Source: a virus. From it: a stretch of 30,299 nt of DNA. Shown one piece after another: positions 1-30,299 of this stretch. Positions within the stretch are counted from its first letter, which is position 1. The number at the start of each line of letters is the position of its first letter. The notes beneath the pieces were generated by a model. The model was given only the letters and a program-made list of their open reading frames with translations. It did not search any database and was not told where the DNA came from. Position numbers and translations under genes: made by a program. The DNA lies in the IMG/VR virus record IMGVR_UViG_3300029625_000050, positions 1-30,299 of that record; one strand, given 5' to 3'.

Positions 1-90
1 CGTTTGCCAACGCCGCCAGCCCGGATGCGGCAGGCGCCGTCAGCCGGAGTTTCCGCGAATCCGGGGAAAATGGGAAGAAGGCGGGAAAAC
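1..90. other. Flank outside the tRNA-Cys 3' end, probably host DNA
   Basis: These 90 bases lie beyond the CCA end of the tRNA-Cys fragment, on the side away from the phage genes. If the fragment is an attachment junction, this is host chromosome. I see no coding region. TTTCC at 50-54 could pair loosely with GGAAA at 65-69, which would be a weak hairpin just downstream of the tRNA on the minus strand. The stretch is too short to say more. Confidence 0.4.
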
Positions 91-140
91 TGGAGGCGCG
101 GGCGGGATTCGAACCCGCGAATAAAGGTTTTGCAGACCTC
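91..140 (-). other. Phage attachment junction: 3' half of a tRNA-Cys gene
   Basis: Read on the minus strand, this segment has an anticodon stem GAGGT/ACCTT around the loop CTGCAAA (anticodon GCA, cysteine; 131-133 on the plus strand). It is followed by a five-base variable loop, a perfect T arm GCGGG-TTCGAAT-CCCGC, a 3' acceptor strand CCGCGCC, the discriminator T and an encoded CCA (91-93). The expected 5' acceptor GGCGCGG and a D arm do not follow at 141-215, so only the 3' half is present. A tRNA 3' half from anticodon to CCA beside phage genes is the classic attB-type crossover segment for tyrosine integrases. The orientation means the phage lies to the right and the intact tRNA should be at the far end of the prophage. 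Confidence 0.75.
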
Positions 141-155
141 TCCACTCCACTGATT

Positions 156-215
156 CTACACGATTTGCAATCCTCTGCTACGGTTTTTGCTACGGTTCCC
201 AAAACGGGTTTTTGG
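156..215 (-). pseudogene. Possible relic of an integrase C-terminus abutting the att core
   Basis: On the minus strand one frame reads ...GNRSKNRSRGLQIV and then stops with TAG (156-158), about 16 bases before the tRNA segment. The peptide comes from a tandem direct repeat of TGCTACGGTT on the plus strand (two copies between about 176 and 198). Short tandem-repeat tails of this kind are, from memory, common at the C-terminus of tyrosine integrases whose genes end at attP. Further upstream the frame runs into the replication gene without integrase motifs, and no full integrase is present. I read it as a leftover 3' end; coincidence is quite possible. Confidence 0.25.
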
Positions 216-255
216 GATCGAGCGGGACAAAGCCCAATGGAAGGGAGGCGGTGAG

Positions 256-1299
256 ATGCGCGCGCGCATGATCAAGCCAGCGTTCTTTTCCGATCCGGAG
301 CTGGCCAACGTACCGATCGGAGCTCAGATGCTGTTCGTGGGGCTGTGGTGCCTGGCGGACAGGGAGGGGCGCCTGCTGGACGCACCGAGGATGATTGCCG
401 GGGCAATTTTCCCATTCCGGCAGGACGTCTCTGACGAGGACGTCGAGAATTGGCTGCAGCACCTTGCCGAGCGGCGCTTCATCATCCGCTACCAGGCTCG
501 CGGCGTGCGCTGCATCCAGATCCGCACCTTCGCCAAGCATCAGAAGATCCACCCGAGGGAGCTTCCGTCATCCTTACCCGCACCGCCTGATGACGACGGA
601 CCGAACGGCTCGCCTGATTGTTCTCTGGGCGCGCCAAGTAAACCTACTTCTCTGGGTAAGCCCAGTAAGGTGCCATCACTGGGCAAGCCCAGTGAACGCT
701 CATCACTGGGCAAACCATCACTGGGCACGCCCAGTAAACCCACTTCTCTGGGCGCGCCCGAACATGAATATGAACATGAACATGAAAACAGCGGCGATAT
801 ACAACTCCCCAACACCCCCCTTACCCCCCAGGAAGCGCCGCCGCCGCCGCTGACTCCTGTGGAAAACCATGTGGAAATCTCGCCTGGAGCGTCCAGGGTG
901 TCCGGCAACGGTGACTCGCCGCCGCTGACAGATCCGCGCTCTATCGTCCCGATCTTGGCCGAGCGGCGCGCGATGGAGCCGCGGCAGCGCCGAGCACCGC
1001 CACAGCCGAGGGACGAGGCAGGCTTGGCTATTGCTGTCGTCGCCAGGATGCTCTGCGACTGGATGGAGCATCGGGCCGAGACACTCGGGCCGCCAGATGA
1101 CGCGCTCTGCCGTCGGCTGCTGGAGGCTCACGGGATGAGCCTCGAGCGCCTCCGGGACTGGCTGCTCGGTCTGCGCCGGCGAGGCAAGCACCCATCGAGC
1201 ATACAGAGCTGGGGCTGGTTCGTGACGCTGGCTGAGGCCGACGGACGGCGCGCGACAGACGCCGTAGCCGAGGCCGCTGCAGCGGGAGGTGTGGCGTGA
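256..1299 (+). CDS. Replication initiator-like protein with internal origin
   Basis: A 347-residue protein. The ATG at 256 is chosen because AGGGAGG (242-248) lies seven bases upstream and because the product then begins MRARMIKPAFF, the usual opening of phage replication proteins with an N-terminal winged helix; a longer frame to 187 has no ribosome site. Residues 1-100 form the compact domain (hydrophobic LFVGLWCLADREGRL, then a basic segment ending KHQKIHPREL). Residues 120-168 are low complexity, made of a repeated SLGxPSKxx unit whose DNA forms iterons. Residues 169-250 are Pro-rich linker, and 252-330 a C-terminal helical domain (LLGLRRRGKHPSSIQSWGWF) that may recruit a helicase loader or helicase. 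The layout resembles lambda O. The stop overlaps the next start (TGATG). Function is inferred from architecture, not from a named family match. Confidence 0.7.
   Translation: MRARMIKPAFFSDPELANVPIGAQMLFVGLWCLADREGRLLDAPRMIAGAIFPFRQDVSDEDVENWLQHLAERRFIIRYQARGVRCIQIRTFAKHQKIHPRELPSSLPAPPDDDGPNGSPDCSLGAPSKPTSLGKPSKVPSLGKPSERSSLGKPSLGTPSKPTSLGAPEHEYEHEHENSGDIQLPNTPLTPQEAPPPPLTPVENHVEISPGASRVSGNGDSPPLTDPRSIVPILAERRAMEPRQRRAPPQPRDEAGLAIAVVARMLCDWMEHRAETLGPPDDALCRRLLEAHGMSLERLRDWLLGLRRRGKHPSSIQSWGWFVTLAEADGRRATDAVAEAAAAGGVA
621..760 (+). repeat. Iteron array inside the initiator gene, probable replication origin
   Basis: CTGGG(C/T) starts at 625, 652, 679, 706, 721 and 748, a spacing of 27, 27, 27, 15 and 27 bases. 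Most copies are the left arm of a palindrome whose right arm is GCCCAGT. The clearest is CACTGGGCAAGCCCAGTG at 677-694 (8-base arms, AA centre). Copies at 652-666 and 719-735 are nearly as good, 706 is a half site, and 625 and 748 have degraded right arms. Because 27 and 15 are multiples of three, the repeats also give the peptide repeat SLGxPSKxx. Phage iterons located within the initiator gene are known from lambda O. The match in position and design supports an origin, but no function is proven. Confidence 0.7.
761..808 (+). other. A-rich stretch next to the iterons, candidate DNA unwinding element
   Basis: Immediately after the last iteron the sequence becomes A-rich, with tandem ATGAAC/ATGAAT units (about 764-786) followed by GAAAACAGCGGCGATATACAA. 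This contrasts with the GC-rich DNA all around. In lambda the AT-rich unwinding region lies directly beside the O iterons, so a similar role is inferred here. The stretch encodes the acidic peptide EHEYEHEHEN in the initiator. Confidence 0.5.
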
Positions 1300-1835
1300 T
1301 GGAACGAAACGATGTGCAGCAGGCCATCGTCGAACTGCGCCGGCGGCTTGGCATGACCCAGCAGGCGCTCGCGGTTCATCTTGGCAAGGCGGTTGTCACT
1401 GTCGCGCGCTGGGAAACTACCAGGCCTCCAAAAGGGGAGTCCCTTGTGGCTTTGATCCGCATGGCGCAAGCCGCCGGTCATGACGATCTGGCGGCTGTAT
1501 TCACTCGCTCTCTCGGCGTTGGCTTGCCCAGGGCCAGAAGTGCAGTGCATCGCACAGAGGCAGGGGCTGCCGACGCAATCAGAGCGTTGAGAGTGGAATT
1601 GGGACTCACTCAGCAGCAGTTCGCCGCCAGACTTGGGTTGACGAGCCGAGCCATTCAGCGGTATGAGGCCGGGCGAATTCCGTCAAGCGAAGGCCTAGCG
1701 CAGCTCGTAAAAATCGCCGCCGAAGCCGGGCTGCCAGATGTAGCAAAGCTGTTCGCTGCGGCATTATTGCGAGAGCTGAGACTGAGCAGCCAGGATATCC
1801 AGATTATTGCAGCCGCGGCAGGAGGTGTGGCGTGA
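1299..1835 (+). CDS. Protein with two XRE-type helix-turn-helix domains
   Basis: A 178-residue protein whose ATG (1299) overlaps the upstream TGA, with GGGAGG (1284-1289) ten bases before it. Two XRE/Cro-type DNA-binding domains lie in tandem. The first is at about residues 7-60 (RRLGMTQQALAVHLGKAVVTVARWE), the second at 91-150 (ELGLTQQQFAARLGLTSRAIQRYEAG). Both keep the T-Q-Q start of helix 2 and the RWE/RYE end of the recognition region, so they look like an internal duplication. There is no RecA-cleavable S24 domain, so it is not a CI-type repressor with self-cleavage. It could read two half sites as a monomer. A role in controlling the 2213-2252 promoter is plausible but unproven. Confidence 0.75.
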   Translation: MERNDVQQAIVELRRRLGMTQQALAVHLGKAVVTVARWETTRPPKGESLVALIRMAQAAGHDDLAAVFTRSLGVGLPRARSAVHRTEAGAADAIRALRVELGLTQQQFAARLGLTSRAIQRYEAGRIPSSEGLAQLVKIAAEAGLPDVAKLFAAALLRELRLSSQDIQIIAAAAGGVA

Positions 1836-2185
1836 TGAGCGATCTGGTAGTGCCGCCTCAAGAGACGAAAACGATTGCCGACAAGCAGCGTAGGAGGTCA
1901 AGATTGAAGCGGAGCCCGGTTCTCATTTCGGTGGCTGAAATCGCCGTGCGCCTGGGTGTGTCCAAGGCGCGCATCTACAGGCTGTTGAGCGCTGGAATCA
2001 TCCCTGCCATTCAAGAGCGCCAAGGAGGACATTGGATCATCCGCAGGGCGGCATTCGAAGCTTGGCTTGGCGAGAGTGATGCGCTTTGCGATTTCTGTGG
2101 GCGACCTGGTGCACGCTTGCCAAACGGCGGAGTGATCTGCTCGGCATGTCGGATGGCGTTCAAAATTGCCAACAGTGCTAACTGA
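1835..2185 (+). CDS. Excisionase-like helix-turn-helix protein with zinc ribbon
   Basis: A 116-residue protein. Its ATG (1835) overlaps the TGA of the gene before it, in the same 17-base context found at the previous junction. Residues 30-75 match the MerR/excisionase-type helix-turn-helix (SVAEIAVRLGVSKARIYRLLSAG, then a wing GGHWIIRRAAFEAWL). Residues 85-105 carry two cysteine pairs, CDFC and CSAC, 13 residues apart, a likely zinc ribbon. The N-terminus is basic (KQRRRSRLKR). It could be a directionality factor or an early regulator. The zinc ribbon is not usual for plain excisionases and suggests a protein or DNA contact beyond excision. It is the last gene of the early module. Confidence 0.7.
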   Translation: MSDLVVPPQETKTIADKQRRRSRLKRSPVLISVAEIAVRLGVSKARIYRLLSAGIIPAIQERQGGHWIIRRAAFEAWLGESDALCDFCGRPGARLPNGGVICSACRMAFKIANSAN

Positions 2186-2212
2186 TTGCAGCAGCATGGC
2201 TTGCGATATATC

Positions 2213-2236
2213 AAACATTTCACTTGACAAATGTTT
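2213..2236 (+). promoter_or_regulatory. Inverted-repeat operator overlapping the -35 box
   Basis: AAACATTT (2213-2220) and AAATGTTT (2229-2236) are perfect inverted copies separated by eight bases. The right arm begins inside the TTGACA at 2224-2229, so a bound dimer would block RNA polymerase. The spacing fits one helical-turn recognition by a dimeric helix-turn-helix protein. The protein that binds it is not known; the two DNA-binding proteins just upstream are candidates. Confidence 0.6.
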
Positions 2237-2252
2237 TTGCATTTTGGATTCT
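2224..2252 (+). promoter_or_regulatory. Sigma-70-type promoter, candidate late or middle promoter
   Basis: TTGACA (2224-2229) is a perfect -35 hexamer. Seventeen bases further on, GATTCT (2247-2252) is a weak -10 with three matches to TATAAT. The surrounding bases are AT-rich compared with the window. It reads towards the 104-codon gene and the terminase. A strong -35 with a poor -10 and an operator is what one expects from a regulated promoter. The start point cannot be fixed from sequence alone. Confidence 0.5.
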
Positions 2253-2367
2253 GATGGCGAGCGCCGGGGCGCTGACCACCGGGCAATACCCGGTTAAGGA
2301 AATACCCCGCGGGCCTCGGCCCCATTTCTCCCGCAGCAGTGCTATGGCCTGCTGCTGAGGATCCATC
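2253..2367 (+). promoter_or_regulatory. Structured untranslated leader
   Basis: The stretch between the promoter and the GTG at 2368 can fold into three hairpins: AGCGCC/GGCGCT (2260-2265 with 2268-2273, two-base loop), ACCGGG/CCCGGT (2278-2283 with 2289-2294) and GCAGCAG/CTGCTGC (2333-2339 with 2349-2355). None has a U-run, so they are not terminators. I see no gene here. A leader like this, upstream of a terminator, could serve as an RNA site for antitermination; that role is inference. Confidence 0.4.
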
Positions 2368-2682
2368 GTGCAAATTCCCATTTTTTCAGCGGCTGGCCGG
2401 CCTCTAGATGCCGTCCCGGTGCGCGTGTTCGAGCGCATGCAGGATGACGGACGCGTGGCGCGAGTGATCCGCAGGCGCGACGGGACCATCGCGCGCGCCT
2501 ATCTGCGGCCCCGTGACGCGAGCGAGGTGCCGGCCAAGATCAGTTCATACATGGGCCAGAGGTATTCGTACCTTGAACGCCTGCCATCAGGCCAGACGTG
2601 GGTGCTGCGGCGCTTGGGGCGGGGCAGTGAGCTCCGCCCCATTTTTTTGCGAGTGCTCTCGGATTGTCTTGTACGCCATTGA
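2368..2682 (+). CDS. Hypothetical 104-codon protein upstream of the terminase
   Basis: I do not recognise the family. A GTG start is used, with GAGGAT (2357-2362) upstream. The protein is basic (FERMQDDGRVARVIRRRDGTIARAYLRPRD) with a motif-like C-terminal part RYSYLERLPSGQTWVLRRLG (residues 65-84). The rest, residues 84-104, is encoded by the intrinsic terminator at 2616-2648 and the DNA after it. The well-organised part of the protein therefore ends where the terminator begins. One frame lower, a TGA occurs in the hairpin loop at 2628-2630. The annotated tail may be translated only when the terminator is read through, or may reflect a frameshift. Its position between a promoter and a terminator would suit a regulatory role. 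Confidence 0.5.
   Translation: MQIPIFSAAGRPLDAVPVRVFERMQDDGRVARVIRRRDGTIARAYLRPRDASEVPAKISSYMGQRYSYLERLPSGQTWVLRRLGRGSELRPIFLRVLSDCLVRH
2616..2648 (+). terminator. Strong intrinsic terminator before the late genes
   Basis: GGGGCGGGGC (2616-2625) pairs with GCTCCGCCCC (2631-2640) to give a ten-base-pair stem with one G-U pair and the loop AGTGA. An A and seven Ts follow (2642-2648). This is a textbook rho-independent terminator. It sits at the 3' end of the 104-codon reading frame and upstream of the terminase, so late transcription started at 2224 would have to pass it. Confidence 0.85.
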
Positions 2683-2718
2683 AAATACGGGAGTAAAAGT
2701 GCGCGGGTCCTTCCTGGC

Positions 2719-2730
2719 GGGCGGCCTGGG
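2719..2730 (+). other. Candidate cos (cohesive-end) site
   Basis: In the gap between the terminator and the small terminase gene, GGGCGGCCTGGG shares its first seven bases with the lambda cosN overhang GGGCGGCGACCT, and it lies within a G- and C-rich imperfect repeat. In lambda, cos lies immediately upstream of Nu1. The position is right, but a seven-base GC-rich match is weak in GC-rich DNA. The rest of 2683-2765 shows nothing else that I can name. Confidence 0.25.
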
Positions 2731-2765
2731 CGGGTAGACCGATTGCACAAATTCGCTAGCGTCAG

Positions 2766-3137
2766 ATGCCGAAAACCGGCCAAAAGGCCACAAAAGGCGC
2801 ATCCAGGCATGGACCTGCTCAGGTCGCGGCTCCCAGAAAGCGCATCGGCCGCCCCAACACGGGTGCCAGGATCACGGAGCGTGAGGCCCGCCGGCGGAAG
2901 GAAGTCGCCTTGGCGGAGTTGCGCGAGTTGGAAGTGCGACAGAAACGCGGCGAGCTGCTCGATGCAGCGGCCGTCGAGCGGCGGTGGAGCGAGGCGCTGG
3001 CCGGCATCCGCGATCGCATCCTCGCGCTGCCCGACAGGCTCGGCGCTGTGCTCGCCGGCAGGCCGGAGGGGGATGTGCGCGTCATCTTGCGCCAGGAGCT
3101 TGAGGAGGCATTGAGGAGTGCCAGCGCAGCTGCTTGA
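2766..3137 (+). CDS. terS: Terminase small subunit, Nu1-like
   Basis: A 123-residue basic protein beginning at ATG 2766. Residues 38-65 form a charged helix (EREARRRKEVALAELRELEVRQKRGELL) and residues 66-118 a second helical domain with LPDRLGAVLA and a final EELEEAL. This pattern is the C-terminal half of Nu1-type small terminase subunits, which hold the DNA for the large subunit. The N-terminal winged helix of lambda Nu1 is not visible; in its place is a Lys/Arg/Pro-rich tail that could bind DNA non-specifically. The gene overlaps the start of the large subunit by 20 bases, which supports co-translation. Confidence 0.7.
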   Translation: MPKTGQKATKGASRHGPAQVAAPRKRIGRPNTGARITEREARRRKEVALAELRELEVRQKRGELLDAAAVERRWSEALAGIRDRILALPDRLGAVLAGRPEGDVRVILRQELEEALRSASAAA

Positions 3138-4971
3138 ATGCGCCACGCCAGACCCGATCGGGGCGACACTGGAGCGCGCGCTGCATGCCTTGCTGCCTCC
3201 CCCGCGGCTGACGGTCTCCGAGTGGGCGGACAGATACCGGGTACTTGGCAACACGAGCCCGGAGCCCGGGCCGTGGCGGACCAGCCGGACGCCGTACCTG
3301 CGCGAGATCATGGACTCGCTCACGCCGAGTTCCCCATGCGAGCGCGTGGTCTTCATGAAATCCGCCCAGATCGGCGGGACCGAGGTGCTGCTGAATGCCT
3401 GCGGATACCTGATGCACCACGCGCCGGCGCCCATCCTGCTCGTGCAGCCGACGGTGGAGATGGCGAAGCGCTTCTCGAAGCAGCGGCTGGATGGTCTGAT
3501 CGAGGCCTCGCCGGTGCTGCGCGACAGGGTGAAGGATCCACGCTCGCGCGATTCGGGCAACACGGTGCTCATGAAAGAATTCGCCGGCGGCGTGCTGATT
3601 CTCACCGGGGCAAACAGCGCTGTGGGCCTGCGGAGCCTGCCGGCGAAGTACGTCCTGGCGGACGAGCTCGACGCTTGGCCGGCCGACGCCGATGGCGAGG
3701 GTGATCCGTTCACGCTCGCTGTCCGCCGGACCGTGGCCTTCGGCTCGCAGCGAAAGATCCTGGCCGTCTCGACGCCGACAATCGAGGGCGTCAGCCGGAT
3801 CGAGGCACTCTTCCGGCAGGGGGACCAGCGGTATTACTTCGTCCCATGCCCGCGCTGCGGGTTCATGCAGCGGCTGGTCTGGGAAAACCTCCGCTGGCCC
3901 GAAGGCGAGCCGCAGAAGGCGCGGTATCACTGCGAGGCTTGCGGCTACGCCGTCGCCAACCACGAGAAGACCGCCATGCTCGCCGGCGGAGAGTGGAGGC
4001 CCACAGCGGCCGGCGACGGGCGGACCCGGAGCTACAGCCTGAACGCACTCTACGCCCCCGTGGGCTGGCCTGGTTTGCCCGAGCTGGCAGCCGAGTTTCT
4101 GGAGGCCAAGCGGACCCGCGAGACGTTGCAGGTGTTCGTCAACACAATCCTGGGCGAAACGTGGCGCGATGAGGCTGCAGTGCCGCTGGAGGCCGATGTG
4201 CTGTTCGGGCGGCGCGAGCCGTTCGCCGCTGAGGCGCCCGCCGGCGTGTGCCTGATCACTGCCGGCGCGGACGTGCAAGCCGACAGGATCGAGTGCGAAG
4301 TGGTGGGCTGGGGCGCCGGGGAGGAAAGCTGGAGCCTGGGCTACTTCGTGCTGCACGGCGATACGGGGCAGCCAGAAGTCTGGAACGATCTGGACCGGCT
4401 GCTGAGCCGCCAATGGCAGCATGAGGCCGGTCTGCCGCTGCCCGTGAGTGCGGCGGCGATTGACGCAGGATTCGAGACCGAGACAGTGCTCGATTTCTGC
4501 CGGTCCCGCAGGGGGCGGCGCATCTGGCCGATCAAGGGGCAGAGCGGATTCGGCAAACCGGTCTGGCCCAGGCGGGCGACGATCGGCGGCAAGAATCGCG
4601 GCGAGTTGTACCTGATCGGTGTCGACGTGGCGAAAGAGAAAATCTACTCGCGGCTGCGGGTGGAGCGCCCCGGCCCGGGGTATTGCCACTTCCCGCTGGA
4701 CCGCGGGCGCGACTGGTTCGAGATGCTCGTGAGCGAGCGCATTGTTGTCGAGCGCGGCGTCCGCAAATTTGCAAAACCCGCCGGCGTGCGAAATGAGGCG
4801 CTGGACGCGCGCGCATACGCGCTCGCGGCCCTGCACTCGCTCTACATGGCCGGCTTCAAGCTGGATGCGCATGCCGCCGCGTTTGCGGAGCAGAAGCAGG
4901 AGACATCGCCTTCGCCCGCCGCACGGCCGCCGGCGCGCCAGGTGATTCGATCGTCGTGGATGAGCAGGTAG
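3118..4971 (+). CDS. terL: Terminase large subunit, lambda gpA family
   Basis: A 617-residue DNA-packaging motor and nuclease. The GTG start at 3118 has TGAGGA just upstream and overlaps the small subunit. The ATPase part shows a Walker A-like MKSAQIGGTE (80-89) and a Walker B VLADELDAW (179-187, with D182 and E183). A zinc-binding pair CPRC...CEAC follows (C244, C247, C272, C275), typical of the GpA family. The nuclease part has GADVQADRIE (D385), AAIDAGF (D449) and LDARAYA (D563), the expected acidic residues. Length and order match lambda gpA (641 residues). It would translocate DNA into the prohead and cut at cos, so a cos-type rather than a headful phage is expected. Confidence 0.95.
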   Translation: MPAQLLECATPDPIGATLERALHALLPPPRLTVSEWADRYRVLGNTSPEPGPWRTSRTPYLREIMDSLTPSSPCERVVFMKSAQIGGTEVLLNACGYLMHHAPAPILLVQPTVEMAKRFSKQRLDGLIEASPVLRDRVKDPRSRDSGNTVLMKEFAGGVLILTGANSAVGLRSLPAKYVLADELDAWPADADGEGDPFTLAVRRTVAFGSQRKILAVSTPTIEGVSRIEALFRQGDQRYYFVPCPRCGFMQRLVWENLRWPEGEPQKARYHCEACGYAVANHEKTAMLAGGEWRPTAAGDGRTRSYSLNALYAPVGWPGLPELAAEFLEAKRTRETLQVFVNTILGETWRDEAAVPLEADVLFGRREPFAAEAPAGVCLITAGADVQADRIECEVVGWGAGEESWSLGYFVLHGDTGQPEVWNDLDRLLSRQWQHEAGLPLPVSAAAIDAGFETETVLDFCRSRRGRRIWPIKGQSGFGKPVWPRRATIGGKNRGELYLIGVDVAKEKIYSRLRVERPGPGYCHFPLDRGRDWFEMLVSERIVVERGVRKFAKPAGVRNEALDARAYALAALHSLYMAGFKLDAHAAAFAEQKQETSPSPAARPPARQVIRSSWMSR

Positions 4972-4975
4972 CGCG

Positions 4976-5185
4976 ATGGCATATTCCCAACAGCAACTCG
5001 AGGCTCTGGAGGCAGCGCTCGCCAGCGGCATGCTGCGCGTCTCGTTCCAAGGCCGCAGCGTTGAATACCGCAGCGTCGAAGAGCTCAAAAAGGCCATCGC
5101 CGAGGTAAAAGCCGCCTTGGCCGCGGCGGATCCGGCGCGGCCGAATTCCCGCATGGTTCGGATTTACACGACGAAGGGGTTTTGA
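4976..5185 (+). CDS. Head-tail joining protein, lambda gpW-like
   Basis: A 69-residue protein, almost the same length as lambda gpW (68). The N-terminal helix (YSQQQLEALEAALAS), a short beta hairpin (LRVSFQGRSVEYRS) and a second helix (VEELKKAIAEVKAAL) fit the alpha-beta-beta-alpha gpW fold. It lies between terminase and portal, exactly the gpW position. gpW binds the portal opening after packaging and stabilises the DNA-filled head. The stop overlaps the portal start (TGATG). Confidence 0.9.
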   Translation: MAYSQQQLEALEAALASGMLRVSFQGRSVEYRSVEELKKAIAEVKAALAAADPARPNSRMVRIYTTKGF

Positions 5186-6771
5186 TGGGCTACTGGCGGA
5201 ATCTGGTGCGGGCAGCGATTGCGCCGATCGCCAGGCGCGCTGCAGATTTCGAGGCCGCGTCGATGTCGCGGCGCACGATCGGCTGGAGTGCCAGCACGGC
5301 CGGCATCAATGCGCTCATCACCGAGGGCGGCGATGCGCTGCGGGCGCGGTCGCGCGAGATTGTCCGACGCAACGCCTGGGCGGCCAATGCGATAGAGAGC
5401 TTTGTCGGCAATGCGATTGGGGCCGGCATCAAGCCGCAGTCGAAACACCCGGATCCGGCGGTGAAAAGGCGCCTTCAGGAGCTGTGGCTGCGCTGGACCG
5501 ACGAGGCCGACGCGGCTGGATTGACCGATTTCTATGGGCTGCAGGCCTTGGTCTGCCGCGCGATGATCGAGGGCGGCGAGTGTTTGGTCCGCCTGCGCGA
5601 ACGTCGGCCAGACGATGGGCTGACAGTCCCGCTGCAGCTCCAGCTGCTCGAAGCCGAGCACCTGCCCACGACCAAGAATGAGAGTCTGCCCAACGGCAAC
5701 GTCATCCGCGCCGGCATCGAGTTCGACAAGATCGGCCGCCGCGTGGCCTATCACCTCTATCGCGAGCATCCCGGCGAGAAGCCTCTGTTTTTCATGGCTG
5801 GCGATCTCGCGCGAGTGCCTGCCGACTCGGTCCTCCACATCTACAAGCCGCTTCGTCCTGGGCAGCACCGCGGCCAGCCCTGGCTCGCGCAGGTGCTGGT
5901 GAAGCTCCATGAGCTCGACCAGTACGACGACGCGGAATTGGTCCGGAAGAAGGTAGCGGCTTTTCACGTTGGGTTCCTGATCGAAAACAATCCCGACGAC
6001 CCAATTCTCGGCGCCAAGCCGGAAGCGGAAGACGGCGGCGCTCCTCTGGCCGGACTGGAGCCAGGAACGATGGTAAAACTGCGGCCAGGCGAGGATGTGA
6101 AGTTTTCCTCGCCATCCGACGTGGGAGGCATGTACACGGACTTCATGCGCGTGCAGTTGCGCGCCATCGCCGCAGGCCTCGGAATCACCTACGAGCAGCT
6201 GACGGGGGATCTGGAGCGCGTGAACTACTCTTCCATCCGGGCAGGCCTGCTCGAGTTCCGGCGCCGCTGCGAGCAGTTCCAGCACCAGGTCATGGTCTAT
6301 CAGTTCTGCCGCCCGGTGTGGAAGGCGTGGATCGAAGCTGCTGCACTCGCCGGCGCGATTGACGCGCGCGACTATGTTCGGAGGCCCGAAGCTTACCTCG
6401 ATGTTGAGTGGCGGCCGCCGTCCTGGGCCTGGGTTGATCCGCTCAAGGACATGAACGCCGAGGTCACGGCCGTGCGCGCGGGCTTCAAGCCGCGCAGCGC
6501 CGTCATCAACGAGATGGGCTACGACGAGGAGGAGGTGGATCGCCAGGTGGCGGCCGACAATGCGCGCGCCGACGAACTGGGCCTTGTTTACGACTCCGAC
6601 CCGCGCAAGACCACAGCCTCGGGGCGTCCGGCCGACCGGCCCGCAGGCGAAACCGGCGACAACACAGCCGGCGATAACGCGATGTCGATGAAGGGAATGA
6701 CCGTGGTTTACCGTGATTTGCCTGAATTGGCGCTCCCGATGAACGGTTCGCACCGTTTCAATGCGGAATGA
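5185..6771 (+). CDS. Portal protein, lambda gpB family
   Basis: A 528-residue portal subunit. The ATG at 5185 overlaps the gpW-like stop and follows GAAGGGG. Family features include RRNAWAANAIESFVGNAIGAGIKP near residues 60-85, the core LIENNPDD, and GLGITYEQLTGDLERVNYSSIRAG at about 330-355, a hallmark of the lambda-type portal. The last 50 residues (ASGRPADRPAGETGDN) are low complexity. Twelve copies would form the ring through which DNA enters and to which the neck binds. The prohead protease follows directly. Confidence 0.95.
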   Translation: MGYWRNLVRAAIAPIARRAADFEAASMSRRTIGWSASTAGINALITEGGDALRARSREIVRRNAWAANAIESFVGNAIGAGIKPQSKHPDPAVKRRLQELWLRWTDEADAAGLTDFYGLQALVCRAMIEGGECLVRLRERRPDDGLTVPLQLQLLEAEHLPTTKNESLPNGNVIRAGIEFDKIGRRVAYHLYREHPGEKPLFFMAGDLARVPADSVLHIYKPLRPGQHRGQPWLAQVLVKLHELDQYDDAELVRKKVAAFHVGFLIENNPDDPILGAKPEAEDGGAPLAGLEPGTMVKLRPGEDVKFSSPSDVGGMYTDFMRVQLRAIAAGLGITYEQLTGDLERVNYSSIRAGLLEFRRRCEQFQHQVMVYQFCRPVWKAWIEAAALAGAIDARDYVRRPEAYLDVEWRPPSWAWVDPLKDMNAEVTAVRAGFKPRSAVINEMGYDEEEVDRQVAADNARADELGLVYDSDPRKTTASGRPADRPAGETGDNTAGDNAMSMKGMTVVYRDLPELALPMNGSHRFNAE

Positions 6772-6775
6772 TTTC

Positions 6776-7975
6776 ATGTCGCATCTCCACCATGTTGCCT
6801 CGCGCGTGTTCAACACGCCGCTGATGATCGACTCGAAGAAGCTGGCGGCGATCCTGGCAGTGCTGGCCCCCCGCTTGAATATCGAGCCGCCCGCGGTCGA
6901 AGCGGCGCTGCTTTCCGAGCAGCGTTCCCGCAAACCGTACGCTGTGACGGACGCCGGCATCGCCGTGATCGAAGTGTCGGGCACCCTGGTCAACCGCGCC
7001 TCTGGCATGGACGCGCAGTCGGGGCTCACCTCATACGAGCAGTTGGGGAACGAGATTCTCGATGCCGCCACCGACCCGCAGGTCCGGGGAATCTTGCTGC
7101 GCTTCGACAGCTACGGCGGCGAGGCCAACGGCGCCTGGGACGTGGCCGGCCTGATCGAGGAGGCCGCGCGCATGAAGCCTGTGTGGGCTTCGGTCGACGA
7201 CTGGGCCTTGAGCGCCGGCTACCTGCTGGCCTCGGCGGCGGACCGCATCTGGGTCACCCGCACGGGCGGCGTCGGCTCGGTGGGCATCATCGCGATGCAT
7301 GTGGACCAAAGCGGCTGGGACGCGGCGAACGGCCTGCGCTACACGACGATCTTCGCCGGCCAGCACAAGAACGACTTCAACCCGCATGAGCCGCTCTCCG
7401 ACGGGGCCCGCGAGGTGCTCGTCGCAGAGATCAACCGGCTCTACGGAATGTTCGTCGATGCCGTGGCCCGCAGGCGCAATCTCAGCGCCGAGGCTGTCCG
7501 AGCCACGGAGGCCGGGGTCTTCTACGGCGAGGAGGGCGTTGCGCGAGGCTTCGCCGACCGCGTGGGCACGTTCCGCGACGCGCTGGCCGCGATGACGGAG
7601 TCATTGTCCAAACCCAAGTTCACGAAAGGAGGCACACCAGTGTCTGAGTCAACCCAGGCGGCTGTCAATCCGCCCGTTCCCGATCTGGCCGCAATCGAGG
7701 CCGAAGCCCGTCGGCAGGGCTTCGCCGAGGCTGCCGAGATCGCCGCGCTGTGCAAAATCGCAGGCAGGCCGGCGCTGGCAGGCGATTTCATCGCGCGCGG
7801 ATTGTCCGTGCAGGATGTCCGCAACGAGTTGCTCGCAATGCGGGCCGAGGCGGACAAGGAGGAAATCATTTCGCATGTGCTGCCCGAAACCGGCGCGACG
7901 CCGGCGGCGGACATCGAAAGCAACCCGGTGGTCAAGGCCGTCAAGACCTTGATCAGCGCGAGAGGAGGAAAGTAA
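6776..7975 (+). CDS. Prohead protease, S49 family, lambda gpC-like
   Basis: A 399-residue capsid protease. I prefer the ATG at 6776, which yields MSHLHHVASRVFNTPLMI; an ATG at 6761 inside the portal gene is also open but has no ribosome site. The S49 (SppA/ClpP-like) core occupies residues 60-265. Ser146 in DDWALSAGYLLASAAD is the nucleophile and Lys198 in AGQHKNDFNPHEPLS the likely general base, as in signal peptide peptidase A. Residues 289-399 form an Ala-rich helical tail that is also made separately from an internal start (see 7640). In lambda, C processes the scaffold and portal. Confidence 0.92.
   Translation: MSHLHHVASRVFNTPLMIDSKKLAAILAVLAPRLNIEPPAVEAALLSEQRSRKPYAVTDAGIAVIEVSGTLVNRASGMDAQSGLTSYEQLGNEILDAATDPQVRGILLRFDSYGGEANGAWDVAGLIEEAARMKPVWASVDDWALSAGYLLASAADRIWVTRTGGVGSVGIIAMHVDQSGWDAANGLRYTTIFAGQHKNDFNPHEPLSDGAREVLVAEINRLYGMFVDAVARRRNLSAEAVRATEAGVFYGEEGVARGFADRVGTFRDALAAMTESLSKPKFTKGGTPVSESTQAAVNPPVPDLAAIEAEARRQGFAEAAEIAALCKIAGRPALAGDFIARGLSVQDVRNELLAMRAEADKEEIISHVLPETGATPAADIESNPVVKAVKTLISARGGK
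7640..7975 (+). CDS. Internal in-frame start: Nu3-like scaffold protein
   Basis: Inside the protease gene, in the same frame, AAAGGAGG (7625-7632) stands seven bases before a GTG (7640). This is one of the best ribosome sites in the window, and it has no use for the protease itself. Translation from it gives 111 residues: a Ser/Pro-rich lead (VSESTQAAVNPPVPD), then helical sequence AAIEAEARRQGFAEAAEIAAL and an end VKAVKTLISARGGK. Lambda makes its scaffold Nu3 in exactly this way from the 3' part of C. The scaffold would guide assembly of the major capsid protein and then be removed by the protease. Confidence 0.8.
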   Translation: MSESTQAAVNPPVPDLAAIEAEARRQGFAEAAEIAALCKIAGRPALAGDFIARGLSVQDVRNELLAMRAEADKEEIISHVLPETGATPAADIESNPVVKAVKTLISARGGK

Positions 7976-7978
7976 CCG

Positions 7979-8353
7979 ATGCCTGTTCAAGCCGAACCGA
8001 ACTACCTCGGCGACTGGCTCAAGTTCGAGGAAGACAACAACTACAGCCGCGACAAGGTCACCGTCGCCAGCGGCCAGAATCTGGCGGCCGGCACCGTCGT
8101 CGGCGTTATCACCGCCAGCGGCAAGGTAACCCAGCTTGCGCCGGGCGCCAGCGACGGGTCGCAAAACGCGGCCGGCGTCTTACTGAATGCCGTTGACGCA
8201 AGCACCGGCGACAAGCCGGGCGTGATCATCGCGCGTCATGCAGTCTGCTCGGACAAGGGGCTCGTGTGGCCGGCCTCGATCACCGGCCCGCAGAAGGCCA
8301 CGGCAATCAGTCAACTCAAAGCCCTGGGCGTGCTTGTCCGGGAAGGAGCGTAA
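7979..8353 (+). CDS. Head decoration protein, lambda gpD-like
   Basis: A 124-residue protein with a strong ribosome site (GAGGAGGAAAG) before ATG 7979. The sequence DKVTVASGQNLAAGTVVGVIT, the central GVLLNAVDASTGDKPGVIIARHA and the C-terminal LKALGVLVREG are characteristic of the head-decoration (HDPD) family. It would bind the expanded capsid as trimers at the three-fold sites and brace it against DNA pressure. It lies between scaffold and major capsid, as in lambda. Confidence 0.93.
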   Translation: MPVQAEPNYLGDWLKFEEDNNYSRDKVTVASGQNLAAGTVVGVITASGKVTQLAPGASDGSQNAAGVLLNAVDASTGDKPGVIIARHAVCSDKGLVWPASITGPQKATAISQLKALGVLVREGA

Positions 8354-8356
8354 CCG

Positions 8357-9361
8357 ATGCTGAGTCCGTTCACGAATAATGCCTTCAACATGGTCGCGCT
8401 GACCGCGGCCATCAACAAGATCCCCAACAACTACGGCCGTCTTGAGCAGCTCAACCTCTTTCCGGCCGTCGGGGTCCGCACCCGCACCATCCTCATCGAG
8501 GAGATGAACGGAGTGCTCAACCTGCTGCCCACGCAGCCCGTCGGCGCGCCGGGCACCCTTGGCGTCCAAGGCAAGCGGAAGGTGCGGTCCTTCGTGATCC
8601 CCCACATCCCGCACGATGACGTCGTGCTGCCGGAGGAAGTCCAAGGCATCCGCGCCTTCGGCTCGGAATCCGAGATGGAGGCCATCGCCACAGTCGTCGC
8701 CCAAAAGCTGGAGACCATGCGCAACAAGCATGCGATCACGCTGGAATGGCTCCGCATGGGTGCGCTGAAGGGCGTGATTCTCGACGCCGACGGCTCGACG
8801 CTGTACAACCTCTACACGGAGTTCGGCATCACGCCGAAGACGGTCAGTTTCGCGCTGACCAACAGCGGCACCGACGTGCTCGCGAAGGTCCTTGAAGTCA
8901 AGCGGCACATCGAGGACAACCTCAAGGGCGAATTCATGACCGGCGTCATGTGCCTGTGCTCGCCTTCGTTCTACGATGCGCTGACTGGCCACGCGAAGGT
9001 CAAGGAAGCCTTCATGTACTTCCAGCGCTCCCAGAACCTCGGCGGCGACTACCGCACGGGATTCACCTTCGGCGGCGTGACGTTCGAGGAATATCGCGGC
9101 CAGGCCACGGATGCCAATGGAGTGGTGCGGAAGTTCATCGAGGATGACGAGGCGCATTTCTTCCCGGTTGGCACAGCGAACACCTTCCGGACGTTCTTCG
9201 CGCCGGCCGACTTCAACGAGACGGCGAATACCATCGGGTTGCCGCTCTACGCGAAGCAGGAGCCGCGGAAATTCGACCGCGGCACGGACATCCACACGCA
9301 GTCGAATCCGCTGCCGATCTGTTTGCGGCCGGAGGTGCTGGTCAAAGGGACGAAGGCCTGA
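8357..9361 (+). CDS. Major capsid protein, lambda gpE family
   Basis: A 334-residue protein starting at ATG 8357 after GGGAAGGAG. Family features include LTAAINKIPNNYGRLEQLNLFP near the N-terminus, VIPHIPHDDVVLPEEVQGIRAFGSE at 78-102, and the C-terminal FRTFFAPADFNETANTIGLPLYAK. Length is close to lambda gpE (341). It forms the HK97-fold icosahedral shell. Confidence 0.95.
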   Translation: MLSPFTNNAFNMVALTAAINKIPNNYGRLEQLNLFPAVGVRTRTILIEEMNGVLNLLPTQPVGAPGTLGVQGKRKVRSFVIPHIPHDDVVLPEEVQGIRAFGSESEMEAIATVVAQKLETMRNKHAITLEWLRMGALKGVILDADGSTLYNLYTEFGITPKTVSFALTNSGTDVLAKVLEVKRHIEDNLKGEFMTGVMCLCSPSFYDALTGHAKVKEAFMYFQRSQNLGGDYRTGFTFGGVTFEEYRGQATDANGVVRKFIEDDEAHFFPVGTANTFRTFFAPADFNETANTIGLPLYAKQEPRKFDRGTDIHTQSNPLPICLRPEVLVKGTKA

Positions 9362-9363
9362 GC

Positions 9364-9669
9364 ATGAGCCCCTGGCAAGCGGCTGTGAATGAGCTCAATG
9401 CCGCGGCGGTGGGGATCTTCGGGAAAGAGGTCCTCTACCTGCCAGAAACCGGAGGGCAGGTCTCTGTCCGCGCGGTGTTGGAGGAGGCGCGCCAACCAGA
9501 TGACACCACGCCTGGCGTCTGGGCCGTGCTCTTCGTGCGCGTGGCTGATCTGCCTGCTCCGCCAGTGGCCGGGGACGAGCTCGAAATCGACGGCGCGCGC
9601 TACAAGGTCGATGACATCGCGGCTGATTCCGAGGGTGGCGTCATCTTGCGCGCCAGGAGGCGCCAGTAA
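9364..9669 (+). CDS. Head-tail connector, lambda gpFII-like
   Basis: A 101-residue protein three bases after the capsid gene. The beta-rich C-terminal half (PPVAGDELEIDGARYKVDDIAADSEGGVILRARR) matches the head-tail attachment family containing lambda gpFII, and the N-terminal helix MSPWQAAVNELNAAAVGIFGKEV fits too. gpFII caps the packaged head and is where the tail docks. The position after the capsid gene is as in lambda, though no separate FI equivalent is seen. Confidence 0.75.
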   Translation: MSPWQAAVNELNAAAVGIFGKEVLYLPETGGQVSVRAVLEEARQPDDTTPGVWAVLFVRVADLPAPPVAGDELEIDGARYKVDDIAADSEGGVILRARRRQ

Positions 9670-9671
9670 TC

Positions 9672-10175
9672 ATGGCAACTGTTCGCGTCTACCAGAAGCG
9701 GCAGCTGCGGCTGGATCTGCTGAGCTTCAAGCAGCGGCAGATGTATGAACTGGGCAACGTTGGGGTGGCGGCGGTCAAACAGCGCGTGGCCGCCGCCATT
9801 GGTCCGACAGACGCGCCGGCCAAGCCGCTCTCCAGGGGATACGCGATCTGGAAGACGAAGCAGGGAAGGGGTAATCGCAGGAATCTGACGTTTACCGGGG
9901 ATATGCTCCGGAGTTTTGAGGTTCGAACAGTGAGCGAAAACCGGGTCAAGGCTACGGTCACCGGTCGCTCCTCCATCAAAACAATCCGCAACAGGCGCGG
10001 AACCCTCGTCGGGGTTCCAAACGTGGTGAAGGCCTTGGCGAACCAGAAAATCGAGCCGTGGATGGTCTTCTCGCCGAGGAATCGTGAAGCTGTTGCAAAG
10101 GCGGCGCAAAGGATGCTTGAGCAGATGAAACCGCGGCTCATCCTAGAGCGCGCGCTTGGCGGCAGACAGCGATGA
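9672..10175 (+). CDS. Tail completion protein, position of lambda gpZ
   Basis: A 167-residue basic protein (many Arg and Lys) with YELGNVGVAAVKQRVAAAIGPTDAPAKPLSRGYAIWK followed by LTFTGDMLRSFEVRTVSENRVKATVTGR and a C-terminal FSPRNREAVAKAAQRML. The part 'TFTGDMLRSF...V' and 'SPRN' recall tail-completion and neck proteins of the Z/HK97 gp10 type. It lies between FII-like and U-like genes, where lambda has Z. Its stop overlaps the next start (ATGA). Family assignment rests mainly on position. Confidence 0.6.
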   Translation: MATVRVYQKRQLRLDLLSFKQRQMYELGNVGVAAVKQRVAAAIGPTDAPAKPLSRGYAIWKTKQGRGNRRNLTFTGDMLRSFEVRTVSENRVKATVTGRSSIKTIRNRRGTLVGVPNVVKALANQKIEPWMVFSPRNREAVAKAAQRMLEQMKPRLILERALGGRQR

Positions 10176-10636
10176 TCAACGCAGCAGAGCTGATTGACAA
10201 CCTGGTCGCTTTTCTCAGGGACATCCCTGACCTGGTGGCCGAGATGGAGGGCAATCCGGAGCGCATCTTCGCCTATCACCATCGGTACCCGAAGCAACGC
10301 AGCCTCGACGAGGCGAAGCATGGGATGCCGGCGCCGGGCATCATGGTGGCCCATCTTGGCCCCCGCCCTGGCTCTCTGGGCGGGGTCACGATGTGGCATC
10401 ACCGGGTGTCGTTGTACCTCCGGACGCGGGAGACGTTCGAGGGCGATCCTCCCGGGGGCTACTACCGGCTCTGGCGGCTGATTTCCGACGGCATCGCAAC
10501 ATCGCACCAGCAACCACTGCTGTACGCGGCGATCCACCCGGCGTGCGAGCTGGTCGATCTGCCAGAATTCGCCTTTCAAAGCGATGCCGAGGGCCTGGAT
10601 TACTGTGAGTGCGTATTGGAATTCCGGGAGAAATGA
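10172..10636 (+). CDS. Tail terminator, position of lambda gpU
   Basis: A 154-residue protein with an N-terminal helix (AAELIDNLVAFLRDIPDLVAEM), a central beta section (GVTMWHHRVSLYLRTRE) and a C-terminal LDYCECVLEFREK. This mixed alpha-beta layout, length and position just before the tail tube fit a tail-terminator such as lambda gpU, which stops tube growth and joins tail to head. I do not see a decisive motif, so the assignment is mainly contextual. Confidence 0.55.
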   Translation: MINAAELIDNLVAFLRDIPDLVAEMEGNPERIFAYHHRYPKQRSLDEAKHGMPAPGIMVAHLGPRPGSLGGVTMWHHRVSLYLRTRETFEGDPPGGYYRLWRLISDGIATSHQQPLLYAAIHPACELVDLPEFAFQSDAEGLDYCECVLEFREK

Positions 10637-10637
10637 C

Positions 10638-10781
10638 ATGGCTGAAACGGTCAAATTGCGCTCGCCGGACGGCGAAGTGCGCGAAGTAGAGGCGACGGTC
10701 GAATCACTCAGCCCGCTGATGGCGAGCGGGTGGGTGCAGGTCGAGGAAGACGGAGGAGAGGATGCCGGCGAACATTCGTGA
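10638..10781 (+). CDS. Small 47-residue protein in the tail operon
   Basis: Starts at ATG 10638, preceded by GGGAGA, one base after the upstream stop, and overlaps the tail tube gene by 20 bases. The product is acidic, with a SPDGEVREVEATVESLSPLMASGWVQVEED core that looks like a small beta-strand protein. Similar short reading frames sit before tail tube genes in other siphoviruses. Its function is unknown; it may also help couple translation into the tube gene. Confidence 0.6.
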   Translation: MAETVKLRSPDGEVREVEATVESLSPLMASGWVQVEEDGGEDAGEHS

Positions 10782-11796
10782 AACGAAAATCGGGTTCGGG
10801 TACAAGAAGCAGACCGACCTGCACACGGCCAACGCGGCGGCCGACATCTGGAGCCTGACGAAAACCAATGCCACACTTGCGAATATCTCGCTTGTCACGG
10901 AGGATGACGGGGCCGAGTTGGGCAAGGGGCACGAGTTCCCGACGCAAGTCTTCAAATCGCATTGGGACGTAAATGGCTCGCTCGAGAAATATGTGACCAG
11001 TGAGATCGCCGCCTGGGCGTTCGTGTTCGGTTTGGGGAATCGGGTCAAGAGCGGAACGGCGCCGGCGATCACGTATACCTGCGCTCCGCAGGATCCGGTT
11101 TCGGGCGGCATTGAGCTGCCGGCATTCTCGTTCATCGAGCAGATCCGGCCAGGCGCCAGCGCGGTGCTGGACCGCATGGCGGTGGGCTGCGTAGTTGAGG
11201 ATTTCACGATTACCCTTGGCTCTGGTCCGGGCCGCGCCAACTCGCGTATCGCGATCAACTTCGTGGGTTGCGGCAAACTGGTGGAGCCGAGCGGCATCAC
11301 TTTGCCTGCGCCGACAGCCGAGCACTTCTTGCCGGCCGCCAGCGCGCAGGTGACGATCAACGGGGTGAATTACGTCAGCAACCGCAACCTGGTGTCGCTC
11401 GAACTTGGCTTCAAGAACAATGTCAGGCCAGACTCGGGCTTCTATGTAGGCTCTGGCACCCAAGACGGCGCGGCCATCCGCGGGCGCATGGAATTCGGCG
11501 ACCGCGCCGCTATCCTCAAGTTCGTTGCGCGCTTCGAGCAGGGTTCTACTGAGCTGGACAAGCTCAAGAATCAAACCACAGGCACAGCCGTGATCAGCCT
11601 GCAGGGCCAGCAAATCTCTGGCTCGGATTACCATTCACTGTCCGTGACCTTCCACAAGGTGGGCTTCAGTGCAACAGACCTCGGCAACACCGACGGCATC
11701 GTGACCGTCGAGGTTCAATGCAAGCCGCTGTGGGACACCGCCAACGGCCTGTTGACGGCCGTCGCCAAGTGCAGCCAGGACAACATCGGGAGCTGA
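10762..11796 (+). CDS. Major tail tube protein, position of lambda gpV
   Basis: A 344-residue protein with GGAGGAGAGG immediately before ATG 10762. The N-terminal MPANIRETKIGFGYKKQTDLHTANAAADIW and the repeated beta-rich units (VTINGVNYVSNRNLVSLELGFKNN; GRMEFGDRAAILKFVARFEQG) fit the phage tail tube family with the PADR1/gpV-type beta sandwich. It is longer than lambda gpV (246), perhaps because of an added surface domain. Hexamers of it stack to form the tail tube around the tape measure. Confidence 0.85.
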   Translation: MPANIRETKIGFGYKKQTDLHTANAAADIWSLTKTNATLANISLVTEDDGAELGKGHEFPTQVFKSHWDVNGSLEKYVTSEIAAWAFVFGLGNRVKSGTAPAITYTCAPQDPVSGGIELPAFSFIEQIRPGASAVLDRMAVGCVVEDFTITLGSGPGRANSRIAINFVGCGKLVEPSGITLPAPTAEHFLPAASAQVTINGVNYVSNRNLVSLELGFKNNVRPDSGFYVGSGTQDGAAIRGRMEFGDRAAILKFVARFEQGSTELDKLKNQTTGTAVISLQGQQISGSDYHSLSVTFHKVGFSATDLGNTDGIVTVEVQCKPLWDTANGLLTAVAKCSQDNIGS

Positions 11797-11798
11797 TT

Positions 11799-12401
11799 AT
11801 GTTTGATGCCAGCAAGCCGATAACGATCAAGCTCAACACGCCCGAAGGCGTAAAGCCGGTTCGCGTGCGATTCCCGACGGACGACGAGTGGATCGAACGC
11901 CAAAAGAGGCGGAAGATCATTATCAAGCAACTGGGACGCGGCGTCTCGGAAACCACGATCCCCGACTCGGCAGAAGCCGACGCGGCGCTGCTCGCCAAGA
12001 TTCGCTTGGCCGAAGAGGATGCGCCCGAGGTGGACGCCTTCGAGGCGAGTCGCATCATTGAGCAGTTGAGCCAGGCCGATGTGGACGACGTCGCGCAAGT
12101 CGGCGACGGCTTCCGGGTGACGATGCGCGTCCTAGGCGGCACGGTGAACCACGTGCTGCGCATTCCTTCGGCCAAGGACGTCTTCGAATACCGCCGCGGC
12201 TTCGCGCGCGTGCTCGACCTGCCCTACAACCGCCAGGAGTTGATCATCAACTTGGCGCCGGCGGCAGCGCTCTACAAAAAGCTGGTAGAGTCCACCGACG
12301 GCTATGCGGACGATGTGCCCATCGTCCACCAGGCGGCGGCCGTGAAAGCCGCCGTCGACGCGCTTGATGGCGCTTTCGCGGAACCATCGGACCCAAACTG
12401 A
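11799..12401 (+). CDS. Tail assembly chaperone, gpG-like upstream product
   Basis: A 200-residue protein starting at ATG 11799 after GGGAG. The N-terminal beta strand (PITIKLNTPEGVKPVRVRFPTDDEW) and the acidic helical middle (VDAFEASRIIEQLSQADVDD) are followed by EYRRGFARVLDLPYN. It occupies the gpG position between tail tube and tape measure. The gene ends with a slippery heptamer directly before its stop, so most ribosomes make this form and a minority extend it. In lambda, G and G-T bind the tape measure and help tube subunits assemble. Confidence 0.8.
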   Translation: MFDASKPITIKLNTPEGVKPVRVRFPTDDEWIERQKRRKIIIKQLGRGVSETTIPDSAEADAALLAKIRLAEEDAPEVDAFEASRIIEQLSQADVDDVAQVGDGFRVTMRVLGGTVNHVLRIPSAKDVFEYRRGFARVLDLPYNRQELIINLAPAAALYKKLVESTDGYADDVPIVHQAAAVKAAVDALDGAFAEPSDPN

Positions 12402-12434
12402 CATGCGGGGAGTGGCCCGAGCGGCCCTCCCTGC
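12392..12434 (+). promoter_or_regulatory. Programmed -1 ribosomal frameshift site
   Basis: C CCA AAC (12392-12398) is an X XXY YYZ slippery heptamer in the correct phase, directly followed by the zero-frame stop TGA (12399-12401). After a spacer of six bases a hairpin starts: GCGGGGAG (12405-12412) pairs with CTCCCTGC (12427-12434), then after one bulged T, GGCC (12414-12417) pairs with GGCC (12423-12426), leaving a five-base loop. That is 12 base pairs with one G-U. Slippery site, spacer and stem-loop together are the standard elements of -1 frameshifting in phage tail chaperone genes. Confidence 0.88.
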
Positions 12435-12745
12435 GCTTCCTGGTGCATTGGGCACTGCGACGTGAGGAACTCTGCGACCCGCGCTTGTGTCCGGACGCGC
12501 CTGACGACGGAGGCCGGTGCGGAGACTGCCCATTGGACAAGCTCGACGCGGCCCAATCATCCGAGACTGGACAACTGCTGCGGCGCGTGCTGGATCTGCG
12601 CGCGGCGTTGAAATTGGGCTTCCGAATCGGCCTCGACGAGATCAGGGCCGACGAATTCGCGGCGCTGATGGTGGTGGAAGACGAACAGCAGCAGCTGGAG
12701 GCAGAGCAGGCACATGGCAGCCACGGCCCTCATGCTGACCACTGA
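12398..12745 (+). CDS. gpT-like extension of the tail chaperone, made by -1 frameshift
   Basis: After slippage, decoding continues in the -1 frame from CTG at 12398 to the TGA at 12743-12745, adding 115 residues to give a 315-residue fusion from 11799. The extension begins LTCGEWPERPSLRFLVHWALRREEL, which reads as continuous protein through the region that would be untranslated if the frame had its own start. CDPRLC and CGDC (about 20 residues apart) form a possible zinc site, followed by GLDEIRADEFAALMVVEDE typical of chaperone C-termini. The only starts of its own are a GTG at 12443 without a ribosome site. Confidence 0.85.
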   Translation: MTCGEWPERPSLRFLVHWALRREELCDPRLCPDAPDDGGRCGDCPLDKLDAAQSSETGQLLRRVLDLRAALKLGFRIGLDEIRADEFAALMVVEDEQQQLEAEQAHGSHGPHADH

Positions 12746-13343
12746 GGAGGGCCAGGTTCAGCCGCGCCGGCGGCGTGGCGGTGCGCGCGGCCCGAGCCGT
12801 GCGCTGCAGCTCGTACGAGAACGGATGGATGCCGCGGACTGGCGCCCGCGCATCATTCGCTTGCGGGAGCCTGAGCCGGCCCAGCTGCCCTATGAGGAGT
12901 TCTGCCCGGGCGCATTCGCCGATGAGAACCGCACGCATTGCAGCGGATCCGGATTGCGAGTCAGTCGGGCCGGACTCAAGCAGGAGATCTGTGCGTGCGT
13001 CTACCGCTGCATCGCTCGCCGGTGCACTCACGAGTATCTGCTGATCGAGCACATTCCCAAGCCGATCCCGGCGCGACGCAGGGCCGTGTTCTTCAGCATG
13101 CCCCGGCATGAGTGGGCAGCCGACTTCTGGATGCTGGTGCAACGCGAGCTGGCGCCCAAGGACCTCGACATCTGGTATGGCATGCGCGTGTTGCAGTTGC
13201 CGTGGCGCGACGTAACCAGGCGTGCCCGGGTGGACCGCGGGACTCTGTTCCATGCGCTGTACCGGGCCGAGGCGATCATCGGCAAGGCCTGCCTCTGGCT
13301 GAAGCCGCACAGCTTATGGCCCCCGAGGGTGTACTGTGGCTGA
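12714..13343 (+). CDS. Cys-rich protein with C-terminal helix-turn-helix-like segment
   Basis: A 209-residue protein between the chaperone and tape-measure genes, where lambda has nothing. ATG 12714 overlaps the chaperone by 32 bases (a second ATG at 12732 is possible). The N-terminus is Arg-rich. Cysteines at EEFCPGAF, THCSGSG and CACVYRCIARRCTHEY could bind a metal. The C-terminal WRDVTRRARVDRGTLFHALYRAEAIIGKACLWLKPHSLWPP has the shape of a sigma-region-4 or antiterminator-Q-like helix-turn-helix. From memory, proteins with a similar 'DRGTFFHAVYRIE' segment occur in other phages as hypotheticals. A transcription role is possible, but expression among tail genes would be odd. Confidence 0.6.
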   Translation: MAATALMLTTEEGQVQPRRRRGGARGPSRALQLVRERMDAADWRPRIIRLREPEPAQLPYEEFCPGAFADENRTHCSGSGLRVSRAGLKQEICACVYRCIARRCTHEYLLIEHIPKPIPARRRAVFFSMPRHEWAADFWMLVQRELAPKDLDIWYGMRVLQLPWRDVTRRARVDRGTLFHALYRAEAIIGKACLWLKPHSLWPPRVYCG

Positions 13344-16300
13344 CAATCGTCTCGAACTGGTCGTCGAAGTCGACACGCGCAGCGCCAATGCCAACATCAA
13401 GAGCGTGAATTCCGCGCTCGGCTCGATGGAGCAGGCAGCCGTGCGCAGCGCGCGCGGAGCCTCGCAGGGCATCGACGGGATGACGCTCAGCATGGCAAAA
13501 GCTGTTGCGGCCGGCCAAGCGATCTACGGCGCCGTAATGGCGGCGGCGAGGGCGTTGCAATCCCTGACGCTCGGTGCTCTCCAATCGCAGGACGCTCTCG
13601 GCAAGACCGCGCAAAAGGTCGGCCTCGGCGTGAGCGAGCTCAGCGCGCTGCGTCACGCCGCCGAGCTGAGCGATGTGACGTTTGAGAGCCTTACCGTCTC
13701 GCTCGGGCGCTTCGCTTCCAACGTGGCCAGCGGCAGCAAGGAGCTGGATGTGCTGGGCGTCGCGACACGCAGGCAGGACGGGACGCTGCGCGCCACATCC
13801 GAGATCCTCGCGGACGTGGCCGATCGTTTCGCGGCGATGCCTGACGGCGTCAGCAAGACGGCGCTGGCTCTGGATCTCTTTGGCCGCTCCGGCAAGGATC
13901 TGATCCCGCTGCTCAATGGCGGTCGCGCAGGATTGGAGGAGATGGCCCGCGAGGCGCGCGCCCTCGGCCGCGTGATCGATGAGGACACAGCCAAACGCGC
14001 CGAGCATCTCAATGACAACATCACCAGGCTCAAGGGCGCGCTCGAAGGGCTGTCATTCGAGATTGCCCAGCGCGCCGTGCCGGCTGCCATCAGAATCACG
14101 GACGCGATGATCAGCTGGGTTCGAGAGGGCGGCATGGAGCGGCTCGTGCAGTATTTGCGAGATGCCGCCGAGTGGGCCAAGAACATCGGCGTCTGGATCG
14201 CCAGTTACGCCGTTGTCAAGCACGTGCTGGATCTGGCGAGCGCCATGCGCGCCGCAGCGATTGCTGCCGGCGGGCTCAATGCGGCGCTGCTCGCCAATCC
14301 GTGGGGTCTGGCTGCTGCCGGAGTGGCCACGCTCGGCATGGTGCTCTATCGCGAGAAGCAGCGGCTCGATGAATACCAGGAGTCGGCGGCAAAGGCCGCC
14401 GAAAAGATTGCCCTGCTAAAGCAGATCTCGGAGGGAGCCACGCTCGATCAACTGCGGAAGCAGGGCTACGACGAGGCCTCCATCCGCGCCGCAATCGGCG
14501 CTCCCGAGCGCATGGAGAGTCCGCGCCGCCTCGTGCAGGACATCGACGTCGAGGAACTCATCCGCCAGCGCGAGAAGGCCGCAGAGGCCGAGAAGCGGGC
14601 AGCAGAAATCCTCCGCCAGGCCCGCGAGAGTGAGCTGACTGGCGTCGCGAAAATCAGCGCCGAGTATGAGCGCTACCGCCGCGAGCTGGGCCTGACAGCC
14701 AAGGCGCAGCGGGATCTCGCCGAGGCAATGCAAATCCGCATCCGCGCCGAGGCGCGCGACGAGCTGCGCAAGGCCGCGGAGGGCGCTGCCGGCGAGATGG
14801 AGCGGCGCGCGGAGCTCGACCGCCGCGCTCAGGCCGAGCGGCTGCGGCAGGAGATTGAGTGGTCGTCCGAGACTCTGGAGATCGCCCAGCAGACAGCCCG
14901 CGAGCGCCTGCGCTATGAGGAGACTGCCGCAGAGCAAATGCGCGACGACCAGCTCCGGCAGCTCGATTTCGTCGGGGCGCGCACTGTCGAGCAGCAGATC
15001 GCTCTCCAGCAGCAGCGGCTGCAGATCGAGGAGGACTACCTGCTCCGGCGTTTCGCTTTGCGCGCCGATGAGCTGCGCCGCGAGTCCGAGCTGGAGATCT
15101 CCACAATGGAGGCGATCGCCCGGGCACGCGGTATCGCCGAGGAGCAGATCGCCGCGCGGCGAGATGCCATCCTCCAGGACTATGCCGAGCGCGCCCGGCA
15201 GCTGGAGGCCGAGACGCAGGCCGCCATCGACGCCGCGCGCGACAACGCCGCGATCCGGCAGACGCAGATTGTGCGCGACCAAAACCAGAGGATCTTTGAC
15301 TCGTTCAAGCGGCAGGCCGAGGGGGTGTTCGACGCGCTGCTCACCAGGTCTCAGTCCGTCTGGTCGGCGATGGGGAACGCGCTCAAGACTGCGCTGCTGA
15401 CCGCGATCAAGGAGGTCGTGACGAGCCGCATCGCGGCGATGCTGATGCAGCTCTTCGCCGGTGCGCGAATCCCTGTTACCTCGGTAGGGGGCGCAGGCCT
15501 CGGCATGGCCGGCGCGCTCCCGGCGATGGCCGGCATGATTCCAGGCGGCGCGATGGGCGGCAAGGGCACGCCGCCGTTCATCCCGTTGGGCGGGGGCGGC
15601 TTCGGAGGCCTTGGCGGGCTGCTCGGTGGCGCCGGCGGATTGCTGAATCTTGCCACAGTCGGCGGCCTCGGGTTGATGCTCGGCGGCATGGCCCGCGGCA
15701 ACGCGCTGCTGACGATCCTCGGCTCGTCCTTGGGCCTGGCGCGCGTCGGCATCATGGGCACCCAGCTTGGCATGGTCGGCGGCGCCGGGGCCGGCCTGAT
15801 GGCCGCTGGGCTCATGCGCGGCGGATGGGGCGGGTTCGGCATGAGCGCCGCCGGCGGCGCCATCCTCGGATGGCAGTTTGGCGGGCCGATCGGCGCGGCG
15901 ATCGGCGCAGGAGTTGGCGCGGTAGCCGGACTGTTCAGGATGTTCGTCAAGAGTGCCCAAGAGAAAGCCCGCGAGAAGATCAAAGCGACCTATGGCGTCG
16001 ACATCCGGGAGAAGAACATCCTCTCCGAGATTGTGAACATCGCGAAGCAGGCTTTCGGCGGCAACCTCGATCTCGCGATCCGAAGCCCTCAGATCCGCGA
16101 TCTGGTGGAGCTCTATGCGCTGTCGACGGGCCAGAGCACCGCTGGGCTCCCGGCCACAATGCGGCCAGTCTCGATGCTCGAGCAGGGCGGCAGCCTGTTC
16201 CAGCAGAGCTCCAGCGGTCTGACCCTGGATCGCATCGGCGGTGGTTCTCCGTCGGGCGCAGGCCCCATCGTGGTCAACATCACGGTGCCGGGCGCTCGGG

Positions 16301-16443
16301 AATTTTTCGAGCAGGAAACCGTGAGGGTTGTGGTGAACAACCCGCGCGCGGTGCAATCCGCTGCGATGACAGCGATGAAAGCCAACGCCGGCCGCCGCGA
16401 GACGGCCGCGTTGCAACTGACTCCAGGACTCATCACGGCATGA
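13336..16443 (+). CDS. Tail tape measure protein, lambda gpH-like
   Basis: A 1035-residue protein from a GTG at 13336 (after GAGGG), overlapping the previous stop. Residues 1-240 contain the tape-measure core, with ALRHAAELSDVTFESLTVSLGRFASNVASGSKELDVLGV and ALDLFGRSGKDLIPLLNGG. A hydrophobic patch lies at about 310-335, a long charged coiled coil at about 380-660, and a very Gly/Ala/Met-rich hydrophobic region at about 705-880, which could insert into the host membrane during DNA entry. In lambda-type tails, tape length sets tail length. At roughly 0.15 nm per residue this predicts a tail near 150 nm. Confidence 0.92.
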   Translation: MADNRLELVVEVDTRSANANIKSVNSALGSMEQAAVRSARGASQGIDGMTLSMAKAVAAGQAIYGAVMAAARALQSLTLGALQSQDALGKTAQKVGLGVSELSALRHAAELSDVTFESLTVSLGRFASNVASGSKELDVLGVATRRQDGTLRATSEILADVADRFAAMPDGVSKTALALDLFGRSGKDLIPLLNGGRAGLEEMAREARALGRVIDEDTAKRAEHLNDNITRLKGALEGLSFEIAQRAVPAAIRITDAMISWVREGGMERLVQYLRDAAEWAKNIGVWIASYAVVKHVLDLASAMRAAAIAAGGLNAALLANPWGLAAAGVATLGMVLYREKQRLDEYQESAAKAAEKIALLKQISEGATLDQLRKQGYDEASIRAAIGAPERMESPRRLVQDIDVEELIRQREKAAEAEKRAAEILRQARESELTGVAKISAEYERYRRELGLTAKAQRDLAEAMQIRIRAEARDELRKAAEGAAGEMERRAELDRRAQAERLRQEIEWSSETLEIAQQTARERLRYEETAAEQMRDDQLRQLDFVGARTVEQQIALQQQRLQIEEDYLLRRFALRADELRRESELEISTMEAIARARGIAEEQIAARRDAILQDYAERARQLEAETQAAIDAARDNAAIRQTQIVRDQNQRIFDSFKRQAEGVFDALLTRSQSVWSAMGNALKTALLTAIKEVVTSRIAAMLMQLFAGARIPVTSVGGAGLGMAGALPAMAGMIPGGAMGGKGTPPFIPLGGGGFGGLGGLLGGAGGLLNLATVGGLGLMLGGMARGNALLTILGSSLGLARVGIMGTQLGMVGGAGAGLMAAGLMRGGWGGFGMSAAGGAILGWQFGGPIGAAIGAGVGAVAGLFRMFVKSAQEKAREKIKATYGVDIREKNILSEIVNIAKQAFGGNLDLAIRSPQIRDLVELYALSTGQSTAGLPATMRPVSMLEQGGSLFQQSSSGLTLDRIGGGSPSGAGPIVVNITVPGAREFFEQETVRVVVNNPRAVQSAAMTAMKANAGRRETAALQLTPGLITA

Positions 16444-16883
16444 CAGACATGTGGCGACTGGCGAAAGCAGCTCTGGCAGTGGTTCTGTCTGCCTTTCTTG
16501 GGCTGCACATGATGATCCAACTCTTGATCTATGCCATCGCGTTCGATATCGCGACTGGACTCATCGCAGGCTGGATCGCCCGCGAGATCTCATCAGACGT
16601 CAGCCGCCGCGGCATCGCGCGCAAGGTGCTGGTATTGCTGGGCGTCGCCGCGGCTGAAGTTTTCGGAAGGATGAGCGGGCTCGAGGTCTCCGTCCCCTGG
16701 GGCGGGACGTGGGGCCTGGGCGCGGCTGTGGCGGGATACTACGCCATCCATGAGGCGATATCGATCGTCGAGAATCTTGTCCGCGCCGGCGTCCCGGCGC
16801 CGCAATTTATTGTTGACCGCCTGATGCAGTTGCGTCAGGCGGCAGAAACAAACCGAGGGGATCATGTTTCAGGCGCTCATTGA
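16440..16883 (+). CDS. Holin-like membrane protein
   Basis: A 147-residue protein whose ATG (16440) overlaps the tape-measure stop. Hydrophobic segments lie at about residues 10-25 (ALAVVLSAFLGLHMMI), 27-45 (LLIYAIAFDIATGLIAGWI), 62-75 (KVLVLLGVAAAEVF) and 85-105 (WGGTWGLGAAVAGYYAIHEAISIVE). The motif DIATGLIAGW and the late IHEAISIVENLVRAG resemble the Cph1/Bacteriophage holin family 4. It would form lesions in the inner membrane to release the endolysin. Confidence 0.8.
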   Translation: MTDMWRLAKAALAVVLSAFLGLHMMIQLLIYAIAFDIATGLIAGWIAREISSDVSRRGIARKVLVLLGVAAAEVFGRMSGLEVSVPWGGTWGLGAAVAGYYAIHEAISIVENLVRAGVPAPQFIVDRLMQLRQAAETNRGDHVSGAH

Positions 16884-17202
16884 CCGCATCAAACGGTGGT
16901 TCGGTTCGCTCGGGGCCGGCGTCGCCGTCGGCGTGCGTGAGGTCGCACCATACCTCCCAGACATCTATGCACTCGTGCGCCGAGCGGCTGAGCTCACGCC
17001 AACAAAATCCGATGACGAGATCCTGCGCGCGATGGACGAGCTGGGCGGTCCGGTGCTGTTTGACCCGGCCACGCCGGCCGCTGACCGTGGCCGCATCATC
17101 GGCGAGATTGTGCTGGCGGCGGCAAGGGCCCGATGGCCCAATCTGCCTGAGCGGCGCATCCGCCGGGCCATCGAGCTCGCCTACGGAGCCATTCGGCCAT
17201 GA
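16864..17202 (+). CDS. Hypothetical protein of the lysis cassette
   Basis: A 112-residue protein overlapping the holin-like gene by 20 bases, with GAGGGG before ATG 16864. The N-terminus is amphipathic (FQALIDRIKRWFGSLGAGVAVGVREVAPYLPDIYALV) and the rest is helical and charged, with LPERRIRRAIELAYGAIRP at the end. I do not recognise a family. Its place between holin and lysozyme-like genes, with overlaps on both sides, suggests a part in lysis, for example an antiholin or a regulator of the membrane step. Confidence 0.6.
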   Translation: MFQALIDRIKRWFGSLGAGVAVGVREVAPYLPDIYALVRRAAELTPTKSDDEILRAMDELGGPVLFDPATPAADRGRIIGEIVLAAARARWPNLPERRIRRAIELAYGAIRP

Positions 17203-17666
17203 CGAAACTCGAACTGATCGATCGCTTGGCGCGCGCGATGGCCGAGCGAGAGGGCTTCTACGTGACCGAGGAGCAGGCGAAAGCGCGCGGCATCACATGG
17301 CCAACCCTCGCTCAACGCAACGCCAATCCGGGCAACATCCGGCGATGGGCGGACGCTCGCGGCAAGCCTTACCCGACCTCAAAGGGCTACGTCGACTTCG
17401 TCGCTTGGGCCTCTGAGCGGTTCCCCGGGGCGTCGCGCGAGGAGCTGAGTCGCCGGGCGCTCGAGGAGGGCTGGCGCGTGCTGCGGGCGCTGATCGGCCA
17501 ATATCTGGATGGGCGCTACACCAACGGGCAGCCGCCCACGTTCGACGAGATGTTCCGGGTCTATGCCCCGAGCGCGGACAACAACGACCCGGCCGGCTAC
17601 GCCCGCTTCGTCGCAGCCAAGCTCGGCGCGCGGCCAGACCAACGAATAACGGATCTGATCCGATGA
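17199..17666 (+). CDS. Lysozyme-like endolysin
   Basis: A 155-residue protein starting at ATG 17199 in an ATGA overlap. It opens with LARAMAEREGFYV (Glu17 is a candidate catalytic acid) and has LAQRNANPGNIRRW at about 46-60, the NNPGNI-type motif found in phage structural lysozymes and transglycosylases. Later come GYVDFVAWASE and EMFRVYAPSADNNDPAGYARFVAAKLG, also typical of this group. It would cleave peptidoglycan after release through the holin lesion. There is no signal peptide, consistent with holin-dependent export. A virion-associated muramidase is the alternative. Confidence 0.75.
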   Translation: MTKLELIDRLARAMAEREGFYVTEEQAKARGITWPTLAQRNANPGNIRRWADARGKPYPTSKGYVDFVAWASERFPGASREELSRRALEEGWRVLRALIGQYLDGRYTNGQPPTFDEMFRVYAPSADNNDPAGYARFVAAKLGARPDQRITDLIR

Positions 17667-18349
17667 GCGTCAAGGACCGCATCCTGCTCGGGCTGCTCGC
17701 CGCCGTAGCGCTCGCGCTCGTATGGGCCATGGCTGAGGCTGCTCTCACCCTGCGCGCCTGGCGCGAGCTGCCGGGGGAGATCGTCGTCCTGGCGGATGAC
17801 AGGCTCGCAGATGTGGTCAGCAGAGCCGACGAGCAGATCAGCGCAGCGCGCGCGGATGCTGCGCGAGAGATCGCCCGCACGCGCTGGGCTCTCCTTGGGC
17901 GCGTGGATGGCCTGGCATCGCGGGTTGACGCCAGGCTGGGCGAGATCCAGAAGGAGGTGGCAGGTGTGTCGAGCCGGGCCCAGGAAGCGGCGTCCACCGC
18001 CACCTCCCTACTGGAAGATGCTCGTCCCGGGGTGCAGGCTTGGAGCAGTCTCAGCCCGTCGCTCGCGGCGAACACCTTGGGCCTGCTCGCCGCGGCGAAA
18101 GTGACGGCCGGCGAGTCAGCCCAGACCATGCGTCATGTGCGACTGGCCACGCCAGAGATCGTGCAGGCAATCCAGGCGTCGGCCATCGCGAGCCAGCAAG
18201 CCGCTCAATCCGCTGCCCAGACGAGCCAGAATCTGGCCGAGCTGACAAAGCCCGGGCCGCGATGGCTGCGGTGGGTCGGGCTCGGGGCGAGCGTGGCCGT
18301 GCCGGCGAGCCAAGTGGCTATGCCGATTGTGATCGGCAGGATCAAGTGA
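17663..18349 (+). CDS. Membrane-anchored coiled-coil protein, possible spanin-type role
   Basis: A 228-residue protein in an ATGA overlap with the lysozyme-like gene. An N-terminal transmembrane helix (ILLGLLAAVALALVWAMAEAALTL) is followed by a long Ala/Arg/Glu coiled coil (about 45-200), and a second hydrophobic segment lies near the C-terminus (WVGLGASVAVPASQVAMPIVIG). The order holin, lysozyme, membrane coiled coil fits an inner-membrane spanin, but the C-terminal hydrophobic helix and lack of an embedded outer-membrane lipoprotein gene are unusual. The true role is open. Confidence 0.6.
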   Translation: MSVKDRILLGLLAAVALALVWAMAEAALTLRAWRELPGEIVVLADDRLADVVSRADEQISAARADAAREIARTRWALLGRVDGLASRVDARLGEIQKEVAGVSSRAQEAASTATSLLEDARPGVQAWSSLSPSLAANTLGLLAAAKVTAGESAQTMRHVRLATPEIVQAIQASAIASQQAAQSAAQTSQNLAELTKPGPRWLRWVGLGASVAVPASQVAMPIVIGRIK

Positions 18350-18750
18350 TGCCAGGCTCTGTCCAAAACGCAAGCCCTGTCGCGGTCCTCCCCTGGAGCC
18401 TGTCCGTCGCCTTCGTCCGCAGCCATGAGTACCCGGTGCTCGACAACGAGTACCGCAACGGCGAATCGCAAAGGTCGGTCGAGGCAACGAACAGCCGCAA
18501 AGCGTGGCGGCTTGCCAAGCGGCTGACGCCGGCGCAGCTCGCGGCGCTTCGTGAGTTTTACGACGCCCGGCACGGCGCCAGTGAGGCCTTCTACTTTTAC
18601 GACCCGTACGAGACATCGCCGCGGTTCTCATACGACCCCACAGGTCAGTCGCTTGCGGGCAGGTACATGGTTCGGTTCGGCGGATCGTGGAGCCAGTCAG
18701 TCGGACTGGGCCGGGCCGATGTGACGATCGAACTGGTGGAGGTGGCATGA
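18349..18750 (+). CDS. Minor tail protein, gpM/DUF2460-like
   Basis: A 133-residue protein with ATG 18349 overlapping the previous TGA. The segment RLAKRLTPAQLAALREFYDARHGASEAFYFYDPYE, then GRYMVRFGGSWSQSVGLGRADVTIELVEV, is a conserved small tail domain seen in many siphophages, placed at the distal end of the tube between tape measure and tip. The N-terminal domain of the 1248-residue protein at 19366 has the same layout, so the two may be paralogous layers of the tip. Confidence 0.75.
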   Translation: MPGSVQNASPVAVLPWSLSVAFVRSHEYPVLDNEYRNGESQRSVEATNSRKAWRLAKRLTPAQLAALREFYDARHGASEAFYFYDPYETSPRFSYDPTGQSLAGRYMVRFGGSWSQSVGLGRADVTIELVEVA

Positions 18751-19361
18751 TTCGCACGCTACTCTTGCTGGCATGGTGCCTCGTTGCCGCAGCGCAAACG
18801 CAAATCCTCGACACGATTTACACGGGCACGGGTGCTCCGTTTCAAGGACGGATCGTAATCATCAGCCCAGATATGCGCACCAGGTCGGACCGGACGGTCG
18901 TGCGCGCGCGGACCGAGATTGATGTGCCGAACGGCCAGATCTCGCTCACACTGGAACCAAACGATACAGCCAGTCCGCCCAACACATTTTACGTGGTGCA
19001 GTATTTCCCCAAGCGCGGCCAGTCATGGTCAGAGCAATGGATCGTGCCGACTACCGATGCTCAGCTCAAAATCAGCGACGTGCGCGTCATCAGCAGCGGC
19101 GGCCTGTGGCCCGTGCCTCCGCCGCAGCAGCAGATGCCCAATTTCGCCGACTCGGAGGTTCCGGTTGGACCAGTGAATGGATCCAACCGCGTGTTTGAGC
19201 TCGCCTTCCAGCCATCGCCCCAGACCAGCCTGATCCTCACCAGGAACGGTCTCGTGATGAAGCGCGGGCTCGACTACACGCTTGCCGGCAAAACGGTGAC
19301 CTTCATCGCCGAGCAAACACCGCAGGTGGGCGACATCATCCTGGCCTGGTACCGCTACTGA
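18747..19361 (+). CDS. Signal-peptide-bearing tail-region protein
   Basis: A 204-residue protein in an ATGA overlap. It starts MIRTLLLLAWCLVAAAQ, which looks like a Sec signal peptide with cleavage after AAA, surprising for a virion part. The middle is beta-rich (GRIVIISPDM; LEPNDTASPPNTFYVVQYFPK). The C-terminal 65 residues, from VNGSNRVFELAFQPSPQTSLILTRNGLVMKRGLDYTLAG to VGDIILAWYRY, form a beta domain common in phage fibre and tip proteins. Either the leader is a hydrophobic segment used in assembly, or this protein is exported and acts at the cell surface. Confidence 0.7.
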   Translation: MIRTLLLLAWCLVAAAQTQILDTIYTGTGAPFQGRIVIISPDMRTRSDRTVVRARTEIDVPNGQISLTLEPNDTASPPNTFYVVQYFPKRGQSWSEQWIVPTTDAQLKISDVRVISSGGLWPVPPPQQQMPNFADSEVPVGPVNGSNRVFELAFQPSPQTSLILTRNGLVMKRGLDYTLAGKTVTFIAEQTPQVGDIILAWYRY

Positions 19362-19365
19362 TGCC

Positions 19366-22300
19366 ATGCCTGAATACCTCGGCAATGTGCCGATCCCCGA
19401 GATCACACCGAGCGGCGTGTTCCCCATCACGCCAGATTACCCGCTCGAGGTGCGCCGCGATCATCACGTCGTCGTTCAACAGTTTGGTTCGGGCAACGCC
19501 AAAATCGAGCAGCGCTTCCTGCTCGGCACAGGCGCGCGGCGCTTCACAATCCGCAAGCAACGGCTCCGCGATGCAGACCGCATAGCGCTCCGTAACTTCT
19601 GGGAGCAGAAGTACGGCGCTTTCGGAGCCTTCACCTACAACGCGCCGAATGACAACGGCGTTGGCGCCACGCCCGTCATCTGCCGCTTTGCGAACGAGCC
19701 CCTGACGTGGGAGATGGTCGCGGACTGGGCGTGCTCGCTGGGGGTCACGCTCATCGAGATCCCGCAGACGACGCCATCCTATCCGCTCAACCAGACCGTC
19801 AGCAGATTCCCTCCAGAAGCCCTGAAGCAAGCCCTGCTCGCGCAGGTCCAGGAAATCATTCCGCTCGTCAGGATCGTTCCCAAGCAGCAGGGTTACCCAT
19901 CCATCTACATCTCAGACCGGCGCTGCATTGTCGGCGGCCAGCTCTATCAGGCCCGCCTGATCGAATTCGAGGGAATCGCCCAGTCGCTCGGCGGCGAGTC
20001 GGACGAAGCCCGGTTCGTGTGCGGCAACGCCGACCGCGTCATGCGCGCGCTGGCCAATGACGTCGATCTCTACCGCGCGGAACTCGAGTTTGCCCTGTTC
20101 CATGTCGGCACTGGCATCAAGCTCGACCTGTGGAAGGGCGAGATTGTGGATTGGTCCTGCGACTCCGGGCCGGAGTTTCAGATCACGGCGGCTGACGGTC
20201 TCTACGAACTTAACCTACCCTATCCTACCAGGCGCATTTCCAGGACCTGCTGGAAGGCCTTCAACTCCGCCGCATGCCCGTTCAGTGCGCAGGGAGCACT
20301 GGATTTGGTGCACTTCCCCGAGGCCGACTCCACGCGTTGCGACAAGGGCTTTGAGACAGCAAACGGTTGCCGGGCGCACGGCATGGCCGATTATTTCGGC
20401 GGCATCGTCGCGAAACCTCAGAGTGTCAGGATCAAGGACAACTCGACTGGCGTCTGGGGCTTCGGCCGCTCGACACTTACCTCCGTCTCGCTCGTTGCGG
20501 ATTCGATCTACGACCAGGTTCTGCCCGAGATCTACACTGATTCGGCCATGCCGGTGAACGCCAAGATCGCCATGGGGCGCGACGAGAGCGACTTCTACTC
20601 GGCGGTGGGCATCGTGGGCGAGGGGCCGCTGGGCGCCTACGGCACGGGTCACAAGCTCGACGGGCAGTACCACCACGGCTACCCGGGTTCGCTCGGGCTG
20701 CTCGAAAACCTCGGGCCGGATCCGAATCCCACGGCATTCGGCTTCGATACCGACGCGCCCGTGATCACGGAACGGGCTGCAGGGACGGCCTTCGTCATGA
20801 TTCGCCGTTCGGACGCCAAGGGCTTGCAGCTTTCGCGATTGAGTGAGCACGCAATGGAAGTCATCGTTGCGCAGGGCTTGGGCGGCTGGACATGGACGGC
20901 GCCCGGCAATCGCACGTGGCGGCCAGCGCTCACCAACCCCATCTGGATCGCCGTGAACATGCTCCTGCGAGCGCGCGGCATCCGGATGGGCGCCAACGCC
21001 ACGGCTCAGCAGCTTGATTTCGCCGAGACGCTGTTTGACGTCGACGCGAGCGTAGCGGCCGCCTCGATCTGCGACGAGCAAGTGTCAAAGCTGGTGGGCA
21101 CGGGCACCGAGACCCAGTTCAAATTCCGCGGCGTCCTGCAAGAACAAAAACCACTGAGAGACTGGCTACAGGAGATCCTGGCGAACTGCCTCGGCTATTA
21201 CACGTTTGCCAACGGTAAACTCAAGCTCGGCGTCCGCGTCAACTCCTCGGCCGTCGAGGCCTTCACCGAGGGCAACATCCTCTTCCGCAGCCTGCAGCTC
21301 GCGCCGTTGCGGCCCAGCTTCAACCACATCACGGCGAATTTCGCCGATGAGGATTTCGGCTTCGTGGCGAACTCGGTCTCGCTCTATGACATCGACCATG
21401 CCGAGCTGGTCGGCGGAGGAGCGGGGCCGCTATTCCTGAAATCGAGCCTCAACCTTGCTGGGACCTCATCGAAGTCGCAGGCAGCGCGGATCATCACGGT
21501 TCGCTTGCGCGAAGAGCTCGGAGGCATCACGCCGGCCGAGTGGAAAGCCGCGCGCCAGGTCGCCTTCCGGACCACCGTGCTGGCTCTGAACACCGAGCCC
21601 GGCATGGTCTGCTCGCTCACTCATCCGGACATGCCGGGTGGTAGTGGCGAGTTCCGCGTCACCGGTTGGCGGCTCAACAAGGACTACTCGATCGACATCC
21701 AGGGCCGCACGGTGACGGACTCGATGTACGATCTCGTCGCTGGCCCCAAGCCGGCCGACGTGGTGCCCGAGCCGCCATCGGAGGAGATCTTCATCGACAC
21801 TGGCGTCCCCGGCGTGCTGAGCGGGACGCCGAAGCTGGGCGACTACGGCACCTTCGTGCTCGACGACATGGACGTGGCGCCAGACGCCACCGGCAACCGC
21901 AACATTGTGGGGGCGCGGGAGATCACGCTGACCCTCTACTACGTGGACGAGCTGACCACGGACCTCTGGGCCTCGATCGACCAGCCGCTCGGAAAAAGCA
22001 CGGACCCGGCCACTGTCATCTGCACCGTGAACCCGGACACCGGGCGCGTCTTCCGCGTCGGTGACTTCGTGGTCTTCAACGACGAATCCGCCGATCCGGA
22101 CAACCCGGGCCGCCGCTCGTATGAGTGCGCCCAGATCATCGGCCCCGGCGCGGAGGGGGATGTCGTGCCGTCGGGGACTTTCGTCCTCCAGCGCGCCTAC
22201 CCGGGCGTGCCCGGGGGCCAAGCCACATTCGGCACCCTGCGTTGCGCCCACCCGGCCGGCATTCGTTTCTACAAGCTCGACAAGAAGACTTTCACCTTCA

Positions 22301-23112
22301 GCGTCCGCAAAGGCTTCTTCCGCAACCCGCGCCTGCCCGCGCGTGTCGAGGCGAAACTGCCGAGCGCCTGCATCGTCGCCGCAGTGGCCGGCGTGGCCAA
22401 CCATTTCGGCTATGGCCCGCTGAAAATCTGGGCGCTGTCACAGCACAGCGAGCCCTTCATGCCCGGCCTGCGCACCTGCAACGGCGGCGCCTACATTTTC
22501 CAGCGCCCCGGCCCCTTGGCGGTCGAGGAAACAGCCGGACTGCCGGTGCGGGTGCAAGACTCGGCCAGCATCCGCTGCATCTACGCCTACGTGCAGCGCG
22601 GCACGAGCGACCCCGGCGCGCAGCTCTTCACTGTCAAGCGGCGGCGCGCCGGCAGCGCGGAGTGGGAGCCGCTTGAATACATGGCTATCTGGACGTGGGA
22701 TCCGCCGCTGACCAGCACTTACGAGGGCAAGGCCCCGCCGGACCAGCGACGATTGCCTTACATGGACTGGGGCAACGTGATTCTCGACCCGATCACGGGC
22801 AGCCCTGACCCGCAGACGCTGACCGTCGGCTGGACGATCCAGGACGAGAACGCCTTCCTGCTCCGACCGGGCATGTGGATCCATCTCGGACTCGGGACGC
22901 CACATGAAGAATACGTGCGCGTGCTCTCCGTGAACCCGTCGAGCATGCAGTTCACGGCAATCGTGCGGCGGGACCATCCTGCGCAGACGTTCATCCAGCC
23001 GACCATCTGGCCGACGCCTGTGCTCATGGAGGGCGATGACTTGAGCTACGACATCTACCGCGTGCCGTCACCCGACCCGGGCGCGGATCTCACTGTCGTG
23101 ATTCAGACCTGA
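19366..23112 (+). CDS. Tail tip fusion: gpM-like, gpL-like iron-sulfur and gpJ-like hub domains
   Basis: A 1248-residue protein. Residues 20-135 resemble the small minor tail domain of the gene at 18349 (LRNFWEQKYGAFGAFTYN). Residues 150-345 match lambda gpL: after a beta domain come Cys295, Cys304, Cys325 and Cys335 (TCWKAFNSAACPFS, STRCDKG, NGCRAHG), the layout that binds a 4Fe-4S cluster in gpL. From about residue 350 to 830 it resembles the phage tail hub/attachment family (gpJ-like), with LRDWLQEILANCLGYYTFANGKLKLGV and FNHITANFADEDFGF. The remainder is beta-rich with VRVLSVNPSSMQFTAIVRRDHP. Lambda encodes M, L and J separately. No K (NlpC/P60) or I gene is present between them. Confidence 0.8.
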   Translation: MPEYLGNVPIPEITPSGVFPITPDYPLEVRRDHHVVVQQFGSGNAKIEQRFLLGTGARRFTIRKQRLRDADRIALRNFWEQKYGAFGAFTYNAPNDNGVGATPVICRFANEPLTWEMVADWACSLGVTLIEIPQTTPSYPLNQTVSRFPPEALKQALLAQVQEIIPLVRIVPKQQGYPSIYISDRRCIVGGQLYQARLIEFEGIAQSLGGESDEARFVCGNADRVMRALANDVDLYRAELEFALFHVGTGIKLDLWKGEIVDWSCDSGPEFQITAADGLYELNLPYPTRRISRTCWKAFNSAACPFSAQGALDLVHFPEADSTRCDKGFETANGCRAHGMADYFGGIVAKPQSVRIKDNSTGVWGFGRSTLTSVSLVADSIYDQVLPEIYTDSAMPVNAKIAMGRDESDFYSAVGIVGEGPLGAYGTGHKLDGQYHHGYPGSLGLLENLGPDPNPTAFGFDTDAPVITERAAGTAFVMIRRSDAKGLQLSRLSEHAMEVIVAQGLGGWTWTAPGNRTWRPALTNPIWIAVNMLLRARGIRMGANATAQQLDFAETLFDVDASVAAASICDEQVSKLVGTGTETQFKFRGVLQEQKPLRDWLQEILANCLGYYTFANGKLKLGVRVNSSAVEAFTEGNILFRSLQLAPLRPSFNHITANFADEDFGFVANSVSLYDIDHAELVGGGAGPLFLKSSLNLAGTSSKSQAARIITVRLREELGGITPAEWKAARQVAFRTTVLALNTEPGMVCSLTHPDMPGGSGEFRVTGWRLNKDYSIDIQGRTVTDSMYDLVAGPKPADVVPEPPSEEIFIDTGVPGVLSGTPKLGDYGTFVLDDMDVAPDATGNRNIVGAREITLTLYYVDELTTDLWASIDQPLGKSTDPATVICTVNPDTGRVFRVGDFVVFNDESADPDNPGRRSYECAQIIGPGAEGDVVPSGTFVLQRAYPGVPGGQATFGTLRCAHPAGIRFYKLDKKTFTFSVRKGFFRNPRLPARVEAKLPSACIVAAVAGVANHFGYGPLKIWALSQHSEPFMPGLRTCNGGAYIFQRPGPLAVEETAGLPVRVQDSASIRCIYAYVQRGTSDPGAQLFTVKRRRAGSAEWEPLEYMAIWTWDPPLTSTYEGKAPPDQRRLPYMDWGNVILDPITGSPDPQTLTVGWTIQDENAFLLRPGMWIHLGLGTPHEEYVRVLSVNPSSMQFTAIVRRDHPAQTFIQPTIWPTPVLMEGDDLSYDIYRVPSPDPGADLTVVIQT

Positions 23113-23273
23113 TTCCCGTTCCGGTCGTGGAAGTCCCTGTTCCACTTGAGCTCGCGCTGCCCCGCGCGATCTTCCTCCTTGGCGCGATCTCTGGATGACC
23201 TTGCGCGATGAGGCAAAAACGTGACTACCAGCGCGATGATGATGAGCGCAACGGGAATCCACAGGCCGAGCAT
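23103..23273 (-). CDS. Antisense 56-residue single-span membrane protein
   Basis: The gap after the tip gene is filled by a minus-strand frame too short for usual ORF cut-offs. It starts at ATG 23273-23271 and ends at TGA 23105-23103, overlapping the tip gene end by ten bases. The product opens MLGLWIPVALIIIALVVTFL, a clear transmembrane helix, and continues with a highly charged tail (HRARSSRDRAKEEDRAGQRE, then KWNRDFHDRNG). TAGGAT lies nine bases upstream and could act as an AGGA ribosome site or as an extended -10 (TGC before it). This is the only gene on the minus strand inside the late operon. The protein-like segregation of hydrophobic and charged residues argues that it is real. Confidence 0.55.
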   Translation of the reverse strand: MLGLWIPVALIIIALVVTFLPHRARSSRDRAKEEDRAGQRELKWNRDFHDRNGNQV

Positions 23274-23299
23274 GCTTTGTTGATCCTAGCACGAACGAG

Positions 23300-26200
23300 A
23301 TGTCTTCGGACATTGTAAGGCTCTTCGACCCTCGCCGTACGATCCAGCTTCAGGGCTTTTCCGGCCGCGCGGCGACCACCACGCTCCATGACGCCACTGA
23401 GACCGGCTTTCAGATCTCAGGCATCTTCCAGGCGGCCGAAGATTTCGCCAATGTCCAACTCTTTTCCGCCTACGATTACTTCAACCATCTGCGCCTCAAA
23501 CCGCTCCCGGTGACGGACCTCTCCGGGCTGACCCTCCAGTACGACATGGAGGTGCTACCCGTGAATGGCGAGGAGGGCAATGTCCGGCCGGATTGCCCGC
23601 GGTATCCAAGCGTGGGTTGGGACAAGCTCACCATCACCACAGGCGCCGGGGACATCTACGAGGTCCCGGTCATGAACCACGCAGCGTTTGTGGCCGGCGG
23701 TGTCACTCCGGGGCGATTCGAGTTTGAACTGCAGGACCGTGATGAAGCCATCCTGGATTCCCTCCTGATCGGTCATCCGACGCCAGCGTTGACCGACAAA
23801 GTCTATGTCTACTTCATGGGGACCCGCTGGTCGTGCTCGTCAGCCGAGGCGATCGGATTCTGCGGCCTGGAAACCGCAATCACCCGGGATATCGGCAATC
23901 CGGATGCCCCATCGACAGATCAGGCCATTTGGTGGCAAGGGGATCCGTGGTTCTACCACAACTTTGCTGTCAACAACACCACTGTGGCCGTGCGGGAAGG
24001 CTTGTTCGCCAACGCGGCCGAGATCGCTTCGTTCTTTTCATCATGGTTCAACGCCAACATGGGCAGCCTGGTGGGCTGTACGGCCTCCGGCAATGTGGTG
24101 ACCGTGACGTTGCAGCCAGGGCAGAACGGCCCCGTGGTCGTCTGGTCAAACAGCGGCTCCGGATCGGCCACGCTTACACGGTTTGTGCCGGGAATCTATA
24201 CCGTGCGGGTGCAATCCTCAGCCGAGATGCGTCCCGGGGATTATGTCGGCATCGATATTGGCGCAGCCAACGATGAGGTCGTGAAAGTGATCTCCGTGGC
24301 CTCCGGCAATTTCACGGCCTATTTCGCCAAACGCCATGCGGCCGGAGCCGTCTGCCGCGTGCTGCCGCGGGCGCGGCATTTCGGCCGCGTGCTCAAGAGC
24401 CGCATGGTGGACGGCCCGCAGCCGGACTACGGCGACCAGCCGTCGAGCCTCGCGGTCGACGAATTCAAGACGACAGACAAGTCCGCAACACTCAAACTGA
24501 AGCTGGCCGGCCCGCTCGGACAGTACGGGCGCGATGCAAATGGCATCCCAGTGCGCGTCTCCGCCGACCCGGCCAATCAGATCGTCGGGCTGCAGGACGG
24601 CGCTACGGTCATTTCCACGGCCGTGCAAGGCGCTGCAAACACGCGCGTCTACCGATTCACGTTCCCCTTCGTCGCGCTGTCCGGCTACAAGAACGGAGAC
24701 CGCCAGGCGTTGGTGCCTGTGCCTGCCACCGACATTGTCAAGATCCACCTCACCTTTGCGCCGCGCTTCGAGGATGTGGAGGCAGGGCTGCGGGAAGGCG
24801 GGCGGCTGAAGCAGGCCGTTGCGGCCTCGCCCGCCGGGACAGAGGAGGAGTGGCATCTCACGAACGCTGAGGAGATGCCCGCAGGGCGCAAGTACTATGT
24901 CGGCACGCCGAGCATCGAGGAACGGATTTCCTGCATCGCCAACTTCGGCCTCCAGAAGCCGAACCCGAATGATCCGGCCACGTGGTATTACCGCGTCATT
25001 GTGCGCCGCGGCGAGGATTCCTCGGCGCCGCAAGCCTGGCCGGCAGGCACGCGCATCCAGCGGATCTCGACCATCACCGGGACGCGCTCGGACATCGAGT
25101 GGCAGGTGCGCATCTCAAACCTCACGGTCACCGGTGACCGAACGTTAAAGGTCGGCGGCGGTGCGCCGCGGATCGAAGAATCGGATGGCCGCTGCCGGTA
25201 TGAGGGCTACTGGGAGGATTACCGCTACGGCACGGGCTGGCCCACGCAGTGGTGGTCGCTCGGCCACGCGAAACGCTGCGCGCCGACTGACGCCCAGGAT
25301 CGCCGCACGGTTACGATCCGATACTCCCACCCACGCGAGCACGATCTCTACCTCGGCACTTGGCTTGGCCGCGATGCCGGCCGGATTGCGGTCAGCATTG
25401 ATGGCGGCGCACCAGCGGTGCATGATCTCTACCTGAACGACTACAACGGCCTCGCGGCGATGAAGCGACTCACCACCGCGCTGCCTGGCGGGACGCACAC
25501 GGTCGAGATCCGCGCGCTGTTCGACAAACACCCATCCAGCAACGGCTATTACTTCTACTTCGACTACTTGTGGCCGCTAGAGCCGCAGAACCCGCCCGAT
25601 CCGCCCAAGGTCTATCCCGACGTCTCCCTCGCCATCGACTTCGACACCGACCACGGCTACAAGAAGCCGCCAGCCTGGCACGTTTGGCATCTGCAGAAGC
25701 TCGGCTTCCTCGGGCACGCCGACGTCTACATGGGCGTCTTCTGGAACAACAAGCGCCGGCGCGTTGAGGCGACTTATCCAAACTGCACAGTCGCCATCAA
25801 CGCCTGGGATCCTGACCAGCCGCTCTGGATCAACCTTTCCGGCACGACGCTCTACTTTTCGCCCGGCGCAGGTCTCTCGACCGAAGATATCGCCGCCCAC
25901 CTGCGCGCGATGATCAACGTCACCTTTCCGGGCGTCTGGTGCACCAGCGAGGGCGGATCGATTCACATCCGCTCCCGCGCACCCAGCTACATCTTTACGA
26001 TTGCGGCCAGTCCGCAATTGAGCATCTCTCAGGGCGCGCCGCCGCTTGACCAGCGGGGCGCCGAGGGCGACTGGGAGATGATCGACTCGATTTCGCCCGT
26101 GATGACCAACGGCGCGCGGAACTGGATCCGGGATCTCGCGCGCGAGTTCAAGCAGGCCGGCATCGGCGCCAGCTTCGCCTTCTCGATGGAGTGCTACCGC

Positions 26201-27121
26201 CCGCCTATGGCAATGGCCGCACGCTACTGGGACGGCGAGCCGGTCTTCCTGCCGATCCCGTCACACCAGATGCACTTCGGTCCGCGCGTCCGGAACTACC
26301 TCAAGCAAATGTACAAGGAGTGCGCCGACGAGATCGCCGCCGCCGGCATGCCCATCGTGCTCCAGTTCGGCGAGACGCAGTGGTGGTACTTCCCGAACGC
26401 CTCCGGCATGCCGTTCTACGACGACGACACGAAGGCGGCGTTCCAGGCCCGCTACGGGCGGCCTTTGCATCGGTTCCTGGCCAACACCGACTCGCCCAAC
26501 GACGACATCGAAGCGGCCAACTTCCTTCGGGACCGCATCTGGGAGTATTGCGCCGAGGTGATCAGCTACGTCCGGCGGTTCCATCCATCGGCGGTGTTTG
26601 AGTGCCTGTGGCCGCTCGACGCCAACCAGGGCAAGCCCGCGCCGGACCCGGCTTTCCGCGCGCTCAACTTCCACGTCAACCTGCCCAACGAATGGCAGAC
26701 CTCTGCCTACGGCGTGAAGTACTTCCGCGCGGAAGGGTTCGATTACGACGTCTGGCAGAAGAACGCACGGCTCATGCGCCAGACGCTCGAGTTCCCGCTG
26801 AAGCTCGGTCGCCCGCCGTCCGAATGCATGTACCTGGCCGGGATCTACGGCCCGCCCGATCCGCCGATGCGCGAGGCCTACGGCATGTGGCGCAACCGTG
26901 GCCTGCACTCGTTCTGCTTCTGGGCGCTCGACCAGTTCTGCCTGAACTCGCGCCCCGTGCCGCTGGAATCGGCAGCGGAGGCAGCCGCGACGCTGGCAAG
27001 TTATCACCGGCCCCGCGTCGCGCGCGCGGTCGAGACGCCCGTAGCCGCGGCCTATGCGCCGCCGGCAAGCAGCCGGATGAACACGTTCCGCTGCAATTCG
27101 AGGAGGATGAATGCCGAGTAA
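23300..27121 (+). CDS. Large tail protein with glycoside-hydrolase-like C-terminal domain
   Basis: A 1273-residue protein starting at ATG 23300. Residues 1-400 are a beta-rich phage domain (RLFDPRRTIQLQGF; FQAAEDFANVQLFSAYDYFN). Residues 634-762 look like a jelly-roll sugar-binding domain (YSHPREHDLYLGTWLGRDAGRIAVSIDGG; HTVEIRALF). Residues 774-1235 look like a TIM-barrel hydrolase: SLAIDFDTDH near the first strand, SFAFSMECYRPP (958-969), PIVLQFGETQWWYFPN (1018-1033, Glu1025), ECAEVISYVRRFHPSAVFECLWPLDAN (Glu1101) and GLHSFCFWALDQF (1201-1213). Glu1025 and Glu1101 stand where clan-A glycosidases have their acid/base and nucleophile. A tail-borne depolymerase that clears surface sugars is the likely role. 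Activity is inferred. Confidence 0.65.
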   Translation: MSSDIVRLFDPRRTIQLQGFSGRAATTTLHDATETGFQISGIFQAAEDFANVQLFSAYDYFNHLRLKPLPVTDLSGLTLQYDMEVLPVNGEEGNVRPDCPRYPSVGWDKLTITTGAGDIYEVPVMNHAAFVAGGVTPGRFEFELQDRDEAILDSLLIGHPTPALTDKVYVYFMGTRWSCSSAEAIGFCGLETAITRDIGNPDAPSTDQAIWWQGDPWFYHNFAVNNTTVAVREGLFANAAEIASFFSSWFNANMGSLVGCTASGNVVTVTLQPGQNGPVVVWSNSGSGSATLTRFVPGIYTVRVQSSAEMRPGDYVGIDIGAANDEVVKVISVASGNFTAYFAKRHAAGAVCRVLPRARHFGRVLKSRMVDGPQPDYGDQPSSLAVDEFKTTDKSATLKLKLAGPLGQYGRDANGIPVRVSADPANQIVGLQDGATVISTAVQGAANTRVYRFTFPFVALSGYKNGDRQALVPVPATDIVKIHLTFAPRFEDVEAGLREGGRLKQAVAASPAGTEEEWHLTNAEEMPAGRKYYVGTPSIEERISCIANFGLQKPNPNDPATWYYRVIVRRGEDSSAPQAWPAGTRIQRISTITGTRSDIEWQVRISNLTVTGDRTLKVGGGAPRIEESDGRCRYEGYWEDYRYGTGWPTQWWSLGHAKRCAPTDAQDRRTVTIRYSHPREHDLYLGTWLGRDAGRIAVSIDGGAPAVHDLYLNDYNGLAAMKRLTTALPGGTHTVEIRALFDKHPSSNGYYFYFDYLWPLEPQNPPDPPKVYPDVSLAIDFDTDHGYKKPPAWHVWHLQKLGFLGHADVYMGVFWNNKRRRVEATYPNCTVAINAWDPDQPLWINLSGTTLYFSPGAGLSTEDIAAHLRAMINVTFPGVWCTSEGGSIHIRSRAPSYIFTIAASPQLSISQGAPPLDQRGAEGDWEMIDSISPVMTNGARNWIRDLAREFKQAGIGASFAFSMECYRPPMAMAARYWDGEPVFLPIPSHQMHFGPRVRNYLKQMYKECADEIAAAGMPIVLQFGETQWWYFPNASGMPFYDDDTKAAFQARYGRPLHRFLANTDSPNDDIEAANFLRDRIWEYCAEVISYVRRFHPSAVFECLWPLDANQGKPAPDPAFRALNFHVNLPNEWQTSAYGVKYFRAEGFDYDVWQKNARLMRQTLEFPLKLGRPPSECMYLAGIYGPPDPPMREAYGMWRNRGLHSFCFWALDQFCLNSRPVPLESAAEAAATLASYHRPRVARAVETPVAAAYAPPASSRMNTFRCNSRRMNAE

Positions 27122-28982
27122 GTTTCCGAACTCCATCGACGACGCATCGAGCCTCTACTCGCCTGCCGACGCCTTCTCAGCCAAGCCGCTCGAAACGATC
27201 ACCACGATGCCGGTCTACGCCGGCGACACGACGATCAGCGTCGAGTCGACGGGCGTGGGCTTCCCTGATGAATATGGAATCCTCTCCATCGACGACGAGC
27301 TGATCGTCTACACCGGCAAGACCGCCACGCAGTTCACCGGCTGCCAGCGCGGAGCCTTCGGCACCGTTGCAGCGCAGCACGCTTCCGGCGCCACCGTGCG
27401 CGCCAACATGGTCTCGGCCTACATCAAAGCCCTTAAGGACGCCGTGCGCGCAGTCCAGCAGGACATTGGCACCGCATCGAGCCGCAACTACGTCCGCAAG
27501 GACGGCCCAGTGACGATCACCGGCCAGAAGAGCTTCGTCGACGGCGCGGAGTTCGGCTCGGGCACCAAGGCCGCGACCGGTCTGGTGCGCCTGCCGAACG
27601 GCGGGCCGATCAAGTGGCGCAAGGCAGACGGGTCCGGGGATCTCGGCCTGACTTTGGGCGCGAACGATCACCTGGTGGCCGATGCGATCATCGACTTCGC
27701 CCCTGGGCAGACCTTCGGCGCGTTCTCCTACCCGGACGCCGGCTACGGTAACAAGGGCATCGTGCAGATTGATCCAGCCGGAGGCCTCGCCGTCGATTCG
27801 GGCATCGTGTCCATGGCTCCCTCCGGGGCGGCGCCGGGCACTTACTCGAAGGTTACCGTCGATGCCAAGGGCCGTGTGACCGCCGGCGCAAACCTCGCCG
27901 CAGCCGACCTGCCCAGCCACACGCACACCGCCGCCGACATCGTGAGCGGTGAGTTCCCGCATAAGGTCCAAAAGGACGGAGCAGACGTCGGCACGCGCCG
28001 GGCACTCAATCTTGTCCAAGGGAACCGGGTCTCGCTCGCCGCCGCCGATGACCCAGCCAACGACCGGGTCAGCGTGACCATCAGCGCGAGCCCGCCGGAG
28101 GCGAGCGAGATCACCAACGCCCTTGGCTACATCCCGGCAAACCGCGCCGGCGAGCACTTCACCGGCCCGGTGGACTGCGGCCCGCATCAGACCATCGGCG
28201 GACCGCTAGAGAACATGGCGAAGCACTCGGAGAACTTCGCCGCAGCAACGTGGGACAAGAACGGCGGCTCCTGCTCGGTCACCTCGAACGCCGTGATCGC
28301 CCCGGACGGCCACCAGACGGCGGACGTCGTTACAGCAGTCACGGACACTCCCGTCATCCAGCAGCAAATCGCTGGCCTCGCGGACGGCGGGACCTACACC
28401 TTCTACATCTGGGTCCGGGTGCCTTCCGGCACCCGAAAGATCTCCCTCGCCATCGTCGACAATGCGTATGCCACCTACCTCGCCGGCCCCACCCAGATCA
28501 CGCTGACGACCTCGTGGCAGCGCTTCAAGATCGCCGGCGCGCTGGCGAGCGGCCAGACCGGCCTCTGGATCGTGGTTCGCCAGTTCGCAGCGAACGGTGA
28601 CGACTGGACCACCGGCGACATCCACCTCTGGGGTGCCTGCCTCCAGCAGGGAAACGATCCGCAGAAAGCTTACGCCCGCACCTGGGCTTCACAGACGCCG
28701 CACATCGCCTCCGGCCTCGCCGCTGGCCCCTCCGTCATCGCCGCCTCGGACCCGACCACATCGCCCCTCAAGATCCACGGCCCCGGCTCCAACCTTGCCG
28801 ACAGCACGCTGCTTGAGCTGACCCCCGCCGGCGAACTCATCCTGGCCGGCGGCTCCGGCAACGGCTACCGGTTCGCTGATCTTGGAGCGGCAAGCAACCC
28901 ATCCGGCTGGGCTGGCGTGATCCGGGTCAAGACACCGGCGGGAGCCACCCTTGGCTACATCCTGCTCTACTCGAACCCCTGA
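27111..28982 (+). CDS. Tail fibre with carbohydrate-binding-like domain
   Basis: A 623-residue protein overlapping the previous gene by 11 bases; AGGAGG (27101-27106) precedes ATG 27111. Residues 30-110 carry the small beta domain found at the start of many fibres (GDTTISVESTGVGFPDEYGILSIDDELIVYTG). Residues 240-280 contain GTYSKVTVDAKGRVTAG and SHTHTAADI, the histidine motif of trimeric phage fibres in which His pairs bind metal. Residues 366-525 look like a CBM4/9-type jelly roll (ENFAAATWDKNGGSCSV; TYTFYIWVRVPSGTRKISLAIVD; WQRFKIAGAL; LWGACLQQG). The C-terminus is GADLGAAS-like repeats ending LGYILLYSNP. It would recognise the host surface. Confidence 0.8.
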   Translation: MPSKFPNSIDDASSLYSPADAFSAKPLETITTMPVYAGDTTISVESTGVGFPDEYGILSIDDELIVYTGKTATQFTGCQRGAFGTVAAQHASGATVRANMVSAYIKALKDAVRAVQQDIGTASSRNYVRKDGPVTITGQKSFVDGAEFGSGTKAATGLVRLPNGGPIKWRKADGSGDLGLTLGANDHLVADAIIDFAPGQTFGAFSYPDAGYGNKGIVQIDPAGGLAVDSGIVSMAPSGAAPGTYSKVTVDAKGRVTAGANLAAADLPSHTHTAADIVSGEFPHKVQKDGADVGTRRALNLVQGNRVSLAAADDPANDRVSVTISASPPEASEITNALGYIPANRAGEHFTGPVDCGPHQTIGGPLENMAKHSENFAAATWDKNGGSCSVTSNAVIAPDGHQTADVVTAVTDTPVIQQQIAGLADGGTYTFYIWVRVPSGTRKISLAIVDNAYATYLAGPTQITLTTSWQRFKIAGALASGQTGLWIVVRQFAANGDDWTTGDIHLWGACLQQGNDPQKAYARTWASQTPHIASGLAAGPSVIAASDPTTSPLKIHGPGSNLADSTLLELTPAGELILAGGSGNGYRFADLGAASNPSGWAGVIRVKTPAGATLGYILLYSNP

Positions 28983-28992
28983 GGGAAAATCG

Positions 28993-29020
28993 CCGCGGGT
29001 ACGCCGTCTCGCACCCGCGG
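28993..29020 (+). other. Hairpin after the fibre gene
   Basis: CCGCGGGT (28993-29000) pairs with ACCCGCGG (29013-29020), an eight-base-pair stem with a 12-base loop, eleven bases after the fibre stop. There is no T-run after it, so it is not a standard intrinsic terminator. It may protect the 3' end of the late mRNA or mark the boundary of the accessory region. Confidence 0.4.
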
Positions 29021-29037
29021 CAACAATGGAGGAGACT

Positions 29038-29317
29038 GTGGCTGACTCTTCGGTCAGCTATATCCCATGGATATCAAAGTCCATGAGGTGGCGCAATGCC
29101 GGCCTGTTTGGGATGTTGCAAGCGTCAGGGGGAAAGATAATAATAATCGGGCTGGTTTCCATTGATCTGCCTCCATATATCGTTCGTCATGATCGAGACA
29201 CCACTGTAGAGTCAGCAGCCGTCCTTATTCTACGTCCATGCCTGTCGATCCGGGTTGTAAATTTGTCGTGGATCCCTGAGATGAAAAGCAGACAGCCGCC
29301 ACCTCTTAAACAGGACC
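29038..29317 (+). other. Lower-GC stretch with an uncertain reading frame
   Basis: This section is visibly richer in A and T than the rest (for example AAAGATAATAATAAT at about 29135-29149). A frame starts at GTG 29038 (or ATG 29026) behind TGGAGGAG and opens plausibly as VADSSVSYIPWISKSMRWRNAGLF. After about 35 residues it loses any protein character, and it would run 260 bases into the kinase gene (to 29577). CATGGA and TCCATG eight bases apart (about 29069-29088) form a small inverted repeat. I see no other gene. It may be a broken small gene or the control region of the kinase. Confidence 0.35.
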
Positions 29318-30223
29318 ATGACGTTTTCAAGCTATGGGAATGCCGAGAAAAAATGCCAGCAGCTCCGTGCGGAGCGTTATTTGAGACGCTTAACAGGCCG
29401 ATCGAGAGCGTCTCTCGTGGAGGCCGACGACGCCTGTCACTACGCCGTCAAGCCCCCGCGGAGGCTCTCAGCCTGCCGCGAGCTGATCCACGAGTGGATC
29501 GCCAGTCGGCTGCTGGCCAGACTGGGCATCCGGACCGCGGTTGTGCGGCCGATCGTTGTCAGCGAGGAAATCTCTAAGCAGTGCGGCTGGGATGCAGATT
29601 TACTCGATGCGGCTCGCGTCGATGGCGGCTGGCTCTGCGCGGCAGCAGCCTATCCGTGCGATCCGATCCGCGGTGTGATCTACGACTTCTGGCCGGATTC
29701 GATGGCGCACCTGGTTGTCAATGCGGACCATATCGTCGGCGCACTCGTAGCCGACGTGTGGATGGCTCACCAGGAGCCGCGGCAGGCGGTGTTTTACCGC
29801 GACGAGAACCGCGAGGTCTGGGCGATGATGATCGACCACGGCGCCGCACTGGGCGGATCCAACTGGGATGGTGCTGTCAGCACCTCCCTGCTCGGCATAG
29901 GCGCCCGGTGGGCATACAGAGGCTTGCACGGGATGGAAGAGCTGGATCGTTGGGCCGAGGCGGTCTGCAGGATCGAGGAGGATTGGATCAGGCAACTGTT
30001 TCGGGATGTTCCATCGCCTTGGCTTGGCGAAGGCGATGCGAGTCGCCTGGAGGAGCGTGCCGAGTGGCTGATTGCGCGCCGCGAGCCGTTGTCCGCGCTG
30101 CTATACGGCCTGATCCTGGCCGCGCCGGAGAGCTTTCCTTGCCTGCATCTGCGGATCCCTCCCCGCAGTGCACTCTCCCGCAGCACGATTTCGTTGGACA
30201 CTGATTTGCGATACAAGGAGTGA
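29318..30223 (+). CDS. HipA-like kinase
   Basis: A 301-residue protein beginning at ATG 29318, the only start in frame after a TGA at 29282; AGGA lies just before it. The family pattern is clear: HYAVKPPRR (Lys45, ATP lysine), CRELIHEWIASRLLARLGI (51-71), GVIYDFWPDS (119-128), VADVWMAHQEPRQAVFYRD (145-163) and VWAMMIDHGAALGG (167-180, Asp173 in the DFG-like position). These match the HipA-like kinase group common in soil bacteria. In E. coli HipA the loop is ATDGHAKN with a catalytic Asp; here the matching stretch is AHQEPRQ, so the Asp is replaced by Gln or Glu. It may be an inactive or re-tuned kinase. The position after the tail genes marks it as phage cargo. Confidence 0.8.
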   Translation: MTFSSYGNAEKKCQQLRAERYLRRLTGRSRASLVEADDACHYAVKPPRRLSACRELIHEWIASRLLARLGIRTAVVRPIVVSEEISKQCGWDADLLDAARVDGGWLCAAAAYPCDPIRGVIYDFWPDSMAHLVVNADHIVGALVADVWMAHQEPRQAVFYRDENREVWAMMIDHGAALGGSNWDGAVSTSLLGIGARWAYRGLHGMEELDRWAEAVCRIEEDWIRQLFRDVPSPWLGEGDASRLEERAEWLIARREPLSALLYGLILAAPESFPCLHLRIPPRSALSRSTISLDTDLRYKE

Positions 30224-30226
30224 AAG

Positions 30227-30299
30227 ATGTCCAACACCAATCCTTCGATTTCCGGGCCCGCAGAGGGAGCCCGGAGGGCGACCGGCGCGGGCCCGGAAA
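30227..30299 (+). CDS. Start of a further gene, cut by the window edge
   Basis: AAGGAG (30215-30220) stands six bases before ATG 30227, just after the kinase stop, and the frame MSNTNPSISGPAEGARRATG... stays open to the last base. It is Gly/Ala/Arg/Pro-rich without a recognisable motif in the 24 codons visible. Linkage suggests co-transcription with the kinase. The coding claim is tempered by the long inverted repeat that fills most of the visible sequence. Confidence 0.4.
   Translation, partial: MSNTNPSISGPAEGARRATGAGPE
30249..30299. repeat. Perfect 13-base inverted repeat at the window edge
   Basis: TTTCCGGGCCCGC (30249-30261) and GCGGGCCCGGAAA (30287-30299) are perfect inverted copies with 25 bases between them. 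It ends exactly at the window edge, so the arms may be longer. It lies inside the reading frame at 30227. It could be an mRNA hairpin, a repetitive palindrome or the beginning of a terminator. Confidence 0.6.

Follow-up and report, generated by a model that had tools for sequence, protein, structure and literature searches.

Iterons within a phage initiator gene: a probable replication origin in the linker-coding segment

The first protein gene of the window (the whole 30,299-nucleotide stretch of viral DNA analyzed here) carries a regular array of CTGGG boxes in its middle part, where it also encodes a repeated peptide. This raises the question of whether the array is a replication origin placed inside an initiator gene or a by-product of the protein sequence. 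Judging from sequence comparison, positions 622–806 are very probably a phage replication origin located in the initiator linker, with initiator binding, melting, recruitment, and origin use as its deduced functions. For a large phage family on which little experimental work was found, the analysis thus predicts a minimal origin whose iterons can be tested.

Initiator gene, iterons and adjoining elements

The gene product was identified as a phage replication initiation protein through PHROG 16167 (E = 1.6e-31, residues 1–113), with further matches to PHROG 2149 and 12556 (‘replication initiation protein’). In annotated phages, relatives of this initiator adjoin DnaC-, DnaB-, or P-like loader or helicase genes. 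No Pfam family was matched by the window protein at E ≤ 1, and solved relatives sought by sequence search gave no credible match. AlphaFold2 modeled the N-domain as a winged helix with high confidence (pLDDT 91.8). Its nearest solved folds are winged-helix proteins, including the RepA_N plasmid initiators 4pql, 4pt7, and 4pta, and the Rep–DNA complex 5kbj is also among the best fold matches. Comparison with 4pql gave a Z value of 8.4 over 85 aligned residues at 2.6 Å, which Fur-type and other winged-helix proteins tie. The middle of the gene encodes CSLGAPSKPTSLGKPSKVPSLGKPSERSSLGKPSLGTPSKPTSLGAPEHEYEHEHEN, and the linker contains the SLGxPSKxx peptide repeats. The C-domain is 92%, 76%, and 59% identical to those of the relatives L015, L016, and L178, respectively; its structure model is unreliable (pLDDT 51), and any likeness to the DnaD-like, primase-binding C-domain of RepA_N initiators would be conjectural. 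The features of the gene are collected in Table 1.

Table 1. Initiator gene and elements of the putative origin, in window coordinates.
Feature	Positions	Strand	Description
Replication initiator gene	256..1299	+	347 aa; ATG start; GGGAGG ribosome-binding-like motif upstream
N-terminal winged-helix domain	256..579	+	Residues 1–108; presumed to bind the iterons
Iteron 1 (box 625)	622..641	+	TCTCTGGGC-GC-GCCAAGTAA; 5/6 inner-arm pairs
Iteron 2 (box 652)	649..668	+	TCTCTGGGT-AA-GCCCAGTAA; 5/6 inner-arm pairs
Iteron 3 (box 679)	676..695	+	Perfect 20-bp dyad TCACTGGGC-AA-GCCCAGTGA; 9/9 pairs
Half site (box 706)	703..711	+	TCACTGGGC without right arm
Iteron 4 (box 721)	718..737	+	8/9 pairs; distance to iteron 3, 42 bp
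Weak iteron 5 (box 748)	745..764	+	4/6 inner pairs
Probable unwinding element	756..806	+	AT-rich; hexamer array GAACATGAATATGAACATGAACATGAAAAC at 760–789; presumed function
C-rich run	807..829	+	CCCCAACACCCCCCTTACCCCCC; also present in L016 and L178
Two DnaA-box-like sites	858..878	−	TTTTCCACA at 858–866, exact; ATTTCCACA at 870–878, one mismatch
C-terminal domain	952..1296	+	Conserved across subfamily members; presumably recruits proteins for replication from the host

The layout of the array agrees with the first-pass annotation: the six CTGGG boxes have precisely the stated positions (625, 652, 679, 706, 721, and 748), and the claimed 27-base rhythm with one 15-base step corresponds to measured steps of 27, 27, 27, 15, and 27. 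All six boxes are in reading frame 0 of the initiator gene. The statement that most of them have a GCCCAGT right arm was generous, since exactly three boxes (652, 679, and 721) do. The iterons were scored as 9+2+9 dyads, i.e., 20 bp around a 2-bp center. Matches to CTGGGCnnGCCCAG at 11/12 or better number only five in the 30.3 kb, and four of these fall within the 110-bp array. The half site at 706 had been suggested as a possible deletion scar; a 15-bp tandem duplication would explain it equally well (CATCACTGGGCA occurs at 703 and at 718). This half site is identical in the near relative L003 (~95% identical), which has the iterons of the window and in which the right arm of iteron 1 is intact (GCCCAGT).

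The A-rich tract that had been described directly after the boxes is real, with 58% AT at 756–800 versus 35% for the gene. The tract is modest at this value; its hexamer stretch has the lowest GC of the initiator gene, and a GAACAT 6-bp tandem array was found by TRF at 760–786. After the repeats, a CCCCCC-n-CCCCCC run is present in 11 of 151 initiators (815–829 in the window, and in the L016 and L178 linkers), i.e., in more genes than the 2.4 predicted by synonymous shuffles, and it is possibly a G-rich-strand structure. The pair of DnaA-box-like sites recurs with equal spacing in L016 and is absent from L178. Shortly upstream of the L016 initiator (L016:2302–2571), a stand-alone DnaA domain IV is encoded (PF08299, E = 3.6e-12). 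The bearing of the sites in the window and L016, and of the DnaA-type domain, on the origin is suggestive only.

In the proposed mechanism, dimers of the N-terminal winged helix would bind the palindromic CTGGGCnnGCCCAG iterons, the initiator–iteron complex would open the AT-rich hexamers next to them, and recruitment of the host replication machinery would fall to the C-terminal domain. The origin would thus sit where the gene codes for a disordered linker. Neither a DnaC-like loader nor DnaB was found with the PF01695 and PF03796 profiles in the window record and three related records, which are possibly fragments; the window subfamily possibly relies on loading factors of the host. GC skew, suggested earlier as a check, gave a divided result. 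The switch near 18 kb in the window, with main genes on the + strand on both sides of it, fits an origin at the left end, but the 42-kb contig of L016 has no matching pattern, and skew was therefore dropped as origin evidence.

Selection on the DNA and on the encoded peptide

In the window, the linker contains 48 direct-repeat pairs versus 11 in gene-wide synonymous-codon shuffles and 24 inverted pairs versus 6, and none of 200 such shuffles reached the observed repeats. Under a stricter shuffle of codons within the linker, the excess is modest because the encoded peptide itself repeats (P = 0.013 for direct repeats and 0.11 for palindromes). Taken alone, the window rejects this strict null only weakly, is ambiguous, and cannot tell DNA-level from peptide-level selection. 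For L003, iteron and non-iteron sites are not comparable because ~95% identity leaves too few differences.

The linkers of L016 and L178, two full-length relatives with N-domains 54–56% identical to that of the window, contain no repeated peptide. In L016, the linker carries ATTGTCnnGACAAT repeats at a spacing of mostly 22 bp, with boxes in frames 0, 1, and 2, and the excess over within-linker codon shuffles is clear for both direct (P = 0.0004) and inverted repeats (P = 0.0002). In L178, GGAAATTCCACGGC-type repeats lie 33 and 22 bp apart, again in frames 0, 1, and 2, with a significant excess of direct (P = 0.0002) and not of inverted repeats (P = 0.40). A short tandem array follows the iterons in both relatives (ATTACCTCTAC in L016 and TACTTC in L178), and the same PNTP segment comes next. 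Three full-length subfamily members that keep both flanking domains hence carry three unrelated repeat families, CTGGGCnnGCCCAG, ATTGTCnnGACAAT, and GGAAATTCCACGGC. Retention of the protein plan and the position, together with replacement of the repeat sequence, is as expected if initiator and iterons change together. A scan for the ATTGTC pattern returned 11 stretches, and an initiator of the window family was present only in the L016 contig itself.

The outcome that had been named in advance as contrary to an origin, i.e., relatives that retain the peptide repeat and lose the palindromes, is the reverse of what was seen: in the relatives, it is the peptide repeat that is lost, whereas repeats persist in the DNA, with different sequences. 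As far as sequence comparison can decide, they settle the question in favor of DNA-level selection on the linker segment. Together with the PHROG 16167 match, this selection on the same segment upholds the earlier proposal of iterons and a probable origin inside an initiator gene. The accompanying claim that the spacing is locked to the codon frame holds in the window but not in L016 and L178, where all frames are used; by this comparison, frame-locked spacing is local to the window phage and not general in the family.

For a family-wide survey, viral contigs and GTDB genomes were scanned with an N-domain profile, which gave 150 initiators chosen by N-domain similarity rather than at random and non-redundant as judged by shared 15-mers only. 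With direct repeats of 7-mers as the statistic and codon shuffles that ignore phylogeny, 70% of the 150 initiators showed an excess of direct linker repeats over synonymous shuffles at P ≤ 0.01, whereas the N-domain part did so in 0% and the final 300 bp in 4% of the same genes. In an enlarged set of 199 genes, 176 had 9-mer repeats, and 115 of these showed spacings not divisible by three. Therefore, in-gene repeats are the rule, and codon-locked spacing is not general. Repeated palindromes were found in 24 of 151 genes when identical arms were required, so the family-wide evidence rests on direct repeats. The linker DNA repeats lie outside the definition of PHROG 16167, yet they occur in 70% of the relatives, and within this large and little-studied phage family the presumed binding sites turn out to change sequence freely. 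The comparison shows the initiator linkers to be shaped by the DNA that they must contain, and neighboring members with the same protein plan and different iterons offer natural pairs for specificity swaps in mini-replicons.

Alternative readings and comparison with known origins

That the repeats are a by-product of the SLGxPSKxx peptide repeat in a disordered linker, expanded by slippage and devoid of a DNA function, would agree with the frame-0 boxes, whose steps are all divisible by three, and with window palindromes that are not significant under the strict null (P = 0.11). It is nonetheless quite improbable, as L016 and L178 have DNA repeats at the same place and in all frames without a peptide repeat, and the family-wide synonymous excess is limited to the linker. 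The palindromes might also be an operator, for autoregulation or for the downstream XRE/HTH_17 proteins, with the true origin elsewhere. Perfect dyads resemble repressor operators, HTH genes lie directly downstream, and initiators often autoregulate from iterons. However, the array lies some 370 bp inside the gene and adjoins an AT-rich tandem array; L003 keeps the iterons without the XRE gene, and L178 has iterons without either HTH homologue within the stretch examined. An operator in place of an origin is accordingly improbable, although the two roles can coexist. Highly improbable is the use of the inverted repeats as RNA or single-strand hairpins in attenuation, translation control, or priming: single-strand folding of the window array is strong (z = −7.4), but this is so for a palindromic array whatever its use, and the L178 iterons combine a strong direct excess (P = 0.0002) with no inverted excess (P = 0.40), as for protein-binding iterons.

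The window is best read as an in-gene iteron origin of a known kind, like lambda ori and the rep gene of pSK41. In lambda, the iterons lie in mid-O gene as imperfect inverted repeats of 19 bp with an adjoining AT-rich tract, their number varies between phages, and the earlier remark that the palindromic form of the window differs from that of lambda is thus wrong (PMC7466680). Lambda O and Stx-phage O share with the window a mid-gene origin, an N-terminal DNA-binding part, inverted-repeat linker iterons, and an AT-rich tract. Unlike lambda, the window has a different iteron sequence and apparently lacks a partner gene of the P or DnaC type just downstream. Phage_rep_O was not detected at E ≤ 0.1 among 48 family members; the inverted-repeat iterons and AT-rich tract inside the gene point to lambda-like working, not to Phage_rep_O membership.

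The rep gene of pSK41 encodes an N-terminal winged helix and carries its Rep boxes centrally, the linker being encoded by the origin (PMC5703833). Like the window with its predicted winged helix, the RepA_N initiators of pSK41 and pTZ2162 have a winged-helix N-domain of ~120 aa, a separate C-domain, and semi-palindromic repeats (PMC5703833, PMC7145576). However, the window is not a plasmid, and its fold match to 4pql is a tied one; no PF06970 (RepA_N) sequence match was found in the window protein or the family members searched. In the Bacillus phage SPP1, the initiator gene (gene 38/oriL) likewise contains direct repeats and an unwinding element rich in AT (PMC6316719). The likeness to SPP1, which has oriR as a second origin, is one of layout as described. 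For phage MD8, repeats within an O-like gene were already noted by the authors (PMC8508860), again a likeness by description. Members of the PHROG 16167, 2149, 1408, and 12556 families (HK639, F10, JBD44) have the N-domain of the window and DNA repeats in the linker, but most of these relatives carry a CTGATTC heptamer array that the window lacks.

Heptamer arrays of relatives and neighboring genes

Three or more (C/T)(T/G/C)GATTC heptamers are present in the linker of 123 of the 199 initiator genes, at about bp 400–560 of the gene (L097–L176 and viral loci) and with spacings of mostly 7, 8, 14, 15, and 21 bp. Units in more than one reading frame occur in 43 of the 46 GTDB genes with arrays, and (C/T)TGATTC units at 7/8-bp steps in two or three frames are the source of the LIPDSLIPDS peptide. 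Within the LIPDS/ADSL motif (97/150 genes), GAT is used for 98% of Asp and ATT for 94% of Ile; outside the motif, the same genes use them for 46% and 28%, respectively. This codon choice points to DNA-level selection. The members of the heptamer family are prophages from several bacterial phyla and include those of Pseudomonas, Massilia, Acidobacteria, Lachnospiraceae, Shimazuella, Dehalococcoidia, and others.

The heptamer array is a probable unwinding or single-strand-binding element of the relatives’ origins. The RK2 unwinding element contains ordered 13-mers, of which one strand is bound by plasmid Rep proteins (PMC4081077); if the heptamer array serves in unwinding or single-strand binding, it would parallel, in phages, the ordered repeats of the oriC and RK2 unwinding elements. 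A limited literature search for the heptamer string gave no match, and a prior description may still exist. The odds are even that this widespread family has a two-part in-gene origin, in which fast-evolving, replaceable iterons are joined to a short tandem array, mostly of heptamers, that may serve, in a sequence-specific way, as a single-strand or unwinding element and for which the window subfamily would have swapped in hexamers.

Between the initiator gene and the HTH_17 gene lies a double-XRE HTH gene (1296–1835), flanked by GGAGGTGTGGCGTGATG copies; it looks like a cassette that was gained or lost because the near relative L003 is without it. A small protein encoded near the initiator (2368–2682 in the window, L016:5291–5599, and L178:1562–1864) has no PHROG or Pfam match and is kept in all subfamily relatives at 55–88% identity. 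A tRNA-Cys gene on the − strand (91–162) adjoins the initiator gene and is possibly an attachment site or host flank. The last gene of the window (29318–30223) has a weak match to the HipA_2 kinase (PF20613, E = 7e-5), under the curated cut-off.

Follow-up and report, generated by a model that had tools for sequence, protein, structure and literature searches.

Genes and domains of the locus

The window analyzed here is the whole 30,299-nucleotide stretch of viral DNA (IMG/VR record IMGVR_UViG_3300029625_000050, positions 1 to 30,299). It includes a tape measure gene, recognized through PHROG, and gave 0 matches to Rfam. The tail genes and protein domains considered here are as follows.

19366 to 23112, plus strand: hub or tail-tip J-like protein of 1248 amino acids, upstream (phrog_31, E = 1.3e-11; phrog_5616, E = 9.6e-11)
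23300 to 27121, plus strand: single-chain tail protein of the non-contractile tail sheath (NCTSP) type, a 1273-amino-acid open reading frame (PF23845, E = 1.2e-10; phrog_6040, E = 2.5e-17)
23300 to 23959, plus strand: its N-terminal region (residues 1 to 220), which shares homology with the N-terminal sheath domains of IMEAB3 and N4 gp65
25217 to 25585, plus strand: jelly-roll, binding-module-like domain (about residues 640 to 762), from profile and Foldseek matches and beta-rich in the model
25619 to 26944, plus strand: (beta/alpha)8 barrel (about residues 774 to 1215), from two models, fold matches and Pfam
25775 to 26035, plus strand: beta-domain set into the loop from barrel strand 2 to strand 3 (residues ~826 to 912), shared by all 47 relatives
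27111 to 28982, plus strand: downstream fibre protein with a carbohydrate-binding and GTA head-spike-fibre domain (PF02018 CBM_4_9, E = 1.6e-7; NF048003 GTA_spike_fiber, E = 1.5e-18)

An earlier note, made from the letters alone, had placed the barrel gene behind a hub, and the upstream gene is indeed hub-like, its best PHROG annotation being "central tail fiber J." Its Pfam matches to PF13550 Phage-tail_3 (E = 0.0057) and DUF2460 (E = 0.047) both fell below the cut-off, and a search of solved structures with the hub protein gave no match. The order hub, barrel gene, fibre was kept in 77 of the 77 near-group loci for which both flanks were found (93 near-group loci overall); among the 24 far-group loci, tblastn recognized a hub in 13 and a fibre in 2. 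By title, 45 of 46 genome loci are from Acidobacteriota and one is from Planctomycetota. The hosts are probably soil bacteria of the Acidobacteriota (order Bryobacterales and kin), and the virus, an uncultivated phage or prophage, looks siphovirus-like. The parts seen of two papers on soil and Acidobacteriota viruses (PMC6172770 and PMC11924767) contain nothing on this barrel protein.

The barrel belongs to the N4 sheath family

We compared the window protein with a set of 47 relatives, each below 85% identity. Residues ~774 to 1215 match the Pfam family PF23845, "non-contractile tail sheath protein TIM barrel," at 41.4 bits against a curated cut-off of 27, and 46 of the 47 relatives match it at an E value of 0.01 or better. 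An eight-stranded (beta/alpha)8 barrel was obtained in two models with mean pLDDT values of 73.1 and 89.5, the latter built from the 47 relatives. The TIM barrel that the earlier note had read in the C-terminal part of the protein is therefore borne out by both models and by Pfam. In fold comparisons, the solved chain closest to the model was the phage N4 sheath subunit gp64 (Z of 26.7 over 309 residues, rmsd 3.1). Glycosidases came next: GH42 5e9a (Z of 22.1), PgaB of GH153 (4p7o, Z of 21.7), Cwp19 (5oq2, Z of 21.5), and GH35 and GH14 (Z of ~20).

Profile comparison with the solved N4 gp64 gave an E value of 5.1e-11 (6.3e-13 with hhalign), and tblastn from N4 gp64 led to 322 cultured-phage records. 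A DNA-level search of window positions 19366 to 30299 in "phages" found nothing, nor did tblastn of the window protein or of L165; the family link thus rests on profiles, Pfam, and structure. For relative L152, tblastn retrieved 122 records, with a best E value of 1e-3 among the matches listed. A very deep split runs through the family, with branches of 2.26 and 1.4 changes per column.

The Pfam search found no PF23844 match in the window protein itself. Relative L152, however, matches PF23844 NCTSP_N (E = 2.4e-6, 27.3 bits versus a cut-off of 27), and a profile of 45 N termini of the family retrieved IMEAB3 (E = 3.8e-9) and N4 gp65 (E = 1.4e-5). It is through this profile and L152 that the N-terminal sheath domain is assigned. 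We are close to certain that the protein is a single-chain member of the N4 sheath family, with a PF23844-like N-terminal domain and a PF23845 TIM barrel. What had been proposed as a new tail depolymerase family is thus a family already known, the N4-type non-contractile tail sheath.

The jelly roll, also noticed earlier, precedes the barrel; profile A2 matched MiXBM (7ehg, E = 6.3e-7), and Foldseek matched 7ehg_C (E = 2.5e-6). All 47 relatives have the beta-domain between strands 2 and 3, in 5 of them at roughly double the length. By profile, 15 of the 47 carry a paralogous copy of it farther upstream, and phmmer of the C-terminal region against the relatives supports the repeat as well. The window protein is not among these 15 at an E value of 0.01, and its insert resembles its own upstream repeat weakly (BLASTP, E = 0.11).

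The note had further likened the barrel to the gp15-type barrels of gene transfer agents. A hub-derived barrel of the GTA megatron type would fit a gene that follows the hub and is followed by a GTA-type fibre domain, but a GTA barrel family is absent from the Pfam matches of all 47 members at an E value of 0.01 or better, and the clear match is to PF23845 instead. The GTA megatron TIM barrel family is PF13547. GTA or R4C megatron chains were not among the 50 fold matches listed, an absence that excludes nothing. On the Pfam result we reject membership, and we consider such an origin barely credible.

Related barrels differ at a single loop

The N4 sheath (gp65:gp64, PF23844 plus PF23845; PDB 9lc0, 9yf4, and 9yf5) shares the N-terminal domain and the barrel with the window protein. 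In N4, however, the barrel is split: gp65 residues 374 to 416 form the strand 1-2 part and are followed by ~970 more residues, while gp64 supplies strands 3 to 8. In the window protein, a single chain, a 90-residue insert occupies the site of this split. The barrel also lies in one chain in the siphophage IMEAB3 and in phage rV5, and it is spread over two genes, split at the strand 2-3 loop, in N4 and Phobos.

The tail protein of IMEAB3 and Lebethron is, like the window protein, a single chain of a long-tailed phage with a predicted place at the tail tip. It differs in having no large strand 2-3 insert and a Thr at position 1101. The gene order there is TMP, Dit, NCTSP, tail, fibre; the NCTSP comes directly after Dit, while in the window a large hub intervenes. 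Given the siphovirus-like appearance of the window phage, an N4-like sheath around a short tail is improbable, and a place at the tail tip is likelier.

The N-terminal domain and barrel are also found in rV5_ev147 (Vequintavirinae), although Vequintavirinae and Phapecoctavirus are contractile-tailed phages and their proteins have no large insert. Deposited labels in these two groups read "lateral tail fiber," "non-contractile tail sheath," and "baseplate protein with EPS depolymerase activity"; our literature search found no assay behind them. In the part seen of PMC6690015, "EPS depolymerase" refers to an Erwinia phage protein, with no tie to the PF23845 family established.

Conserved acidic residues in the barrel

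The motifs LQFGETQWWYF, with Glu1025, and VFECLWP, with Glu1101, are both present in the 1273-amino-acid frame. The acidic residues conserved in the barrel are as follows.

25637 to 25651, plus strand: Asp780 and Asp784, where strand 1 ends; the same in all 47 rows
26189 to 26191, plus strand: Glu964, after strand 3; kept in all 47 relatives and in each of the 9 cultured-phage barrels scored there
26372 to 26374, plus strand: Glu1025, after strand 4, in a QxGE motif; kept in all 47 relatives and all 10 cultured-phage barrels
26600 to 26602, plus strand: Glu1101, strand 5; kept in all 47 relatives but in none of the 10 cultured-phage barrels (Thr in 9, Ser in 1)
26732 to 26734, plus strand: Glu1145, where strand 6 ends; kept in all 47 relatives and all 10 cultured-phage barrels
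26930 to 26932, plus strand: Asp1211, after strand 8; 47 of 47 relatives and 0 of the 4 cultured-phage barrels that align there

Clan-A spacing and motifs had been proposed for this region. The barrel fold agrees with that proposal, as does Glu1025, which lies two residues past strand 4 in the model. The residue before Glu1025 is Gly, where clan A usually has Asn. What does not agree is the position of Glu1101, which the model places inside strand 5, and the lack of a conserved acid on strand 7, where none of columns 1176 to 1183 has Asp or Glu in more than 1 of the 47 rows. With no conserved strand-7 acid, the clan-A pair is absent, and we exclude membership. The barrel fold is also shared with GH42, GH35, GH14, and the C-terminal domain of PgaB at Z values of about 20 to 22, but strand 7 of the window barrel bears no clan-A acid. 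PgaB gave no significant profile match (hhalign, E = 0.14, probability 0.4), and none of the 47 members matches GHL13 PF14883, so GH153 membership is rejected too. No Pfam family besides PF23845 and DUF5849 reached an E value of 0.01 in any of the 47, and the window protein and these members have no GH-family match in Pfam by sequence, in keeping with the earlier remark that no motif of a known GH family could be placed.

A true glycosidase with Glu1025 and Glu1101 as its catalytic pair was the first proposal for this barrel. In GH13-type barrels, two of the catalytic acids lie on strands 4 and 5. Both glutamates, as well as Asp1107 just past strand 5, are invariant in 47 of 47 relatives, but Glu1101 and Asp1107 are missing from 10 of 10 cultured-phage barrels, and Glu1101 stops four residues short of the modeled strand end. 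Glu1025 is conserved family-wide; the pair as a whole we judge unlikely, though it could be true for the Acidobacteriota group alone. The N4 sheath keeps the positions of Asp784, Glu964, Glu1025, and Glu1145 and has neither Glu1101 nor Asp1211. Judging by these alignments, Glu1101 and Asp1211 are specific to the Acidobacteriota-type group and not family-wide. Glu1025 is very probably an active-site residue and, if the barrel is an enzyme, most likely its acid/base; Glu1145 (strand 6) or Glu964 (strand 3) would be better partners for it than Glu1101.

Proposed role of the barrel

Published work has given N4 gp64 and the related Vequintavirinae proteins the name "glycan deacetylase"; in the parts seen, PMC8594841 derives the label from Phyre2, and PMC8669472 uses similar wording. 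The model, however, aligns to PgaB residues ~311 to 668, which is the GHL13 hydrolase domain (318 to 645) and not the deacetylase domain (102 to 270), and N4 gp64 has no Polysacc_deac_1 match at an E value of 0.1. We regard deacetylation as very improbable.

A far stronger contender, only a little short of an even chance, is a pseudo-enzyme that, like the N4 sheath, serves as a scaffold and in receptor binding. Its conserved acids would then contact sugar or stabilize the fold, with no catalysis. A second catalytic acid is not evident from conservation. The part seen of the N4 sheath paper presents gp64:gp65 as a sheath that also binds the receptor, with no enzyme role; that text reports no enzymatic activity and contains neither "glycosid" nor "hydrolase." For phiAxp-3, the receptor-binding part is reported to be residues 795 to 1195 of the gp65 homologue, beyond the barrel fragment (N4 gp65 374 to 416). 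Against this stands the retention of the glutamates at strands 3, 4, and 6 and the strand-1 Asp through ~3.7 changes per column. The QxG before Glu1025, W1029, N1127, and D1148 are likewise kept across the deep split, and a protein with only a scaffold role would hardly require them all.

The neighboring fibre has a CBM_4_9 domain, the jelly roll is MiXBM-like, and the nearest folds after N4 gp64 are glycosidases, all in line with a glycan-directed role. We consider such a role likely, and equally so when it is taken jointly with the N4 sheath identity; actual hydrolysis by the predicted glycosidase-like barrel is an evenly balanced question. The protein is probably a single-chain tail-tip adhesin whose barrel cleaves glycan or at least binds it, and "tail depolymerase" would be a reasonable putative function for the barrel. 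In our model, the N-terminal region would attach the protein to the tail tip, close to the hub, and the jelly roll and strand 2-3 insert would bind glycan on the host surface. The groove of the barrel, with Asp784, Glu964, Glu1025, and Glu1145 along it, would then cleave the glycan, or grip it if inactive, so that the tail may reach the outer membrane.

More tentatively, and somewhat on the doubtful side, the PF23845 barrels may be an unrecognized GH family that pairs the strand-4 Glu with the strand-6 or strand-3 Glu and has no strand-7 Glu. Such a family would reach from prophages of Acidobacteriota to N4 and rV5, with members among siphoviruses, podoviruses, and myoviruses, and the published "glycan deacetylase" would be a glycosidase. 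In N4, the strand 2-3 loop would have taken up a receptor-binding block and the gene would later have broken at that point, so that the enzyme now comes together in trans from the products of two genes.

Taken together, these results link the N4 sheath to a widespread group of Acidobacteriota phages and prophages that has hardly been studied. One barrel occurs in three states at one loop, namely plain, with a small insert, or split between two genes, and one set of acidic residues is predicted to form a pocket in several hundred phage records. We suggest that the "glycan deacetylase" label of N4 gp64 and its Vequintavirinae relatives stems from the wrong PgaB domain. N4 with E. coli K-12 offers a system in which much of this reading is testable.

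A glycosidase-like barrel of a known tail sheath family

The probable tail-tip protein of the window, a 30,299-base IMG/VR virus contig, is encoded next to a fibre gene, and the gene set that includes them (large terminase, portal, head protease, lambda-D-like decoration protein, major capsid, tape measure and hub-like protein) forms a siphovirus-like head and tail module.

23300-27121, + strand, probable tail-tip protein, 1273 aa
27111-28982, fibre gene, carrying CBM_4_9 and the GTA head-spike-fibre domain NF048003

We modelled residues 630-1240 using 47 relatives under 85% identity (mean pLDDT 89.5, pTM 0.80). The model has eight barrel strands, ending near residues 777, 811, 961, 1023, 1105, 1145, 1181, and 1208, the first of them short. 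Among the matches listed, the closest solved chain was N4 gp64 (9yf5_SA, Z 26.7, rmsd 3.1, 309 aligned; second chain 9lc0_M, Z 25.2, rmsd 2.7, 296 aligned), followed by GH42 5e9a (Z 22.1), PgaB 4p7o (Z 21.7), and Cwp19 5oq2 (Z 21.5), with matches less than 1 Z apart being ties; GH35 and GH14 chains scored about 20. The profile of the 47 relatives alone matched solved N4 gp64 (E 5.1e-11) and, in its jelly-roll part, MiXBM, also a solved chain (E 6.3e-7). The glycosidase-like TIM barrel and neighboring jelly roll described in the earlier note were thus confirmed.

The same note had suggested a new family of tail depolymerases. Instead, the sole Pfam family was PF23845, “Non-contractile tail sheath protein TIM barrel” (residues 928-1213, 41.4 bits versus a cut-off of 27, E 1.2e-10), itself further support for the barrel; PHROG 6040 (unknown function) also matched (E 2.5e-17). 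Of the predicted viral structures, the best matches came from IMEAB3 and Goslar, together with Aeromonas phage MJG and Delftia phage RG-2014; the proteins of MJG and RG-2014 already bear the name “non-contractile tail sheath TIM barrel.” Among the open-access papers searched, we found none joining “non-contractile tail sheath” to “TIM barrel,” and none of the papers found there on the N4 tail sheath or gp64 uses “TIM-barrel.”

A profile of 45 N-terminal regions matched IMEAB3 (3.8e-9), Ro121, 18-1-2, Lebethron, N4 gp65 (1.4e-5), TCUP2199, and Phobos33 (3.6e-4), with no significant match to rV5_ev147, BCL3, or Achelous. Homology to cultured-phage proteins therefore extends beyond the barrel.

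Conserved acids

Eight acids were kept in all 47 rows: Asp780, Asp784, Glu964, Glu1025, Glu1101, Asp1107, Glu1145, and Asp1211. For comparison, we used ten cultured-phage proteins, including two near copies, that cover strands 4-6. Glu1025 and Glu1145 were kept in 10/10, Glu964 in all nine scored, and Asp at 784 in 9/10 that cover strand 1 (a gap in Achelous). Glu1101 was replaced in all ten (Thr in nine, Ser in one), Asp1107 was found in 0/10, and Asp1211 was absent from the four that align there. The acids shared by the whole family thus sit at strands 1, 3, 4, and 6, with Glu1101 and Asp1211 specific to the Acidobacteriota-type group; these counts measure conservation and do not prove catalysis. 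The tree placed the Acidobacteriota-type and cultured-phage groups on separate sides (100/100 support), on long branches that drew a program warning and with an arbitrary root. Of the proposed pair Glu1025/Glu1101, only the first residue held up, and the candidate pair would differ from the one proposed. Strand 7 had no conserved acid among the 47 rows, which argues against the clan A assignment.

PgaB (GH153), where a single Asp probably acts as the catalytic acid and further acids bind substrate (PMC5933820), offers a precedent for a barrel hydrolase with no obvious second catalytic acid. PMC8594841 gives N4 gp64 and its Vequintavirinae relatives a Phyre2-based glycan deacetylase label, and a passage of PMC8669472 mentions homologous glycan deacetylase tailspikes. 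Since our model aligns to E. coli PgaB 311-668, the span of the GHL13 hydrolase (318-645) and outside the deacetylase domain (102-270), we think, judging by these spans, that “deacetylase” probably names the wrong domain.

The strand 2-3 loop

In both N4 and Phobos, the TIM barrel is shared out over two adjacent genes at one common loop. By Pfam, barrel positions 4-46 lie in N4 gp65 (residues 374-416) and 60-347 in gp64; positions 1-46 lie in Pho33 and 55-346 in Pho34. The barrels of rV5_ev147 and IMEAB3 are single chains with no large insert at this site. All 47 relatives carry a beta-domain there (91-121 residues in 42, 198-203 in 5), and 15 have a paralogous copy upstream. The loop thus takes three forms: plain, holding a small domain (window group), or marking a gene division point.

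N4 gp64:gp65 is described as a six-fold heterodimeric sheath with gp65 as the receptor-binding protein (PMC12633501). From the Pfam positions and fold, we infer that gp64 and gp65 together complete one barrel, which the passages of that paper on gp64:gp65 do not state. The N4 division point follows a block of about 970 residues, into which the reported receptor-binding part of the phiAxp-3 gp65 homologue (residues 795-1195; PMC5862860) would fall by position.

Neighborhood and distribution

Among 93 near-group loci, 80 had a hub homologue, 89 a fibre, and 77 both; the order hub, sheath-type gene, fibre was found in 77/77, in agreement with the placement after the hub proposed earlier. Among the far-group loci, 13/24 had a hub and 2/24 a fibre. 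Two far loci with no tblastn hub match (L162 and L165) each adjoin a gene that is 1284-1308 aa long and matches Phage-tail_3 above its cut-off.

Three further features lie toward the window's ends. The tRNA, which sits at the extreme left of the contig, could belong to the phage or be a host tRNA marking an integration site.

91-162, - strand, tRNA-Cys (GCA)
187-1299, replication-initiation-like protein (phrog_16167, E 1.6e-31), adjoined by HTH regulators at 1296-2185
29318-30223, right end, weakly similar to a HipA-like kinase (PF20613, E 7e-5, under the cut-off)

Viral contigs yielded 52 loci with close relatives, and genome contigs a further 46. By title, 45/46 of the latter were Acidobacteriota and one Planctomycetota, in a scan with two short peptide patterns that leaves room for the family in other phyla. 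A profile re-search of 13 of the genomes and 3 viral records, chosen for having the family, matched all 16, with 1 to 9 stretches each, some being two pieces of one ORF. It also uncovered the divergent second group, fetched along with others as 20 regions. Up to nine stretches occurred in single genomes (G011, G012, and G002; loci L141, L143, and L109), which suggests that a host carries many related prophages or their remnants. Host-type genes lie close to both copies checked (MacB/FtsX at L157, an outer-membrane receptor at L106), so these copies are prophages or what is left of them. An in-frame TAG stop breaks up another copy, L170 (G009:C12), which fits a prophage in decay.

Taken together, the earlier observation was sound and its reading partly wrong: the window protein is a new Acidobacteriota variant of a known structural family, with a barrel pocket that is likely glycan-directed.
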